From assembly GCF_900104045.1 (NCBI RefSeq), contig NZ_FNIN01000007.1, positions 1-64,000 on the forward strand: a stretch of 64,000 nucleotides of DNA. The letters run 5' to 3'. Shown in pieces: positions 1-64,000 of the stretch. Every line of letters begins with the position of its first letter. The first letter of the stretch is position 1. The DNA comes from Desulfonauticus submarinus. GTDB taxonomy: Bacteria; Desulfobacterota; Desulfovibrionia; Desulfovibrionales; Desulfonatronovibrionaceae. The notes beneath the pieces were generated by a model that worked only from the letters and a program-made list of their open reading frames with translations, was not told the DNA's origin and ran no database searches. A program made the translations under genes and the position numbers.

Positions 1-398
1 ACCAGTCTTTTGTTTTCATCTAAAACTGGCAAAGAATTAATTCCTCTTTCTACAATCAAGGCCTCAGCTTCCATAACATGATCAGTAGGTTTTAAATAAA
101 CAAACTCAGTAATCATAATATCTTTTGCTTTTTTAGCCTCTACCTTTTCAATGCATTTTCTTAAAAAATCATTAATCTCAGGCTCTTGAATAGTCCTGGC
201 TAGCTTTGCATCTAAATAATAAGGCATAACTTCCTTTAACAAATCATATCCTGTAATAATCCCCTCTAACTCCATCTTGTCATTTACAATATAAATCTGA
301 CGAGGAGCAAGCTTTCCTATCTTACATAATAAACTCTTAAACCTACACTCCCCACTCGCTAATACTAATTTCGTCTGCATAAGTTTTGCTACTAGCAT
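1..398 (-). CDS. CBS-domain pair protein, C-terminus cut off by the window edge
   Basis: The reading frame starts at an ATG at 398-396 and stays open to the left edge, so about 132 N-terminal residues are visible. The start is set by a strong ribosome-binding site (AAGGAGGAA) ending 4 bases upstream, and it overlaps the stop of the preceding gene by 7 bases, a sign of translational coupling. The visible part contains CBS-type segments (IYIVNDKMELEGIITGYDLL near residue 37, then AKDIMITEFVYLKPTDHVME and GINSLPVLDENKRLV). CBS pairs usually bind adenine nucleotides and regulate an attached or partner protein. It is the last visible gene of an operon that also encodes a DASS anion transporter, so regulation of that transporter is a reasonable inference. 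The rest of the protein is outside the window. Confidence 0.85.
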   Translation of the reverse strand, partial: MLVAKLMQTKLVLASGECRFKSLLCKIGKLAPRQIYIVNDKMELEGIITGYDLLKEVMPYYLDAKLARTIQEPEINDFLRKCIEKVEAKKAKDIMITEFVYLKPTDHVMEAEALIVERGINSLPVLDENKRL

Positions 399-1726
399 TG
401 TTCCTCCTTGTTATTTGTTGAAATATTTAAATTAACAGGCTTATCCATAGATGGAGTTAGCCAAATATATGAAAAATTTTTATTTTTTTGAGCATGTCCT
501 TTACTATTATTATAACTAAAAAAAGCTCCATTTTCTTCTAAAATATGTTCAATTCTTTTAGTAAAAGCTTGGACAAATGCTTGTCCTGAGCCGTTAAATA
601 TAAAATTTTCTTTTTTAATTGTTTTGATTTTCATCAATTCCTGTAAAGATATGCTATAATTTTTTAAATCACTTTGAGTTTTAATTATTCCCCAAACTAA
701 ATGACCATCTGGAATATGTATTGTTTCTTCTGCATCAATGATAGTATGAGGACAAACTATAGAACCTTGTCCAAGATAAATAGGATAATCTTTTGTGCCT
801 TGTAAAAACGAATTAAAGCCTACAAAAACTCTGTCTGAAGCTGTGGTATGAATTAATTTTGCGCCATGAGCAATAACAACACAATTTTTTAATCTTGATT
901 CTGATACTATGCAGTTTTCTTGAATGTTAGAACCAATTCCTATACTAGAATTATGGACATAGGCTCGTTGAGAAATAAATACATTTTCTTTTATATTTAT
1001 ATTTTCATAGATACTAAGGGAAGAAATTGAGCTTGATGGAGGGATATTAACTTTCTGTTGTTCTTCTAATTTCCCAGATATAAACTTATGTATCAATTTG
1101 TTTTCAATATTATATAATAATTGATATATTTTACCACATTGATTTTTTCCTAAATATGTGTCTAAAGTATGTTTAGAGTGTTGAAATAAAAATTCAAAAT
1201 TATTTGTTTTAATCCATATAGTTCCTGGAGATATCTCTTGATGATCTAAAGTTCCTGTTTGAATATAACTAAATTTTCCAATAGTACTTTGCTTTACCTC
1301 TGTTAGATCTATTGTAGCAAAGTAATGCAAAATAGATGAATCAACAGGAGCTCCATGTATATTTGAGTAAGGCAAAGAGATTGTATTTTTGATATCAAAT
1401 TTTTGGTTTTGACTTTTATTATGCACTAATGTGTTTAATAATAGACTATTTTTAATAGAGATTTTCTCTGAATTATCAGTATGTGATTTCAATTCATCAC
1501 CTCTTATATCTGAGGAATAAAGAATACTATTTTTAATTTTTATATTTCCTAATATGTAAGAGTATAATAAATAAGATGATCTTATTTTATATTTACAGAT
1601 ATGATTTGCAGATAATATAAAAACATTTGATGTTTTTTGTGGTACTAGGATGGTTGGAATTAAATCTATATTTTTTTGATTTGTAAATAGTTGAGAGTTT
1701 AGGATAATATCTTTTAATGTTTTCAT
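392..1726 (-). CDS. Left-handed beta-helix (hexapeptide-like) protein of unknown function
   Basis: A 444-residue soluble protein without signal peptide. Residues about 245-345 contain hexapeptide-like turns (for example NVFISQRAYVHNSSIGIGSN, then RVFVGFNSFLQG), which suggest a left-handed beta-helix as in acyl- and nucleotidyl-transferases. A similar pattern of short isoleucine/serine-rich strands (near residues 55-105) suggests a second, more degenerate helix in the N-terminal half. I do not recognise catalytic residues or a named family. It lies between a DASS transporter gene (13 bases away) and a CBS gene that it overlaps by 7 bases, so it is almost certainly co-transcribed with both. Possible roles are a sugar-nucleotide or acyl transferase-like enzyme, or a scaffold; none can be chosen from the sequence. 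Confidence 0.75.
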   Translation of the reverse strand: MKTLKDIILNSQLFTNQKNIDLIPTILVPQKTSNVFILSANHICKYKIRSSYLLYSYILGNIKIKNSILYSSDIRGDELKSHTDNSEKISIKNSLLLNTLVHNKSQNQKFDIKNTISLPYSNIHGAPVDSSILHYFATIDLTEVKQSTIGKFSYIQTGTLDHQEISPGTIWIKTNNFEFLFQHSKHTLDTYLGKNQCGKIYQLLYNIENKLIHKFISGKLEEQQKVNIPPSSSISSLSIYENINIKENVFISQRAYVHNSSIGIGSNIQENCIVSESRLKNCVVIAHGAKLIHTTASDRVFVGFNSFLQGTKDYPIYLGQGSIVCPHTIIDAEETIHIPDGHLVWGIIKTQSDLKNYSISLQELMKIKTIKKENFIFNGSGQAFVQAFTKRIEHILEENGAFFSYNNSKGHAQKNKNFSYIWLTPSMDKPVNLNISTNNKEEQC

Positions 1727-1739
1727 TTTTTTCCTCTCT

Positions 1740-3200
1740 TTATTTAAGAGTTATAGGCATACCCATAATAGGCCATATAAAAGCTACAGCAATGCCTATT
1801 ACTATCATTAAAAGAATACTCGCAGGTATTCCATATAAAAAGAACTCTCCAGTGGTAAACTGTTTAGAGTCATAAGCAATAGCATTAGGTGCTGCTCCTA
1901 CTAAGAATAAAAATGGCATGCCAGCTGCAACTAGTGAAGAAAAGAGGATAACCTCTCCTGCAACATTTAAATAAGGAGCGATTACAAGAGCGACAGGTAA
2001 AGATATAGCAATAGCAGCTACATTCATAATAAAATTAGTCATCATCATCACAAAGAAGGCAATGGCCATTACAAATATAAACCAATTTGAATCTTTAAAC
2101 ATGTTGAGCCAATTGATGGCTAACCATTTGGCTGCGCCTGTTTCCCATAGACAAAATCCTATGCTCATAGCGCCAGCAAATAGTAAAATTATGTTCCAAG
2201 GAATTTCTTCTAAGTCTTTGATATTTAGAATTTTTAATATATAAAATAGAATAGTAGAAACTAAGATTATTGCAGTTTTATCAATAGCCTTTAATTCTGG
2301 AATAAAAGAGCGTAAAGACATAGTTATAATTACACCTAAAACAATAAGCCCAGCGATTATCTCATTTTTAGTTATTTTACCTAGTTGGCTGTTTAGTTCT
2401 TTAGCTTTTTCTCTAAGTCCAATTATTCTCTTTTTTTCTGGTTTTAAAAAAATTAAGAAAAATCCCCATAATAGAAAGGTCATGATCCAACCAATGGGAA
2501 ACATATAATAAGTTAGTTCAAAAAAGGTTACATCTTTATTTAGAATTTCTTTGAAAAAACCAAGAGCCACTGCTCCTCTAGCTGCTCCTAAAAGGGTTAC
2601 AATACTTCCAGCTCCTGCTACATAAGCCATACCAATAAATAATGCTTTGCCAAATTTGGTTGGTTTATCTCCTTCTCCATATAAGGCATAAATAGATAAT
2701 AAAAGAGGATAAATAGTAGCAGCTACTGCGGTATGAGCCATTATATGGGTAAGGGCAGAGGTTACTATAAATACTCCTAGCAAAATCATGCTAGTTCTTT
2801 CGCCTACTATGATAAGCATTTTATAAGCAAGACGTTTGGTTAGACCTGTTTTTGTAAATACAGTGCCAATAACTAAAGAGGCAAAAATAAATAGAACAGA
2901 AGGATCCATAAAATCTTTAAAAGCAACTTTGGCAGGTCTTATCAAAAACATTGCTTGCATAGCTCCAATTGCAAGACTAGTTACTCCAATAGGAATTACT
3001 TCAAATACCCACCAGGTACCAGCTAAGAGAAAAATAGCCAAAGCCCCTTTGCCTTCTCTAGTTAAAACAAAATGTTTTCCAAAAGGATCAACTGCATCTG
3101 GCCAAGGAGGTGAAAAATATACAATAGTAAACAAAAAAATACCTAAAAAAATAAAAAATACCCTTTTCCAATCAAAAGTATTAGGTGGATTTTTTACCAT
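1740..3200 (-). CDS. DASS (SLC13) family sodium/anion symporter
   Basis: A 486-residue integral membrane protein with about 12 hydrophobic segments, matching the divalent anion:sodium symporter family. Typical stretches include GTWWVFEVIPIGVTSLAIGA and the paired re-entrant regions around AHTAVAATIYP and TNFIMNVAAIAISLP. Family substrates are dicarboxylates, citrate or sulfate; in sulfate reducers DASS proteins are among the proposed sulfate importers, so sulfate uptake is plausible but not shown. I chose the ATG at 3200 because AGGGAGGAAAG sits 6 bases upstream; the longer frame would begin inside the preceding CBS gene. Neighbours are a CBS protein 17 bases upstream and a beta-helix protein 13 bases downstream, an unusual setting that suggests nucleotide-dependent control of transport. 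Confidence 0.88.
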   Translation of the reverse strand: MVKNPPNTFDWKRVFFIFLGIFLFTIVYFSPPWPDAVDPFGKHFVLTREGKGALAIFLLAGTWWVFEVIPIGVTSLAIGAMQAMFLIRPAKVAFKDFMDPSVLFIFASLVIGTVFTKTGLTKRLAYKMLIIVGERTSMILLGVFIVTSALTHIMAHTAVAATIYPLLLSIYALYGEGDKPTKFGKALFIGMAYVAGAGSIVTLLGAARGAVALGFFKEILNKDVTFFELTYYMFPIGWIMTFLLWGFFLIFLKPEKKRIIGLREKAKELNSQLGKITKNEIIAGLIVLGVIITMSLRSFIPELKAIDKTAIILVSTILFYILKILNIKDLEEIPWNIILLFAGAMSIGFCLWETGAAKWLAINWLNMFKDSNWFIFVMAIAFFVMMMTNFIMNVAAIAISLPVALVIAPYLNVAGEVILFSSLVAAGMPFLFLVGAAPNAIAYDSKQFTTGEFFLYGIPASILLMIVIGIAVAFIWPIMGMPITLK

Positions 3201-3217
3201 GTTCACTTTCCTCCCTA

Positions 3218-3763
3218 TTATTTTATGTTGCATTGTGCAATAGTATTGCATAAAAGATCAAAAATATCTATAGATCTAAGTACTCCAAGGAATTCGTTGT
3301 TTGCGTTATAAACAAATAAGATATTGTGGTTATTTATTACCATTTTATGTACTGCAATATCTAAAGACATTTCTGCTTTAATAGTTTCTGTTTGTTCTAT
3401 ATTTTGCATAATATCTTTTATTTTTATTGTTGGTAATTTATTACATAAATCTTTTAATGGTTCTACCCAAAACTCTTGTTTTTTTAATATGGAAAATATA
3501 TAGTCATCGTTATATCCAAATCTAGTTAGATCCATATGAGATAATTCTTTATATTTTGGTTCTATTCCTCTTAATATATCTATAATAGTTATTTTACCTT
3601 TTAATCTGTTTTCATTATCAATGATTAAAATAGTTGAATGATAAGTAGATGATTTTTTTTGTTCTTTTAAAGATATAATTATATCAAACAGAGATATGTC
3701 CTGTTGAGCTAGTATATATTCTTCTTTTGGTATCATAATATCTTTTATTAGATAGCTTTTCAT
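3218..3763 (-). CDS. Two-CBS-domain protein
   Basis: A 181-residue soluble protein made almost entirely of two CBS domains, about residues 5-68 (IKDIMIPKEEYILAQQDISL, then STILIIDNENRLKGKITIID) and about 112-176 (IKDIMQNIEQTETIKAEMSL, then NILFVYNANNEFLGVLRSID). Standalone CBS pairs sense AMP, ATP, SAM or similar ligands. The start has an excellent Shine-Dalgarno (AAAGGAGG, 7 bases upstream). It is the first gene of the minus-strand operon that continues with the DASS transporter, the beta-helix protein and another CBS protein. I infer that it adjusts anion transport to energy state; a transcriptional role is less likely because no DNA-binding domain is present. Confidence 0.88.
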   Translation of the reverse strand: MKSYLIKDIMIPKEEYILAQQDISLFDIIISLKEQKKSSTYHSTILIIDNENRLKGKITIIDILRGIEPKYKELSHMDLTRFGYNDDYIFSILKKQEFWVEPLKDLCNKLPTIKIKDIMQNIEQTETIKAEMSLDIAVHKMVINNHNILFVYNANNEFLGVLRSIDIFDLLCNTIAQCNIK

Positions 3764-4079
3764 TAATTCCTCCTTTGTTTACTGCTAAGGTTTTTTTGGG
3801 TATATTAAAGTATTTTTTTTATTAAAGGCAAGAAAAAATAAAAAATAAAATAAGGTTTATTTTTTTAACACAAAAATAATTTGCGTTAAAAAATGAAGCG
3901 CAATGAACTGTTACTTAAAAATATTTTTTTCATGTTTTAACTTTTTGTTGAATTAATTGATTGAAGAAATATTTAGTTTAACTAAAATTCAGTTTTTTAA
4001 TTTGTTATGCTAATAATAATTGGCAAAAAATTAAAAAATGATATATTTCTATTAAATAAGGATTTCAGAGGTTAATGTT
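3764..4079. other. Divergent intergenic region (316 bp), very AT-rich
   Basis: No gene is visible. It must hold the promoters for the CBS/DASS operon on the minus strand and for the CCA-adding enzyme on the plus strand. A weak minus-strand promoter candidate is TTGCCT (3826-3831) with TAATAT (3802-3807), spacer 18. A short inverted repeat TTGCG...CGCAA (3881-3885 and 3899-3903) is visible but too small to interpret. A 10-base TTACTGCTAA at 3779-3788, just above the ribosome-binding site of the CBS gene, matches half of the 24-bp palindrome at 13017-13040. Confidence 0.5.
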
Positions 4080-5204
4080 ATGAAAATATATCTAGTAGGG
4101 GGAAGTGTTAGGGATTATTTTTTGGGAAAAATTCCTAAGGATTTAGATTTTGTAGTTTTGGATTGTAAGGAAGAGGAATTTTTAAAAAAATTCCCTCAGG
4201 CGAAAAAGGTAGGGAAAGTAAAAAGTGTTTTTTACATAGGAAGAGATGAATATACTCTTAGTAGTTATGAAAATATCGAGCAAGACCTAGAACATAGGGA
4301 CTTAACTATAAACTCCTTAGCTAAACAAGAAGATGGAAAATTAATTGCACATCCTCTTGCTTTAAATGATTTAGAAAAAAAGATTCTTCGTCCAGTAAAG
4401 AGACAAAATTTTTTAGATGATCCTCTAAGGGTTTTTAGGGCAGCACGATTTTGGGCAGAACTTCCTGAGTTTATTCTTAGTGAGGAGCTTGTGGAAACGT
4501 GTAGATATGTTGTCCAACAAAAAGATATATGGGAAAAGATAAGTCCTGAACGTATAGGACAGGAGTTATGCAAAGCCTTAAAGTCTAAGCGTCCTGGAAA
4601 TTTTTTAGCTTTTTTAGAAAATGTTAGGGGATTTGAGTTTTGGTTTGAGGAACTAAAACAAGCTTCTCAAATTCCAGCTGGACCAAGGCCTTATCATAAA
4701 TCTTCTGTTTTAGGACATACTATACGTCTGATGAATGAATTAGCAGGAGATTTTTGGGCTGTTTGGATGGCCTTTTGTCATGACTTGGGAAAAATCTTTA
4801 CTTCACCAGACCTATATCCCCATCATTATGGACATGAACAAAAAGGTATAAAAGTTGTTTTAGCTTTAACTAAAAGATTAAAATTATCTCATAAAATGGC
4901 ATTGGCTGGGAAGTTAGCTTCACTTTATCATATGCAGGCAGGAAATTATAATGATTTAAGGCCAGGTACAAAAGTTAGACTTTTAAAGAACATAGAATAT
5001 TTTTTAGACCCTTTTTTTAAATTAATTTTTGCTGATAGTAAAAAAGACTATTTAGCTCAGGCTAAAAAAGACCTAGAGATTATAAAACAGGTTAAGCTGC
5101 CTACTAAATTTCAAGGATTAGGCCCTAAATCAGGAGAAATTCTTTTATCTTTACAAGGTTCAGCTCTTAAAAATGCCAACAAAAATTGTGCCAAAACTTC
5201 TTGA
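4080..5204 (+). CDS. cca: CCA tRNA nucleotidyltransferase (poly(A) polymerase/CCA-adding class II) with HD domain
   Basis: A 374-residue cytosolic enzyme that adds or repairs the 3'-CCA end of tRNAs. The class II nucleotidyltransferase head is clear: GGSVRD at residues 7-12, metal-binding DLD at 21-23, the RDLTINSLA segment near 73, and the FLDDPLRVFRAARF motif near 112-125. The C-terminal half carries an HD-type phosphohydrolase pattern (CHDLGK, with His234-Asp235, followed by HHYGHEQ), as in the E. coli enzyme type. The closely related poly(A) polymerase cannot be fully excluded from sequence alone. The start has only a modest ribosome-binding site (AGAGG, 8 bases upstream). It is divergent from the CBS/DASS operon and followed 84 bases later by the chaperone operon. 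Confidence 0.85.
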   Translation: MKIYLVGGSVRDYFLGKIPKDLDFVVLDCKEEEFLKKFPQAKKVGKVKSVFYIGRDEYTLSSYENIEQDLEHRDLTINSLAKQEDGKLIAHPLALNDLEKKILRPVKRQNFLDDPLRVFRAARFWAELPEFILSEELVETCRYVVQQKDIWEKISPERIGQELCKALKSKRPGNFLAFLENVRGFEFWFEELKQASQIPAGPRPYHKSSVLGHTIRLMNELAGDFWAVWMAFCHDLGKIFTSPDLYPHHYGHEQKGIKVVLALTKRLKLSHKMALAGKLASLYHMQAGNYNDLRPGTKVRLLKNIEYFLDPFFKLIFADSKKDYLAQAKKDLEIIKQVKLPTKFQGLGPKSGEILLSLQGSALKNANKNCAKTS

Positions 5205-5228
5205 CTCTGTTTTTTTTAGACTTATCTT
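5201..5228 (+). promoter_or_regulatory. Candidate sigma-70 promoter of the cbpA-cbpM-clpB operon
   Basis: TTGACT (5201-5206) and TATCTT (5223-5228) are separated by 16 bases, about 60 bases before the cbpA start. The -35 box overlaps the stop codon of the CCA-adding enzyme. No CIRCE inverted repeat and no convincing heat-shock sigma factor site is visible in this gap, which is notable for a clpB operon. This is a pattern match only. Confidence 0.35.
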
Positions 5229-5288
5229 TAAACATATTAAGGTGCTAACTTGTTTTAAAAATTGAATTTTTTAGAGGGGAATTTGGAT

Positions 5289-6230
5289 ATGGAGTATAAA
5301 GATTATTATAAAATTTTAGGTGTTTCAAAGGGTGCATCTCAGGAAGAGATTTCTAAGGCATATAAAAAGTTAGCCAAAAAATATCATCCAGATTTGAATC
5401 CTAATAATAAAGAAGCAGAAGAGAAGTTTAAGGAAATAAATGAAGCGTATGAGGTTTTAAAAGATCCAGAAAAAAGAAAACTCTATGATTCTTTAGGTCC
5501 TAATTGGCAGCATGGGCAAAATTTTGAACCACCGCCAGGATTTGAGAATATTCACTTTGAGTTTAGAGGAGATAGTACAGGATTTGAAGATTTGGGAGGG
5601 TTTAGTGATTTTTTTGAGACTATTTTTGGTGGACTAGGCAGGTCAGGAAAAAAGAAAAGAGCTTATTATAGTGGTTTTGGACAAGATTTTTATTCAGCAA
5701 GAGGTGAGGATCAAGAAGCTATTTTAGAGTTATCTTTGGAAGAGGCTTTTCGAGGAGGAGAGAAAACAATTACTGTAGGAAGTATTGGAACTGGTAAAAA
5801 AACTTTGAATGTAAAAATTCCGCCAAGAATAAAGGATGGAGCTAGGATTAGATTAAAAGGCCAGGGCGGACCAGGAATAGGAAATGGTCCTGCTGGAGAT
5901 TTATATTTAAAAGTAAAAATATTACCTCACGCCTTATTTAAGTTGGATGGTAATAATATAATTTATCGTTTAGATCTGGCACCGTGGGAGGCTGTACTTG
6001 GAACAGAAATAGATGTGCCTACTTTGGAGGGCAAAGTGAAGTTAAAGGTTCCAAGGGGAATTAGTAGTGGTCAAAAGCTTCGGATTAAAGGTAAGGGATT
6101 AGGACAAGGGTTAAGAAGAGGAGATCAATTGGTTGAAATTAGAATTAAGTCTCCAAAAAATCTTTCTGCAAAAGAAGAAGACTTATGGCAGGAATTAGCC
6201 CGAATCTCTTCTTTTAATCCGAGGAGATAG
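5289..6230 (+). CDS. cbpA: CbpA-type DnaJ co-chaperone (type II Hsp40)
   Basis: A 313-residue Hsp40 with an N-terminal J domain ([15 protein letters not shown] start; HPD at 33-35), a Gly/Phe-rich linker, and the two beta-barrel substrate-binding domains of the DnaJ C-terminus. The cysteine-rich zinc finger of DnaJ is absent, which defines the CbpA class. It stimulates DnaK ATPase and delivers clients. I placed the start at 5289 rather than at the in-frame TTG at 5262 because AGAGGGGA lies 8 bases upstream and the family begins with the tyrosine-rich J domain. The next gene encodes its modulator CbpM and then ClpB, a known disaggregation set. Confidence 0.93.
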
Positions 6231-6240
6231 GAGGGAGTAA

Positions 6241-6549
6241 ATGGTAAATATTAGAATAAAAGAAATTTCCCAGCCTTGTGTGTCTCAAAAATTAAGTTGG
6301 GAAGAGTTTGTTTTTAGAACAGGTATTAATCCCTTACGTTTGACTGAGTTGATAGAAATGGATTGGATTAATTTTGATAGAGTTGGCGAAGATCATTATC
6401 TTTTTCCAGAAAAAGAGATTTATAAAGTTCAACGTTTGCTTCGAGTTTGTCGTGATTTTGAACTTTCTACTTTGGCAGGTATGATTATTGTAGATTTAAT
6501 AGAACGAGTAGAACAACTGGAAAGAGAATTATCTCAGTTTAAATTTTAA
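6241..6549 (+). CDS. cbpM: Chaperone modulator CbpM
   Basis: A 102-residue protein with the MerR-like winged-helix pattern of CbpM (SWEEFVFRTGINPLRLTELI, then aromatic/hydrophobic turns and a C-terminal coiled coil VDLIERVEQLERELSQF). In E. coli CbpM binds the J domain of CbpA and blocks its action on DnaK. It starts 10 bases after cbpA, behind a strong AGGAGGG ribosome-binding site, and precedes clpB by 33 bases. Position and length support CbpM rather than a free-standing MerR regulator. Confidence 0.85.
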   Translation: MVNIRIKEISQPCVSQKLSWEEFVFRTGINPLRLTELIEMDWINFDRVGEDHYLFPEKEIYKVQRLLRVCRDFELSTLAGMIIVDLIERVEQLERELSQFKF

Positions 6550-6582
6550 TTTAAATTTTAAAAAGATAGAAGGAGGAATATT

Positions 6583-9189
6583 ATGGATATAAGTAAATTT
6601 ACCCAAAAATCTCAAGAGGCTATTTCTGAAGCTCAGAATCAGGCCATAAAGTTTGGTCATCAACAAATAGATGCAGAACATCTATTTTTGGCTTTAGTTA
6701 GCCAAGAAGAAGGTCTTATTCCAAGACTGTTAGAAAGGGCTGGTTATGATGTTGTTGCTGTTAAAGATGCGATTAAAGGTGAGTTAGAAAAGCTTCCTAA
6801 AGTGAGTGGTCCTGGAGTTCAACCAGGGCAAATTTATGTTACTCAAAGAGTAAATAGTGTTTTATTAGCAGCTCAAGAGCTAGCTAAAAAGATGAAGGAT
6901 GAATATGTAAGTGTAGAGCACATATTTTTGTCTTTATTAGACGAGCCGCCTAACACAGGGGTAGGTAGAGTTTGCCAAACATTTCGTTTAGATAAAGATA
7001 AAGTTTTAAGTGTACTTACAGAAATTAGAGGGCATCAAAGGGTGACCTCAGATAATCCAGAAGGCACCTATGATGCTTTGAAAAAATATGGTCGGGATTT
7101 GGTAGAAGAAGCAAGAAAAGGAAAGTTAGATCCAGTAATTGGGAGAGATAGTGAAATAAGGAGATGTATTAGAATTCTTTCTAGAAGAACTAAAAATAAT
7201 CCTGTGCTTATTGGAGAAGCTGGTGTTGGTAAAACCGCAATTGTAGAAGGTATTGCCCAAAGAATTCTTCGTCAAGATGTGCCTGAATCATTAAAAGACA
7301 AGACGATTTTTGCTTTAGATATGGGTGCACTAATTGCTGGTGCAAAGTTTAGAGGAGAATTTGAAGAAAGATTAAAAGCTGTTTTAAAAGAAATACAAGA
7401 ATCAAATGGAAAAATTATTTTATTTATTGATGAAATTCATACTATTGTAGGAGCTGGTAAGGCAGAAGGTGCAATGGATGCAGGAAATCTTTTAAAGCCT
7501 ATGCTAGCTAGAGGAGAATTACATTGTATTGGTGCTACAACTGTAGATGAATATCGTAAATATATTGAAAAGGATCCAGCTTTAGAAAGACGTTTTCAAC
7601 CTGTATTTGTAGATGAGCCGTCTGTAGAGGATACAGTTTCTATTTTAAGAGGATTAAAAGAACGTTTTGAAGTTCATCATGGTGTTAGGATAAGTGATAG
7701 TGCCTTGGTAGCAGCCGCTACTTTATCTCATAGGTATATTACAGATAGGCACTTGCCAGATAAGGCTATTGATTTAATTGATGAGGCAGCAGCTAAGATT
7801 AGAACAGAAATTGATTCATTGCCTACAGAATTGGATGAAATAAATAGAAAGATAATGCAGTTAGAAATAGAGCAAGAGGCATTAAAGAAAGAAAAAGACG
7901 AGGCTTCTAAGGAGAGGTTGCAAAAATTAGCCAAAGAATTAGCTGAATTGAAAGAAAAACAAGCAACTTTAATGGCTCAATGGGAAAAAGAAAAAGAAGC
8001 AATTAATGCTTTAAGAAAGCTTAAAGAGGAAATAGAAAAAACAAGATTAGAGATAGAAGCTGCAGAGCGAGCTTATGATTTAAACAAAGCTGCTGAACTT
8101 CGCTATGGAAAATTAACCCAATTAGAACAAGAACTTGCCCAAAAAGAAGAAGAACTTAAAAAGCAAAGCGAAGGCAAAACTTTACTTAAAGAAGAAGTAG
8201 GTCCTGATGATATTGCAGAGATTGTTTCTAAATGGACAGGTATTCCTGTTACAAAACTTATGGAATCAGAGCGGGAAAAACTTTTAAAATTAGAGGACGT
8301 TTTACATAAACGGGTTATTGGTCAAGATGAAGCAGTAAGGGCTGTAGCAGATGCAGTTATTAGAGCGCGATCAGGGTTAAAAGATCCTCGTAGGCCCATA
8401 GGTTCATTTTTATTTCTTGGACCCACAGGTGTTGGTAAAACTGAGCTTTGTAAAACTTTGGCTAGAACATTATTTGATACAGAAGAGAATATGATTCGTT
8501 TAGATATGTCTGAATATATGGAAAAGCATACAGTAGCGCGACTTATTGGAGCTCCTCCTGGATATGTAGGATATGAAGAGGGAGGACAACTTACTGAAGC
8601 TGTGCGTAGAAAACCATATTCAGTAATACTTTTTGATGAAGTGGAAAAAGCACATCCTGATGTCTTTAATATTTTACTTCAGATTTTAGATGATGGAAGG
8701 CTTACAGACAGTCATGGAAGGATAGTTGATTTTAAAAATACTATTATAATTATGACCTCTAACCTTGGAGCACAATATTTATTGGACGGTATTACTCCAG
8801 ATGGTCAACTAAAACCTGGAGTAGAAGAACAAGTAATGAATGTGGTAAAAAGTCATTTTAGGCCAGAGTTTTTAAATCGTATTGATGAGATTGTCTTGTT
8901 TAAACCATTGTTGTTAGAAGAGATTAAGCAGATTATAGAGCTATTATTAGATGATTTAAGGGAAAGGTTGAAAGAGAAAAAGATTAGTTTAGAACTTACT
9001 CCAGAAGCCAAAGAATTAATTGCCAGAGAGGCTTATGATCCTGTGTATGGAGCAAGACCATTGAAACGCTATCTTATTCATAATGTGGAAACAAAACTGG
9101 CTAAGGCAATTATTGGTGGTAAGGTAATGGAAGGAGATAAGGTAGTAGTAAAAGTGAAAGATGGTGACTTGGTTTTAGATGTGGAATAG
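6583..9189 (+). CDS. clpB: ATP-dependent disaggregase ClpB
   Basis: An 868-residue Hsp100 AAA+ protein that extracts polypeptides from aggregates together with DnaK. All parts are present: N-terminal repeat domain (about 1-150), AAA-1 with Walker A GEAGVGKT at 211-218, the ClpB-specific middle coiled-coil domain (about 405-530), AAA-2 with Walker A GPTGVGKT at 613-620, and the C-terminal D2-small domain. Length is normal for ClpB, and the middle domain separates it from ClpA and ClpC. The start follows AGAAGGAGGAA. It ends the cbpA-cbpM-clpB operon and is followed by a strong terminator. Confidence 0.97.
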
Positions 9190-9228
9190 ATTTTAGGATA
9201 AAGAGATTTTTATGTAATCGAACTATAA

Positions 9229-9257
9229 AATAGGGGGCAGAGACTTTGCCCCCTATT
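9229..9257. terminator. Bidirectional terminator between clpB and nikO
   Basis: A perfect 11-bp stem (AATAGGGGGCA, 9229-9239; TGCCCCCTATT, 9247-9257) with a 7-base loop, followed on the plus strand by TGTTTT. It overlaps the stop codon of the convergent nikO gene, so it probably serves both transcripts. Confidence 0.85.
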
Positions 9258-9981
9258 TGTTTTCATGTCTATGAGGAATGTATCCCAAAGGATGGGCGTG
9301 TTCGTGCTTGTGGAGGACAATGGTAGGATCGTATATAACTTGTTTGTCTCGTAGAATATATTGTTTTTTTGTAATTCTGGCTAAGAAATCATAATCGTGA
9401 GAAATAATAATATAAGCAATGTCTAATTTTTTCAAAATTTCGATAAGCTTAGATCTAGAATGTTCATCTAAACCAGTAGTTGGTTCGTCTAAGATAAGTA
9501 CTTGGGGGGACATAGAAAGGACTGTGGCAATGGAAACCAGTTTTTTTTCTCCACCTGAGAGATTAAAAATATTTCTTGGTCCGAGATCAGCTATACCTAA
9601 TTTTTCTAAAGTTTTTTGAGCTATTTTTAGAGCTTTTTGGGGCTTAAATCCCAGATTTAAAGGTCCAAAAGCAACATCTTCAAGTACTGTAGGAAATATT
9701 AATTGATCATCTGCATTTTGAAAAACAAACCCTATTTTGGGTCTTATTTGTTGGAAATCTTTTTCTTTTATACATTTTTTACCAAAAAGAATAATTTCTC
9801 CTTCTAAAGGAAGAAGTAATCCCACCATTAAAAATACAAGAGTGGTTTTTCCACTTCCATTTGGCCCAATTAAGCCTATTTTTTCATTTTTTTGAAGGCA
9901 AAAATTAATTTTTTCTAAGATAAGTTCTGTTTTTTTGTAGCCAAAGGAGACATTTTTTAGTTGGATTAAAGAGTTACACAC
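9253..9981 (-). CDS. nikO: Nickel/cobalt ECF transporter ATPase (NikO/CbiO)
   Basis: A 242-residue ABC ATPase of the energy-coupling-factor type. Visible motifs are Walker A GPNGSGKTT (39-47), a Q-loop in GFVFQNADDQLIFP, the signature LSGGEKK, and Walker B LILDEPTTGLDE. The last 20 residues are histidine-rich (HKHEHAH and HRHENK, six His), typical of metal-handling versions and consistent with Ni or Co. It powers uptake through NikM and NikQ. It starts 1 base after nikQ, so translation is coupled. I call nickel rather than cobalt because nikK and nikL lie upstream; the specificity is inferred. Confidence 0.88.
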   Translation of the reverse strand: MCNSLIQLKNVSFGYKKTELILEKINFCLQKNEKIGLIGPNGSGKTTLVFLMVGLLLPLEGEIILFGKKCIKEKDFQQIRPKIGFVFQNADDQLIFPTVLEDVAFGPLNLGFKPQKALKIAQKTLEKLGIADLGPRNIFNLSGGEKKLVSIATVLSMSPQVLILDEPTTGLDEHSRSKLIEILKKLDIAYIIISHDYDFLARITKKQYILRDKQVIYDPTIVLHKHEHAHPLGYIPHRHENK

Positions 9982-9982
9982 T

Positions 9983-10729
9983 TTATAAGTACCGTCCTTG
10001 CCATAGAAGTAAGGTAAATATTACAAGGTTTATAAAGGAAAAGTATATATCTTTTAAACCTAGCTTATAGGGATAAAGGCTGTAAAACTTGCCTTTAAAT
10101 CCTCTTAACACAAGAGCTTTGTGTACTCTATCTCCTTTATCGTAAGCTCGCAAGATAATAAGACCTACTAGATAGGCGTAGGTTTTATAAGTAAATAGAT
10201 TTGTTTTAGGTTTAAACCCTTTTACTTTTAAGGAACGAAAAAGTTTATCCTTTTCTTCTTTTAACAGGAAAAGGTAACGGTAAGCAAAAAGAAAAAGATA
10301 AACTAATTTACCTGAAACTTTTAATTCTTGTAAGGCATATCCTAAGGTAGAAATAGGTAAACTTAAGATAAAAGAAAAAAATAAGAGCATTAAAGTATTA
10401 GCTTTAATGCTTAACATAAGACAAAGAGAAAACGCTGGCTTTGAAATTTTAAACCAGCCTATTTGTATAAAGGTTGGTCCATAAATAGTAAAAGGTAAAA
10501 TTAACCAAAAAAATAAAACAAAGGCATTAACTGGTTTTAATTTTTTTAAAGTATCTTTTATACTAAGGCCAGCTAATCCTATACTAATAAGCGCAAAAAA
10601 CAAACTTAAGCAGAGAGTAAAAATATCTTTTTGGGCAGCAATATAAAAGGAAAATATTACTGCCCAAATTATTTTTATTCGAGGGTCTATTTTGTTCCAT
10701 AAGTTTAAATGGGTTTCTTCGCTACTCAT
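9983..10729 (-). CDS. nikQ: Nickel/cobalt ECF transporter transmembrane component (NikQ/CbiQ)
   Basis: A 248-residue membrane protein with about five or six hydrophobic segments. The two coupling motifs of ECF T-components are visible: RSLKVKGFKPK near residue 167 and KALVLRGFKGK near 207, which contact the ATPase grooves. It transmits ATP-driven movement from NikO to the substrate-specific NikM. Its start overlaps the end of nikL by 8 bases and nikO begins 1 base after its stop, so the three genes form one translational unit. Confidence 0.87.
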   Translation of the reverse strand: MSSEETHLNLWNKIDPRIKIIWAVIFSFYIAAQKDIFTLCLSLFFALISIGLAGLSIKDTLKKLKPVNAFVLFFWLILPFTIYGPTFIQIGWFKISKPAFSLCLMLSIKANTLMLLFFSFILSLPISTLGYALQELKVSGKLVYLFLFAYRYLFLLKEEKDKLFRSLKVKGFKPKTNLFTYKTYAYLVGLIILRAYDKGDRVHKALVLRGFKGKFYSLYPYKLGLKDIYFSFINLVIFTLLLWQGRYL

Positions 10730-11372
10730 TTTTGTTTTTGCTCATAAAGTATAGAGCTATTCCCATTAATCCAAAAATATAACCAATGCCAGAAAAAATA
10801 TCTTGCAAAGTTATTTTTTTCTCTTGGAGAAGGGTTAATTTTTCCATTATTGGGTTTAGTCTTTTAGTTAAAACTTTGTCTATGATTTGTTCTATTTCTT
10901 CACAAGATGGAGAATTAGCTGAAAGATTTTTTGAGTTAGCTGGAATAGTAGTATCCCAAGGAAGAACACTACTTGAAGAAGTAGAAGTTTTAGAGGTAGC
11001 AGAAGGAGTTTTTATATCATTTTGTTCTTGAAGTTCTTTAAAAGGTATTTTCCATGTATTTCTGTGTCCCATTCCTGCAAGAATTTCAGCCTCTAAGTCA
11101 TGTTTATTAGTAAATACTTGTTTAGGTAAATCAAAATCTACTTTTCCCTTGTTGTCAGTGGTTTTTGAAGCTATTATTTTTCCTGTGGTTAGGTCTTTTA
11201 TATTTACTGTACCTTTTTTTACCTTTTCTCCAGAAGGATATTTGGACTCACAATAGATTTTTTGTCCTTCTACCCAACAGAAAATATTTACCCTATGGGC
11301 AGATGATTTGGATAATGTTCCCCATATCCCAAAGATAAGAATGAATGTTAAAAAAATATTTATCTTTTTCAT
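10722..11372 (-). CDS. nikL: NikL-like exported component of the nickel ECF transporter
   Basis: A 216-residue protein with an N-terminal signal sequence (to about residue 26, ending SKSSAHR), a small beta-sandwich-like periplasmic domain with carboxypeptidase-regulatory style pattern (GTVNIKDLTTGKIIASKTTD), a Ser/Thr-rich linker (about 123-155), a predicted coiled coil, and one C-terminal membrane helix (about 190-210). This is the layout described for NikL, the accessory protein that replaces NikN in many proteobacterial nickel ECF systems. Position between nikM and nikQ supports this. The sequence is divergent enough that the name rests largely on layout and context. Confidence 0.7.
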   Translation of the reverse strand: MKKINIFLTFILIFGIWGTLSKSSAHRVNIFCWVEGQKIYCESKYPSGEKVKKGTVNIKDLTTGKIIASKTTDNKGKVDFDLPKQVFTNKHDLEAEILAGMGHRNTWKIPFKELQEQNDIKTPSATSKTSTSSSSVLPWDTTIPANSKNLSANSPSCEEIEQIIDKVLTKRLNPIMEKLTLLQEKKITLQDIFSGIGYIFGLMGIALYFMSKNKNE

Positions 11373-11455
11373 TTTGATTACCCCTAAAATTTCTTCAAAG
11401 AGATTTTAACAATAAGCTTAAGAAATTAGTTAAAAAATAAAAAAGTCGAGACTTA

Positions 11456-12034
11456 TTATTGTTCTAATAATTCTGGCTTGGTTTTTAAAATAAAAACTAC
11501 AATAAAATAGGAAATAACTGCTTCTATTCCTGCAATAGGAATGTGGGCTAATACTAAAAGTTTTGCTACAGAAATGAATTCCTCTCCTGAACCTCCTAAG
11601 CTAATACCTGCTAAGACAGCACTTGTAAGTACTGTCAGTCCTGCGAGTATTCCTCCCCATAGAGGCTTAGGTTTTAGTTTAAATAAAATTCCTGCCATAA
11701 CAGCAGGAAGTCCCATAATAGCTGTATTTGCCCCTAGAGTGGTTATTCCGCCAAATTGAAACAAAAGGGCTTGAAGAAGAAGACCTATAAAAAGAGTAGG
11801 TAAGGCCAGTATTCCTAATAAAATGCCTACTAATCCATTTAAAAGTAGATGGGCACTTGAAGGGCCTATGGGTATATGGATTAAGGAAGCTACAAAAAAT
11901 ACAGCCGCTAGAATACCCATTTTGGGAACTTCATTGGGGGATAATTTTTTTAAAGCAATTGCTAAGCCAATACCTGTAATTCCCCATCCTGTAATTAAAA
12001 CTGGTAGACTTAAAACTCCTTCTGAGATGTGCAT
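11456..12034 (-). CDS. nikM: Substrate-specific ECF component NikM/CbiM
   Basis: A 192-residue membrane protein with about six helices. It begins MHISEGVLS, the family hallmark in which the N-terminal amine, His2 and further histidines coordinate Ni(II) or Co(II); the conserved HIPIGPSSAHLLLNG segment lies near residue 54. It captures the metal and delivers it across the inner membrane when coupled to NikQ/NikO. An 83-bp gap to nikL contains a short hairpin followed by a T-rich tract (around 11440-11455), which may reduce read-through. A 118-bp gap with a 30-base palindrome separates it from nikK. Confidence 0.88.
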   Translation of the reverse strand: MHISEGVLSLPVLITGWGITGIGLAIALKKLSPNEVPKMGILAAVFFVASLIHIPIGPSSAHLLLNGLVGILLGILALPTLFIGLLLQALLFQFGGITTLGANTAIMGLPAVMAGILFKLKPKPLWGGILAGLTVLTSAVLAGISLGGSGEEFISVAKLLVLAHIPIAGIEAVISYFIVVFILKTKPELLEQ

Positions 12035-12110
12035 ATCTACTTCCTTATTTAGTTTGAGATGTTAAAGAAGTGTTTTTTATCTAAAATTAAATTTAAAAAA
12101 TTAAAAGTGT

Positions 12111-12140
12111 AAGAATGGGCTATAATTATAGCCCATTCTT
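12111..12140. terminator. 30-base perfect palindrome between nikK and nikM
   Basis: A perfect palindrome (two 15-base arms; AAGAATGGGC at one end, GCCCATTCTT at the other) centred at 12125/12126. On the minus strand it is followed by ACACTTTTAATTTTTT, so the T-run is slightly displaced. It could be a leaky terminator or an mRNA-stabilising hairpin that lets nikK be expressed above the membrane genes. Confidence 0.65.
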
Positions 12141-12152
12141 CCTAATGTGTAT

Positions 12153-12917
12153 TTATTTGCTAGGCCAGGGGGCGAAATATAACCATAACACGGCACCCAA
12201 TTCTACTTCTTTTTGCTTGCCTTTATAGGGTAATGTAAAGTCAGCAGTATTTAAGCCAGCAAATCCCCACCACCCAGCTGCAGGTGGAGTATAAGTGAAT
12301 ATTCCATTTTGGTCAGTTTTTACTACTTGAGTAATATAATACTCTCCTGGAGGAGTTAAGCCTTTTTGATTAAAAAATTCTACTTCTACATCACAATTAG
12401 CAGCAGGTTTGCCGTTTACCAAAACTTTACCTTGAAAGGTATTACCAGCATAAAGTCCAAAAGGTCTGGTTAAAGGGATGATCTCTGTTTTTAAACCAAT
12501 AGGATTATCCCAACCTTCTTCATCGCCAAATGCGGCTACAAATGTTTTAGTATAGTGGATGATATATTTATCTTCTGCAGGTTCAAAGTAAGGTGTTGGT
12601 TTCATAAAAAATTGATATACTCCAGGTCTTTTGAATTTAAAACTAGTCTTCCATGCAGTATGTCCTAAGAAACTAATCTTGTTTAAGTTTTTTCTTAAAT
12701 CAATTATTTTGTCTCCTACCTTTACTCCAAATTTTTCAGGTTTAACTAACTCCATTCCCTTCATTTCCATAGGATGAATAAAGGCCAACATAAGCTCAAT
12801 TGTCTTTGCTTCAGGAGTAATCATAGATTTTTGAGGCAATAAGAACCCAAAATGGGCATAAGCCGTAAGTGGTAAAGTTAGTAACATTAAGATTAGAAAA
12901 AATTTTACTAAACGCAT
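12153..12917 (-). CDS. nikK: NikK-like periplasmic protein (DUF4198 family)
   Basis: A 254-residue exported protein. The signal peptide ends AYA and would leave a mature N-terminus beginning HFGFLLPQ, a histidine as first residue, which is well suited to metal binding. The body fits the DUF4198 family, in which NikK is the nickel-associated member: beta-sandwich with the C-terminal carboxypeptidase-like segment ([20 protein letters not shown]) and the GWWGFAGLN stretch. It is first in the nickel operon and starts behind AAAGGAGG. In known systems NikK and NikL assist NikM/Q/O in nickel import, which sulfate reducers need for NiFe hydrogenases. The exact action of NikK is not established. Confidence 0.78.
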
Positions 12918-12938
12918 AAACAGTAACCTCCTTTTATA

Positions 12939-12971
12939 TTTTGTAAATGATAAGTGTGAAGTATTACAAAA
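12939..12971. promoter_or_regulatory. Candidate operator upstream of nikK
   Basis: Inverted arms TTTTGTAA (12939-12946) and TTACAAAA (12964-12971) are separated by 17 bases, close to the half-site spacing used by NikR in E. coli. The location 20-55 bases above the nikK start fits a metal-responsive repressor site. The arm sequence does not match the NikR consensus I know, so this is only a candidate. Confidence 0.3.
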
Positions 12972-13016
12972 AAGTATTCAAGTCAACTAGAAAAAGAGTG
13001 TATCCTTTTAATTAAT

Positions 13017-13040
13017 TACTGCTAACTTAAGTTAGCAGTA
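13017..13040. promoter_or_regulatory. Perfect 24-bp palindrome, probable operator
   Basis: Two perfect 12-base arms (TACTGCTAACTT and its complement) meet with no loop, centred at 13028/13029, in the divergent region between nikK (minus) and the exporter operon (plus). It is not directly followed by a T-run on either strand, so it is not a normal terminator. A dimeric transcription factor site is the simplest reading. Confidence 0.55.
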
Positions 13041-13159
13041 TAGATGTGGTTTTTTAAAAAAGTATAACAATATTAGTATGTTACAGTATTGTGAAAAATG
13101 GCACTAAATTTGTAGGAGGGTTGAAGGTTTATTTAAAAAATAAAAAAGGAGGTGTTTTT

Positions 13160-13351
13160 ATGGCTGAAGACAAAAAACAATGCAAAACAGAAAGTTCTTT
13201 GAGTATTGATTCGTTAGAAGCCCACGATGTGTTAGAAGGAGCTGAGCCTTGGGAGCCAATTGAAACGAAGTTGGTATTATGGTCTTTTGCTATAGCGGTT
13301 GTGGTGTTGTTAATTGGTTTATGGTTTGTTCCTTCTTCGATTTTACATTAA
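13160..13351 (+). CDS. Small single-span membrane protein upstream of the PSE exporter
   Basis: A 63-residue protein: a charged cytoplasmic N-terminus with several Cys/Ser and acidic residues (AEDKKQCKTESS, LEGAEPWEPIETK), then one membrane helix at about 40-58 (LVLWSFAIAVVVLLIGLWFV). The ATG at 13160 is preceded by AAAGGAGGTG, 6 bases away, which is far better than the upstream in-frame GTG at 13091. It opens a three-gene plus-strand operon with an 80-residue soluble protein and a 531-residue YeiH-type transporter. I do not recognise the family. A small accessory subunit of the transporter is a reasonable guess from context only. Confidence 0.75.
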   Translation: MAEDKKQCKTESSLSIDSLEAHDVLEGAEPWEPIETKLVLWSFAIAVVVLLIGLWFVPSSILH

Positions 13352-13372
13352 TTTTTTAAGGGGGACGTTGTT

Positions 13373-13615
13373 GTGGAACTTACTGTGGTACATGATGGAA
13401 AAGAATGGATTGCTTTTGATCAAGACAAGGAATTTAGAGGTACTAGTTTAGAAGAGATGGACGATCAAATTAGGGATTATGTATTGAAAAGTGGAAGGGT
13501 AGGCAAGGGACAGAGGCTTAAAGTATGGATGTATTTTAATACAGCTGTTATTCCTGAATGGATGAGGCAGTATATGCAGCATTATTTTAATCGAGTATTG
13601 ATTATAGAAAACTAA
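13373..13615 (+). CDS. Small soluble protein of unknown function in the exporter operon
   Basis: An 80-residue protein, no signal peptide or membrane segment. It starts with GTG behind AAGGGGGAC. The pattern is a beta-strand pair with an embedded conserved-looking turn (VVHDGKEWIAFDQDKEFRGT), an amphipathic helix (SLEEMDDQIRDYVLKS), then strand and aromatic helix (KVWMYFNTAVIPEWMRQYMQ). I do not recognise a named family. It sits 21 bases after the small membrane protein and 20 bases before the transporter, so the three are co-transcribed, and a regulatory or subunit role toward the transporter is inferred. Confidence 0.75.
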   Translation: MELTVVHDGKEWIAFDQDKEFRGTSLEEMDDQIRDYVLKSGRVGKGQRLKVWMYFNTAVIPEWMRQYMQHYFNRVLIIEN

Positions 13616-13635
13616 GTTCAGAGGAGGTGGGATAG

Positions 13636-15231
13636 ATGACAGACTTATCTAATAGAAAGTGGTATACAGGCATGCTCACCCAAGAGGATTGGTGGGCTGT
13701 ATGGCTAGGATTAGGATTTTTCTTTTTATCTCTTTTAAATATTTGGGGTATAGATTTAGTTGGTTGGGTTACTTATCCGACAAAATGGGTATTTAGCCCA
13801 CCACCAGAAGGTAAGGGGGCTATTAGCCATGCCTTTTATGCCTTGGGTAAAAAGTATAGTTTAACTGCTAAAGATTTTTATAAAGGGCTTGGTTGGTGGT
13901 CTATTATTTGGACTTATGTAATTTTTGGCGTTGCCACCACTATTGGTGCTAAATGCATGAAATGGAATATAAAGAAGTTTATTGGTGGCTGGACAATTAT
14001 TTTCTTTTTAACCATTGCCACTTGGTTTGTTGGACATCATGCTTTTTTTGCTGCCACTAAAGTTGATTGGCATAAATATGGTCTTAATTTTGCTCTTTCT
14101 TTGGGTGGTGGAGCATCTTTTATTTTAGCCTTAATTGTAGGATTAATTATTGGTAATTTTTTTAAAGGGCTTGCTAATTATCTTACAGAGGCAGCTAAGC
14201 CAGAGTGGTATATTAAAACCGCTATTGTTTATCTTGGAGCAAAGTTGGGCTATTTGCCTATAAAGTTAGCAGGATTTTCTCATAAATTAGGAAAAGTGGC
14301 TACAGACTTAACCTTAGATTTATTTATTGCTGGTGCTGCTGCTACAATTGTGGCTTACATGATTTTCTGGCCAGGAATTTATACTATTTCCAGAAGAATT
14401 TTTAAATTACCCAGAAAAACAGCTGCTGTCTTAGGATCTGGTATATCAATTTGTGGTGTTTCTGCTGCTGTTGCCACAGGTGGTGCTGTAAGAGCAAAAC
14501 CCGTGGTATCTATTATGGTTTCCGCTTTAGTTGTTGTTTGGGCAGTAATTGAACTTATTGTATTGCCTGGATTTTTTACTCATGTATGGCCAGGAACAAG
14601 TGATCCTTTAGTTGGTGGTGCAGCTTTAGGTCTTTCTGTAAAAACAGATGGTGCGGATGCAGCTTCTGGTGAACTTTTAGATGTATTTTTAAGAAGTAAG
14701 ATTCAAAATGAGACCAATGGTCAAGTAGTTTGGCCTGAAGGTATTATTACTGCTAGTGCAGTTATGACTAAAGTTTGGATAGATGTATTTATTGGTATTT
14801 GGGCATTTGTTTTAGCAATGGTCTGGGTATATAAAATTGAACGTCGTCCAGGAGAATATGTCCCACCCTCTGAAATTTGGCATCGTTTTCCAAAATTTGT
14901 TATTGGTTATTTTGTTGCTTGGTTGTTATTGTTAGCCATATTTTTTGGCCCAGGACATGCTGGAGCTCCAGAAGGGGCAAGTTTGCTTAAATCTATTAAA
15001 GCTGGAGTTGTGCCTGTAGAAAAAGGTATGAGAAAGTTGTTCTTTATGCTTACTTTTATGAGTCTTGGGATTATTACAGATTTTAAGAAACTTAAAGAGT
15101 GTCAATTTGGCAAGATGGTTTGGGTATATTTTGTAGGTTTGTTCTTATTTATTATTCCTGTAGCTATTATTGTAGCTTATCTTTTCCATCATGGAATGGA
15201 GATTCCAAATATTGCTCAATTTGTAAAGTAA
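13636..15231 (+). CDS. Putative sulfate exporter family transporter (YeiH/PSE), enlarged
   Basis: A 531-residue membrane protein with about 12 hydrophobic stretches. The second half carries the family segments of PF03601-type proteins (YeiH, TauZ): KTAAVLGSGISICGVSAAVA near 255-275, and FMLTFMSLGIITDFKKLKE near the C-terminus. Typical members have about 340 residues; here an extra N-terminal region of about 150 residues with several helices precedes the core, and a soluble loop near 335-365 (KTDGADAASGELLDVF) is inserted. Proposed substrates in the family are sulfate or sulfite, unproven here. RBS is GAGGAGGTGGG. It closes a three-gene operon ended by a strong terminator. Confidence 0.82.
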   Translation: MTDLSNRKWYTGMLTQEDWWAVWLGLGFFFLSLLNIWGIDLVGWVTYPTKWVFSPPPEGKGAISHAFYALGKKYSLTAKDFYKGLGWWSIIWTYVIFGVATTIGAKCMKWNIKKFIGGWTIIFFLTIATWFVGHHAFFAATKVDWHKYGLNFALSLGGGASFILALIVGLIIGNFFKGLANYLTEAAKPEWYIKTAIVYLGAKLGYLPIKLAGFSHKLGKVATDLTLDLFIAGAAATIVAYMIFWPGIYTISRRIFKLPRKTAAVLGSGISICGVSAAVATGGAVRAKPVVSIMVSALVVVWAVIELIVLPGFFTHVWPGTSDPLVGGAALGLSVKTDGADAASGELLDVFLRSKIQNETNGQVVWPEGIITASAVMTKVWIDVFIGIWAFVLAMVWVYKIERRPGEYVPPSEIWHRFPKFVIGYFVAWLLLLAIFFGPGHAGAPEGASLLKSIKAGVVPVEKGMRKLFFMLTFMSLGIITDFKKLKECQFGKMVWVYFVGLFLFIIPVAIIVAYLFHHGMEIPNIAQFVK

Positions 15232-15250
15232 AGGTTTTATCTTTGGTTTG

Positions 15251-15280
15251 AAAAAAGCGAGGGATTTCCCTCGCTTTTTT
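15251..15280 (+). terminator. Rho-independent terminator after the exporter operon
   Basis: Stem GCGAGGGA (15257-15264) and TCCCTCGC (15267-15274) with a 2-base nominal loop, flanked by A6 and T-runs extending to about 15283. The A/T flanks extend the stem, so it could work on both strands, but only plus-strand transcription is expected here. Confidence 0.92.
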
Positions 15281-15417
15281 TTTGCTAATTTTGTGCAATT
15301 ATTAAAAGTTAGAAAACCTTAAATTTAGAAAAATCAGCTAGATAAAATTTTATATAAAAAATATTGGAAGAAATTTAATTTTAAGGTTATTTTTAGAAAA
15401 ATTTTTTGGGTGAAATT

Positions 15418-17769
15418 ATGGCCAAACTTAGTTTGCAAAGTAAATTTTTCTTAGGTGTAGGTCTTGTTTGTCTTTTAAGTGGCATTTTTTTTATAAGTAC
15501 CTTGTACTTTCATATGAAGAGTCTTTTGGTTTCAGAAATAAGTGATAAAGCTAATTTAATCTTACGAGAAGCCAATGCTGTTCAAGGATATGTAAGAGAT
15601 GTCTTGCGTCCAGCAATGTTTAAAAATTTACCTGCAGATAAGTTTATCCTTGAGGCTATGTCTTCTTCTTATATTTCTCGCAAGGTTATGGAAAGGCTTT
15701 CTAAACATACCACTATTTACTATCGTCGAGTTGCCTTTAATGCAAGAAATCCTCTTTATAATCCTAATAATTTAGAAAAGGAGATTATTGTTTTTTTTAA
15801 AAAGCGAAACTCAACTCATTTTGAAGGATTTAAGAAAATTAAGGGCAAAGAGTTTTATCTTTCAGCAAGACCAGTTGTTTTTAAAAAAGAGTGTCTTCAT
15901 TGTCATGGAAATCCTAAAAATGCTCCAAAAGAACTTATTTTAAAATATGGATCTAAAAGAGGATTTTTTCATAAACTTAATGAAGTAGGAGGGGCAGTAA
16001 TAGTTGGCTTTCCTATAGAAGCAGCAGTAAAGCAAATAAAAGAAGCAACTGTCGGATATATTGCTGTTTATTCTTCTATGTTTTTTGTTTTTTTTGGTTT
16101 AATTTCAATTTATTTTCGACAACTTGTGGTATTAAATTTTAAAAAGTTGACTTCTATTTTTAGGAAACATTTTTCAGAACCAGCAGAGTTAAATTTGTTG
16201 GATAAATTACATACTAAAGATGAAATAGAAGAACTAGTGCTTGGAATGGAAGAATTGGCCAAGCACTTATATAATGCAAGAATTAAGTTAAAAGAATATG
16301 CAACAAATTTAGAAGCAATGGTTGAAGAAAGAACAAAAGAGTTACAAGAAGAAGTTATTTCTAGGAAAAAAGATATAAATTTATTAGTAAATTTAGTTGA
16401 TTTAATTACAAGATATAAAACAAGTGAGAGTCTTATTACTAAAACTCTTGAGTTGATAGTTAAACGTTTAGACCTAAATTATGCTATATATGTTTGTTCT
16501 ACTTTTTCTAATAGAAAATTTATTTGGCCAAAAGACTTCAATGCTGTGGATGTTCCAAGGAGTTATATTAATGAGGTCAAACAAAATAAAATTCTTGCTA
16601 GAGATGGATTCATTTATGTCCTGGTTTATTCCCAGGATAGAATATGGGGATGCCTAGCTTTGCCTGAGAATAAATATGCTCTAAAAAATGAGCATATTCT
16701 TATAGCTATAGGAAAGCAGATGGGCATTGCTTTAGAGAGCATTCAGTCAATAAATGAGCTTATTTATCAATACGATATTTTACAATCTCTTTTTGATGGA
16801 ATTTCTGATCCTTTGTTTTTAATTGAAGAAAATGGTGACTTTATAATGCAAAATAAGGCGGCAAATATATTAAATAAAGAGTTTCAATTTAATTTTTTAA
16901 AAGACTTTATCTCTATAACAAAACATAAAGAAATTATCGCAAAATGCTTAGAACAAGATACTCCATGTAGAATAGAATGGCAGACAAAAGAACGATGGTT
17001 TGCAGTAAGAATATATCCACTTTACGCTCCTCCTCAAGGAATGAAACGACTTATTATTTATGTAAGAGATGTAACTGGAGAAAAGAAAATGTTAGAGCAG
17101 ATCAGAAGGACAGAAAAATTATCTGCTGTAGGTAAGTTAGCCGCAGGATTGGCTCATGAAATTAATAACCCTTTGGGAGTTATTTTGTGTTATGTGGATT
17201 TACTTCAGGAAAACGTAAAATCAGAGCAAGGAAAAAGAGATTTAGAGATAATAAAGAAACATGCAACTCAAGCGCAGAAAATACTAGGCGATTTGCTTAA
17301 TTTTGCAAGGCCAAAATCTTCTTTTGGCATATGTAACTTAGAAGAACTGGCAAAAAATATACAGGCAGTATTTGAGGTTCAAGCAAAGAAAAAAGGTATA
17401 AATTTTGAGTTAAAATTAGATTCTAATTTACCTTTGTTGAATTACGATAGTAGTTTGTTAGAGCAGATTTTCACTAATTTAATTTTAAATGCATTTGATG
17501 CTTTAGATAATCAAGAAAATGGAGCTGTTAAAGTAAGTTTATCCAAGCTAGATAGAGAAATTGTTTTAGAAGTAAGAGATAATGGTCCAGGTATTCCAGA
17601 GGATATAAGGGATTCTATCTTTGATCCCTTTTTTACTACCAAAGAAGTTGGTAAAGGTACAGGTCTAGGCTTAGCGGTAGTATATGGCTTAGTAGAAGAG
17701 TTAGGTGGGAAGATAGAAGTATTTAATGAAAATGGTGCTGTTTTTAGAATTTTTCTTCCTTGGCAATAG
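15418..17769 (+). CDS. Membrane sensor histidine kinase with periplasmic CxxCH (haem c) domain
   Basis: A 783-residue kinase. An N-terminal membrane helix (about 10-32) is followed by a periplasmic DUF3365/Tll0287-like domain holding CLHCH (Cys159, Cys162, His163), a c-type haem attachment motif, then a second helix (about 215-237), a HAMP-like region, a coiled coil, a GAF-like region (about 315-440), a PAS-like segment (about 450-545), HisKA with AHEINNPLG (His580) and a HATPase domain ([18 protein letters not shown]). Haem suggests sensing of redox state or a small ligand. I chose the ATG at 15418; the TTG at 15406 is possible. The cognate NtrC-type regulator starts 22 bases downstream. Confidence 0.88.
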
Positions 17770-17790
17770 AATAAAAGGAGTAGAAATATA

Positions 17791-19167
17791 ATGGATAAAT
17801 TAGAGATGTTGTTAGTTGATGACGAAAAAGATTTTGTAGATGGCTTGGCTAGAATTATAGAAAAAAATTTTCCGTGTCAGTGTATAAAATCTTATTCAGG
17901 AGAACAAGCTTTAGATATTATAAATAGAGATGAAATTAAAATTCTACTTACAGATTTAAGAATGCCTGGATTGAATGGAATAGAACTTATTAAAAAAGTT
18001 CAAAAAATAAATCCAGATATAACTTCTATTATATTAACTGCCTATGGAAGCATAGAAAGTGCTGTAGAAGCGGTAAAAATAGGCGCCTATGATTTTTTAA
18101 CAAAGCCTGTTTCTTTAGAACAGTTAAGGTTAGTTTTAAGTAAGGTCTTAGAACGAGTTAAGATTTTAGAAGAAAATAAAAGATTAAAACAAAAATTAAT
18201 TGCATCTTGTTTTGCCAAAGAACTGGTTGGCGAAACTTTGATTATGCAGCGATTAAAAGAAAAGATTATCGCTGTAGCAAATACAGACTTTACTGTCTTG
18301 ATCAGAGGAGAGTCTGGCACAGGAAAAGAGTTAGTTGCGAAAAAAATTCATCAGCTAAGTAGGAGAAAACATAAGCCTCTTGTTAGTGTAAATTGTCCTG
18401 CTATTCCAGAGACTCTTTTAGAAAGTGAGCTTTTTGGTCATAAAAAAGGGGCTTTTACAGGGGCTAATAATAGTAGAGATGGTCTTTTTAAAAAAGCTGA
18501 TGGAGGAACTATTTTATTAGATGAAATAGGCGATATAAGTTTAGAGGTGCAGGCAAAGTTATTAAGAGTTCTTCAAGAAAAAGAAATTCGGCCTGTTGGA
18601 TCTAATACTAGTATTAAATGCGATGTAAGAATCCTTGCTACTACTAATCAAGATTTAGAGACAAAAATTGCAAAAGGTTTATTTAGAGAAGATTTATTTT
18701 ATCGTTTAAACGTCTTAGAAATAAAGGTTCCCTCTTTAAGAGAGAGAAGAGAAGATATACCATTGTTAGTTTCTTATTTTGTAGGAATTACTTGTAAAGA
18801 ATTAGGGTTGTTAGAAAAAGAGATTAGCCCAGAAGTTTTAGCTTATTTATCATCAAAAGAATGGCCAGGAAATGTTAGGGAATTACAAAATTTTGTGAGA
18901 CGGCTTGTAGTTTTTAGTCCTGGTAATAAGATAGAGTTAAAAAGTGTTAATTTAGTAGAGTTAGATGATAATATATACTCTCAAGAAAATATAATTCCTT
19001 ATAAAACATATAAGAAGCAAATTTTAGATAATTTTACTAGAAGCTATTTTAAAAAAGTCTTACAAATAACAGGAGGAAATATATCAGAAGCTGCTAGAAT
19101 TAGTGGAATAGAAAGGGTTAGCTTGCAAAAAATTATGAAAAGGCTGGGAATTAAGTTAGATAAGTAA
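17791..19167 (+). CDS. NtrC-family sigma-54-dependent response regulator
   Basis: A 458-residue regulator with three domains: receiver (acidic pair Asp10-Asp11, phospho-acceptor Asp55 in LLTDLRMPG), AAA+ central domain (Walker A GESGTGKE near 172, GAFTGA near 229, the loop that contacts sigma-54), and a C-terminal Fis-type helix-turn-helix ([20 protein letters not shown]). It is the evident partner of the haem-type kinase 22 bases upstream. Its RBS is AAAGGAG. It activates sigma-54 promoters; I found none in nearby intergenic DNA, so the targets are probably elsewhere or too divergent to see. Its stop overlaps the pncC start by one base. Confidence 0.93.
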
Positions 19168-19667
19168 TGTATATGGGTGGAGAAATGAATAGTGATTGTT
19201 TAGTCGATACTTTGAACTTAGCTGAGTTACTAGTTAAGAAAAATTATTTTTTGAGTGTTGCTGAATCCTGTACAGGAGGCTTGTTAAGCAATTTACTTAC
19301 TAATTGTCCTGGAAGTTCTGAGTGGTTTAAGGGAGGCATTATTGCGTATTCTAATGAGATTAAGAGAAAGTTGTTGAATGTGGAAGAAAATATTTTACAG
19401 AGATATGGAGCTGTTAGTAAACAATGTGTTCTTCAAATGGTTGAAGGACTTGTTAGGCTTTTTAATACCGAGGTAGGAATTTCTATCTCTGGAATTGCTG
19501 GGCCAGGAGGGGGAAGTCTTTTAAAACCTGTAGGAACAGTGTTTCAAGGGTTTTGGATAAAAGAAAAAGTATGGGTTAAAAAATATTTTTTTACTGGTTC
19601 TAGAATAGAAATAAAAGAACAAAGTGTTAAGGCAGCCTTAACTGAACTCATTACTAATCTTTTATGA
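19167..19667 (+). CDS. pncC: Nicotinamide-nucleotide amidase (CinA C-terminal domain)
   Basis: A 166-residue stand-alone CinA C-terminal domain, which deamidates NMN to nicotinate mononucleotide in pyridine nucleotide recycling. Family motifs are AESCTGGLLSNLLTNCPGSS (about 31-50), the YSNEIK segment and GISGIAGPGG near 107. The first ATG (19167) overlaps the regulator's stop as TAATG; a third in-frame ATG at 19185, with GGGTGGAG just before it, is an alternative start. The N-terminal nucleotide-binding half of full CinA is absent, which is common. Co-transcription with a two-component system and thpR appears to be by position only. Confidence 0.85.
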   Translation: MYMGGEMNSDCLVDTLNLAELLVKKNYFLSVAESCTGGLLSNLLTNCPGSSEWFKGGIIAYSNEIKRKLLNVEENILQRYGAVSKQCVLQMVEGLVRLFNTEVGISISGIAGPGGGSLLKPVGTVFQGFWIKEKVWVKKYFFTGSRIEIKEQSVKAALTELITNLL

Positions 19668-19767
19668 TTGTTTTATTTGAGTAAATAATTTTAATCTTTT
19701 GAATTGTGAGAAATCCAGAATAAATGTATAAGATTGAATAATTAAATAAAACAAGTAGGAGTAAATG

Positions 19768-20313
19768 ATGAGGGTGTTTTTGGGATTACCAATTGATAAA
19801 GATTTTGAGCAGGCTGTTGTTGACCAACTTGGTAATTGGAAGAATAAATTTAAATCTCGTTTAAGTTGGATTAAAAAAGGTAACTATCATCTTACCTTAA
19901 AGTTTTTAGGAGAGGTAGAAGAGAATGTAGTGGAAAAGTTAAAACAAGAACTTTTAAAAATTGAATTTATGCCTTTTAAGCTACAGGTAAAAAAAATAGG
20001 TTTTTTTTACAGTCAGAGAAAAGTAAGGGTTGTGTGGATTGGTTTTCAAGAGGAATTAGAGTTAAAGGATTATTTTTCTAAAATAGATGGAATTTGTTTT
20101 GACCTTGGTTTTGAGCGAGAAAAAAGAGAATATATTCCGCACCTAACTCTTGCTAGAGTAAAATTTTTTGAACCTTCTGATCCGTGGAAAAATTTTCAAC
20201 AAGCTTTAAATAAATTTGAATGGCCACAATTAAAACTTAAAAAATTAGTCCTCTGGCAATCAAAACTCACACCTCAAGGACCTTTTTATACGCCTCTCCT
20301 CGAATTAAAATAA
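19768..20313 (+). CDS. thpR: RNA 2',3'-cyclic phosphodiesterase (2H family)
   Basis: A 181-residue 2H phosphoesterase. The two catalytic HxTx motifs are present: HLTLKFLG near residue 43 and HLTLARV near 127. The enzyme opens 2',3'-cyclic phosphate ends of RNA, and was earlier called 2'-5' RNA ligase. Two adjacent ATGs (19765, 19768) are possible; I prefer the second because the family starts MRVFLGLPI and the GTAGGAG site then lies 6 bases away. It follows pncC after a 100-base gap with no obvious terminator. Confidence 0.87.
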   Translation: MRVFLGLPIDKDFEQAVVDQLGNWKNKFKSRLSWIKKGNYHLTLKFLGEVEENVVEKLKQELLKIEFMPFKLQVKKIGFFYSQRKVRVVWIGFQEELELKDYFSKIDGICFDLGFEREKREYIPHLTLARVKFFEPSDPWKNFQQALNKFEWPQLKLKKLVLWQSKLTPQGPFYTPLLELK

Positions 20314-20388
20314 TATAAGCCACTTTGTCTTTTAGAGATGTATATGCTTTGGCAATTTTTTTGTTTAAAACAGTTTTTTAGAAAAACT

Positions 20389-20835
20389 TTACAAGTAGTC
20401 TCCGCGATTAATTTTTATCTCTTCAGTAGTGGCCATTATTTCTACCTCTTTTAAGATGTTTTGGATATGCTCAGGTTGTTTGGAGAAAAAAGGATTTTGT
20501 TTTACTCCTTGAATTTTATCTTGAATCTTTTTGAGCAAGGCGTAAACGTCCTTTAACGTGGTGCCATCAGAGGTAAGGCTTTGAGAATAATTTTCCCATA
20601 AGGTTAAGAGATTATCTACTTCTTGCATAAAGTTTAACTCAAGGTTAGAAGGTTGTAAGTTTAAAGGTAAGGGTGACGCAACATTTGTTGCGGTATTGGA
20701 AGTAATTTTTGTGTTAGTAGAGGAAGTGGTAAGCTCTTTTTCTAGAAATAACTTAAAATCGTGTTTAGAAGAGTTGGGCTTGTTTACTTTATTCTCTGGA
20801 TTTAATTGTTTAGTATACTCCCCATGAATTTTCAT
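20389..20835 (-). CDS. Unrecognised low-complexity protein
   Basis: A 148-residue soluble protein without signal peptide. The first 60 residues are rich in Asn, Lys, Ser and Thr and look disordered (HDFKLFLEKELTTSSTNTK). The C-terminal half is helical (FMQEVDNLLTLWENYSQSLT, then DVYALLKKIQDKIQGVKQ). I do not recognise the family. The start ATG has AAGGAG upstream. It lies alone between thpR (convergent) and tsaC (divergent). The helical half and disordered head are reminiscent of small flagellar or chaperone-like proteins, but nothing specific supports this. Confidence 0.6.
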   Translation of the reverse strand: MKIHGEYTKQLNPENKVNKPNSSKHDFKLFLEKELTTSSTNTKITSNTATNVASPLPLNLQPSNLELNFMQEVDNLLTLWENYSQSLTSDGTTLKDVYALLKKIQDKIQGVKQNPFFSKQPEHIQNILKEVEIMATTEEIKINRGDYL

Positions 20836-20906
20836 GGAATACTCCTTATAGGTAATTTTTACCTAATGGTATTGTTTTTTATCTTAAAAAGCAATTATCT
20901 TGCCAA

Positions 20907-21518
20907 ATGAAACAATTGTTCGACTTAAAATCCATTGCTTGTCTGTTAAATCAGGATAAAATAGGGCTTATCCCCACCGAAACTTTATGGGGGCTTACTT
21001 GCAATCCGTTTTCGCAAAGTGCGGTTCAAAAGATATTTTTTTTAAAAAAACGTCCGAACATAAAACCACTTCCTCTGGTAGCTGGTAGTTTAGAACAAGT
21101 ATTAGAGCATGTTAACCTTTCTCAAAAAATGTTAAATTTAGTTGCCCACTTTTGGCCTGGTCCTCTTTCTGTTGTTACTACTTCTTTAGCTGACTTTGTG
21201 AAGCCTGGGATAAAAAATGAATATAATGAAGTCTGTATAAGAGTTACCTCTCATTCTGAGTTGGCTAATTTATGTTTAGAGGCTAAGATTCCTCTAGTAG
21301 CCACAAGTGCAAATTTAAGTGGCAAAAAATCGCCAAAAAAGTTTGAAGAGATTGATCCTTTTCTTATAAAAGGCGTGGATTTTGTCTTTAGAAGCTCTTA
21401 TTCTTACCCTCTTAATGCTCCTTCTACCATTATAAAGGCAGAAAAAAATCATCTTTTATTTTTACGCTTAGGAGCTATTTCTAAAGAAGAAATTTTTGCC
21501 TATTGGCAAAAAGTTTAA
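20907..21518 (+). CDS. tsaC: L-threonylcarbamoyladenylate synthase (YrdC/Sua5 domain)
   Basis: A 203-residue protein with the YrdC fold that makes threonylcarbamoyl-AMP for the t6A modification of ANN-decoding tRNAs. Features are the GLIPTETLWGLTCNP entry motif (20-34), the nucleotide-contacting KKRPNIKPLPL segment (48-58), HFWPGPLSVV, and ATSANLSGK near 130. No Sua5 C-terminal domain is present. The ribosome-binding site is weak. The gene ends inside one arm of a long inverted repeat that probably terminates its transcript. Confidence 0.9.
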   Translation: MKQLFDLKSIACLLNQDKIGLIPTETLWGLTCNPFSQSAVQKIFFLKKRPNIKPLPLVAGSLEQVLEHVNLSQKMLNLVAHFWPGPLSVVTTSLADFVKPGIKNEYNEVCIRVTSHSELANLCLEAKIPLVATSANLSGKKSPKKFEEIDPFLIKGVDFVFRSSYSYPLNAPSTIIKAEKNHLLFLRLGAISKEEIFAYWQKV

Positions 21519-21590
21519 AATTTTGAACTTTGTTTTACCTGTATTTGATAGTTTTGAATATTAGGGTTCAAAATTTTAAACTTTTTTTAG
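21511..21590 (+). terminator. Long AT-rich inverted repeat at the 3' end of tsaC
   Basis: Two perfect 18-base arms (21511-21528 and 21566-21583) flank a 37-base loop and run into a T-tract (21582-21588). The left arm includes the tsaC stop codon. The stem is AT-rich with a large loop, unlike the other GC-rich terminators here, but the T-run supports termination. Confidence 0.6.
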
Positions 21591-21644
21591 ATTAAAAAGT
21601 ATCTTTTTTTCTTGTAATCTCTTATTTAATGTGTTTTTTTTGTT

Positions 21645-21673
21645 TTGGTATATTCTTTGCTAAAAGTTAATAT
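21645..21673 (+). promoter_or_regulatory. Candidate promoter of a small RNA
   Basis: TTGGTA (21645-21650) and TAATAT (21668-21673) with a 17-base spacer, located after the tsaC terminator and before a second plus-strand terminator. Predicted transcription start is about 21679-21681. Pattern match only. Confidence 0.4.
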
Positions 21674-21679
21674 ATACGT

Positions 21680-21736
21680 TCCTCCTTTTGACAGAGCCAG
21701 GCCTTGTGGTTTTCACAGGGCCTGGTTTTGTTTTTT
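21680..21736 (+). ncRNA. Candidate small RNA (about 57 nt) with anti-Shine-Dalgarno 5' end
   Basis: No ORF is present. The predicted transcript begins UCCUCCUUUUG, single-stranded, followed by a strong hairpin with U-run (21697-21736). The bases 21679-21691 are identical to the plus strand at 52827-52839, that is, perfectly complementary over 13 nt to the ribosome-binding region of the porin mRNA. Base-pairing would block porin translation, the usual mode of porin-repressing small RNAs. The 3' end overlaps the tail of the glycosyltransferase gene on the opposite strand. Existence is inferred from promoter plus terminator only. Confidence 0.4.
21697..21736 (+). terminator. GC-rich intrinsic terminator, plus-strand orientation
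   Basis: Arms CCAGGCC (21697-21703) and GGCCTGG (21719-21725) with inner TGTG/CACA pairing, then TTTTGTTTTTT. The T-run lies on the plus strand, so this terminates rightward transcription although the only annotated gene here (the glycosyltransferase) is leftward. This implies a rightward transcript starting after the tsaC terminator. Confidence 0.85.
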
Positions 21737-22621
21737 CAGAAGGTTTAGGCTTTGTTTCAAAACGAGGCTAGGGGAGATTTTTTTCATACAAGTAAGCTTA
21801 GAACAAAATATTTGAGCGGTTTTAGAGCAAGGGGAGCAGGGCAAAGGGGAAGAGATTATTTCAAGGTGTGGCGGTTTCCAGATAGTAGGATCTGTAGGAC
21901 CAAATAAACAGATGCCTCTTATGTTCATTAAAGATGCTAAGTGCATGGGGCCTGAGTCATTTCCAAGTACAAAAATGGCCTTAGAAAGTTCTTGGACTAG
22001 TTCTTGGGTATTTGTTAATTGCAGAGTAGGGAAAGGAAGAGATTTTATTAGATGTTCAGCAGGTCCAAGTATAAAGGATAAAGGATATATCTTATTTAAA
22101 TGAGAAGCAACTTGAGTAAAAAAACAAAGAGGCCAATTTTTGGCTTTATGTCCAGAGCCAGGGAAAATTAGTATGTTTTGAGGAGATTTAGTAGGTAAAG
22201 GAAGAAGTGTTTTCCAATTTTCTAGCCAGGGGATATTAAGATTTAAAAACTGATGGCGTAAAAATGATTGTACAGGTAAGGATTTTTGTTTGTGTACCAA
22301 ATAAATATAGGTGATGTTTTTGTGTTTTATTTCAAGAGTAGGGTTTTGTTGGATTTTAAACCAAAAGACATGTGTATCTCCAAGTTCAGAAGGCCATTTA
22401 TTTAAAGAATATAGTTTGAAAATACCTTGATCTTGCTTCAAAGTGCTTTTGTGAAAGCCTAAAATTTGTTGCCAAAAAATATGTTTATCTTTGGTATCTA
22501 AGTATAAGATATGATTTTTTTGAAAAAAATATTTTAGACTTATTAGAGCAGGAAGAGATAAAACAAAATCACCCAATGCTCCATGATGGATAATAAGAAT
22601 TTTAGATGTTTTTAAATCCAT
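21713..22621 (-). CDS. Glycosyltransferase family 9 (heptosyltransferase-like)
   Basis: A 302-residue soluble GT-B fold protein of the ADP-heptose:LPS heptosyltransferase family. The N-terminus KILIIHHGALGDFVLSLPAL (about 7-26) matches the acceptor-domain start, with the catalytic Asp in GALGD; the donor-site motif FVLGNDSGPMHLAS lies near 215, followed by CLFGPTDPTIW. It probably adds heptose or a related sugar in the lipopolysaccharide core at the inner face of the inner membrane. It is a single gene here, not in an LPS cluster, so the exact step cannot be assigned. No clear Shine-Dalgarno is seen. Confidence 0.83.
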   Translation of the reverse strand: MDLKTSKILIIHHGALGDFVLSLPALISLKYFFQKNHILYLDTKDKHIFWQQILGFHKSTLKQDQGIFKLYSLNKWPSELGDTHVFWFKIQQNPTLEIKHKNITYIYLVHKQKSLPVQSFLRHQFLNLNIPWLENWKTLLPLPTKSPQNILIFPGSGHKAKNWPLCFFTQVASHLNKIYPLSFILGPAEHLIKSLPFPTLQLTNTQELVQELSKAIFVLGNDSGPMHLASLMNIRGICLFGPTDPTIWKPPHLEIISSPLPCSPCSKTAQIFCSKLTCMKKISPSLVLKQSLNLLKKQNQAL

Positions 22622-22768
22622 AATTGATGTTTTGACCTATCTAAAAACAAGTTTTAATCTTGATATATTAAAAGTCGAGCATTAAAAAAAATATGTAATA
22701 TTAAATTGAACAAAGCGCATTCTAAATTAAGCATATAATTTAGTTTTTTTATTTTAAGGGGGTATGTT

Positions 22769-23233
22769 GTGAAATATATTAAGAAATGTTCTAACTGTGG
22801 GCAAGTAATAGAAACTTATAGAAATCCGTTCCCTACTGTAGATGTGGTAACTTTTGTCCCTCCGTTTTCTGTTGTTTTGATAAAAAGAAAAAATAAGCCT
22901 TTTGGTTGGGCTTTGCCTGGTGGTTTTGTAGATTATGGGGAAAGTGTAGAATCTGCTGCATTAAGAGAGGTAAAAGAAGAAACAGGGCTAGATGTTAGTT
23001 TACTTTATTTATTGGGTGTGTATTCTGATCCTAAAAGAGATCCTAGATTTCACACTTTAAGTACAGTGTTTGTAGGCATTCCTTTAGATTTATCTCAGCT
23101 TAAGGCAGGAGATGATGCAGATAAAGCTAGAATTTTTTCTTTAAATCAGTTGCCTAATTTGGTATTTGACCATGCTAAAATTTTGCAAGATTTTTGTTAT
23201 AAAATGAAAATTAGTGAGGATATTAAGTGTTAA
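22769..23233 (+). CDS. Nudix hydrolase with N-terminal zinc-ribbon-like head
   Basis: A 154-residue Nudix protein. The Nudix box is intact at about 52-74 (Gly52, Glu58, Arg66-Glu67, Glu70-Glu71, Gly73), so it should cleave a nucleoside diphosphate linked to another group. A short N-terminal CSNCGQ pair may bind metal, though only two Cys are present. It resembles ADP-ribose pyrophosphatases of this size, but the substrate is unknown. It starts with GTG behind AAGGGGGT. It overlaps the pdxA start by 7 bases. Confidence 0.85.
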
Positions 23234-24198
23234 TTTATACAATGGGCGATCCGTGCGGCATAGGACCTGAACTAATTGTTCGATTTTGTAGAAAAAATAG
23301 AGTTGAGTATCCATTAGTTATTGTTGGAGTAGAAGAAGTTTTAGCTTTGTATTGTAAAAAAAATAAAATTAAAAAATTTTGGCAAAGAGTAGATTCAATT
23401 GAAAAGAGAGAAAAAGGGATTTTTTGTGTTGAACCTAAGGGCTTATCTGGAATCAATCTTAGGTTGGGAGAACCTAGTGTTGAAGGAGGGTTTGTTGCTG
23501 GCAAAAGTCTTGAATTAGTTTGTGATTATTTAAAAATAGATAAACGATCTGTTTTAATTACAGGTCCTTTAAATAAGGCCACTTTGCAAGAAGCAGGGTT
23601 TAATTTTGCAGGGCATACAGAGTTTTTGGCGAGTGCCTTTAATGTGCCTTTTGAAAGAGTGTGTATGCATTTTTGGAGTCCTTCCTTTGGAGTAAGCTTG
23701 GTTACCACCCACCCACCTTTAAGTCTAGTTCCCTCTTTAATAACTATAGATAGGATTATTCGATGCTTAAGCCTTACTTTTCAATTTCAGCAGATGTTTA
23801 ATAAGGATGTATTAATCGGAGTGTGTGGCTTAAATCCTCATGCAGGAGAGCAAGGGAAAATAGGTAGAGAAGAAATAGAAATTATAAAACCTGCTATTAA
23901 AGAAGCAAGAAATAAAGGAATACCTTGTGATGGACCTTTTCCTGCTGATACGCTTTTTTATAGAGCAAAACATGGAGATTATAATGTAGTTTTGGCAATG
24001 TATCATGATCAAGGATTAGGTCCTTTAAAACTTTTGCATTTTGGGCAAAGTGTGAATATAACTTTAGGACTTCCTATTTTAAGATGTTCTGTGGATCATG
24101 GCACAGCCTATGATCTTGTAGGCAAGGGGGTTGCCTCTTTAACAAGTTTAGAAGAGGCGTTTAAATTAGGGATTAAATATTTAAAAAGGAGTGTCTAA
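23227..24198 (+). CDS. pdxA: 4-hydroxythreonine-4-phosphate dehydrogenase
   Basis: A 323-residue enzyme of the DXP-dependent pyridoxal phosphate pathway; it oxidises 4-phosphohydroxy-threonine, the product then condensing through PdxJ. Motifs: [10 protein letters not shown] at 7-16, [12 protein letters not shown] with GHTEFLA (metal-binding His) at about 114-138, [14 protein letters not shown] near 205, and the [12 protein letters not shown] metal site near 258. It starts with GTG at 23227, overlapping the Nudix stop by 7 bases; AGGA lies upstream. It is followed without gap by the XRE-cupin regulator. Confidence 0.93.
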
Positions 24199-24749
24199 TG
24201 AGTACACCGCCTTATGTAGAGATAGCCAAGCGCCTGAAAGGGCTAAGAGATGCTTTAGAAATGAGCGCTCAGGAATTGGCTAGCAAAGTGGGAGTTAAGG
24301 TAGAAGAAGTAGAAGCCTATGAATCTGGCAAAAAGGAAATTCCTGTAAGCTATTTATTTGAAGTGGCTAAAGCATGTGGGGTTGATTTAACTGTTTTAAT
24401 TGCTGGCAAAGAAGCACACTTACATACTTATGCCTTAGTAAGAAAAGGAAAAGGCTTAAGTGTAGAGAGACGTAAAGATTATGATTATAAGAGTTTGGCA
24501 TATAAGTTTAGTGGCCGAAAAATGGAACCTTTTATTGTAAAAGTTCCACCTAAAAAAGAAGAAGATATTACTTTTAATGAGCATTCAGGACAGGAATTTA
24601 TTTATATGCTTAAAGGAAAATTAGAAATAAGATTAGGCGATGATGTTTTGATTTTAGAGCCTGGAGATAGCTTGTATTTTTCCTCTAGAACGCCTCATGC
24701 TCTGCGAGGGTTAGACGGTGAAGCTGAATTTTTAGATGTTATAATTTAA
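24198..24749 (+). CDS. XRE-family transcriptional regulator with cupin domain
   Basis: A 183-residue two-domain regulator: HTH_3 DNA-binding domain (about 8-70, IAKRLKGLRDALEMSAQELA) and a C-terminal cupin_2 domain (about 105-180; NEHSGQEFIYMLKGKLEIRL, then GDSLYFSSRTPHALRG). The cupin probably binds a small effector or metal. Its ATG overlaps the pdxA stop as TAATG. The next gene is an acyl-CoA synthetase, a pairing I have seen described in related genomes; the regulator may respond to that enzyme's substrate or product, which is inference. Confidence 0.87.
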   Translation: MSTPPYVEIAKRLKGLRDALEMSAQELASKVGVKVEEVEAYESGKKEIPVSYLFEVAKACGVDLTVLIAGKEAHLHTYALVRKGKGLSVERRKDYDYKSLAYKFSGRKMEPFIVKVPPKKEEDITFNEHSGQEFIYMLKGKLEIRLGDDVLILEPGDSLYFSSRTPHALRGLDGEAEFLDVII

Positions 24750-24793
24750 CTAAATGAGCTGAAATTTTTATGTTTATTAGGGGGAGAGAGAAG

Positions 24794-26437
24794 ATGTTTT
24801 TAAAACAAAAATTTTCTAGTTATGAAGAGTTTAGAAGTGGTTTTAATTTAGAGATCCCTGAAAATTTTAATTTTGCTTTTGATGTGATGGATAAGTTGGC
24901 TAAAGAAAAGCAAGATGAAATTGCTATGATTCATGTGGATGATGCTAAAGTAAGACGGGAATATAGTTATGCTTATTTTGCAAGAGAATCGTCTAAGTTA
25001 GCCAATGCCTTGGCAAAGCAAGGTTTAAAAAAAGGCGATCGAGTAATGATCGTTTTATATAGAAGAGTAGAGTTTTGGACAACAATGTTAGCTTTGCATA
25101 AATTGGGAGCAGTTGCAGTTCCCTCTCCTGCTTTACTTACAGCTAAAGATATATCTTTTAGAGTTAATTTTGCTAAGATTAAGGCAGTAGTTGTAGATGA
25201 AAGTATTACTGCTAGAATAGATGAGATTAAATCTGAATGTCCAAGTTTAGATATTTTTATAGTAGCAGGAAATGCGCCTAATAGTACATGGAAAGAATTA
25301 GATGAGATTGTTGCCAAAGAAAGTGAAAATTTTTCTCCATCCTCTAAAGTGGGAGGAAACGACACCTTACTTATATTCTTTTCCTCTGGCACAACTGGGC
25401 TTCCTAAAATGGTAGAACATGACCATAACTATCCTTTAGGGCATTTGGTGACAGGAATGTATTGGCATGATCTTGAGCCAGGAGATATTCATCTTACTGT
25501 AGCAGATACAGGTTGGGGAAAAGCTGTTTGGGGTAAATTTTATGGACAGTGGATGTCAGGGGCAATAGTTTTTGTTTATGATTTTAGGGGAAAATTTAGC
25601 CCTTCTGATTTATTAGGTGTTATAAGTGAGCATAAAATTAGTACTTTTTGTGCTCCTCCTACAGTATATCGTTTTTTGGTTAGAGAAGATTTAACCAAAT
25701 ATGATTTAAGTAGTCTTAGACATTGTACTACTGCTGGCGAACTGTTAAACGAAAGTGTATTTGAAGCATGGAAAAGTGCTTTGGGTATTCCTCTTTATGA
25801 AGGTTATGGGCAAACAGAAACTACTTTGCAGATAGCAACTTTTCCATTTATGAAACCAAAACCAGGCTCCATTGGTAAACCTACTCCTGGTTGGGATATA
25901 GTTCTTTTAAATGATGAGGGAGAAGAGGTCTTGCCAGGAGAAGAGGGAGAAATATGCGTTCGCTTAAAAGATGGTCGTCCAGTAGGATTGTTTTTGGGAT
26001 ATATGGATGAGCCAGATAAAACTGCAAAAGTAATAAAAGACGGGGTTTATCATACCGGAGATAAGGCATGGATGGATGAAGATGGATATTTTTGGTTTTT
26101 AGGAAGAGTTGATGATTTGATAAAAAGTTCTGGCTATAGGATAGGCCCATTTGAAGTGGAAAGTGCTCTGATTACTCATCCAGCAGTTGTTGAAGCAGCA
26201 GTTACAGGAGTTCCTGATCCAGTTCGAGGGCAAGCTGTAAAAGCAACTATTGTTTTGGCTAGTGGGTATGAACCGTCAGAAGAATTAACTAAAGATATTC
26301 AAAATCATGTAAAAAAGGTTACCGCGCCTTATAAATATCCTAGAATTGTCGAGTATGTAAAAGAATTACCAAAAACAATTAGTGGTAAGATAAAAAGGGC
26401 AGAGATACGCGCTAAGGATATGGAGAAGTATAAATAA
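24794..26437 (+). CDS. AMP-forming acyl-CoA synthetase (acetyl/medium-chain type)
   Basis: A 547-residue adenylate-forming enzyme that activates a carboxylic acid to acyl-AMP then acyl-CoA. Motifs: P-loop FFSSGTTGLPKM near 202, YGQTETT near 343, GDKAWMDEDGYFWFLGR near 422, hinge and GYRIGPFEVESAL near 451, and the catalytic lysine region KTISGKIKR near the C-terminus. The form is close to ACSM and acetyl-CoA synthetases; the acid is unknown (acetate, propionate, branched or aromatic acids are possible). The start at 24794 is chosen because AGGGGGAGAG is just upstream; an earlier in-frame ATG at 24770 overlaps that site. A terminator follows. Confidence 0.9.
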   Translation: MFLKQKFSSYEEFRSGFNLEIPENFNFAFDVMDKLAKEKQDEIAMIHVDDAKVRREYSYAYFARESSKLANALAKQGLKKGDRVMIVLYRRVEFWTTMLALHKLGAVAVPSPALLTAKDISFRVNFAKIKAVVVDESITARIDEIKSECPSLDIFIVAGNAPNSTWKELDEIVAKESENFSPSSKVGGNDTLLIFFSSGTTGLPKMVEHDHNYPLGHLVTGMYWHDLEPGDIHLTVADTGWGKAVWGKFYGQWMSGAIVFVYDFRGKFSPSDLLGVISEHKISTFCAPPTVYRFLVREDLTKYDLSSLRHCTTAGELLNESVFEAWKSALGIPLYEGYGQTETTLQIATFPFMKPKPGSIGKPTPGWDIVLLNDEGEEVLPGEEGEICVRLKDGRPVGLFLGYMDEPDKTAKVIKDGVYHTGDKAWMDEDGYFWFLGRVDDLIKSSGYRIGPFEVESALITHPAVVEAAVTGVPDPVRGQAVKATIVLASGYEPSEELTKDIQNHVKKVTAPYKYPRIVEYVKELPKTISGKIKRAEIRAKDMEKYK

Positions 26438-26460
26438 TTTTATATACTTATTAAAAAAAT

Positions 26461-26488
26461 GGCCAGGTGCTTCCTGGCCTTTTCTTTT
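26461..26488 (+). terminator. Intrinsic terminator after the acyl-CoA synthetase
   Basis: GGCCAGG (26461-26467) and CCTGGCC (26473-26479) with a 5-base loop, followed by TTTTCTTTT. It ends the Nudix-pdxA-regulator-synthetase transcription unit. Confidence 0.9.
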
Positions 26489-26504
26489 AAAAGAAGGGGA
26501 AAGT

Positions 26505-28121
26505 ATGAAAGTAAAATTTTTAGGTGCAGCTAAAACAGTTACAGGATCATGTTTTATTTTATCTTATAATGGTAAAAGATTTGCCATAGATTGTGGTATG
26601 CATCAGGGAAATAAAGAAATAGAAAAGAGAAATTTAAACTCTATTGAATATAAACCTTCAGAACTTGATTTTATTATTATTACTCATGCCCATATAGATC
26701 ATTCTGGGCTTTTACCAAAAATGGTAAAAGAAGGTTTTAAAGGAAAAATATATCTTACCCCTCCTACAGCAGATTTATTAGATATAATGTTAAAAGATAG
26801 TGCTCATGTTCAAGAAATAGAAACAGAATGGAAGAAGAAGAAAAGAGCACGGAAAGGAAAAGAAAATAAAATAGAACCTTTGTATGTACAAGATGATGTA
26901 GAGAAGACTTTACCTCTTTTTGAAAAGGTAGATTATTTAAAGCCAGTATCTCCTTTTGAAGGAGTGGAATTTATTTTTTATGATGCAGGACATATATTGG
27001 GTTCTGCTTCTATAAAAGTCACAATTCAAGATGGAGATAAACATTATGATTTTATTTTCTCTGGAGATTTAGGAAGACCTCATCAATTGATTGTAAATGA
27101 TCCGACCTACTTTGAAAGAGCAGATTTTTTATTTCTTGAGTCTACATATGGAGATAGAGATCATAAAAATGAAGATAAAAGCAGAGATGAACTTCTTGAT
27201 GCTATCCTATATAGTTATAAAAATAAAGAGAAAGTTATTATTCCTGCATTTGCAGTAGAAAGAACCCAAGAGATTTTATTCTCTTTATATTTTTTATACA
27301 AAGATGGAAAACTTCCTTCTGATATGCCTGTATTTTTAGATAGTCCTTTAGCTATAAGGGCTACAGAGGTTTTTAAAAAGCATTATAAATATTTTGATGA
27401 TATTGGAAAATCTTTAATAGAAAATGGTGAAAATCCGTTAGCGTTTCCAAATCTAAAATATTCTCTTACTTCCCAAGATTCTATGCGTTTAAATCAGATG
27501 AATGGTCCTGCTATTATTATTTCTGCAAGTGGTATGGCTCATGCTGGGAGAATAAAACATCACCTTAAACATAATTTGTGGAAGCCAGGGGCATCTGTGG
27601 TTTTTGTAGGTTTTCAAGCAAAGGGCACTACTGGTCGAAAAATAGTAGATGGGGCTAAAAGTGTTAAAATTTTTGGTGAGGAAGTAGCTGTCCGAGCCAA
27701 AGTTTATACAATAAATGGATTTTCTTCTCATGCAGGACAAAGTCAAATTTTAGAATGGCTGAGTCACTTTAGAAATAAAAAAATGAAGATTTTTTTAGTG
27801 CATGGTGAGGAAGAAAAACAGCGTATCCTAGCTGGTCTTATAAAAGAACGTTATGGTTTTGATATCCATATTCCAGAATATCTTGAAGAATGTACGATTT
27901 CTTTGGATAAGATTGTAGGAGAAGTTAATACTGAAGTTGCAACACCTAGAATTAATTGGGACTATTTGTTTGATGAGCTTAAATCAAAGGTTAAAGAACT
28001 TGAGCAAAAGCAATCAATTTTGGCTTCTTTGGATTGGACAGAACAAGCAGATTTGCGAGAAGAGGTTTTACAAATAGTAAATATGTTAAATAAGGTTCAT
28101 TCTCAAATTCCTTTGAAATAA
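26505..28121 (+). CDS. Metallo-beta-lactamase / beta-CASP RNA-processing nuclease
   Basis: A 538-residue protein with an MBL core: HAHIDHSG (His61, His63, Asp65, His66), AGHILGSAS near 161, the SGDLGR motif near 186 and LESTYGDRDH. The beta-CASP insertion follows (VIIPAFAVERTQEILF near 245), with ISASGMAHAGRIKHH and GFSSHAG toward the C-terminus. This is the CPSF/KH-less family of bacterial RNA nucleases (also annotated as MBL-fold exonuclease, YsxC-unrelated). The last 60 residues are a helical extension. Substrate is probably single-stranded RNA. RBS is AAGAAGGGGAAAG. It starts after the upstream terminator and may be transcribed with rsmD. Confidence 0.9.
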   Translation: MKVKFLGAAKTVTGSCFILSYNGKRFAIDCGMHQGNKEIEKRNLNSIEYKPSELDFIIITHAHIDHSGLLPKMVKEGFKGKIYLTPPTADLLDIMLKDSAHVQEIETEWKKKKRARKGKENKIEPLYVQDDVEKTLPLFEKVDYLKPVSPFEGVEFIFYDAGHILGSASIKVTIQDGDKHYDFIFSGDLGRPHQLIVNDPTYFERADFLFLESTYGDRDHKNEDKSRDELLDAILYSYKNKEKVIIPAFAVERTQEILFSLYFLYKDGKLPSDMPVFLDSPLAIRATEVFKKHYKYFDDIGKSLIENGENPLAFPNLKYSLTSQDSMRLNQMNGPAIIISASGMAHAGRIKHHLKHNLWKPGASVVFVGFQAKGTTGRKIVDGAKSVKIFGEEVAVRAKVYTINGFSSHAGQSQILEWLSHFRNKKMKIFLVHGEEEKQRILAGLIKERYGFDIHIPEYLEECTISLDKIVGEVNTEVATPRINWDYLFDELKSKVKELEQKQSILASLDWTEQADLREEVLQIVNMLNKVHSQIPLK

Positions 28122-28133
28122 CAGGTTAGTTCG

Positions 28134-28691
28134 GTGATAAAGATTACGGGAGGAAAATTAAAAGGAAGAAAAATTTTTACTGTAAGTGGACCCGGATATA
28201 GACCTGCTACATCTAGAGTGAGAGAATCATTATTTTCTTCTTTAGGATCTCTTGGTTTTTTTAGAGGAGATGAGGTAGTTCTAGATGTATTTGCAGGAAG
28301 TGGTGCTTTAGGTTTTGAAGCGCTTAGTAGGGGGGCAAAAACAGTTTATTTTGTGGAGAAAATGCCCAAGGCTTGTGCTTCTTTAAAACGAACTACTTTA
28401 GATTTAGATCTTAGAGAAAATACAGTGATTATTTGTAAAGATGCCTTTAAGGCATTGATGAATTTTCCTTCAAGAGTCAAGTTTGATTTGATTTTTGTTG
28501 ATCCGCCTTATGCCAAAAAATGTCTTTTAGAAATTATGAATTTAATTTTAGTAAATAATCTGTTAAAAACTAATGGCGTCTTAATAGCAGAGGTTGAAAA
28601 GAGTTTTTGTGTAGAACAGGATTTATTTTCTCTTGAACTTATTAAAGAAAAATTATTTGGTCAAACAAAGGTGTTTATATGGAAAAAATAG
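28134..28691 (+). CDS. rsmD: 16S rRNA (guanine(966)-N2)-methyltransferase
   Basis: A 185-residue SAM-dependent methyltransferase. The start KITGGKLKGRKI and RPATSRVRESLF are RsmD hallmarks; the SAM-binding motif is DVFAGSGALGFEALSRGA near 56 and the catalytic motif is DPPY near 123. It methylates G966 of 16S rRNA in the 30S head. It starts with GTG; only a weak AGGTT lies upstream, 12 bases after the nuclease stop. It overlaps coaD by 13 bases, a conserved rsmD-coaD arrangement in bacteria. Confidence 0.92.
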   Translation: MIKITGGKLKGRKIFTVSGPGYRPATSRVRESLFSSLGSLGFFRGDEVVLDVFAGSGALGFEALSRGAKTVYFVEKMPKACASLKRTTLDLDLRENTVIICKDAFKALMNFPSRVKFDLIFVDPPYAKKCLLEIMNLILVNNLLKTNGVLIAEVEKSFCVEQDLFSLELIKEKLFGQTKVFIWKK

Positions 28692-29164
28692 CAGTTTATC
28701 CTGGAACTTTTGATCCTCTTACCAATGGCCATGTGAGTTTGGTAAAAAGAGGTCTTAGAATTTTTGATACAATTATTTTGGCTATAGCCTATAATTCTCC
28801 AAAAAAGACACTTTTTTCTTTAAAAGAAAGAGTAAGCTTAGCTAAAGAAGTTTTTAAGAATGAGCCAAAAGTAAAAGTAGAATCCTTTGAAGGTCTTTTA
28901 ATGGATTATGTAAATAAAAAAAAAGCTGTCGCTATTTTAAGGGGGCTTAGGGCAGTATCTGATTTTGAATATGAATTTCAAATGGCCCTTATGAATAGAA
29001 AACTTTCCCCAGAAGTGCAGACTGTGTTTTTAATGACTGATTATAAGTGGTTATATATTAGTTCTACTATTATTAAAGAGGTGGCAAGTCTTGGTGGAAA
29101 TGTAGAAGGATTGGTCCCTAAAAGTATAGAAAAAGCATTAAAGGCTAAATATGCCAAAATCTAA
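28679..29164 (+). CDS. coaD: Pantetheine-phosphate adenylyltransferase
   Basis: A 161-residue nucleotidyltransferase of coenzyme A synthesis (4'-phosphopantetheine + ATP to dephospho-CoA). Motifs: YPGTFDPLTNGH at 7-18 (the HxGH-type start, with Thr10 and His18), ILRGLRAVSDFEYEFQMALM near 87-106, and the ISSTIIKE ISSS-like motif near 126. Length is normal for the family. It overlaps both rsmD (13 bases) and miaA (14 bases). Confidence 0.95.
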   Translation: MEKIAVYPGTFDPLTNGHVSLVKRGLRIFDTIILAIAYNSPKKTLFSLKERVSLAKEVFKNEPKVKVESFEGLLMDYVNKKKAVAILRGLRAVSDFEYEFQMALMNRKLSPEVQTVFLMTDYKWLYISSTIIKEVASLGGNVEGLVPKSIEKALKAKYAKI

Positions 29165-30065
29165 ATTATTGTGTATTGTAGGCCAAACTGGAACAGGAAA
29201 AACTAGTTTGGCTCTTGCCCTAGCAAAAAAAAAGCCTATTTCTGTTATTAATTTTGATTCCAGACAGGTCTATAAAGATTTTCCTATTGTTACAGCTCAG
29301 CCTTCTTTTGAAGAACAAAAAGAGTGCCCACACTATTTGTTTGGGTTTTTAGAAGTGGATAAAAAGATTACTGCTGGTGAATTTGTGCGTTTAGCAAAAG
29401 AGAGAATAAAAAAGGAAATACAAAAAGGTAGATTCCCTGTTTTAGTGGGAGGAACAGGTTTATATCTAAAAGCATTATTATACGGGTTAGCACCTATTCC
29501 TGAAATTAGCTCAGAAGTGAGAGACGAGGTAGAAAATTTGAGAGAAACAAAAGGGCTTGGCTTTCTTTATTCTTTTTTACAGAAAGTAGATTCTGTTTAT
29601 GCTAATAGAATCCATCCAAATGATAAACAAAGAATTACAAGGGCTTTAGAAGTATATTTGCAAACAGGCAAGCCTTTTTCTACATGGCATCAAAAAACTC
29701 CTAGCGAAAAAAAATATAATTTTTTAAAAGTTGGATTAAAGATGGATGTAAATATTTTAGTAGACTATTTGTCTGAGAGAATAGAGAAGATGATAGAACA
29801 GGGAGCAATTGATGAGGTAAAAAGAGCAATTGTAAAATATAAAGATAAAACTCTTCCTGGATTTAGTGGCATTGGAATTCCAGAGATAATAGAATATTTA
29901 GAAAATAAGATTAGCTTTAAAGAAATGCAAAGAAAGTGGTTGAAAAATACCAGAGCTTATGCCAAAAGACAATTAACATGGTTTAAAAAGGAAAAAGATG
30001 TTTTTTGGTTTTCTCCTTTAAATCTTAAAGAGGCAATACAACATATTGAGCAATGGCTAAAATAA
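29151..30065 (+). CDS. miaA: tRNA dimethylallyltransferase
   Basis: A 304-residue enzyme that adds a dimethylallyl group to A37 of UNN-decoding tRNAs. P-loop GQTGTGKT at 11-18, the NFDSRQVYKD substrate motif near 35, VGGTGLYLKALLYG near 100, and the C-terminal TRAYAKRQLTWFKKE motif. It overlaps coaD by 14 bases and the next gene (SpoIID protein) by 13, so it links the RNA/cofactor genes to the envelope cluster on one transcript. Confidence 0.94.
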   Translation: MPKSKLLCIVGQTGTGKTSLALALAKKKPISVINFDSRQVYKDFPIVTAQPSFEEQKECPHYLFGFLEVDKKITAGEFVRLAKERIKKEIQKGRFPVLVGGTGLYLKALLYGLAPIPEISSEVRDEVENLRETKGLGFLYSFLQKVDSVYANRIHPNDKQRITRALEVYLQTGKPFSTWHQKTPSEKKYNFLKVGLKMDVNILVDYLSERIEKMIEQGAIDEVKRAIVKYKDKTLPGFSGIGIPEIIEYLENKISFKEMQRKWLKNTRAYAKRQLTWFKKEKDVFWFSPLNLKEAIQHIEQWLK

Positions 30066-31576
30066 TTAAATTTACTTTAATTTGCTTGTTTATTCCTTGT
30101 ATTACTTTTGCCTATTCTTTTAATCCTAAACCGTTATTAGACCAGGCAAGAACATATTTAGAGTCAGGTAACTTTGCTCAAGCAATAGAAAGTTATGATT
30201 TAGTTTATACATATGCCAGAGATGTAGAAGTCAAGGCCAAAGCTTTAGTTCGTATGGCAGATATTAGCGCTTTGTTTTTAGATCAAAAAGAAGTTGCTAA
30301 AAATTATTATCAAAAAGCTATTAAATTATTTCCTTATTCTAGAGAATTAAAAAATGCTTATTTTAATTTAGCCATGTTATTATATGAGCAGGGTAGCTTA
30401 CAGGATTCACTTCATTATTTTCAGGACTTCATTCATAATTTTCCTCAAGACATAAGGTATAGTACTGCTGACTATATGATAGAAAGGATAAAAAGAGAGA
30501 TCAGAAAAGGAGAAATACCATCTTTTAAAATAGAACCTCCTAGTTTAGGAGATGAACCAATGATACGTGTTCTTTTAGCAAAAGTTAAAAATGTTAATTT
30601 AACTTCTAAACAAAATTTATGGATAAATGGCAGTTCATATCCAAAAGGAGTTTATGTTTTTAAGATCAAAAATGGAACTATTTATTTAGGACAAAAGAGA
30701 TTAAATAGGGTTGTTGACCTAAAGTTTATAGATGTTTTTATTTTTAATAATAAAAAATATAAGGGAAGATTAAAGTTAAAATTAAAGGATAATCTTATTT
30801 TAGTAATTAACTGTTTGCCGATGGAAGAATATTTAAAAGGTGTAGTCCCTAAAGAGATGTCTGCTTCTTGGCCATTAGAAGCATTAAAGGCTCAGGCTGT
30901 TGCAGCTAGATCTTATGCCTATTTTGTGCATTTAAAGTCAGAGGAAAAGGATTTTGATTTAAGTTCTTCTGTTGCTTCTCAGGTTTATGGTGGTATTTTA
31001 CCTCAAAGCTCTAAAAGTATTCAAGCAGTCTGGGATACACGAGGAGAAATATTAATGTTTAAAGGTAAGCCTGTAATTGCTTATTTTCATTCACATAGTG
31101 GAGGAGTTTTAGAGACTGCAAAAAATGTGTGGAAGGTGCAATTCCCTTATTTTAGAATAAAAAGAGATCCTTATTCCAATAAAATAAAGAAGTTAGAGTG
31201 GAGGACAGAGATTTCTTTATCTAAAATAGAAAATGTTTTAAGAGAGAAAGGATTTGGTCTCTCAAGAATTAAAAGGGTTGAAAGTAAAGATGTTTCTCCT
31301 TCTGGAAGAGTGATAAATTTTTCTATCACTGCTGAAAATGGGGAAGTTCTTTTGGCAAGTAATAATATGAGAATATGGTTAGGTCCTTCTATCATTAAGT
31401 CTACTTTATGTTCTGTAAAACAGGTGGGGACAAATTTATTATTTAAAGGGAGAGGATATGGACATGGGGTTGGTATGAGTCAATGGGGGGCCTATGATAT
31501 GGCTAAAGAAGGTAAAAAATATAGAGAAATTTTGCAGTTTTACTATCCAGGAACAACTGTAAAAACAATATACTAA
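30053..31576 (+). CDS. SpoIID/LytB-domain exported protein with TPR head
   Basis: A 507-residue exported protein. A signal peptide (about 1-20, ending ITFA) is followed by TPR-like helices (about 25-145) and then a full SpoIID domain (about 175-505) with the characteristic EEYLKGVVPKEMSASWPLEA, KAQAVAARSYAYF and GRGYGHGVGMSQWGAYDMAK stretches; a catalytic Glu is expected in VVPKEM. SpoIID of Bacillus is a lytic transglycosylase that cuts glycan strands after their peptides are removed. The TPR head is unusual and suggests a partner. It is directly followed by an amidase gene, matching that two-step chemistry. Confidence 0.88.
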   Translation: MAKIIKFTLICLFIPCITFAYSFNPKPLLDQARTYLESGNFAQAIESYDLVYTYARDVEVKAKALVRMADISALFLDQKEVAKNYYQKAIKLFPYSRELKNAYFNLAMLLYEQGSLQDSLHYFQDFIHNFPQDIRYSTADYMIERIKREIRKGEIPSFKIEPPSLGDEPMIRVLLAKVKNVNLTSKQNLWINGSSYPKGVYVFKIKNGTIYLGQKRLNRVVDLKFIDVFIFNNKKYKGRLKLKLKDNLILVINCLPMEEYLKGVVPKEMSASWPLEALKAQAVAARSYAYFVHLKSEEKDFDLSSSVASQVYGGILPQSSKSIQAVWDTRGEILMFKGKPVIAYFHSHSGGVLETAKNVWKVQFPYFRIKRDPYSNKIKKLEWRTEISLSKIENVLREKGFGLSRIKRVESKDVSPSGRVINFSITAENGEVLLASNNMRIWLGPSIIKSTLCSVKQVGTNLLFKGRGYGHGVGMSQWGAYDMAKEGKKYREILQFYYPGTTVKTIY

Positions 31577-31594
31577 CTAAATTAGGGCGAAATT

Positions 31595-32725
31595 ATGCGT
31601 TTAAAAAGAAGAGATTTACTTTTTATAATGGCAGGGGCGGGGATTTCTTTTTTACCTGTGAGTAGGCTATTTGCAGAATCTGGGTTTGATTTAGGACTAC
31701 AAGCTCAAGAATTTTTAGCTAAAGGTAAGTTTGATCAAGCAATTAGTATATTAAAAAAAGGAGTAAAAATAGATCCTCAAAATGAATGGCTTTGGGGATT
31801 ATTGGGAAGAGCTTATTTTCAGAAAAAAGATATGCGGGGGGCTTTGGATAGTTTTAGAAAGGTTTTGGTTTTAAATCCAGAAGATACTTATTCCAGAATG
31901 ATGGTGGATATTATAACTCAAAAGCCAGTTCCACCTAAAAAGATAGAAAAAAAAGAATTAACACCACTGGAGAAAAAGGCTTTACAAGAAGAACAAGAAA
32001 TTTTTGCTCGTTTAAAAGGAGAGAAAGGATTAGGTTATCATATTCGAAGAATTGTACTTGATCCAGGTCATGGTGGATTTGACTCTGGAGCAGTGGGTTT
32101 ACATAAACTTCAAGAGAAAAATGTAAACTTAGATGTTGCCAAGAGAACCGCAGCTATCTTAAACCAAAAAGATTCTCAACTAAAAATTTTCTTAACAAGA
32201 ACCGAAGATTATTTTGTGCCTCTTAGTGCTAGAACAACTACAGCTAATCAGTATAGTGCAGATTTATTTGTATCTTTTCATGTAAATGCCAATAGGAATA
32301 GAAGACCTAGAGGAATGGAAACTTATTTTTGTTCAGAAAAAGCTTCTAGTAAAGAGGCTGCAAGAGTAGCTGCTTTTGAAAATTCTGTTATTAAACTTGA
32401 GAAAAATGAACTTATAAAAAAAGGCTATGTTAATATAGAAGAGATATTATTTAGATTTGAAAGAAAAAGATATTGGCAGGCAGGAGGAAAAGTAGCCTCT
32501 TATCTACAAACTGTGTTAAAACACGAATTACCGCTTAAAAATAGAGGAATTCATTCAGCTAATTTTTATGTATTAAGAAGAGCAAAAATGCCCTCTATTT
32601 TGTTAGAGCTCGGGTTTATTTCTAATCCAGATGAAGAGTATTTACTTAGACAGAGTGATTTTAGACATAAACTTGCCTTAAGTGTGGCAAAAGGAATTTT
32701 ATCTTTAAAAACAGTGAAAATATAG
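31595..32725 (+). CDS. N-acetylmuramoyl-L-alanine amidase (Amidase_3) with TPR and Tat-type signal
   Basis: A 376-residue periplasmic amidase. The N-terminus has a twin-arginine pattern (KRRDLLF) before a hydrophobic stretch, so export may be by Tat, as for AmiA and AmiC. TPR repeats fill about 30-110, and the zinc-dependent Amidase_3 domain about 150-372: VLDPGHGGFDSG (zinc His159), LQEKNVNLDVA (zinc Glu), SFHVNANRN (zinc His), and LLELGFISNPDEE with the catalytic Glu. It removes stem peptides from peptidoglycan, making denuded glycan, the substrate of SpoIID encoded just upstream (18-base gap). Confidence 0.9.
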   Translation: MRLKRRDLLFIMAGAGISFLPVSRLFAESGFDLGLQAQEFLAKGKFDQAISILKKGVKIDPQNEWLWGLLGRAYFQKKDMRGALDSFRKVLVLNPEDTYSRMMVDIITQKPVPPKKIEKKELTPLEKKALQEEQEIFARLKGEKGLGYHIRRIVLDPGHGGFDSGAVGLHKLQEKNVNLDVAKRTAAILNQKDSQLKIFLTRTEDYFVPLSARTTTANQYSADLFVSFHVNANRNRRPRGMETYFCSEKASSKEAARVAAFENSVIKLEKNELIKKGYVNIEEILFRFERKRYWQAGGKVASYLQTVLKHELPLKNRGIHSANFYVLRRAKMPSILLELGFISNPDEEYLLRQSDFRHKLALSVAKGILSLKTVKI

Positions 32726-32757
32726 TTCGAATCTTTTAATAAGTGAAGGACATAATT

Positions 32758-33618
32758 ATGAAATTTAGGAAATTAGTTTTTTTGATTGTGTTATTTAATT
32801 TGTTTTTTACAGTATGTTTTTCTTTTGCAGATGATATAAATGATCTGATTTTTAAGGCATCAGACTTACATTATCAAGGTAAGTTAAATGAGTCAGAAAA
32901 AATTTTCTTAAAAGTGTTGCAACTTGATCCAAATAATGAATTTGCCCTAAATCAGTTAGGACTTTTGGCTGCTAAAAGAGAAAAGTTTAATTTAGCTTAT
33001 AAATATTTTACTAGAGTTGTAAATTTATCTCCTGATAATACCTTTGCCAGAATTTGGGTAGGCGTTTTGTTATTAAAAGATAATAAACCAGATAAAGCAA
33101 TGCAACAGTTTGAAAGAGTGTTGCAAATAGATCCTTATAATGCCAATGCCTATTATTTTATAGGAGTCATTTATGCTGTTGAGCATAATTTAGAGCAAAG
33201 TATTAAGTTTTTAAGAAAAGCCCAACAAGTAGGTTCAGATGATCCAGAAACTCATTATAGGTTAGCAAATGCTTTTTTAGGACTAGATATGATTTATAAT
33301 GCTGAACTTGAATTAAACAGAGCATTACAAATAAATCCAAAGTATGTGAAGGCAATGAATGCCTTAGGTTGGATTTATTTTAATCAAGGTCATGTGAGTA
33401 AAGCTTTATCTGTTTGGAATAAAGCTTTGAAACTAGAACCTAAAAATAGTGAAGCTAGACATAACTTAGCAAAGGTTTATAATGAAATGGCTTTACAGGC
33501 TTATAAAAAAGGGGATATACGAAAAGCTACTTCTTTTTGGAAGAAGACTTTAATTTTTGAACCTCGTAATAAATCTGCTCGGTATTATTTAAAAAAAGTA
33601 AGTAAAAGAAGAAAATAA
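32758..33618 (+). CDS. Exported TPR-repeat protein
   Basis: A 286-residue protein with a signal peptide (about 1-24, ending CFSFA) and about seven tandem TPR units filling the rest (for example AFALNQLGLLAAKREKFNLA, ANAYYFIGVIYAVEHNLEQS). The ATG at 32758 has AAGGA 8 bases upstream and is preferred over the in-frame GTG at 32743. It is a protein-binding scaffold, presumably periplasmic, co-transcribed with the SpoIID and amidase genes. No enzymatic domain is present. Confidence 0.87.
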   Translation: MKFRKLVFLIVLFNLFFTVCFSFADDINDLIFKASDLHYQGKLNESEKIFLKVLQLDPNNEFALNQLGLLAAKREKFNLAYKYFTRVVNLSPDNTFARIWVGVLLLKDNKPDKAMQQFERVLQIDPYNANAYYFIGVIYAVEHNLEQSIKFLRKAQQVGSDDPETHYRLANAFLGLDMIYNAELELNRALQINPKYVKAMNALGWIYFNQGHVSKALSVWNKALKLEPKNSEARHNLAKVYNEMALQAYKKGDIRKATSFWKKTLIFEPRNKSARYYLKKVSKRRK

Positions 33619-33643
33619 AGCTAAATTTTTTAGGAGGAGAAAG

Positions 33644-34594
33644 ATGAAAATAAAGTGTTTTTTGCTAGGGAGTCTGATGGTATTAGTTATGTTGAGTGTT
33701 GCCATGGCTCAACCAACTATGAATTATGGATATGTTCAGACTTTTGAAAATGGTCAGGTTAATTGGACTACAGGACTTGTTACTGCAAAAGGTATAGGGG
33801 CTCCGCCAGCTACTGCTGTAAATATGGCCCAGGCTAGAGCTATGGCTGTGAGAGCAGCAACAGTAGTAGCTAGAAGAAATTTATTGGAAGTAATTAAGGG
33901 TGTGCAGATTGATTCTACTACTACAGTTCAGAATTATATGGTAACAAATGATATTATTGTTTCTAGGGTTCAGGGTTTTTTACAGAATTCTCAAGTATTA
34001 GATATAGCTTATATGTCTGATGGTTCTGTAGAAGTAACAGTAGGAGTAAGCTTGAGAGGGGGACTTGCTGATGTTTTATTACCTAAAACGATTCCTTTTG
34101 GGACTAAGATTCAAAGACCAACAAGATTAACTCCATCTGCTCCTCAAGTTTCTGTGCCTGCGCCCACGGCTCCAGCCACTCCAACAGTTCCAACTACGCC
34201 TGAGGTTCAAAAACCTAGAATGGAAGAGGCTCAGACTCAACCTAAGCCTCAAATTGTTTATACAGGTCTTATTGTGGATGCACGGGGTTTAGGTGCAAGG
34301 CCTGCGATGAGTCCTAAGATATATGACGAGAATGGTCAGGAAGTGTATGGTTCTGCTTTTGTAAGTAGAGAATATGCTATTCAACAAGGTATGGCTGGAT
34401 ATGCAAAAGATATTAATAAGGCAAAAACAAATCCTAGAGTAGCTAACAATCCTTTTATTGCTAAAGCTGTGCAGGTAAAGGGTAAGGCAAGAACAGACTT
34501 AGTAATAAATAATGATGTAGCTAATCAATTAAGATCTCTTAGTAAAAATCAAAATTTTTTAGAAAAGTGTAAGGTAATGATTATTTTAGATTAA
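33644..34594 (+). CDS. Exported LPP20/FlgP-like protein
   Basis: A 316-residue exported protein with signal peptide (about 1-22, ending VAMA). Residues about 45-150 hold the pattern of the LPP20/FlgP family: AQARAMAVRAATVVARRNLL and a VTVGVSLRGGLADVL end. A Pro/Thr/Ala-rich linker (about 165-200) leads to a second domain (about 205-316) starting YTGLIVDARGLGARPAMSPK, which resembles the C-terminal part of some FlgP-type or surface proteins. No Cys lipobox, so not a lipoprotein. The RBS is AGGAGGAG. FlgP proteins form outer-membrane rings in some flagella; whether that applies here is unknown. Confidence 0.72.
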   Translation: MKIKCFLLGSLMVLVMLSVAMAQPTMNYGYVQTFENGQVNWTTGLVTAKGIGAPPATAVNMAQARAMAVRAATVVARRNLLEVIKGVQIDSTTTVQNYMVTNDIIVSRVQGFLQNSQVLDIAYMSDGSVEVTVGVSLRGGLADVLLPKTIPFGTKIQRPTRLTPSAPQVSVPAPTAPATPTVPTTPEVQKPRMEEAQTQPKPQIVYTGLIVDARGLGARPAMSPKIYDENGQEVYGSAFVSREYAIQQGMAGYAKDINKAKTNPRVANNPFIAKAVQVKGKARTDLVINNDVANQLRSLSKNQNFLEKCKVMIILD

Positions 34595-34609
34595 TATAAG
34601 GAGTAGGAG

Positions 34610-35788
34610 ATGAAGGGTATGTTCTTTAAAAGGATAGCTTTTTTTAGTTTAGTGGGGGTTTTTTTAATATTGGGAGCTTGTGCACAAAAAGGTAGAGCCC
34701 CTCAGGGAGTTATGGATAATCCAGAACATCATTTTGAACAAGGATTGAATTATTTAGATCAAGAAAAATTTGATTTGGCAAGAGAAGAATTTGATCAGGC
34801 TCTGAGCTTAGATCCAGAATATGGTCCTGCTTTAGCAGGGAAAGGATATTTGTTAGTTATAAAAGGTGATGATGATGGTTTTAAGTTAATCAAAAAAGGG
34901 GAAAGAAAAGCTAAAGGAAAAGAAGAAAAATTAAATTCTCTTTGTTTAGAAATAAGAGGATATATTGCTTTTAGAAAGCTTAAAAAACTTTCTGCAAGCA
35001 AGCTTATTTCTAAAGCAAAAGAAGTCTTTGAAAAGGCAAAGCTTGTAGATAGTAAAAATCCTGCTATTTATTTTTATATGGGAGAGGCTTATCTTTATGG
35101 GCTTGATTTTCCTAATGCAGAAAGGATGTATGCCCAGGTTAAGGCTTTAGGAAAAGGATATGAAGATAAAGCAGATGAGAGATGGCAATTAGTGCAAAAA
35201 GCCAATAGAGCTGCTCCTGAAAGTAAATTAGGCAAGGAGATAGTTTTATTAGATAAACTTACTCGCGCTGATATGGCTGGTTTGTTGATAGAAGAGTTAA
35301 ATGTAGAACGTTTTTATAAAAGAACTCAAAAAGCAGAGAAAAGGGGATTTGTAGCTCCAAAAGGGATACAAATGAGTTTTGAAGACTTATATAAAAAGAT
35401 TAGAGTATTAGATGTAGATAACCATCCTTTGAAGAATGATATTTACTTAGTTATTGATCTAGGAGTAAAAGGTTTACAACCATATCCAGACCATACTTTT
35501 AGGCCCAATGAACATGTTACTAAAGTAGAAATGGCACTTCTTTTTGAAGATATTATTATAAGGGCTACAGGAAATGACCGTTTGGCTAGTGAATTTATTG
35601 GGCAAGAGAGTACTATTCCTGATATTCCTTCTACTCACTATGCATTTAATGCGGTGATGTTATGTACTACAAGAGGTTTGCTTACTACAGATCTAAGGAC
35701 AGGTGAATTTCATCCAGAGGAGCCAGTGTCTGGTGTGGATGCTGTTTTAGCTATAAAGAAGTTAAAAAACATGTTAAGAGTGTTTTAA
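34610..35788 (+). CDS. Lipoprotein with TPR and S-layer homology (SLH) domains
   Basis: A 392-residue lipoprotein: signal peptide ending LILGAC (lipobox Cys about 25), TPR repeats (about 40-95 and 125-185), then two SLH-type segments (about 285-325, LQPYPDHTFRPNEHVTKVEM; and about 345-390, IPSTHYAFNAVMLCTTRGLL). SLH domains bind secondary cell-wall or peptidoglycan-linked polymers, so the protein could tether the outer membrane or another complex to the wall. RBS is AAGGAGTAGGAG. It closes the first half of the envelope cluster and is followed by a strong terminator. Confidence 0.82.
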   Translation: MKGMFFKRIAFFSLVGVFLILGACAQKGRAPQGVMDNPEHHFEQGLNYLDQEKFDLAREEFDQALSLDPEYGPALAGKGYLLVIKGDDDGFKLIKKGERKAKGKEEKLNSLCLEIRGYIAFRKLKKLSASKLISKAKEVFEKAKLVDSKNPAIYFYMGEAYLYGLDFPNAERMYAQVKALGKGYEDKADERWQLVQKANRAAPESKLGKEIVLLDKLTRADMAGLLIEELNVERFYKRTQKAEKRGFVAPKGIQMSFEDLYKKIRVLDVDNHPLKNDIYLVIDLGVKGLQPYPDHTFRPNEHVTKVEMALLFEDIIIRATGNDRLASEFIGQESTIPDIPSTHYAFNAVMLCTTRGLLTTDLRTGEFHPEEPVSGVDAVLAIKKLKNMLRVF

Positions 35789-35798
35789 TAAATTTTTG

Positions 35799-35833
35799 CT
35801 AAGGGTTGGCATCTGCCAACCCTTAGTATTTTT
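35799..35833 (+). terminator. Intrinsic terminator after the SLH lipoprotein gene
   Basis: A perfect 13-bp stem (35799-35811 with 35814-35826, core AAGGGTTGGCA/TGCCAACCCTT) followed by TATTTTTTT. It separates the SpoIID-to-SLH genes from the second envelope transcript that starts at 35877. Confidence 0.93.
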
Positions 35834-35876
35834 TTAGCTGAATAGTAATTAGTAAAAATTAAAAATGGATTAAAAA

Positions 35877-36782
35877 ATGAGAGTATTTTTTAGGATACTT
35901 TTTATATTATTATTTATTTATCCTTCTACTGTTTTTGCTGGAGTTACAGTTGAGGTTACAGTCCCTTTGGCTGGTTCAAATGAACTTTTGAGTGATTTAA
36001 AACAAGATATATATCACAAAGCGTTTCTTCAAGCATGTTTAAAAGAAAGTGAAAGTATTTTAGGTGTAAGTATTTCCAAAGAAAGATTGTCTATACTTCA
36101 AGATTTTTTAGAGCCAGTTTTAGATAAGTTAGTTTATGGATATAGAGAAATTTATTTTAAAATTGGAGAGCAAGATATCAAGTTAAAACTTGATTGTGAG
36201 ATAAATAGAAAAATTTTAAGAAATGAATTAAAAAAATATGGTATTCTTTTTACAGCACGTCATAAAATAGCTTATGATTTAACCCTTCAAGGAGTTAGTC
36301 CAGAAGAATTTGTAATTTTGAGTAGATTGCAAACTTTGGCTGGAGTTGAGGTGAGTCCTGGAGCTGAGTTAAAATTAACTATTTTAAAGGGAAAAGATAA
36401 ATGGGCAGGAGAGTTAATTTTTGGCAAGCATGAAATTAAATGTATTTCTTCTAGTTTGAAAGATTTATGGCTTAAAGTTTGGGCTAAATATTTTGCTTTA
36501 CCAGAAGTTATGGACAAATTAACTCAGAGTTTTGTCCTTTCTACAACAGGATGGGCCTGTGCTGAAAGTATCCATAACTTTGATGCCCAATTAAAGCAAT
36601 GGGATCAGATTCTTTTAAAACAAGAACTCATACATATTTATTTACAAGTTCCCTCTATTAGCGCTACCTGGAATGTTTGGACTTTGGATAAAGAATCTTT
36701 GGAGAAGAAACTAAATAATGTTCTTCATTCTCAAAATATAGTTTATTCCTTGACTAGGAGAAAAGTAAATGAAAGTAATTAA
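35877..36782 (+). CDS. Exported protein of unknown function
   Basis: A 301-residue protein with a clear signal peptide (about 1-22, ending STVFA). The mature part has alternating strands and helices, for example VTVEVTVPLAGSNELLSDLK and LSRLQTLAGVEVSPGAELKL, but I do not recognise the family. Its layout resembles exported LPP20-like or lipoprotein-assembly proteins that start with an amphipathic beta/alpha unit. It overlaps the FecR-domain gene by 14 bases, so the two are expressed together. Confidence 0.75.
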   Translation: MRVFFRILFILLFIYPSTVFAGVTVEVTVPLAGSNELLSDLKQDIYHKAFLQACLKESESILGVSISKERLSILQDFLEPVLDKLVYGYREIYFKIGEQDIKLKLDCEINRKILRNELKKYGILFTARHKIAYDLTLQGVSPEEFVILSRLQTLAGVEVSPGAELKLTILKGKDKWAGELIFGKHEIKCISSSLKDLWLKVWAKYFALPEVMDKLTQSFVLSTTGWACAESIHNFDAQLKQWDQILLKQELIHIYLQVPSISATWNVWTLDKESLEKKLNNVLHSQNIVYSLTRRKVNESN

Positions 36783-37500
36783 ATTTTTTTTTCTAATCTT
36801 TTGTGTTTTAGTATTTTTTTCAAGAGTTGTTAATGCAGAAGAAGTTGAAGTAGAAGGAAAAGTAAAAGTAAATTTTTTGCAAGGAAAGATTTTTAGTAAA
36901 GGTAAATTATTAGCGTTAGGAGATATTTTGTCCCCACCTGTAGAAGTTAAAGTTGATAAAGATTCTAGATTAGAGTTATTACTTCCAGATAAAAGTGTAT
37001 TGCGTTTTAATGAAAATACTAAATTTAAGTTAGTTAAAGCTCTTGTAAAAGAAAATAAAAGAGAAATTAAAACAGATTTAATTTTAGGAGAATGCTGGGC
37101 ATCTGTTCAAAAAATGATTGGTGATGATAATACATTTGAAATAAGTTCTCCTACAGCTGTTGCTGGAGTTGCAGGGACTAAATATAGAGCAATAGTAAAC
37201 ACTGATTATAGCAAATTTTTAGTTTATGATGGTAAAATAAAAGTAGGTTATCGGCCTGTATCAGAAAAGTATCAAATGGGCAAAGGTTTTCAAGCTCATC
37301 GAGTTCAAGGACCAATGAGAATAGCTGGCCCCAAAAGAGTGAGTGTAGAAGAATGGACGATGATTGTAGCAAGAGGGTATGAATTTGTGGTTTATCCTGA
37401 TGGGCGATTTGATGTTCCTAAAAAATTTGATGTAAAGCAAGATAGTCAAAACCCATGGGTTAAATGGAACCAACAACGTGATAAGCAGATGGGATTTTAA
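36769..37500 (+). CDS. Exported FecR-domain protein
   Basis: A 243-residue exported protein with signal peptide (about 1-23, ending RVVNA) and a FecR domain (about 60-160): SRLELLLPDKSVLRFNENTK, then EISSPTAVAGVAGTKYRAIV and YDGKIKVGYRP. The C-terminal 60 residues are basic and unrecognised. Stand-alone FecR domains without a membrane helix occur on many exported proteins, often near wall-associated or TPR proteins; iron-signalling is not implied here since no ECF sigma factor is nearby. It overlaps the upstream unknown gene by 14 bases and pgsA by one. Confidence 0.85.
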   Translation: MKVIKFFFLIFCVLVFFSRVVNAEEVEVEGKVKVNFLQGKIFSKGKLLALGDILSPPVEVKVDKDSRLELLLPDKSVLRFNENTKFKLVKALVKENKREIKTDLILGECWASVQKMIGDDNTFEISSPTAVAGVAGTKYRAIVNTDYSKFLVYDGKIKVGYRPVSEKYQMGKGFQAHRVQGPMRIAGPKRVSVEEWTMIVARGYEFVVYPDGRFDVPKKFDVKQDSQNPWVKWNQQRDKQMGF

Positions 37501-38075
37501 TGGCAGGGAATCTGACTATTCCTAATATTTTAACTATCTTTAGAATAGTTTTAACACCTATTTTTGTAATTACTTTTGTCAGTAAAAAGATTTTTTTTTC
37601 TTTAATTATTTTTTTTGTAGCAGGTATTACTGATGCATTAGATGGTTTTATCGCCCGTTTTTTTAATCAGAAGTCTACTTTAGGGGCAATTTTAGATCCC
37701 TTGGCTGATAAAATTTTATTAATGACAGCATATGTTTGTTTAGGCATAGTATATTGGGTTCCTTCTTGGCTTACTGTCATAGTTGTAAGTAGAGATATAC
37801 TTATAATAGGAGGTCTTGCTTTTTTAAATTTTATGGGTCAGAATATAAAATCGAAAATAAAACCATCTTTTTTAAGTAAAATAAATACATTATTTCAATT
37901 ATTTTTAGTTCTTGTTGTTTTGTCACATAAAAGTGAAGTATTATCTTTTAGTATATTTTTTGATTATTATATATATTTATGTGTGTTGGTTGCCGTTCTT
38001 ACAGTAGCTTCTGGTATAGATTATATTATAAAGGGTGCAAATTATCTTCTATTGATGAATGGAGAAAAAATATAA
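37500..38075 (+). CDS. pgsA: CDP-diacylglycerol--glycerol-3-phosphate 3-phosphatidyltransferase
   Basis: A 191-residue membrane enzyme making phosphatidylglycerol phosphate. The CDP-alcohol phosphotransferase motif is complete: Asp45, Asp48-Gly49, Ala52-Arg53, Gly62, Asp66, Asp70. About five membrane helices. NLTIPNILTIFRIVLTPIFV at the N-terminus is typical of PgsA. The ATG overlaps the FecR gene stop as TAATG. Phosphatidylserine synthase or cardiolipin synthase of the same superfamily is less likely on N-terminal pattern. Confidence 0.9.
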   Translation: MAGNLTIPNILTIFRIVLTPIFVITFVSKKIFFSLIIFFVAGITDALDGFIARFFNQKSTLGAILDPLADKILLMTAYVCLGIVYWVPSWLTVIVVSRDILIIGGLAFLNFMGQNIKSKIKPSFLSKINTLFQLFLVLVVLSHKSEVLSFSIFFDYYIYLCVLVAVLTVASGIDYIIKGANYLLLMNGEKI

Positions 38076-38175
38076 AAAATTATTTTAGTATTTAATATTT
38101 TTTGATAAATTTTAGAAATTATAAATTATTTTTTAGCTAGACTTAAATATAGATTTAGGAATTTAAGTAAAATAG

Positions 38176-38243
38176 GACTCGTTGTTGACGAGTCTTGGCT
38201 TTTAAGTTTAAAGTTTTATAGTTAACACGCTTTAAAACTTAAA
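38176..38243 (+). promoter_or_regulatory. Structured leader upstream of ppsA
   Basis: Two stem-loops lie in the 167-bp gap. The first, GACTCGT (38176-38182) with ACGAGTC (38188-38194), is followed by TTGGCTTTT and may be a weak terminator for pgsA. The second pairs 38201-38213 with 38230-38243 (one bulged base) and ends just before the ppsA Shine-Dalgarno (AGGGGAGAG). It could influence ppsA translation. Confidence 0.4.
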
Positions 38244-38260
38244 TGTATAGGGGAGAGAAA

Positions 38261-41200
38261 ATGGGAAAGAAAACTTTAGAGGGTGCGCAAAAGAAGCAGA
38301 CCAAAAAAGGGGGAAAGGTAAAGGTGTCAGAAAAATCTTCCTTAAGTATAAAAGTTTCACATTCTGAATTAGAAAAACTTAAACAAAAATTAGTTTTAAC
38401 TGGTCAAGAGATTAAAGCCATAGGTGTAGAAGCAGAGCTTTTAGTGGGTGGAAAGAATTATAATACGGCTATTATTAGTACAATAGAAAATGTTCGCGCC
38501 CCTCAGTTTAGGGCTATTTCCTCTGTAGCTTTCCATAAAGTTCTTGATGAGACAAAAGTAAATGCTTCTTTGGTTCGTAATATTGTGGATAAAGAATACG
38601 ATGCAATAGATTGGAATGATAGTGAAGTTAATAAAGATCCTGAATTTTTGAGAAATTTTGTTCGTAGGCTTGCTAGAAAGATTAAAGAGGATGGCAGAAG
38701 GGGTAAGTCTCAGGTAAAGTTAAGGACATTTATTAATAATGTAGTAGAGGGTTTTGCTACTTCTCCAGAAGGCATAGACCAATTACGTAAGCGCTCAGTG
38801 ATGGTACAAGTTGCTATTTTATCTGTGGATTTGCCCAAAGATGTGGAAGAAGGTGTTCGTCAAGCGTATCGAGATATTTGTAAAGAAGCAGGAGAAGAAA
38901 ATGTTCCTGTAGCTGTTCGTTCTTCTGCTGCTGGAGAAGATAGTAGAAAGAAAGCCTTTGCAGGATTACAAGATACATATTTAAATATTGTAGGAGAAAA
39001 TGAAGTAGTTCAGGCATATCATTGGGATTGTGCTTCAGCTTATAATCTGAGAAGTATGACTTATAGAAGAGAGGCAATTCTAGATGCTTTGGCTAAAGCT
39101 GAAAAAACAGGAAATGAAAGTATTGCTATTGAGGCCAAGAAAGAATGGGCGATAGAAAATACATCTCTTTCTGTTTGTATAATGAGAATGATAAACCCTG
39201 TAGTATCTGGAACAGCTTTTAGTGCAGATACTGCTACAGGATGTAGAGGAACAGACAGAAAGGATTTAGTATCTATTGATGCTAGTTATGGTTTAGGAGA
39301 AGCAGTTGTTAGTGGCATGGTGACTCCTGATAAATTTTATGTTTTTCAGCGAGATGATGGAGAAGAAGTTGTAATTCGTTTTATGGGATTTAAGGATAAA
39401 AAAATTGTCTATGATGAGGAAGGAAGTGGGACAAAAGTAGTAAAGGTCCCTGAAGACATAGCATGTCGATGGGCTTTGTCTTTAGCTCAAGCAGAGATGG
39501 TTGCCAAAGGTGTGCGGGCTATAAGCAAAGCATACGGTGGCATGATTATGGATACAGAGTTTTGTATAGATGAATATGATAGATTGTGGTTTGTTCAGGC
39601 TAGGCCAGAAACTAGGTGGAATGAAGAGTTAGAGAAACATCCTCATACTATTTTTATGCGAAGGTTAGAAGTAGATCCTTCTGCTTTAAGTGAAGTAGAA
39701 GTAATTTTAGAAGGAAATGGAGCTTCAAGAGGGGCAGGACAGGGTACAGTAAAGTTTTTGCGTTCAGCTTTGGAGTTAAATAAAATTTCAAAAGGAGACG
39801 TATTGGCAGCTGAACGAACAGATCCTGATATGGTGCCAGGTATGAGGATTGCTTCTGCAATTTTAGCTGATGCAGGTGGAGACACCAGTCATGCTGCAAT
39901 TACTTCTAGAGAATTAGGTATTCCTGCAATTATTGGTATTCAAAAATTAGAAGTTTTGCGTTCATTAGATGGACAAGAGGTAACTGTAGATGCTTCTAGG
40001 GGTAAAGTATATAGAGGACTTGTTCCTTTAGTTGAAGTTGGGGGAGAAATAGATACTAGCAAACTTCCAACAACCAAGACGAAGGTAGGACTTATTTTAG
40101 CAGATGTAGGACAAGCAATGTTTTTATCTCGTTTAAGAGATGTTCCTGATTTTGAAGTTGGTTTGCTTAGGGCTGAATTTATGTTGGGTAATATAGGCGT
40201 TCATCCTTTAGCTTTGGAGGCGTATGATAAAGGCACGTTATTGCCAATTGTAGAGAGAAAGTTGGCAGAATTGGAAAATGGATTAGTTAAAATTATTAAA
40301 GAACAACTTTCATCTGGAGTAGTGACCTTAGATTTAAAACTCAGAAAGTATGTAGGAATAATTACTGGATTAAAACAAAAGGTTAAAGAACTTACGGAAA
40401 TAGAGGGAAGTAAAGGAACAGAAGAAGTTTTAGCAATTCATAGACAAATTCGAGAGTTTGATCACAAGTGGGATCAATATTTGGACAAGGCTACTAAGTA
40501 TCTAGAGCTTCTTAAAACATCTGTGGATTTAAAGGAACATATTGCTGCGATTTTAGGTTATAAAGAAGAGTTAGCTTCTTTAATAGGAAAAGATCCTGAG
40601 ACTGTTCAAAGAAGGCAAGAAATAGAAGATAAAATAAATGTAGTTTATCATAGAGTAAAAGATGAGCCCTATGTACAAGAAGTTTTGACGAAGATTAAAG
40701 AAATGCGTGATAAAGTGGCTTTAAATACAGGTTATAAACAACAAATGGATGAAGTAAGAGAGCTTCCCCAAAAAATTAGAAATATTTTAAGAGCAAAGGG
40801 ATATAGAAGTGGGAAGGAATTGTATGTACAAACTTTGGCTCAAGGTTTAGGTCTTTTTGCTATGGCTTTTTATGGCAAGCCTATTATTTATCGGACTACA
40901 GATTATAAAAGTAATGAATATAGAAATCTTGTGGGCGGAAGTTTATTTGAGGAACACGAAGATAATCCAATGCTTGGCTATCGAGGTGTATCCAGAGGTA
41001 TTCATGATTGGGAGTTAGAAGCCTTTAAATTGGCAAGAGGAGCGTATGGAGGAAAAAATTTACACCTCATGCTTCCATTTGTAAGAACTTTAGAAGAAGC
41101 CAGAAGTATGAAAAGATATCTTTCAGATGTTCATCAATTGCGTTCAGGTGAAGATGGGTTGAAATTGGTTTTGATGTCAGAAATTCCTAGTAATGCTATT

Positions 41201-41887
41201 TTGGCAAAGAATTTTATTCAAGAGTTTGATGGGTTTTCAATTGGTTCTAATGATATGACTCAATTAGTTTTAGGTACAGATAGAGATAATGCGAGATTAA
41301 GACATATCTATGATGAAGAAGATCCTGCAGTCGTATGGGCTATTTTAGTGACTATTTTTACCGGACAAAAATATGGGAAAAAAGTAGGTTTTTGTGGTCA
41401 AGGAGTATCTAATAGTAAAATTATTAGAGGCTTGGTGTGTATTGCTGGAATTGTATCTGCCTCAGTGGTCCCAGATACTTATGCTCAGACTAAATTTGAT
41501 ATTGCAGAGGTTGAGAGAGAAAATATTCCTCTACGTGAACTTGGAAAATGGCTTAAGACTCAACACTTAACACGACTTCAAGATTTATTAAAACAAGAGA
41601 ATTATGAACATATAGCTAAAAAATGTTCCTCAGCTAAAGATTTAATGGATTGGTATGAAGGTGAGTTAGCTAGGTTACACGAGCAAGTACATTCTAATTT
41701 GGGAACAGAAAAAGAAGAATTCTATCGTCAAGAGCTAGATAAATTTAGAAAAACTTTTCATAAGCCTGTGATTTATGCGAATTGGGATTGGGATAAAACT
41801 GTTTTAGATGCATTACATCAAGCGGGATTTAACTCATTTGAAGAACAAGAAAAAGCATTAGAAGAACAAAGAAAGCATGTATGGTAA
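38261..41887 (+). CDS. ppsA: Phosphoenolpyruvate synthase, enlarged form
   Basis: A 1208-residue enzyme converting pyruvate + ATP to PEP + AMP + Pi. Three standard parts are visible: N-terminal PEP/pyruvate-binding ATP-grasp domain (VPVAVRSSAAGEDS, SLGEAVVSGMVTPDK-type loop), swivelling phosphohistidine domain (GGDTSHAAITSRELGIPAII, His544) and PEP-utilising TIM barrel (IGSNDMTQLVLGTDRD, GFCGQG with Cys1045). E. coli PpsA has 792 residues with His421 and Cys751, so this form adds about 120 residues at each end and about 170 charged, helical residues inside the barrel region (roughly 640-850). The start at 38261 follows AGGGGAGAG. Gluconeogenic role in autotrophic or acetate growth is likely. 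Confidence 0.9.
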   Translation: MGKKTLEGAQKKQTKKGGKVKVSEKSSLSIKVSHSELEKLKQKLVLTGQEIKAIGVEAELLVGGKNYNTAIISTIENVRAPQFRAISSVAFHKVLDETKVNASLVRNIVDKEYDAIDWNDSEVNKDPEFLRNFVRRLARKIKEDGRRGKSQVKLRTFINNVVEGFATSPEGIDQLRKRSVMVQVAILSVDLPKDVEEGVRQAYRDICKEAGEENVPVAVRSSAAGEDSRKKAFAGLQDTYLNIVGENEVVQAYHWDCASAYNLRSMTYRREAILDALAKAEKTGNESIAIEAKKEWAIENTSLSVCIMRMINPVVSGTAFSADTATGCRGTDRKDLVSIDASYGLGEAVVSGMVTPDKFYVFQRDDGEEVVIRFMGFKDKKIVYDEEGSGTKVVKVPEDIACRWALSLAQAEMVAKGVRAISKAYGGMIMDTEFCIDEYDRLWFVQARPETRWNEELEKHPHTIFMRRLEVDPSALSEVEVILEGNGASRGAGQGTVKFLRSALELNKISKGDVLAAERTDPDMVPGMRIASAILADAGGDTSHAAITSRELGIPAIIGIQKLEVLRSLDGQEVTVDASRGKVYRGLVPLVEVGGEIDTSKLPTTKTKVGLILADVGQAMFLSRLRDVPDFEVGLLRAEFMLGNIGVHPLALEAYDKGTLLPIVERKLAELENGLVKIIKEQLSSGVVTLDLKLRKYVGIITGLKQKVKELTEIEGSKGTEEVLAIHRQIREFDHKWDQYLDKATKYLELLKTSVDLKEHIAAILGYKEELASLIGKDPETVQRRQEIEDKINVVYHRVKDEPYVQEVLTKIKEMRDKVALNTGYKQQMDEVRELPQKIRNILRAKGYRSGKELYVQTLAQGLGLFAMAFYGKPIIYRTTDYKSNEYRNLVGGSLFEEHEDNPMLGYRGVSRGIHDWELEAFKLARGAYGGKNLHLMLPFVRTLEEARSMKRYLSDVHQLRSGEDGLKLVLMSEIPSNAILAKNFIQEFDGFSIGSNDMTQLVLGTDRDNARLRHIYDEEDPAVVWAILVTIFTGQKYGKKVGFCGQGVSNSKIIRGLVCIAGIVSASVVPDTYAQTKFDIAEVERENIPLRELGKWLKTQHLTRLQDLLKQENYEHIAKKCSSAKDLMDWYEGELARLHEQVHSNLGTEKEEFYRQELDKFRKTFHKPVIYANWDWDKTVLDALHQAGFNSFEEQEKALEEQRKHVW

Positions 41888-41920
41888 ATAAGTAGTAATA
41901 TTTTTGTGAAAGAAGTTAAA

Positions 41921-41941
41921 AGGGGGCTTTAAAAGCCCCCT
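41921..41941. terminator. Bidirectional terminator between ppsA and speE
   Basis: Stem AGGGGGCTTT (41921-41930) and AAAGCCCCCT (41932-41941) followed on the plus strand by CTTTTGTTTTT, and on the minus strand by TTTTAACTT. It lies between two convergent genes. Confidence 0.88.
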
Positions 41942-41950
41942 CTTTTGTTT

Positions 41951-42889
41951 TTATAAAGTGTTTTCTAAATTATTCCCAAACCATCTGGGCATATCTTTTA
42001 GAGAATAAACCATTTGTTCATTTTCAATGGCATTTTTAAGAAATTTTGGCAAAGTAAGAGCAGCAAAAAACATTTCTTCATCTAAAAATTTTAGAGTACC
42101 TTTTATTTTAGTGTGAATAATTTCTTTAATTTGTTTTTTATTTAGTGTTTTAAATTCTTTTAAAGAAACAATTGAGAATGCTAGAGGGGTTAAATATACT
42201 TGGCAAAAGGAGATACAGGCCTGAAAATACGGAAAAATAGTTTTTAATGTATTTGCTACTCTTGTAAAATAAAAATGGTCTGGAGGAGCAGCTGGTCCAG
42301 ACTGGATGCTTATAATGCCTTGAGGATGTAAAATATTTTTTAAACTGGAAAAGAATTCTTTAGTGAATAAAGCCATAGCTGGCCCATCATCTACAGGATC
42401 AGATAAATCGCAGATTATAAGATCCCATTTTTTAGATGTATTTTTAACAAAATCAAATGCATTTTCTATTAAAATAGTTGCTTTGGGATGTTCCAAAGAA
42501 TTTTGATTAAGTGTTTTAAAATGAGTCTTGCCACATTTGATAACCTCTTCATCAATATCTACAAGAGTAATATTTTCCACCTCTTTCCATTTCAAGGCTT
42601 CTCTTAATGCGCATCCATCTCCTCCCCCTAGAATAAGAATATTTCTAGGATTTCCATGAAAAATAGCAGGGACATGAACTAAGAGTTCATGATAAATAAA
42701 TTCATCTACCTCACTAATTTGACAAATATTGTCTAATAAAAGAACTTTGCCATATAATTTGGACTTAATAAGAGCAAGTTTTTGATATTTTGTTTTTTTT
42801 AATTCCAAAATTTCTTCTGCTGAGTGTAAAAAAATATCTCCACCCGTTAGTATTTCTGGGAAATAGTCTCTTAGTTGGCAACCTGACAT
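41951..42889 (-). CDS. speE: Spermidine synthase (polyamine aminopropyltransferase)
   Basis: A 312-residue enzyme transferring aminopropyl from decarboxylated SAM to putrescine. Motifs: YQKLALIKSKLYGKVLLLDN near 36, ISEVDEFIYHELLVHVPAI, the SAM-site ILILGGGDGCALRE near 84-97, and DLSDPVD near 160 with the catalytic Asp. It overlaps speD by 19 bases. Length slightly exceeds the usual 280-290 because of a C-terminal tail. Together with SpeD it makes spermidine. Confidence 0.93.
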   Translation of the reverse strand: MSGCQLRDYFPEILTGGDIFLHSAEEILELKKTKYQKLALIKSKLYGKVLLLDNICQISEVDEFIYHELLVHVPAIFHGNPRNILILGGGDGCALREALKWKEVENITLVDIDEEVIKCGKTHFKTLNQNSLEHPKATILIENAFDFVKNTSKKWDLIICDLSDPVDDGPAMALFTKEFFSSLKNILHPQGIISIQSGPAAPPDHFYFTRVANTLKTIFPYFQACISFCQVYLTPLAFSIVSLKEFKTLNKKQIKEIIHTKIKGTLKFLDEEMFFAALTLPKFLKNAIENEQMVYSLKDMPRWFGNNLENTL

Positions 42890-43287
42890 GGTTCGTATTC
42901 CTCATGTAACTTGTTGTAAATTTTTTCTTTCTTCACTTTATTCCCCCTAGGCAAAGTAATGAGGTCATAGTCTTCAGCTTGAAGAAATTCTACTAAAAAT
43001 TCACATGCTTTTTGAGGATCTGAAAATTCCCCACAGGTGAAGACATCAACCGCAGCGTATCCCAATTCTGGCCAAGTGTGGATAGAAATATGGGATTCTG
43101 CTAATAAACCTAAAGCAGTTACTCCCATAGGATGAAATTTATGGCTAGTGAGACTTAAAAGGGTTGACATAGATTGTTGAGAGGCTTGTTTGATAGCTTG
43201 TTTGATGATTTCTTCGTTGTCCAAAATAGAAAATGGACAGCCTTTTAGCTCAAGGACAAGATGAAGTCCACAGATCTTGTTTTTCAA
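42871..43287 (-). CDS. speD: S-adenosylmethionine decarboxylase proenzyme
   Basis: A 138-residue bacterial-type (class 1B) SAM decarboxylase precursor. The self-cleavage site is in LLAESHISIHTWPE: cleavage between Glu64 and Ser65 would make the pyruvoyl cofactor, with His70 conserved downstream. The start is TTG at 43287, 8 bases after AGGAGG; no better start exists in frame. The weak start codon, an upstream ORF and a structured leader suggest tight control. It overlaps speE by 19 bases, giving balanced synthesis of decarboxylated SAM. Confidence 0.93.
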   Translation of the reverse strand: MKNKICGLHLVLELKGCPFSILDNEEIIKQAIKQASQQSMSTLLSLTSHKFHPMGVTALGLLAESHISIHTWPELGYAAVDVFTCGEFSDPQKACEFLVEFLQAEDYDLITLPRGNKVKKEKIYNKLHEEYEPCQVAN

Positions 43288-43320
43288 TGGCTTTTCCTCC
43301 TTAAGTTATAGGTTTACTAC

Positions 43321-43386
43321 TTAGGTAGGTGCAAAACTTTCTCTTGGTAAATAGACAACACGTATTAACGGGTCGTCAGTACTCAT
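43321..43386 (-). CDS. Upstream ORF (21 residues) in the speD leader
   Basis: ATG at 43386-43384, TAA at 43323-43321. The peptide begins MSTDDPLIRVVYLPRESF and ends with Ala-Pro-Thr. A good Shine-Dalgarno, AAGGGG (43392-43397), lies 5 bases upstream. The stop is 33 bases above the speD start. It has mixed charge and a proline near the end, as in some regulatory nascent peptides. Coding is supported by RBS, start and position only; conservation is not testable here. Confidence 0.5.
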   Translation of the reverse strand: MSTDDPLIRVVYLPRESFAPT

Positions 43387-43416
43387 AAAAACCCCTTGGT
43401 TAAGAATTTATTTTCT

Positions 43417-43457
43417 CCCCTTTCCAAAAAAAGAAAGGGGGGTAGCCTAAAACCCCC
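43417..43457 (-). promoter_or_regulatory. Terminator-like hairpin with alternative hairpin in the speD leader (candidate attenuator)
   Basis: Read on the minus strand: hairpin 1 pairs 43457-43452 (GGGGGT) with 43443-43438 (ACCCCC) and is followed by CTTTCTTTTTTT, a typical intrinsic terminator. Hairpin 2 pairs CCCCTTTC (43440-43433) with GAAAGGGG (43424-43417) and shares bases 43438-43440 with hairpin 1, so the two compete. The G-tract of the upstream ORF's Shine-Dalgarno (43392-43397) could also pair with the C-tract. This resembles a transcription attenuator. Alternative: terminator of the ABC operon ending at 43652. Confidence 0.5.
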
Positions 43458-43468
43458 TGAATCAATTC

Positions 43469-43498
43469 AGTATTGAGAAAAAAAGACAAGATTGTCAA
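43469..43498 (-). promoter_or_regulatory. Candidate promoter of speD-speE
   Basis: On the minus strand TTGACA (43498-43493) and AATACT (43474-43469) with an 18-base spacer. The predicted start, near 43462, falls inside a short dyad CTGAAT..ATTCAG (43457-43470) and just before the terminator-like hairpin, so the hairpin would lie in the speD leader. Confidence 0.5.
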
Positions 43499-43651
43499 GT
43501 AGTTGCTTTTCTTCTATAGATGGTGTTTTAATTTTAATCAGTTAAAAAAAAGATGTTTGATTATTTAATATGGGAAAAGTTTTGTTTTCTAAAAGGGTAG
43601 TTAACAAGGTAAAAAATTAAAAAATATATTAAATCTATGTGAATTAATTGA

Positions 43652-44560
43652 TTATTCTTTTAAATAAGGAAGCCCTAGACTTTTGGGGAAATTTAGTTCG
43701 GATTTATATTTGTTTTTTATTAATATTAAAATAATAAGAGGTAAAATAAAGGGAAGCATTTTAAGAATATAAACAGGAACAATTTCTTTGCCAATGGCTT
43801 GGAAGTAAAATTGTAAAGCCATAAAAGATCCAAATAAAAATGCTCCCACAAAGGCTCTAAATGGTTTTAGTCCTGAAAATACTACCATAGCAATAGCAAT
43901 CCAACCTTGCCCACCACTTATGCCTTCTTTCCAACCTGGAGTATAGGCTAGAGATAGGTAAGAACCTCCAAGTCCAGTTAATGCTCCACCTATAATGGTT
44001 GCTATATATCTATACTTAAACACATTAAGGCCTGCTACATTACTAACTTTGGGATCTTCGCCAATAGCTTTAAGGTTTAAACCTAGAGGAGTATGATAAA
44101 GAATAAAATTGACAATAAAAAGTAAAATAAAACTTGCAACAACTATCCAGTTTAGTTCTTTTAAAATGATTCCAAAAGGATAATGCTCAAGTTCTGTAAA
44201 GCAAGGTAGAGAAATTGTTTGCAATCCAATAAAAGGTCGTCCTAGGAAACTACTAAGTCCTTCTCCTAAAATAGTAATTGCCAGTCCAGAAAGAACTTGG
44301 TTAGCGCTTAGATGGATAGAAAAAAAAGCATGGATTAAGGACATACTGCTTCCTACTATCATTGCTCCTGTAAATCCTATAATTAAACTGTGAGTATAAT
44401 AAGTTAATACAAATCCTGCGAGAGCAGATACAAGCATTATTCCTTCTAATCCAAGGTTTAAGATGCCACCTTTTTCAGTGATTATTTCTCCTAAAGAAGC
44501 TAAAAATACTGCTGGTATTGATTTTAGAGTTAGTGCTAAGATAAAATAAATATCATTCAT
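43652..44560 (-). CDS. Nucleoside-type ABC transporter permease 2
   Basis: A 302-residue membrane permease with about eight helices of the BPD_transp_2 family (as in RbsC, NupC-type and YufQ). Key stretch: GEIITEKGGILNLGLEGIML near 23-42, and GEDPKVSNVAGLNVFKYRYI near 183, the coupling region. It pairs with the other permease and the double ATPase. It overlaps that permease gene by 8 bases. BMP-type binding protein in the same cluster suggests purine or other nucleoside uptake. Confidence 0.88.
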   Translation of the reverse strand: MNDIYFILALTLKSIPAVFLASLGEIITEKGGILNLGLEGIMLVSALAGFVLTYYTHSLIIGFTGAMIVGSSMSLIHAFFSIHLSANQVLSGLAITILGEGLSSFLGRPFIGLQTISLPCFTELEHYPFGIILKELNWIVVASFILLFIVNFILYHTPLGLNLKAIGEDPKVSNVAGLNVFKYRYIATIIGGALTGLGGSYLSLAYTPGWKEGISGGQGWIAIAMVVFSGLKPFRAFVGAFLFGSFMALQFYFQAIGKEIVPVYILKMLPFILPLIILILIKNKYKSELNFPKSLGLPYLKE

Positions 44561-45614
44561 TTTTTTTGATCCATTTTAATTTATAATTGCTAAGAGTTAG
44601 TGCACCTAAGAAAGATAAAAGCATAAATCCTTCTAAAATTAGGGTGAAAGATGCTGGTATGTGTAGGTTAGTTTGAATACCTTCAGCACCTACTTTTATT
44701 ATACTGAGTAGAACACTTAAAATAGGAACTAGAAGAGGATTTTTTTGTGCTAAAAAGGCAATAAGAATACCATCATATCCATATCCAATACTTAAGCCTT
44801 GTTGAAGTCTTCTATGGAGACCTAAAACTTCTCCCATCCCAGCTAATCCTGCAATGCCTCCACTTATTAAAAAAGCAATTAGTAGTAATTTTTTTTGAGG
44901 AAAATGTGCGTATGTGGCAGCATTAGGATTTAGTCCACATACCTTAATTTTATACCCAAGAGGTGTTTTTTGGAAGAAAAGATAACCTAAAAAGCATAGT
45001 CCTAATCCAATAAATAGATTTAAACTAATTCTAGTTTGGAAAAATCTAGGTAGCCATGTGCTTACTGGTAGAATAGCTGTACCAGGAAATCCAAACCCCA
45101 TAGGATCTCTCAATGGTCCAAAATATAGGTGTTCCATAAAGATAAGAGCTACATAATTTAGAAGTAGTGAAGAAATAATTTCACTTATTTCCCATTTTAT
45201 TTTTAAAAATATGGGAATATATGCCCAAATAAATCCACCTATAAAACCTGCTAATATTACTATGGGCAAATGCATATAGATGGGAATATACTTAACCACA
45301 GTAAGTGCACAAATAGCTGAGCAGGTTCCTCCCATAATAAGCTGACCTTCTGCTCCAATATTCCATAGTCCTGCCTTAGCAGCGATTAAAACACTTAGAC
45401 CCGTAAGTATTAAAGGAGTTGATTTAACTAATACTTCTGAGAAGGAATAAAAGTCGCCTAAACTATTTTGCAAAATACCTGAATATATTTTCCAGGGATT
45501 TAAATGCAAAAGAGTGAAGATAATCGCTAGAATAAGAAAGGGTAAAGACATTAAAATTAAAAAAAGAAAAATTTTTTGTTTCAAGGAGAGATTACGTTTT
45601 TTTAAGATTAACAT
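44553..45614 (-). CDS. Nucleoside-type ABC transporter permease 1
   Basis: A 353-residue membrane permease of the same family as its neighbour, with about nine to ten helices. Motifs: SVLIAAKAGLWNIGAEGQLI near 77-96 and KVCGLNPNAATYAHFPQKKL near 228, the EAA-like loop for the ATPase. It starts behind AGGAAG and overlaps the ATPase gene by 7 bases. It makes a heterodimeric channel with the following permease. Confidence 0.88.
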   Translation of the reverse strand: MLILKKRNLSLKQKIFLFLILMSLPFLILAIIFTLLHLNPWKIYSGILQNSLGDFYSFSEVLVKSTPLILTGLSVLIAAKAGLWNIGAEGQLIMGGTCSAICALTVVKYIPIYMHLPIVILAGFIGGFIWAYIPIFLKIKWEISEIISSLLLNYVALIFMEHLYFGPLRDPMGFGFPGTAILPVSTWLPRFFQTRISLNLFIGLGLCFLGYLFFQKTPLGYKIKVCGLNPNAATYAHFPQKKLLLIAFLISGGIAGLAGMGEVLGLHRRLQQGLSIGYGYDGILIAFLAQKNPLLVPILSVLLSIIKVGAEGIQTNLHIPASFTLILEGFMLLSFLGALTLSNYKLKWIKKNE

Positions 45615-47125
45615 TTTAAACTTCCTGTCATGTAAAGACCTAGATTGGCAATATCTTTTGAGGAGGTAGGTGAAAAAGTTTTTACTATTTGTCCTTTATA
45701 GATGATGCCAATTTTATCAGCTAAAATAAGAGATTCTTGAATATCTCCAGAGATAAGTAAAATACTAGAATGTTTCTTTATTTGTATTAATTGTTTCCAT
45801 ATTTCTTGAGTAGAATTAATGTCTAATCCTTGAGTTGGGTGTTCTGCAATAATTACGGTTGGTTCTTTACTTAACTCTCTGCCTAGTATAAATTTTTGAA
45901 GATTTCCTCCTGAAAGATTAGAAGGGGTAGAGTTTATCCCATTGGGGGTCTTTATGTTGAATTCTTGAATAATTTTTTGTGTAAAAGTTTTAGCAATTTT
46001 CCATTTTATTTTAAGAGAATTTGAAAGTTCTTTGAGTCTAGTTAAAACAAAGTTAAAGTATAGACTTTTCTCTTCTATACAGGCTAAATTATTGCGATCT
46101 TCAGGAATATATACTATTTTAGTAGGATAGTTATTTATCCATTGTGAGGCATTGTATTTTTTATCGAAAATAATTTCTCCTTTAAATTCTTGTAATCCGC
46201 CAAGCACTTTGGCTAGAACTTCTTGTCCATTTCCAGATATTCCCAAAAGAACAAAGATTTCACCTTGTTTTAATTTTAAATTAATATTTTTAAGTAAAAC
46301 TTGTCCATTTTGATTTACTTGAATATTATTTAATTGTAATATACTCTTTTTACTTATATTTTTTGTTTTATGTGTGTCAAAATTATTAATAATATTAAAC
46401 TCTTTCCCTATCATTAGGGAGGCTAGTTCTAATTTAGATTTTATTTTTGTTTTAGGTGTTGTGGATACTATTTTACCTTTTTGCATAACAGTAATAGTAT
46501 CTGCTATTTCTAATACTTCTTCTAATTTATGAGAGATGAAGAGAATAGTGTGTCCATTTTGGCGTAATGATAGCAGTATTTTAAAAAAAGGTTTAATCTC
46601 TTGTGGGGTTAATACAGATGTTGGTTCATCAAATATAAGAATTTTACTATTTTTATAAAGAAGTTTTAATATTTCTACTTGTTGTTTTTGCCCCATTGAA
46701 AGGTTATGTATTCGTTCTTCTGGATTAATATTTAAATTGAATTGACATAGAATAGAGTTAATCCGAGTTATTATTTGTTTTTTGTTCCATACAAAATTAT
46801 TTTCCAGAGTTCCTAATGCAATATTCTGCCATACAGTGAAATTTTCTATAAGCATAAATTTTTGATGTACCATGCCTATTCCATATTTTTGGGCATGGGC
46901 TGGATTTGTGAAAAGAATTTTTTTATTTTTTATTAATATTTCTCCTGAATCAGGTAGAATATTACCAGAAATAATAGACATTAAGGTAGATTTGCCAGCA
47001 CCATTTTCTCCTAAGATAGCATGAATTTGTTTTTGTTTTATATTAAGAGAAACGTTTTTAAGGGCTTTAAAATCACCAAAGGATTTGTTGATGTTTTTAA
47101 GTGTTAAAATAATAGAGTTGCTCAC
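45608..47125 (-). CDS. Nucleoside-type ABC transporter ATPase (two ABC domains)
   Basis: A 505-residue protein with two fused ABC domains, as in RbsA, MglA and YufO. Domain 1 has Walker A GENGAGKST (38-46), LSMGQKQQVEILK signature and LIFDEPTSVLT. Domain 2 has the degenerate Walker-like GISGNGQEV and LSGGNLQKFILGRELS signature, typical of this subfamily, where only one site hydrolyses ATP. The start is GTG at 47125 and lacks a visible Shine-Dalgarno, which with the hairpin upstream may limit its expression relative to the binding protein. Confidence 0.9.
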   Translation of the reverse strand: MSNSIILTLKNINKSFGDFKALKNVSLNIKQKQIHAILGENGAGKSTLMSIISGNILPDSGEILIKNKKILFTNPAHAQKYGIGMVHQKFMLIENFTVWQNIALGTLENNFVWNKKQIITRINSILCQFNLNINPEERIHNLSMGQKQQVEILKLLYKNSKILIFDEPTSVLTPQEIKPFFKILLSLRQNGHTILFISHKLEEVLEIADTITVMQKGKIVSTTPKTKIKSKLELASLMIGKEFNIINNFDTHKTKNISKKSILQLNNIQVNQNGQVLLKNINLKLKQGEIFVLLGISGNGQEVLAKVLGGLQEFKGEIIFDKKYNASQWINNYPTKIVYIPEDRNNLACIEEKSLYFNFVLTRLKELSNSLKIKWKIAKTFTQKIIQEFNIKTPNGINSTPSNLSGGNLQKFILGRELSKEPTVIIAEHPTQGLDINSTQEIWKQLIQIKKHSSILLISGDIQESLILADKIGIIYKGQIVKTFSPTSSKDIANLGLYMTGSLKC

Positions 47126-47146
47126 TGGTTAAAGTTAAATTTAAAG

Positions 47147-47171
47147 AGGAGAGGTTGCTAAGGCCTCTCCT
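47147..47171. terminator. Hairpin between the binding-protein gene and the ABC ATPase gene
   Basis: Arms AGGAGAGG (47147-47154) and CCTCTCCT (47164-47171), loop of 9. Going leftward, which is the direction of the operon, it is followed only by TTTAAATTTAAC, a poor T-run. It probably causes partial termination or protects the 3' end of the binding-protein mRNA, a common way to make more binding protein than transporter. Confidence 0.65.
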
Positions 47172-47203
47172 TTTTTTAATTTTTAATGTTTAGAGTTTTT
47201 TTA

Positions 47204-48295
47204 TTAATCAGGGATATTCCCTACTACTCCTTTAACCAGCCAGCGCATGGTCAGAAGTTCTTTGTCTGTTAATTTTTCACCTGGTTTTACTCGTAATTTG
47301 CCACTTTGATCATAAATTGGTCCTACAAAGACATTATCTTCACCGTTTTTAAATTTTTCTAACTCTTTTAATACCTTTTTTTGCACGGATTTAGGCACAG
47401 AGGCATTAAATGAACTTAATTTAATCATGTTTTGCTCAAAACCAGCCCAATAGGGTGTAGGTTTCCATGTTCCAGCCTGAACTTCTTTAACTACTTTTAC
47501 AAAAAAAGGTCCCCAATTCCAAAGAGTAGACACCAAGGCACAAGATGCTCCGTATTTAGCTGCATCAGCTCCATAACCGATAGCAGGAACTCCTTTTTTA
47601 CAAGCTGCCAAACTACTATCCGGAGTGTCTGCCATTTGTCTTATAAGAGTGCATCCTCTTGAAATAAGGGTTTCTGCAAGGGTTGTTTCATTAATAGGAT
47701 CTCTCCATGCTTTTAACCATACCACAGTATTTACTTTATTGGGGTTAAAAGAATGCTTACCTTCTTTTAATCCTTTAATAAGACCAAGGGTAAAGGCATT
47801 AACTCCTCTGATTGGTTCAGGAATGGGGTTTGTAGCAACTGTTCCCACATGTTTATATCCCATAAGTCCAGCCATATATCCTGCTAAATAGTCTGCTTGA
47901 TACATTCTTGCAAAATAGTTTCCCATGTTAGGAGCAGTTTTGTAACCTGCACAGTGTTCGAAGACAACTTTTGGAAAATCTTGAGCTACCATGAGCATTG
48001 GATCCATATGTTCAAATGTAGTGCCAAATATTATATCATAACCTTGACGGGCATATTTTCTAAAAACCCGTTCTGCATCAGCAGCTAAAACTTTCTCAGT
48101 ATAACTAATCTCTACTTGGTCTCCCATTTTTTCCTTAAGATATTTTATCCCATTATATGCTGCAGTAGTCCAGCCCATATCATCAATGGTCCATAAAAGA
48201 GCAAAAGCAACTTTTATTTTTTTCTTTGCGTTTGCTGGCTGAGAAATACTAATTACCATTAGTAAAGATATGATTAAAAGTAGAATCTTTTTCAT
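47204..48295 (-). CDS. BMP-family substrate-binding protein of the ABC transporter
   Basis: A 363-residue exported protein with signal peptide (about 1-23, ending PANA, no lipobox Cys, so soluble periplasmic). The body fits the basic membrane protein (BMP/Med/PnrA) family: KKKIKVAFALLWTIDDMGWT, GYDIIFGTTFEHMDPMLMVA and GYMAGLMGYKHVGTVATNPI. BMP proteins bind purine nucleosides or related ligands, which fits the nucleoside-type permeases downstream. It starts about 7 bases after AAAAAGGGGGGCG. It is the first gene of the four-gene transporter operon. Confidence 0.9.
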   Translation of the reverse strand: MKKILLLIISLLMVISISQPANAKKKIKVAFALLWTIDDMGWTTAAYNGIKYLKEKMGDQVEISYTEKVLAADAERVFRKYARQGYDIIFGTTFEHMDPMLMVAQDFPKVVFEHCAGYKTAPNMGNYFARMYQADYLAGYMAGLMGYKHVGTVATNPIPEPIRGVNAFTLGLIKGLKEGKHSFNPNKVNTVVWLKAWRDPINETTLAETLISRGCTLIRQMADTPDSSLAACKKGVPAIGYGADAAKYGASCALVSTLWNWGPFFVKVVKEVQAGTWKPTPYWAGFEQNMIKLSSFNASVPKSVQKKVLKELEKFKNGEDNVFVGPIYDQSGKLRVKPGEKLTDKELLTMRWLVKGVVGNIPD

Positions 48296-48335
48296 TACGC
48301 CCCCCTTTTTTTATCTTTTAAATAATAACTGAAAT

Positions 48336-49319
48336 TTAATCATATTTAATTCCACTTATTTTCATTAATTTGTCCCATTTATGATACGCCTGAATTCTTC
48401 TTACTGTACCTGTTTTTCCTCTAATAACAAGAGAATGGGTGATAGCACCATCTCCTGTATATTTTACTCCTGCCAAAAAGGTCCCTCCTGAGATTCCTGT
48501 GGCAGCAAAAAAAACATCGTCACTTGTAATTAAATCATCTACTGTAAAAATACGATTTAAATTGTATCCTTGTTCGATTAGAGCTTGTTTTTCTTTTTCT
48601 TTTTGGGGATCTAATTTGCAAAGCATTTGACCTCCTAAGGCTTTGATGGCACATGCAGATAAAACACCTTCAGGAGTCCCTCCTGTTCCCATCATAATAT
48701 CCACTTCAGAGATTGGATCTACAGCCATAAGAGAGCCTGCCACATCTCCATCTGTATGAAGTTGAATTCTTGCTCCTGCTTTTCTAATGTTTTCAATAAG
48801 TGTAACATGACGCGGTTTATCTAAAACAAAAACCACTAAGTCATCTACATCTTTTCCTAAGGCACGAGCAACTTTTTTAAGAGTATCTTCTACAGGGGCG
48901 TCTAAATCAATAACATCTTTTGCTTCTTCGGGAACTACTAATTTTTTCATGTAATAACTTGGTCCAGGATTATACATACTTCCCTTTGGAGCAATACCTA
49001 CAACAGAGATGGCATTTGGTCTTCCTAAAGCTAGTAAGTTTGTACCTTCTACAGGATCAACTGCCACATCTACTTCTGGACCAATACCTTTTCCTACTTG
49101 TTCTCCATTAAAGAGCATAGGAGCTTTATCTTTTTCTCCTTCTCCTATAATAACAGTGCCTTTTATGTCTAAACTATTAAATACAAAACGCATGGCATCC
49201 ACACCTGCCTGATCCCCTGCTTTTCTTTGTCCTTTTCCTAACCATCTAGCTGAAGCTAAGGCAGCAGCTTCTGTTACCCTTACGAGGTCTAAGGCAAGGT
49301 TTCTATTGGGTTGTTCCAT
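48336..49319 (-). CDS. glpX: Class II fructose-1,6-bisphosphatase
   Basis: A 327-residue enzyme of gluconeogenesis. GlpX motifs: SARWLGKGQRKAGDQAGVDA near 23-42, metal-binding GEGEKD (59-64) and DPVEGT (88-93), HTDGDVAGS near 190 and GTGGTPEGVLSACAIKALGG near 213. It dephosphorylates fructose 1,6-bisphosphate; with PpsA and transketolase in this window it supports gluconeogenesis and pentose supply. RBS is GGGGAGGAAAAC. A hairpin (49354-49380) separates it from transketolase upstream, and 40 bases separate it from the BMP gene downstream. Confidence 0.94.
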   Translation of the reverse strand: MEQPNRNLALDLVRVTEAAALASARWLGKGQRKAGDQAGVDAMRFVFNSLDIKGTVIIGEGEKDKAPMLFNGEQVGKGIGPEVDVAVDPVEGTNLLALGRPNAISVVGIAPKGSMYNPGPSYYMKKLVVPEEAKDVIDLDAPVEDTLKKVARALGKDVDDLVVFVLDKPRHVTLIENIRKAGARIQLHTDGDVAGSLMAVDPISEVDIMMGTGGTPEGVLSACAIKALGGQMLCKLDPQKEKEKQALIEQGYNLNRIFTVDDLITSDDVFFAATGISGGTFLAGVKYTGDGAITHSLVIRGKTGTVRRIQAYHKWDKLMKISGIKYD

Positions 49320-49353
49320 GGTTTTCCTCCCCTTTTAGATGAGAAATATTAAC

Positions 49354-49380
49354 AAGGAGAAGAGATTTTATCTTCTCCTT
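49354..49380. terminator. Hairpin between transketolase and glpX
   Basis: Arms AAGGAGAAGA (49354-49363) and TCTTCTCCTT (49371-49380), loop of 7. On the minus strand it is followed by GTTAATATTT, a weak T-rich tail, so partial termination or processing between tktA and glpX is possible. Confidence 0.5.
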
Positions 49381-49388
49381 TATTAAAT

Positions 49389-51362
49389 TTACAAATTTTG
49401 TAAATAATTTTGAACAAAATTTAAAGCCTTAGATACTGTGAATCCATATTCTTCTGCCAAGATGTTAGCAGGAGCAGAAGCTCCAAAATGATTAATACCT
49501 AATACAGTGCCTTTTAATCCTATGAATTGATGCCAAATATCTGTCCTTCCAGCTTCAAAAGCAATTCTTTTTTCAATATCAGAGGGTAAGAGAGATTGGA
49601 TATAGCTTTGAGGCTGCTCTTTAAAGAGTTCCATGCAGGGCATACTTATTACACGCACAGGTAGCTCTAATTTGTTTGCTACTTCCAAGGCTAAATGCAC
49701 TTCTGAACCTGTTGCAATAAAAATGATTTCAGGTTTTTGTTTTGGTTCTTTTAAAATATATGCTCCTTTTCTAACACCGTCTTGGATTTGAGGATATATT
49801 TTTTCATTTAAAATAGGTAAAGTTTGTCTAGTAAATAAGAGAATACTTGGACGGGACTTTTGGGCTAAGGCTTCTTTAAAACAGTATTTAGTCTCATTGG
49901 CATCAGCAGGTCTAAAAACGAGCATATTAGGAATAAGACGTAAAGAACTAATATGTTCTATTGGTTGATGAGTTGGTCCATCTTCTCCTACATAAAAAGA
50001 GTCATGAGTAAAAATATGGAGTACAGGCAATTTTTGAAGGGCTGACATCCTAAGAGCGTTTCTTTCATAGTCGGAAAAGACCAAAAAAGTAGCTCCAAAA
50101 GGAATTATTCCTCCGTGGAGAGCAAGACCATTTAAAATTGCTCCCATGGGAAACTCTCTAACTCCAAAAGCAAGATATCTTCCTTCTGGATTTGTCAATG
50201 CATTAAACAAACCTACACGTTCTCTAAATCGTACTGTTTGATTTGAAGGATCAAGATCTGCTGAGCCGCCCAGTAAATTGGGTAATTGATCTGTTAGGGC
50301 ATTAAGACACATTCCAAATGCTTTGCGGGTTGCTAAGGGCTTATCTTCTGGAAAGTCAGGCAAAGTAAAGGAGTGTTTTTCACCATCTGTTATAAGATTA
50401 AATAACTCTTTTTTTTCTTTAGAGAGGTTAGAGACATTTTTTTCCCATTCCCTAACCTCAGTAGTTAGCTCTGAAAATCTAGATCTAAAGTGTTCTAAAA
50501 CATCTTTAGGTAAATAAAATTTATGTTCAGGAAGACCGAGTTTTTTCTTAGTTGCTTTTATTTCTTCTGGAGAAAGAGGAGAACCATGGGTTTTTTCACT
50601 TCCTTCTAAAGTAGCGCATCCTTTTGCCATAATTGTATGTCCAATAATAAGAGTGGGCTTGGAAGTTTCTTTTTGAGCTTGTAAAATAGCATTTTTTATT
50701 TCGCTATGACTATGACCATTTACTTCTAATACTTGCCAATTAAAGGATTTAAATAATGTATTATAGTCTGTGCAATCACAACGTTTAGTTGGACCAGCTA
50801 GTTGTATTTTATTACTGTCATAAAAGACTATAAGTTTTCCTAAATTCCATTTGCCAGCTAAAGAAGCACTCCCTAGGACGACAGGTTCTTGTAAGTCTCC
50901 ATCTGAAGCCAAAACATAGGTAAAATGATTGCAAATATTTTCACCTAATTTGGATCTTAAAAAAGCTTCTGCTATTGCCATTCCAACACCCATGCTAAAA
51001 CCTTGTCCTAAAGGGCCAGTTGTTGCTTCTACTCCGGGAGTTAAATCACATTCAGGATGCCCAGGAGTTTTGCTTTTCCATTGACGAAATGATTTTAAAT
51101 CTTCAATAGATAGAAATCCTATGAGAGTGAGTAAGCTGTAGAGAAGCATAGATTCATGTCCTGCTGAGAGGATAAATCTATCTCGGTTAAACCATTTGGG
51201 ATTTTGGGGATCAAACTTTAGAAAGTCTTTAAACAAGACATATCCAAAATCTGCTGATGACATAGCCCCGCCAGGGTGTCCTGATTTGGCTTGGTCTATG
51301 GCATCAATAATTAATCCTTTGATTACATTAACAGTTTTTACATCTAAATTTAAATTTTCCAT
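49389..51362 (-). CDS. tktA: Transketolase
   Basis: A 657-residue thiamine-diphosphate enzyme of the pentose phosphate pathway. Motifs: SGHPGGAMSSAD near 23, LSAGHESMLLYSLL near 67, the thiamine-diphosphate site ASDGDLQEPVVLGSASLAGK near 150-169, FTHDSFYVGEDGPTHQPIEH near 448 and the C-terminal LVFRPADANET and FGASAPANILAEEYGF. Length is normal. The start ATG (51362) has no clear Shine-Dalgarno, which is unusual here, and a GC-rich hairpin lies in its leader (51407-51429). Confidence 0.95.
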   Translation of the reverse strand: MENLNLDVKTVNVIKGLIIDAIDQAKSGHPGGAMSSADFGYVLFKDFLKFDPQNPKWFNRDRFILSAGHESMLLYSLLTLIGFLSIEDLKSFRQWKSKTPGHPECDLTPGVEATTGPLGQGFSMGVGMAIAEAFLRSKLGENICNHFTYVLASDGDLQEPVVLGSASLAGKWNLGKLIVFYDSNKIQLAGPTKRCDCTDYNTLFKSFNWQVLEVNGHSHSEIKNAILQAQKETSKPTLIIGHTIMAKGCATLEGSEKTHGSPLSPEEIKATKKKLGLPEHKFYLPKDVLEHFRSRFSELTTEVREWEKNVSNLSKEKKELFNLITDGEKHSFTLPDFPEDKPLATRKAFGMCLNALTDQLPNLLGGSADLDPSNQTVRFRERVGLFNALTNPEGRYLAFGVREFPMGAILNGLALHGGIIPFGATFLVFSDYERNALRMSALQKLPVLHIFTHDSFYVGEDGPTHQPIEHISSLRLIPNMLVFRPADANETKYCFKEALAQKSRPSILLFTRQTLPILNEKIYPQIQDGVRKGAYILKEPKQKPEIIFIATGSEVHLALEVANKLELPVRVISMPCMELFKEQPQSYIQSLLPSDIEKRIAFEAGRTDIWHQFIGLKGTVLGINHFGASAPANILAEEYGFTVSKALNFVQNYLQNL

Positions 51363-51406
51363 GGCTTTATTTTTTTAAGTTTGAGGTTGAATTAAAGTAA
51401 AATAGC

Positions 51407-51429
51407 CTCTGCCGACAGGCAAGGCAGAG
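51407..51429 (-). promoter_or_regulatory. GC-rich hairpin in the transketolase leader
   Basis: CTCTGCC (51407-51413) and GGCAGAG (51423-51429) with a 9-base loop containing GACAGGCAA. It stands out from its AT-rich surroundings. It might be a small repeat of the REP type or a leader structure for tktA. I saw no second copy in this window. Confidence 0.35.
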
Positions 51430-51470
51430 CAGGAAAATAAGAGAAAGTCAAGAGGAGAATTTTAAAATAA

Positions 51471-51496
51471 AAAAGCCCGCTTTAAAGCGGGCTTTT
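51471..51496 (-). terminator. Intrinsic terminator after the porin gene
   Basis: A perfect 26-base palindrome built on GCCCGCTTT/AAAGCGGGC. On the minus strand it is followed by TTTTTTATTTT, a good T-run, so it ends the porin transcript before tktA. Confidence 0.92.
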
Positions 51497-51526
51497 AATG
51501 GCGCCAGGGAAGTTTGGTCTAAACAA

Positions 51527-52819
51527 TTAGAAATCGTATTTTACACCAACAATTGCTTTCCAAGCAGCTTGATTCTTATAATCATCGCCTCTTGTTCCGA
51601 GCTTGTCATCGTAGTTAGCTTTAGCATAGCCAAGCTCTACAATAGCTGCCAAGTTTTCATACATTTGATATTTGGTGTTGAAATCAACTTCCCAGAAAGA
51701 ATCTTTAGTAGTTAAGGTAGCGTCACCGTTACCATTTTCTACATAGTCTTTGTCACTAGTTCCTCTTGCATACATGAATACGAACTCATGTTTTACATTT
51801 TCGATGAAAGATAAATCTTTCAATTTGAAACCAAGAGCTACTACACCTGTACCAGCAGTACCTAACAATGCACCACCATTTGCAAAAGAAGAACCATCAA
51901 AGCCGAATGGAGTAGCTGTGATGTCAGGAGAAACACTTGGCATCATTTCGCTACCATTACTTGCTTTTTTGTCTTCACCAGTAGAGTAGATGAAGAATAC
52001 TTCAGGAGTCATCATATCCATTTTGTAATCTACTGCTAAATCAAAGAACCAACCAGAAGCATCGAGTTCATTTGTTTTTGCATCTAAAGAACCATAATTA
52101 AGGTCTGTTAAGATAACAATAGGATCAAACATAGTGATTTGTGCACTTACACCAGCCCACCAAGCAGTAGCTTTACCAGTATCTTCTATTATATCTTTTC
52201 CTATAATAGCGTAAGCAAAGAAAGGTTTGAAAGCAAAACCATCAGCCTTTACAGGCAGTACTACGAAGAATAAATCTTCTTCGTCTTGAGCAGAAGCATT
52301 TACTCCATCACTGGAGTTGGTGTCATATGGTCTTGCCCATCCAAGAGTAAGCCCAATCATATCATTAATAGGAGTGCTTACAACTACGGAAGCTACATCA
52401 TCATCTAAAATAGCGGATCCTAAGTTATTTGGTAAAGCAACACCTTGGATACCAGCGCTTACATTAACATCAGTGTTAGGTAATTTAAAAGCTAAATAAG
52501 CATGTTTTACTTCTACTGCTACAGCGTCAGCACCAATTTCTCCACCGCCATCACCCCAGCGGATATCTCCAATTTCTAAACCTAAAACAGCTTTTACATT
52601 TTCATTAGCTACAAATTCAAACCAAACTCTTGCTCTTTCGTAAACATTGAAATCATCTTCACTAATATTATCTTTTTTAGTTTTTTGAAAATCATAGTTA
52701 TCAGTCCAGTTAGCGTGAGCACGCCAAGAACCGCGAGCTTTAAGCTCTACAGCAGAAGCCATGGCAACTGTGCTTAAAATAAAAGCAGCAACAAGTGCCA
52801 AGATGCTAAGTTTTTTCAT
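51527..52819 (-). CDS. Outer-membrane porin (Desulfovibrio homotrimeric-porin type)
   Basis: A 430-residue exported beta-barrel protein. The signal peptide is clear (MKKLSILALVAAFILSTVAM, cleavage after ASA), the mature part is rich in alternating aromatic/acidic strands (GSWRAHANWTDNYDF near the N-terminus) and ends VGVKYDF, the C-terminal Phe needed for Bam-mediated insertion. It matches the abundant porin family of Desulfovibrio-type bacteria. The ATG at 52819 is preceded by AAAAGGAGG and is preferred over longer in-frame starts that cross the leader hairpins. It has its own promoter, a structured leader and a strong terminator, signs of high expression. Confidence 0.88.
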   Translation of the reverse strand: MKKLSILALVAAFILSTVAMASAVELKARGSWRAHANWTDNYDFQKTKKDNISEDDFNVYERARVWFEFVANENVKAVLGLEIGDIRWGDGGGEIGADAVAVEVKHAYLAFKLPNTDVNVSAGIQGVALPNNLGSAILDDDVASVVVSTPINDMIGLTLGWARPYDTNSSDGVNASAQDEEDLFFVVLPVKADGFAFKPFFAYAIIGKDIIEDTGKATAWWAGVSAQITMFDPIVILTDLNYGSLDAKTNELDASGWFFDLAVDYKMDMMTPEVFFIYSTGEDKKASNGSEMMPSVSPDITATPFGFDGSSFANGGALLGTAGTGVVALGFKLKDLSFIENVKHEFVFMYARGTSDKDYVENGNGDATLTTKDSFWEVDFNTKYQMYENLAAIVELGYAKANYDDKLGTRGDDYKNQAAWKAIVGVKYDF

Positions 52820-52826
52820 AACCTGT

Positions 52827-52839
52827 TTCCTCCTTTTGA
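52827..52839 (-). promoter_or_regulatory. Porin ribosome-binding region complementary to the candidate small RNA
   Basis: The mRNA segment TCAAAAGGAGGAA (minus strand, 52839-52827), containing the porin Shine-Dalgarno, is perfectly complementary to bases 21679-21691 of the candidate small RNA. Of the ribosome-binding sites I compared, this is the longest match; others match over 9-10 bases. Confidence 0.4.
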
Positions 52840-52847
52840 ATTCTAGG

Positions 52848-52930
52848 TTTTGAGAGTCTCTCAAAAACCCCTTTTCCTTTGTCATAGATCCCCTGACGCC
52901 GATAAAAGAAAATATCTTTTATCTGCGGGG
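52848..52930 (-). promoter_or_regulatory. Structured 5' leader of the porin mRNA (two hairpins)
   Basis: Hairpin A: CCCC (52890-52893) with GGGG (52927-52930), inside which GATAAAAGA (52901-52909) pairs with TCTTTTATC (52915-52923). Hairpin B: TTTTGAGAG (52848-52856) with CTCTCAAAA (52858-52866). Hairpin A would start at the very 5' end of the transcript predicted from the promoter at 52932-52959, an arrangement that stabilises abundant porin mRNAs such as ompA. Confidence 0.55.
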
Positions 52931-52931
52931 C

Positions 52932-52959
52932 ATCCTAAATAAATTTTTAAAAATGTCAA
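52932..52959 (-). promoter_or_regulatory. Candidate promoter of the porin gene
   Basis: On the minus strand a perfect TTGACA (52959-52954) and TAGGAT (52937-52932), 16-base spacer. The start would lie about 52925-52928, giving a leader of about 107 bases. Confidence 0.6.
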
Positions 52960-53203
52960 GCTTATTTTGACTTTTTTTTGACTAAAGTTCAAAAAATTTT
53001 ACGGTTTAATTTTTTTAACTACTAATAGGCGAATTATCTAAAAATGGTTTTATTGTTTTAAGTCCTTGGAGTGGAGAAACGAATTTAACATGATTTGTTT
53101 AATTATTTGTTTAATTTGTATGATTTTGAAAGATCTTAAATAACCTTATATCTAATCTCTAAATGTGTTGAGTTTTGTAATATATAGTTTTAAGAGATAG
53201 TCT

Positions 53204-55375
53204 ATGGAGATATTGCAAGGAGAAATAAAAAAGATAATTTTTTTGGCCCAAGATACTGGATATGTAGTGTTTTTATTGAAAGTAAGTAAGGATAATGTAA
53301 TCACAGTTTGTGGATATGGGGGAGATATTTATGAGGGAGAAGAAGTAGAAGTTTGTGGTAGGTGGAAGAAACATCCTAAATATGGGCGTCAATTTTGGAT
53401 AGAGAAAATAAGAAAACTTGAACCAATTACAATAAATGCTGTTGAGAGATTTTTGTGTTCTAATCTTATTAAAGGAGTTGGCCCGAAATTAGGAAAACTT
53501 TTAATAGAAAAATTTGGAACAGATATTTTGAATATTTTAGAAGATTCGCCAGAAAAGCTTTTACAAGTTCAAGGAATAGGTCCTAAAAAATTAAAGACCA
53601 TTGTAGATTCTTGGAAAACACAAAAACAAATTAGAGAATTAGCTCTATTTTTACAGACTTATGGGATTTCTACTGCTTATTTGCACAAGATAGTGAAAAA
53701 ATATGGTGAGGAGGCTATTTTTAAAATTAAACAAAATCCTTATGCTTTGGCTCGTGATATTAGGGGGATAGGTTTTAAAAGAGCTGATCAAATGGCTTTA
53801 AAATTAGGTCTATCTAAAGAATCTTTTTTTCGGTTGGAAGCTGCAGTAATTTATGTTTTAAAAGAATTAAGTGAAAAAGGACATTTTTTTTATCCTGAGG
53901 AGGATTTAGTAGAGGAATTACAAAAACTTTTGGATATTTCTTCTGAGGTTATCTTAAATGCTCTTTTAGAACTAGAGGCACAAAGTAAAATTTTTGTTTT
54001 AGATTTAAAGGAACAGGGCATAAAACGTGCGGTGTATCTTGCGTATTTTTATAAACAAGAGCAGGAAATTGCTTCAAGAATATTTCATTTAGCTACATTT
54101 TCTATTAAAAATAAACTTACCCCAGAAGACAAATTGCTAATAGAAGACTTAGAAAAACAAGAAAATATTGTACTTTCTACAGAGCAGAAAGAGGCGATTT
54201 TTAAAGCTATAGAAAATAAGTTTTTCATTTTAACTGGCGGTCCTGGCACAGGAAAAACTACCATTGTGCGATTTATTGTAGAATTTTTTAAACAAAAGAA
54301 CTTAAAATTGAAACTATGTGCTCCTACAGGAAGAGCTGCTAAAAGGTTGGAAGAATCTACAGGATTTTCTGCAACAACAATTCATAGGCTTCTTAAAGCT
54401 AGACCTGAGGGTGGATTTGAATTAGGAGAAGAACAAAAATTAAATACAGATGTTTTAATTATAGATGAGGCTTCAATGTTAGATGGGCCGCTGTTTTTAG
54501 CGGTGCTTAGAGCTTTACCTTTAAATTGTCGTTTAATTTTGGTAGGTGATATTAATCAATTGCCTGCTATAGGGCCAGGAAATATTTTGACAGACTTATT
54601 AAAAAGTGAAGTAGTTGCTTATCATTTTTTAACTGATATTTTTAGACAGGCTAGAGAAAGTCTTATAATCTTAAATGCTCATAGAATAAATCAGGGAAAA
54701 CTGCCTGTTAAAACAAAGCTTTCTCCTCCTAAAGCTGATTTTTTTTGGATAGAACAGGATGATAATAAAAAAATTTTAGACCTTATTTTAAAAATGGTTT
54801 TAGAACGGATTCCTAAAGTATATGGTTTTTCTCCTCGAGATGAAGTGCAGGTGCTTACTCCTATGCATAAAGGTGATCTTGGCACTATTAATTTAAATTA
54901 TATTTTACAAAAGTATATTAATCCTCCCACAGGAAATGGATTAAAAAAAGGGGGAGTAGAATTTTTTGTAGGAGATCGGGTCATTCAACTAGCTAATAAT
55001 TATGATAAACAAGTTTTTAATGGTGATTTGGGGGTTATAATAGAAATTGATGCTCAGGAAGATCGCTTGATTGTGGATTTTGATGGCAGAGAGGTTGAAT
55101 ATTTTAGGGAAGATTTAGATGAATTAAATTTGGCCTACGCAATTAGTGTGCATAAATCTCAGGGGAGTGAGTTCCCAGTAGTAATTTTACCTATCACTAC
55201 AGCACATTTTATTTTACTTCAACGGAATTTGATTTACACTGGTCTTACCAGAGCTAAAAAACTGGCAATTTTAATTGGCTCAAAAAAGGCCATGTTTATT
55301 GGTTTAAAAAAGACAGGTCAGGAAAAACGCTATACTCATCTTCGCTTTAGACTACAAAATCTATTTAATTTTTAA
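53204..55375 (+). CDS. recD2: RecD2-type ATP-dependent DNA helicase
   Basis: A 723-residue superfamily 1B helicase. An N-terminal OB-like part (about 1-75) and helix-hairpin-helix region (KGVGPKLG near 89, VQGIGPKKL near 122) are followed by the RecA-like motor: Walker A GGPGTGKTT near 345, LIIDEASMLDG near 423, GDINQLPAIGPG near 450, and AYAISVHKSQGSEFPVVILP near 644. The extended N-terminus and lack of RecBC neighbours identify RecD2, a 5'-3' helicase implicated in repair and replication restart. Its start has only a weak ribosome-binding site. Confidence 0.92.
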   Translation: MEILQGEIKKIIFLAQDTGYVVFLLKVSKDNVITVCGYGGDIYEGEEVEVCGRWKKHPKYGRQFWIEKIRKLEPITINAVERFLCSNLIKGVGPKLGKLLIEKFGTDILNILEDSPEKLLQVQGIGPKKLKTIVDSWKTQKQIRELALFLQTYGISTAYLHKIVKKYGEEAIFKIKQNPYALARDIRGIGFKRADQMALKLGLSKESFFRLEAAVIYVLKELSEKGHFFYPEEDLVEELQKLLDISSEVILNALLELEAQSKIFVLDLKEQGIKRAVYLAYFYKQEQEIASRIFHLATFSIKNKLTPEDKLLIEDLEKQENIVLSTEQKEAIFKAIENKFFILTGGPGTGKTTIVRFIVEFFKQKNLKLKLCAPTGRAAKRLEESTGFSATTIHRLLKARPEGGFELGEEQKLNTDVLIIDEASMLDGPLFLAVLRALPLNCRLILVGDINQLPAIGPGNILTDLLKSEVVAYHFLTDIFRQARESLIILNAHRINQGKLPVKTKLSPPKADFFWIEQDDNKKILDLILKMVLERIPKVYGFSPRDEVQVLTPMHKGDLGTINLNYILQKYINPPTGNGLKKGGVEFFVGDRVIQLANNYDKQVFNGDLGVIIEIDAQEDRLIVDFDGREVEYFREDLDELNLAYAISVHKSQGSEFPVVILPITTAHFILLQRNLIYTGLTRAKKLAILIGSKKAMFIGLKKTGQEKRYTHLRFRLQNLFNF

Positions 55376-55392
55376 AATAGTAAAGGGATAAG

Positions 55393-55962
55393 ATGTATTT
55401 TAACTTTAGAAATATAAGCAAAAGTATATTTATTAACTCATCAACTTTAATAATTTTTATTAGTTTATTGTTTTTGAAACCATGTTATGGATTTGATATA
55501 TATGATTTAAGTATAGATAATTTAGGAAATAAAATAAATTTAGAGTTCGAAATAAATTTGCGTGAAAAAAATATAATTAAACAAGTTGTTGATGATGGTA
55601 AAAAAGTTGTTATGAGTTTTTCTATAAAAATTAAAAAGAAAAGAACTTTTCTTTGGAATAAAGAAGTAATATCATATCCTTTAGAATTAGAAATATATAA
55701 AGATATGATTCGGGGAAATTATGTTTTAAAAGTCTCTAATTATAAAAAGATATATAGAAATTTTTTATCTTTATGCAATGATATAAGAAAATTTCAGATT
55801 AATTTAGGGTCTTGGAAAAAAATAGAAAGAGGACAATATGTTTTGCTTATAGAAAGTAAGGTTTTTGCTAAAGGTGTTCCTAGTTGGCTAAAAGATATAT
55901 TGTTTTTTTGGAATTTTAATTTGAGTGGACCTTATTATTTTGAAATGGAAATCAATTATTAA
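55393..55962 (+). CDS. DUF4390-family exported protein
   Basis: A 189-residue protein with an N-terminal hydrophobic helix (about 14-34) that is a signal peptide or anchor, then a beta-rich domain (LGNKINLEFEINLREKNIIK, RTFLWNKEVISYPLELEIYK). Size, pattern and its position directly before an NtrY-like kinase agree with DUF4390. The function is unknown; a periplasmic partner for the sensor kinase is a fair inference from the tight spacing (17 bases after recD2, 3 bases before the kinase). Confidence 0.75.
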   Translation: MYFNFRNISKSIFINSSTLIIFISLLFLKPCYGFDIYDLSIDNLGNKINLEFEINLREKNIIKQVVDDGKKVVMSFSIKIKKKRTFLWNKEVISYPLELEIYKDMIRGNYVLKVSNYKKIYRNFLSLCNDIRKFQINLGSWKKIERGQYVLLIESKVFAKGVPSWLKDILFFWNFNLSGPYYFEMEINY

Positions 55963-55965
55963 TTT

Positions 55966-58152
55966 ATGAATCAAAAAATAGAGATTTCTCCTAAAGATTT
56001 TCGAGAGAAAAAAAGACGTAAACGGGAAATTTTAGCAGCTTTTGCAGGTATTCTAGCTATCTTAGGGTTTACTTGGATAGAACTAAAATTTTTTGGTGTT
56101 AATTCCTATCTTTTTTTAGCTCTGTTTAATTTAAATCTCATCTTACTATTATTAGTTTTGTTTTTGGTCATTAGAAATGTTTTTAAATTGCTTATTGAAC
56201 GTAAACGAAAGGTTTTGGGATCAAAACTAAGAACAAAATTAGTAGTCGTTTTTGTATCTCTTTCTTTTATTCCAACTCTATTAATGTTCTTTATTGCTGT
56301 AAGGCTTGTGCAAACTTCTGTAGATTTTTGGTTTCGCTCCCAAGTAGAGACTTCCTTAGAAGAATCTTTAGAAGTTGCTCAGACTTTTTATAATTCTTCT
56401 AAAAAGCGTTTGGAGAAAATAGCAGGGCTTTTAGTAAATCAAATCCGCGAGAATAGGTTTTTATGGGGCGGAAAAGGAATGGATAGATTTTTAGTGAGAA
56501 AACAGAGAGAATATGGGCTGAGTCTAGTGGGAGTGCTAACTCCTAAGGGACGAGAGCAGAATTGGCATGATACTAAATATTGGAGAAGATATTGGCCAAG
56601 AATAAAAAAGGAAATTTTTTCAGCAGAACCTAAAAAAAATCCTATATATTTTTCAGCTATTTATCCTGCAAATGAAATTGACTTAATGATAGGGATATGG
56701 CCAGTTGATAAAGGAAAAACTGGTTATTTAGTGGTAGGAGAAGACTTAGAGGGAGGGTTGTGGCAAAAGTTAGACTCTATAGCCAGAGGCTTAGAAGAAT
56801 ACAAAAATCTTCAAAGTTTAAAGCAACCTATTAAAGTTGGTTTATATACGACATTAGGAATTATGACTCTTGTTATTATTTTTGGCTCAACGTGGTTTGG
56901 TTTTAAATTATCCAGAGAGATTTCAGCTCCTGTGCAAGCCTTAGCAGTGGGTACTCAACGTATCGCAAGGGGAGATTTGGATGTATATTTAGAAGATAGT
57001 GCTGATGATGAGTTAGGTATGTTAGTTCATTCTTTTAATGCTATGGCAAAAGATTTAAAAAATAGTCAGGAAAATTTAAATGAAGTTAATCGGAGGTTAG
57101 CAAGGAAGAATTTAGAATTAGCTAGTCAGAATAGTTATATTCAGGCTGTTTTAAATAATATTACTGCAGGAGTGATTTCTTTAAACGGCAAAGGGGAAAT
57201 TACTACTGTTAATAGAGCTGCTGAAATAATTTTAGGTGTAAAAAAAGAAGATATTCTAGGTAGAAAGCCAGTGGAACTTTTACAAACAGAGTATGCTCTA
57301 CTTTTGGAAGAAATTAGAGAACAGTTAAATTTATTTCCTACGTCTCAATGGCAGAGGCAGGTTGATTTAGGGATAGGCGAAAGACAGTTAAAACTTTTGA
57401 TTAGTGCAGTGCGTTTAAAAGAAGCAGGAGTATTGGGGGATATAGTTTTAGTGTTTGAAGATATTACTGAATTGGAGAAGATGCAAAGAATTGCAGCTTG
57501 GAGAGAAGTTGCAAGAAGGATCGCTCATGAGATTAAAAATCCTCTAACTCCAATTAAACTTTCTGCGCAGCGGTTGGAAAAGAAGTTTGGCCTAAAAATA
57601 AAAGATAACACTTTTTTAGAATGTACTCAACTTATTGTAAGACAAGTTGATCATTTAAAAGAATTAGTGCAAGATTTTTCTAATTTTGCTAAATTACCAG
57701 AGGTAGAGTTAAGGAAAGATTATTTAGCTCCTTTATTGGAAGAAACAGTAAAGGATTTTCAAAATACTTATCCGCAAGTTAATTGGATTTTGAGTTTTAA
57801 AACAGAGATTCCTTCTTTTTACTTTGATAGAGATGCTTTAAAAAGAGCATTTATTAATATCTTTTTAAATGCTGCTGAAGCGTTAAGCCAACAGAGTGAA
57901 AAAGTTGTAAATATAGATGTATTTTGGGAGAAATCATTAAATAAACTTTTTATAGAAATAAAGGACAATGGCCCAGGACTACCTTCTGAGGAACTTGGGC
58001 AAATTTTTGAGCCTTATTTTTCCAAAAAAAAGGGTGGTACAGGTTTAGGATTGGCAATTGTTAAAACAATTATAAGTGATCATCATGGTTATATAAGAGT
58101 TAAAGGAAACAAACCAAAAGGCACTATTTTTGTTATAGAGTTACCAGTATAA
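55966..58152 (+). CDS. ntrY: NtrY-like membrane sensor histidine kinase
   Basis: A 728-residue kinase: three N-terminal hydrophobic segments (about 22-42, 46-70, 88-112), an extracytoplasmic domain (about 115-280), a further helix (about 287-307), HAMP (about 308-360), PAS (about 385-480), HisKA with ARRIAHEIKNPLTPIKLSAQ (His521), and HATPase (DNGPGLP, GGTGLGLAIVKT). This matches NtrY, which with NtrX controls nitrogen, redox or envelope functions depending on species. It begins 3 bases after the DUF4390 gene and is followed by ntrX. Confidence 0.9.
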   Translation: MNQKIEISPKDFREKKRRKREILAAFAGILAILGFTWIELKFFGVNSYLFLALFNLNLILLLLVLFLVIRNVFKLLIERKRKVLGSKLRTKLVVVFVSLSFIPTLLMFFIAVRLVQTSVDFWFRSQVETSLEESLEVAQTFYNSSKKRLEKIAGLLVNQIRENRFLWGGKGMDRFLVRKQREYGLSLVGVLTPKGREQNWHDTKYWRRYWPRIKKEIFSAEPKKNPIYFSAIYPANEIDLMIGIWPVDKGKTGYLVVGEDLEGGLWQKLDSIARGLEEYKNLQSLKQPIKVGLYTTLGIMTLVIIFGSTWFGFKLSREISAPVQALAVGTQRIARGDLDVYLEDSADDELGMLVHSFNAMAKDLKNSQENLNEVNRRLARKNLELASQNSYIQAVLNNITAGVISLNGKGEITTVNRAAEIILGVKKEDILGRKPVELLQTEYALLLEEIREQLNLFPTSQWQRQVDLGIGERQLKLLISAVRLKEAGVLGDIVLVFEDITELEKMQRIAAWREVARRIAHEIKNPLTPIKLSAQRLEKKFGLKIKDNTFLECTQLIVRQVDHLKELVQDFSNFAKLPEVELRKDYLAPLLEETVKDFQNTYPQVNWILSFKTEIPSFYFDRDALKRAFINIFLNAAEALSQQSEKVVNIDVFWEKSLNKLFIEIKDNGPGLPSEELGQIFEPYFSKKKGGTGLGLAIVKTIISDHHGYIRVKGNKPKGTIFVIELPV

Positions 58153-58187
58153 AGTTTAGATTAAAATTTTTAGGGGAAAAATAGAGG

Positions 58188-59555
58188 ATGCCAAGAATTC
58201 TTATTATAGATGATGAAGAAGATATCAGGTTTTCTTTAAAAGGTATCTTAGAAGATGAGGGTTATGAAGTAATAGAAGTTCCTTCAGGGGAGGAAGGGTT
58301 AGAGTTAATTTTTAAGGTTGATTTAGTTTTTTTAGATATATGGTTGCCAGGAATAGATGGAATTGAAGTTTTAAAAAAGATTCATGAAGTGTTGCCAGAT
58401 TTACCTGTGGTTATGATTTCAGGGCATGGAACTATTGAGACTGCAGTTCAAGCAATAAAAATAGGAGCTTATGATTTTATTGAAAAGCCATTATCTTTAG
58501 AAAAAGTACTTTTGGTAGTTGAAAAAGGTTTGGAGTTAGCTAGGCTTAGACAAGAAAATAGAGAATTAAAGTCATGTTTATCTCATAAAGTTAGTGAAGT
58601 AAGTGGTAATTCTTATGCTATTAAGAAGTTGAAAAAATTGATTAGACAAGTAGCTCCAACAGATGCGTGGGTGCTGATTACAGGAGAAAATGGTACTGGC
58701 AAGGAAATAGTAGCGAGATCTATACATCGCCAGAGTAAAAGAGCAAGTAAACCTCTTGTTGCTGTAAATTGTGCTGCTATCCCTGAAGAGCTTATAGAAT
58801 CAGAACTTTTTGGACATGAAAAGGGTGCTTTTACGGGGGCGGTAGAAGCTAAAAAAGGAAAGTTTGAGCTGGCAGATGGAGGGACTCTTTTTTTAGATGA
58901 AATTGGTGATATGAGTTTAAAAACGCAGGCTAAGATTTTGAGAATTCTCCAAGAACAGAGATTTGAGAGAGTTGGAGGAAATAAAACAATTCAAGTGGAT
59001 GTAAGAGTAATTGCTGCTACAAATAAAGACTTAGAAGAAGAAATTAAAAAAGGAAATTTTAGACAGGACCTTTATTTTAGATTAAAAGTTTTTCCTTTGG
59101 AAGTACCTCCTCTAAGAGAGAGAAAAGAAGATATTCCTATTCTAATAGATGAGTTTATTCAATTTTTGAGTCAAGAACATAATTTTAAACCTTTAAAATT
59201 TTCAAAAGAGTGTTTGTCTATTCTAAAGAATTATCCTTGGCCAGGCAATGTTAGAGAACTAAAGAATTTTATAGAGAGGATGTTTATTTTATATCAGGGT
59301 AAAACTATTTTTCCTGAGGATTTACCCGGAGACTACTTGACTGACAACAAAACAGATCATCAGGAACAAACCGAAATTAAATTATTAACCGAGCTTCCTA
59401 AAAATTTTAAACAGGCAAAAAGTGAATTTGAGAAGTGTTTTTTAGCTCAGAGATTAAAAGAAGTAAACGGGAATATAACAGAATTGGCTAAGCTTATTGG
59501 TTTAGAAAGAACATATTTATATAAAAAATTGAAGTATTATAACTTATTAAAGTAA
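58188..59555 (+). CDS. ntrX: NtrX-like sigma-54-dependent response regulator
   Basis: A 455-residue regulator: receiver (Asp8-Asp9, phospho-acceptor Asp50 in LVFLDIWLPG), AAA+ domain (Walker A GENGTGKE near 166, GAFTGA near 222), and Fis-type helix-turn-helix (NITELAKLIGLERTYLYKKL). The GAFTGA loop is intact, so it should activate sigma-54. It is the partner of the NtrY-like kinase 35 bases upstream. The window thus encodes two NtrC-class regulators. Confidence 0.93.
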   Translation: MPRILIIDDEEDIRFSLKGILEDEGYEVIEVPSGEEGLELIFKVDLVFLDIWLPGIDGIEVLKKIHEVLPDLPVVMISGHGTIETAVQAIKIGAYDFIEKPLSLEKVLLVVEKGLELARLRQENRELKSCLSHKVSEVSGNSYAIKKLKKLIRQVAPTDAWVLITGENGTGKEIVARSIHRQSKRASKPLVAVNCAAIPEELIESELFGHEKGAFTGAVEAKKGKFELADGGTLFLDEIGDMSLKTQAKILRILQEQRFERVGGNKTIQVDVRVIAATNKDLEEEIKKGNFRQDLYFRLKVFPLEVPPLRERKEDIPILIDEFIQFLSQEHNFKPLKFSKECLSILKNYPWPGNVRELKNFIERMFILYQGKTIFPEDLPGDYLTDNKTDHQEQTEIKLLTELPKNFKQAKSEFEKCFLAQRLKEVNGNITELAKLIGLERTYLYKKLKYYNLLK

Positions 59556-59629
59556 GTATGGATAGAAATTGTTTTTTTGTTGCTAATCTAGATTTTGGGT
59601 ATTTTGGGTAATGATCTAATTAAAAATAG

Positions 59630-60370
59630 TTAGGCTATTTTTAAAATTAAATTTCCTTGTCTTCCACATATTTTATTTTGACGATAGGAAAAAAATAAAT
59701 TTGGATTACAAGCAGTACAAATATCTACATTGAATATATTAGAAGATAATACGCCTGCTTGTTTTAGTTGGTGTTTGGTGAGAGACCAAAGGTCTAGCTT
59801 TTTAGTATTTTTATCTATAAATGACCAAAATTTTTTAGGAATTTCTGACTTATAATTGATAAATTCTGCACAACAAGGACCTAAGCTAGGTCCTCTTACA
59901 ACGAAAATTTCGTGTGGTAAAATAGAGTAGTTTTGACAGAATTTTTTTATCGCTAAAATAGGAAAATCAAGCACATTTCCACGCCATCCACAGTGAATAG
60001 CTCCTATAAATCGTCCTTTTATATCTGTAAAAAATATGGGCTGGCAGTCAGCTGTTTTAATTAAAAGAGCTAAATTTGAACTAGCAGTAAATATTCCATC
60101 TCCCTCGCATATTTTTTCAGAAGGGGAGTTAGTTGTTATAATATTTGTTCCATGAATTTGTTTTAGTTCTTGCCAATTGTTAATATTTAAATATTTTTTT
60201 ATAATAGTTCTGTTTTTTAAAACATCTTCTTTTTTATCTCCAACTTCTAAAGAGATATTTAATTCAGTATATTGTTTAGTACTAAAACCACCCAATCGTG
60301 TACCAAAAAATATTTTAATATGTTTTACATGTGGAAATTGGAATGATATTAAATAGGGATTTTCTGTCAT
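59630..60370 (-). CDS. pgeF: Peptidoglycan editing factor / laccase-domain protein
   Basis: A 246-residue protein of the YfiH (DUF152) family. Typical motifs: QIHGTNI near 65, ADCQPIFF near 106, IGAIHCGWRGN near 122 and GPSLGPCCAEF near 160, with the Cys/His residues of the metal-binding active site. Reported activities include removing wrongly inserted L-Ser from cell-wall precursors (PgeF), and purine nucleoside phosphorylase/adenosine deaminase activity in other members. It starts 7 bases after the folate ligase stop, on the same transcript. No terminator is visible between it and the convergent ntrX. Confidence 0.87.
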   Translation of the reverse strand: MTENPYLISFQFPHVKHIKIFFGTRLGGFSTKQYTELNISLEVGDKKEDVLKNRTIIKKYLNINNWQELKQIHGTNIITTNSPSEKICEGDGIFTASSNLALLIKTADCQPIFFTDIKGRFIGAIHCGWRGNVLDFPILAIKKFCQNYSILPHEIFVVRGPSLGPCCAEFINYKSEIPKKFWSFIDKNTKKLDLWSLTKHQLKQAGVLSSNIFNVDICTACNPNLFFSYRQNKICGRQGNLILKIA

Positions 60371-60377
60371 TTGTCTA

Positions 60378-60938
60378 TTAAAAAATTTTATTTTCAGTTA
60401 CAATAAAATGCATTTTTTTATCCCATTCTTCAATGGGAAGAGATTTTACAATTTGAAAATTAAAGGCCAAGCCAACTAATATTGATTTTTGGAATATAGG
60501 TTTATTTAAAAAACGATCATAATATCCTCCACCATATCCTAATCTATATTTTCGTAAATCAAATCCAACTCCAGGCAAAAAAATTATTTGAGGTGGTGTT
60601 CCTGAAAATATTGGGCATTTTTTAGATGGTTCTAAAATACCAAATTTTCCTGGAGATAATTCTGATTTTTGTTGGACAAGATAAAAATACATTTTCCCTG
60701 GTACTTGTTCACATCTTGGAAAATAAGTTTTAATGTGATTTTCCCAACAATAAAATATAAGGGGCCAGGTGTCTACTTCATTTCTTATAGGAACATATAA
60801 GAATATTTTGCTATTTTTAATCAGTGAAAAGTTTTTTAGGATATGAGAAGTTATTTTATTGCTTTTAGATTTGACTTCTTTTAGAGATAAAGATTGTCTT
60901 AAGTTTAATAAATGTTGGCGTAATTTTTTTTTATCCAT
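60378..60938 (-). CDS. 5-formyltetrahydrofolate cyclo-ligase
   Basis: A 186-residue enzyme converting 5-formyl-THF and ATP to 5,10-methenyl-THF. Motifs: KKLRQHLLNLRQSLSLKEV at the N-terminus, YVPIRNEVDTWPL near 51, and the conserved FDLRKYRLGYGGGYYDRFL segment near 129-147. No Shine-Dalgarno is seen for the ATG at 60938. In some annotations the gene is called ygfA or fau. It is followed closely by pgeF. Confidence 0.92.
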   Translation of the reverse strand: MDKKKLRQHLLNLRQSLSLKEVKSKSNKITSHILKNFSLIKNSKIFLYVPIRNEVDTWPLIFYCWENHIKTYFPRCEQVPGKMYFYLVQQKSELSPGKFGILEPSKKCPIFSGTPPQIIFLPGVGFDLRKYRLGYGGGYYDRFLNKPIFQKSILVGLAFNFQIVKSLPIEEWDKKMHFIVTENKIF

Positions 60939-60959
60939 AAGCTTAGCTTGGAGTTTTTT

Positions 60960-61127
60960 ATGAAAAGTGAAGTTTTATTTCGGGCTGTTATTTTAGGCGC
61001 CTCTATAGGTCTTATTGCCAGTTGGTTTGGTTTAGATCCTGCTCGTTCTCTTGCCCTTGGAGTATTTAGTGGTTTTTTTGCAGGTTTGACAAGGGTTTTT
61101 ATTTTAAAAAATAAAAAAGATAAATAA
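60960..61127 (+). CDS. Small two-span membrane protein
   Basis: A 55-residue ORF on the plus strand, MKSEVLFRAVILGASIGLIA at the N-terminus, ending in a basic LKNKKDK tail. Two hydrophobic, glycine-rich segments (about 7-24 and 31-48) are joined by a short polar turn (LDPARS). TTGGAG lies 7 bases upstream. An opposing minus-strand frame of 75 codons covers the same bases, but it is lysine/arginine-rich, begins at the far side and overlaps the folate ligase gene, so the plus-strand frame is preferred. Family unknown. It is divergent to the ligase gene by only 21 bases. Confidence 0.6.
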   Translation: MKSEVLFRAVILGASIGLIASWFGLDPARSLALGVFSGFFAGLTRVFILKNKKDK

Positions 61128-61186
61128 CTCACTTAAATTTTAGGTGTTAACAATTTATGAATTTGATTCAGAGTTGATGATATTTT

Positions 61187-63934
61187 TTAAAATTTTAAGA
61201 ATTTTCCTGTAATAGAATCAGGGTTATTTTTTATTTCTTCGGGAGTTCCTGTGGCCACTATTTTGCCCCCGAATTCTCCACCTCCAGGGCCTAAGTCAAT
61301 GATAAAATCAGCAGATTTTATTACCTCTATGTTGTGTTCTATTAAAATTACAGATGCTCCTTTTTCTACCAATTGGTTTAAAACATTAATTAATTTTCCT
61401 ACTTCATGCATATGAAGACCAGTGGTGGGCTCGTCTAAAAGATACAGGGTATTGGGTAAATGTTTTTTATTAAGTTCTCTTGAAAGTTTAATGCGTTGGG
61501 CTTCTCCTCCGCTTAGTGTGGTAGCTGGTTGACCTAGCTTTAGATATTCTAATCCAACATCTTCTAGAATTTGCAGTTTTCTCACTACTGCAGGATGATT
61601 AGAAAAGATTTCTTTGGCCTCACTAACCGTTAATTCCAAAACTTCAGCAATATTAAGCCCTTTATAGCGTACTTCTAATGTTTCTTTATTATAGCGTTGT
61701 CCTTTACAAATTTCGCAAGTAACATATATGTCTGGCAGGAAGTGCATTTCTACTTTTATTTGACCGTCACCATTACAGGCCTCACATCTTCCGCCTTTTA
61801 AGTTAAAGCTAAATCTAGATGGTTTATAGCCTCTTTTTTTAGAGTCAAGGGTGTTAGCGAATATTTGTCTTATGTCATCAAAAACTTTGGTATAAGTAGC
61901 AGGGTTTGATCTGGGTGTTCTTCCTATTGGACTTTGGTCTATGATAAACACTCTTTCAATATACTCATCTCCTTTTAACTGTTTTAATTTCCCAGGATTA
62001 TTAATTTTTTGTCCTTTTTTTAAAGCAAGGTGTTTATATAAAGTATCTATTACTAGAGAACTTTTTCCTGACCCAGACACTCCTGTTACTACAGTAAGTG
62101 TGTTTAAGGGAATGGCGCAATTTATATTTTTAAGATTATTAGTATTAACTCCTTCTAAAAATAGATAGTGTTTTGGTTTTCGTCTTCTAGCTGGTATAGG
62201 CAAGGTTAGTTCTTTTCTTAAATATTTTCCTGTTAGAGTATTAGCTTGTTTTAGTTGATTTGCTGTTCCTGTGAAAACTACTTCTCCTCCTTTTTCTCCA
62301 GATTGTGGTCCTAACTCTATGATATGGTCAGCTTTTAGGATAGTATCTTCATCGTGTTCTACTATAATTACAGTATTTCCTTTATTTTTTAATTCTTCAA
62401 GAGTTTTTAAAAGTCTTTTATTATCTTTGGGGTGTAATCCTATGGTAGGTTCATCTAAAACATAAATTACTCCTGTTAGACCTGTACCTAATTGGGATGC
62501 TAATCTAATACGTTGAGCTTCTCCTCCTGAAAGGCTGGACATGGTCCTATTTAGACTTATGTAATTTAATCCTACATTGATTAGAAATTTAAGACGATTT
62601 TTTATTTCTTCTATAAGAGGATTAGCTATTTTTTGTTTTTGCTCAGAGAAACAAATATTAGAGAAGAAAGTAAATAATTGTTCTATAGACATATTCGTTA
62701 TTTCAAAGATATTTAGGTTATTTATCTTTATACATAAACTTTCTGGTTTTAATCGTGTTCCATTACATTGTGGACATTTCTCAGTATTTAAAAAGAGCCC
62801 TAATTCTTTTTTCCAAAATATGTCTTTTTTAAAAAGTTCTTTTAAAATAGGAATAACTCCTGACCAATTTAGAGTTTTATCTCCCCAAAAGAGGGCTTTT
62901 AATGCTTTTTTTGAGTACTTTGTTAAAGGAGTATTTAAAGAGAAATTATAATGTTTCCCAATGGTTTTTAATACTGATTCATATTTAGAAAGTATTTTAC
63001 TTTTTCTCCAGGGCAAAATTGCTTTATCTTGCAAGCTTAGATTTAAATCAGGAGCTATAAGGTGAGGATCAAAATAATCTATGTGTCCTAAACCTGAACA
63101 ATAAGGACAAGCACCTTGTGGGCTGTTAAAGGAAAAAAGTTGAGGGGTTAATGTGGGTAGAGATATTTTACAAATAGGGCAAACAGCATGAGTGGAAAAG
63201 AAAAGAGTTTCTTTAGGTTCAGGTAAGAATACTTTTAATAAACCTTTACCCATTTTTAGAGCTAGTTCTAAAGAATCTGATAGCCTTTTTTGTATATTTG
63301 GTTTTAAAATTAGACGGTCCACAACAAGTTCTATAGTATGTTTTTTGTTTTTATCTAGGTTAGGAGGAGAGTCTAAAAGATAAATTTCTCCATCTATACG
63401 AATTCTGATAAATCCTTGTTTTCTAAGACTTATAAAAAGTTCTTTAAAGGAGCCTTTTTGATTTTCTTTTAAAGGTGCTAATAAGATAAATTTTGTTTCT
63501 TCAGGTAAATTTAAAATTTGTTTTTTTATTTCATCACTTGTTTGAGATTGTATTTTGTTTCCACACTTGGGGCAAAATGCTTCTCCTACTCTTGCAAAAA
63601 GGACTCTTAAAAAGTCATAGATTTCAGTAGTAGTACCTACTGTGGAACGAGGATTTTTAGAAATATTTTGCTGTTCTATGGCAATGGCTGGAGATAGGCC
63701 TTCTATTTTTTTGACTTTAGGTTTATCTAATTTAGGAAGAAATTGTCTGGCATATGCGGATAAAGATTCTACATAACGTCGTTGTCCTTCAGCATAGATT
63801 ATATCAAATGCTAATGTAGATTTACCAGAACCACTTGGTCCACAAATAACTACTAATTTTTCTTTAGGAATGTTGAGATTGATGTTTTTTAAATTGTGTT
63901 GATGGGCTGAATAGATGCTGATTTCTTTATTCAT
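61187..63934 (-). CDS. uvrA: Excinuclease ABC subunit A
   Basis: A 915-residue DNA-damage recognition ATPase. It has two ABC modules: Walker A GPSGSGKST (32-40) and GVSGSGKSS near 621; signatures LSGGEAQRIRLASQL near 468 and LSGGEAQRIKLSREL near 815. Zinc-binding Cys clusters are visible at FCPKCGNK near 118, CPICK and CPYCSG near 255-280, and CEACNGDG with CEICKGQ near 722-750. It acts with UvrB and UvrC in nucleotide excision repair. Length is slightly below the usual 940. No Shine-Dalgarno is visible; the start overlaps an upstream frame, suggesting translational coupling. Confidence 0.96.
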   Translation of the reverse strand: MNKEISIYSAHQHNLKNINLNIPKEKLVVICGPSGSGKSTLAFDIIYAEGQRRYVESLSAYARQFLPKLDKPKVKKIEGLSPAIAIEQQNISKNPRSTVGTTTEIYDFLRVLFARVGEAFCPKCGNKIQSQTSDEIKKQILNLPEETKFILLAPLKENQKGSFKELFISLRKQGFIRIRIDGEIYLLDSPPNLDKNKKHTIELVVDRLILKPNIQKRLSDSLELALKMGKGLLKVFLPEPKETLFFSTHAVCPICKISLPTLTPQLFSFNSPQGACPYCSGLGHIDYFDPHLIAPDLNLSLQDKAILPWRKSKILSKYESVLKTIGKHYNFSLNTPLTKYSKKALKALFWGDKTLNWSGVIPILKELFKKDIFWKKELGLFLNTEKCPQCNGTRLKPESLCIKINNLNIFEITNMSIEQLFTFFSNICFSEQKQKIANPLIEEIKNRLKFLINVGLNYISLNRTMSSLSGGEAQRIRLASQLGTGLTGVIYVLDEPTIGLHPKDNKRLLKTLEELKNKGNTVIIVEHDEDTILKADHIIELGPQSGEKGGEVVFTGTANQLKQANTLTGKYLRKELTLPIPARRRKPKHYLFLEGVNTNNLKNINCAIPLNTLTVVTGVSGSGKSSLVIDTLYKHLALKKGQKINNPGKLKQLKGDEYIERVFIIDQSPIGRTPRSNPATYTKVFDDIRQIFANTLDSKKRGYKPSRFSFNLKGGRCEACNGDGQIKVEMHFLPDIYVTCEICKGQRYNKETLEVRYKGLNIAEVLELTVSEAKEIFSNHPAVVRKLQILEDVGLEYLKLGQPATTLSGGEAQRIKLSRELNKKHLPNTLYLLDEPTTGLHMHEVGKLINVLNQLVEKGASVILIEHNIEVIKSADFIIDLGPGGGEFGGKIVATGTPEEIKNNPDSITGKFLKF

Positions 63935-64000
63935 TTAATTCTGGATGGTTTTCGGACTCTGGGAGTTTTAAAAAGAATGTTATATCTTGATTTTCTGGAT
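63927..64000 (-). CDS. C-terminal end of an upstream protein, cut by the window edge
   Basis: A minus-strand frame open from the right edge to TAA at 63929-63927, overlapping the uvrA start by 8 bases. The visible tail, about 23 residues, is acidic (ITFFLKLPESENHPELNE). A second frame ending TGA at the ATGA overlap with uvrA is also open but has a less protein-like, arginine-rich composition. The missing Shine-Dalgarno of uvrA fits coupling to such an upstream gene. Confidence 0.35.
   Translation of the reverse strand, partial: PENQDITFFLKLPESENHPELNE

Follow-up and report, generated by a model that had tools for sequence, protein, structure and literature searches.

Does the short open reading frame upstream of speD in Desulfonauticus submarinus (uORF) encode a leader peptide that regulates speD, and if so, is speD controlled at a hairpin in its leader or at translation? 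SpeD, the S-adenosylmethionine (AdoMet) decarboxylase, catalyzes the step that commits many organisms to making spermidine, and in eukaryotes the same enzyme activity is controlled through a uORF peptide. Known examples of polyamine-gene leader peptides in E. coli are SpeFL (speF) and MdtU (mdtJI) (PMC7815308), and some Gram-positive spermidine genes carry a SAM-I-like spermidine riboswitch in front (PMC10853860). We found no leader peptide of a bacterial speD described in the open-access papers searched, in line with the remark, made in the original prediction for this locus, that none was known. That prediction, drawn from a 64,000-nucleotide stretch of D. submarinus DNA (the window), read the speD leader as a ribosome-controlled attenuator. 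Here we analyze this leader by comparison with related genomes.

Results

The speD locus and its short upstream ORF

In the window, speD lies on the minus strand (42871..43287) and starts with TTG at 43287. A profile search identified its product as an AdoMet decarboxylase (TIGR03330; score 131.8 bits, cut-off 75.65), and solved AdoMetDC structures in the PDB match it at ~1e-29. The 3' end of speD is overlapped by speE (41951..42889, minus strand), whose best NCBIfam matches are polyamine aminopropyltransferase/spermidine synthase models, with scores slightly below the curated cut-off. Upstream of speD is a BMP-type ABC transporter operon (43652-48295, minus strand), for which the nearest NCBIfam models are those of a "putative B6 ABC transporter," the scores being far below the cut-offs. 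The uORF (43321..43386, minus strand) measures 66 bases, comprises 21 codons plus TAA, and encodes MSTDDPLIRVVYLPRESFAPT; its stop codon begins 36 bases 5' of the speD TTG. By direct reading, a Shine-Dalgarno sequence (SD), AAGGGG (43392..43397, minus strand), stands five bases before the uORF ATG, and speD has its own SD, AAGGAGG (43296..43302, minus strand). The promoter candidate, dyad, two hairpins, uORF, SDs and TTG start that had been predicted are all present on the minus strand where they had been placed.

We compared the window with its two nearest GTDB relatives, both Desulfonauticus sp. (G001 and G002). At the same place, all three genomes carry an SD-led ORF of exactly 21 codons (MSTDDPLIRVVYLPRESFAPT, MSSDEPLIKEKVLVPESMAPT and MSSDDPLKGIIYLPKESLAPT); in both relatives its stop begins 33-34 bases before speD, and its SD reads AGGGG in G002 and AGAGG in G001. 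The two ends of the peptide are kept in all three: MS[ST]D[DE]PL at the start (MSTDDP in the window, 43369..43386, minus strand) and ESxAPT directly before the stop (ESFAPT in the window, 43321..43341 including the stop, minus strand). The flanking sequence contains indels and the uORF has none. The last codons differ synonymously (GCA CCT ACC TAA, GCA CCT ACT TAG and GCT CCA ACG TAG), and the C-terminal pattern common to the three is GAA AGT NNN GCN CCN ACN TAR, with varied third positions. When substitutions in equal number were placed at random, the frame stayed open with at least the observed identity of the peptides in few trials (P = 0.0012, 0.030 and 0.00015 in the pairwise comparisons, which share sequences and are therefore not independent). 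Since it is conserved in the relatives, the uORF stands well above chance. Codon-level conservation of the 21-residue peptide, proposed as a check in the original prediction, is thus present in all three Desulfonauticus genomes, and the claim of an SD-led speD leader ORF holds.

The genes further upstream of speD differ among the three genomes (ABC transporter, lipoprotein-like and iron-hydrogenase-like, from translations read by eye) while the leader stays, so speD and its leader form a conserved unit. This particular peptide was found in three genomes only, which represent all the Desulfonauticus species sequenced: a scan of genome contigs returned the same two relatives, and the other genera of the family that were examined gave no SpeD match. 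Searches of the peptide against Pfam and NCBIfam gave no match, and hence no homology to a described leader peptide. It has two features by which leader peptides are recognized, namely a short SD-led ORF directly 5' of a gene and, across three genomes, conservation at the peptide level. Judged from these comparisons, the uORF very probably encodes a conserved cis-acting leader peptide of speD. Its status as a conserved, lineage-specific coding leader is well supported, and the peptide is probably a regulator of speD.

Leader ORFs at other speD loci

For a wider view, 112 speD upstream regions were collected, and SD-led ATG ORFs 15-30 codons long, with an end 15-60 bases before speD, were counted against an expectation from base-shuffled sequence. 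Within the Desulfovibrionales they occur at 12 of 24 speD loci (1.0 expected), these loci not being independent and falling into four or more groups that differ in peptide. Elsewhere in the phylum the count is near chance (4 of 88 loci, ~4.9 expected). One group is the Desulfonauticus type described above. Another is genus g52, six genomes (L012, L014-L018) with a 21-codon uORF, MCLVEGGANGPARKARRCFGH and variants, that contains tandem AGG AGG codons and whose ribosome site, ACCAAGGGGG, resembles that of the window. The conserved AGG AGG of g52 lies at the uORF end inside AGGAGGT, in GC-rich genomes, where it is a rare arginine pair and SD-like at once. A third group joins the uORF of L011 (MDVDPYSRSPLGGVFDPGGEPRH) with a GTG-started ORF in L019 (MDVDSPSPRRVSAGPIFKGVILPRT). 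The fourth is family f2 (L005, L007, L008), with a distant SpeD and a leader ORF ending in LTFNFY before the stop. The f2 ORF has 22 codons, lies ~85 bases before speD and is unlike the Desulfonauticus peptide; in L007 its frame is broken at a nine-A run, by sequence error or slippage.

A SpeD tree, which carries a long-branch warning and leaves the exact placement of L019 unsure, puts the Desulfonauticus, g52 and L011/L019 groups in one clade of 13 members (support 95/87), of which 11, including L019 with its GTG start, have the uORF. Conservation runs right up to the stop within Desulfonauticus (ESxAPT), within f2 (LTFNFY) and within g52 (ARRxFG[HR]). Two further candidates were set aside: MFAATRCNLTPELLAPE, found before one L050 speD and ending similarly, was taken as chance, the relatives of L050 being without it, and an "LPETY"-like frame shared by L046, L055 and L070 is likely a promoter.

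Hairpins of the leader

A promoter candidate, TTGACA-18-AATACT (43498-43493 and 43474-43469, minus strand), matches at 10 of 12 positions; in the kilobase there are 6 promoter-like sites against 3.9 expected. CTTGACA also stands before the uORF in the relatives, at 111 bases in G002 and 160 bases in G001. Near the predicted transcription start is a dyad, CTGAATTGATTCAG (43470-43457, minus strand). Each genus member has a short dyad there, the sequences being unlike (CTGAATTGATTCAG, TTAAACTGAAGTTTAA, CTCTCTAGAGAG); it lies ~175 bases before speD in L003 and ~220 bases in L004. Downstream follows a terminator-like hairpin, GGGGGTTTTAGGCTACCCCC (43457-43438, minus strand; GGGGG..CCCCC, -10.8 kcal/mol), with the T-run CTTTCTTTTTTT. 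In an alternative hairpin found by folding, CCCCTTTCT (43440-43432) forms nine pairs with GGAAAGGGG (43425-43417, both minus strand; -14.1 kcal/mol), sharing three C residues with the terminator-like one. The overall folding of the leader has z = -1.8.

Each of the three genus members has a hairpin with a T-run between the promoter candidate and the uORF. This hairpin is equalled by 10% of dinucleotide shuffles in the window, 21% in G002 and 1% in G001 (p = 0.10, 0.21 and 0.01; Fisher ~0.01). Strong examples are also found in two of the three f2 leaders (L007, p 0.01; L008, p 0.003), and none was scored in the third, L005. The sequence of the terminator-like hairpin is not conserved among the genus members, nor is the alternative hairpin conserved in G001. 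The genus comparison gave no conserved mutually exclusive stems, in a consensus folding that carries little weight, having three sequences only.

These data argue against the ribosome-controlled attenuator of the original prediction. Its hairpin (43457-43438) precedes the uORF (43386-43321), so termination is decided before the uORF is transcribed and ribosomes on the uORF cannot control it. The arrangement is not that of a trp-type attenuator either, the terminator being neither downstream of the leader ORF nor overlapping it. The alternative hairpin forms only after polymerase passes the first hairpin. For the suggested interaction between the uORF SD and the C-tract of the hairpin, energies of -9.9, -9.3 and -13.4 kcal/mol are no better than in shuffles (p = 0.61 for the window, 0.41 and 0.04; combined 0.17). 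It had also been considered that the hairpin might simply terminate transcription of the upstream ABC operon. That reading looks unlikely, given that the two other species have different genes upstream but keep the leader. What stands of the earlier interpretation is the conserved speD leader ORF; control of termination at the hairpin by ribosomes does not. The leader may still include a terminator or pause hairpin close to the promoter, working separately from the uORF.

The two ends of the uORF

In the window, the speD SD is predicted to pair with the last uORF codons, CCT ACC, with a probability of 0.95, a value equalled by 2% of synonymous recodings. Because of this pairing, a ribosome that completes the uORF should uncover speD in this species. 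The predicted probability falls to a weaker 0.29 in G001 and to 0.01, no pairing, in G002, and we set the pairing aside as a conserved switch, since only the window has it in strong form.

At the other end, all three Desulfonauticus uORFs begin with MSxD[DE]P. Of 285 background proteins encoded at the collected loci, 2 (0.7%) have [DE]P among residues 2-8, a comparison to be read knowing that the background sets are small (47 and 285 proteins) and that the motif was noticed after the sequences were seen. An acidic/proline start recurs in otherwise dissimilar ORFs of L011 (MDVDP), L019 (MDVDSP) and L013 (MPSDP), the last of which extends past the speD start and was excluded from the uORF count. 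The g52 leader ORFs of all six genomes are without it.

Discussion

Based on these comparisons, we propose a mechanism for the control of speD by its leader peptide. The resemblance of the acidic/proline cluster to the ribosome-destabilizing motif of MgtL and MgtQ is new here. In E. coli MgtL, the sequence EPDP causes ribosome drop-off at low Mg2+ (PMC11282234), and in Salmonella MgtQ, Asp2 and Glu5 lower the translation of MgtQ itself and increase mgtB translation (PMC8092293). Polyamines can reportedly take the place of Mg2+, and levels of both are co-regulated through mechanisms not yet identified (PMC12421838); a cation-sensitive speD leader would therefore be physiologically sensible. In our scheme, the uORF would be transcribed with speD-speE from its own promoter, and ribosomes would load at AAGGGG and read the 21-residue peptide. 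The MSxD[DE]P start may make the young ribosome complex fragile, like EPDP of MgtL, and whether a ribosome drops off early or reaches the stop would be set by the stabilizing cations Mg2+ and polyamines. Ribosomes arriving at the ESxAPT stop, 33-36 bases before speD, would then change how accessible the speD start is; in the window, a ribosome finishing the uORF would separate the speD SD from CCT ACC. Translation of the uORF, cation sensing and the direction of control are parts that we infer. In the window, loss of ribosomes early in the uORF when polyamine is low would keep the speD SD paired, which is the wrong sign for simple feedback.

Our confidence differs among the parts of this proposal. 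That control is exerted at translation rather than at the hairpin seems reasonably probable to us, and the whole, a cis-acting, cation-dependent leader peptide that gates speD translation, we give about an even chance. The acidic/proline start as the sensor, a role proposed by analogy, is a tentative assignment that falls somewhat short of even. More broadly, speD leaders of the Desulfovibrionales could measure the total of polyamine and Mg2+ through ribosome survival at such a start, a generalization that is possible and rather doubtful.

Other readings have to be weighed against this one. If the uORF were incidental or separate, the promoter-proximal hairpin might by itself attenuate transcription, which was the core idea of the original prediction. 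The recurrence of a hairpin with a T-run in the three genus members and in L007 and L008 speaks for this, as does a large hairpin with a T-run that precedes a mini-ORF in families f41 and f74. The hairpin nevertheless lies upstream of the uORF, one shuffle in ten equals it in the window, L005 scored none, the SD/C-tract pairing is at chance, and we found neither a sensor domain nor an Rfam aptamer match for a known riboswitch in the leader; we regard such attenuation as unlikely. A stronger case can be made from the other end of the peptide. Nascent ESxAPT could stall the ribosome at the stop in the presence of a polyamine or precursor, as SpeFL and TnaC do by inhibition of release (PMC8429421), with ornithine for SpeFL and spermidine for MdtU as precedents (PMC7815308). 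The ribosome so stalled in Desulfonauticus, 36-39 bases before speD, would open the speD SD; in f2, where the stop is 18 bases before speD, it would block the SD. The conservation of residues up to the stop in Desulfonauticus, f2 and g52 would fit such an arrest. Yet it leaves the conserved acidic/proline start unexplained, and the three clades have no C-terminal motif in common. To our knowledge, the ESxAPT end resembles no known arrest motif. We hold arrest at the stop to be fairly unlikely; it can coexist with the cation-dependent mechanism.

Two further readings concern the peptide itself. Ribosomes finishing the uORF could simply open the speD start or reinitiate there, whatever the peptide sequence, and such plain coupling would suit the short gap, the SDs on both ORFs and, in the window, a speD SD paired with the final codons of the uORF. 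It does not suit a peptide whose two ends are conserved through synonymous changes, and a sequestering structure is not conserved, so there is little likelihood that coupling is all there is. The uORF might also encode a small protein acting in trans, for example on SpeD, as far as a conserved peptide, an SD and a constant length go. Its position directly before speD in all three genomes and the unrelated peptides at the same place in other speD clades oppose this. The only further C-terminal pattern match in the window genome, antisense inside a peptidase gene, was rejected as a second copy, and we consider a trans-acting product very unlikely.

The cation-dependent leader that we favor has partial counterparts in known systems. 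Like the uORF, MgtL (mgtA, enterobacteria) is a short leader ORF with an early acidic/proline cluster before a cation-homeostasis gene. It differs in controlling a Mg2+ transporter via a Rho-dependent terminator; the two have no sequence homology beyond the motif, and destabilization by the uORF is putative. MgtQ (mgtB, Salmonella) is likewise a short ORF with acidic residues near the start, immediately preceding the gene it regulates, and it acts at translation through ribosome-binding-site access, the level proposed here, whereas sequence, gene and RNA structure differ. SpeFL (speF, gamma-proteobacteria) also precedes a polyamine-biosynthesis gene and has a conserved end at the stop, but it is an unrelated peptide that senses ornithine, and speF encodes ornithine decarboxylase, not SpeD. 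In MdtU (mdtJI, E. coli), which is tied to spermidine, the C-terminus is likewise the most conserved part; it has 34 codons, however, belongs to an exporter gene, is Rho-dependent and stops 106 nt upstream. The spermidine riboswitch, a SAM-I variant, exemplifies bacterial leader control of spermidine genes, yet it is a structured aptamer of Gram-positives, and no aptamer was detected in the speD leader with the Rfam models. The MAGDIS uORF of the eukaryotic AdoMetDC mRNA (AMD1) sits on the message for the same enzyme activity; unlike the speD uORF, it has six codons and works by eukaryotic termination, and the two are not homologous. If our proposal is true, bacteria and eukaryotes would independently have placed a peptide-based ribosome sensor on AdoMetDC, and speD would be the first polyamine-biosynthesis gene with an MgtL-like sensor. 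It would be a candidate for a mechanism coupling polyamine and Mg2+ levels, and the question of their balance could then be tested on a single leader by altering a few codons.

Of additional note, another kind of speD leader was seen in families f74 and f41. All 12 loci concerned (L126-L133, L041, L042, L048, L049) contain an ATG-ACN-TGA mini-ORF (Met-Thr-stop, with ACG, ACA or ACC) with an AAGG-type SD, ~20 bases before speD. The members scanned gave no Rfam match. The mini-ORF lies downstream of a conserved hairpin, CCTCC[AG]TTTATGG...CCATGAA..GGAGG, followed by a T-run, and from its sequence this leader is a candidate speD attenuator combined with a minimal uORF.
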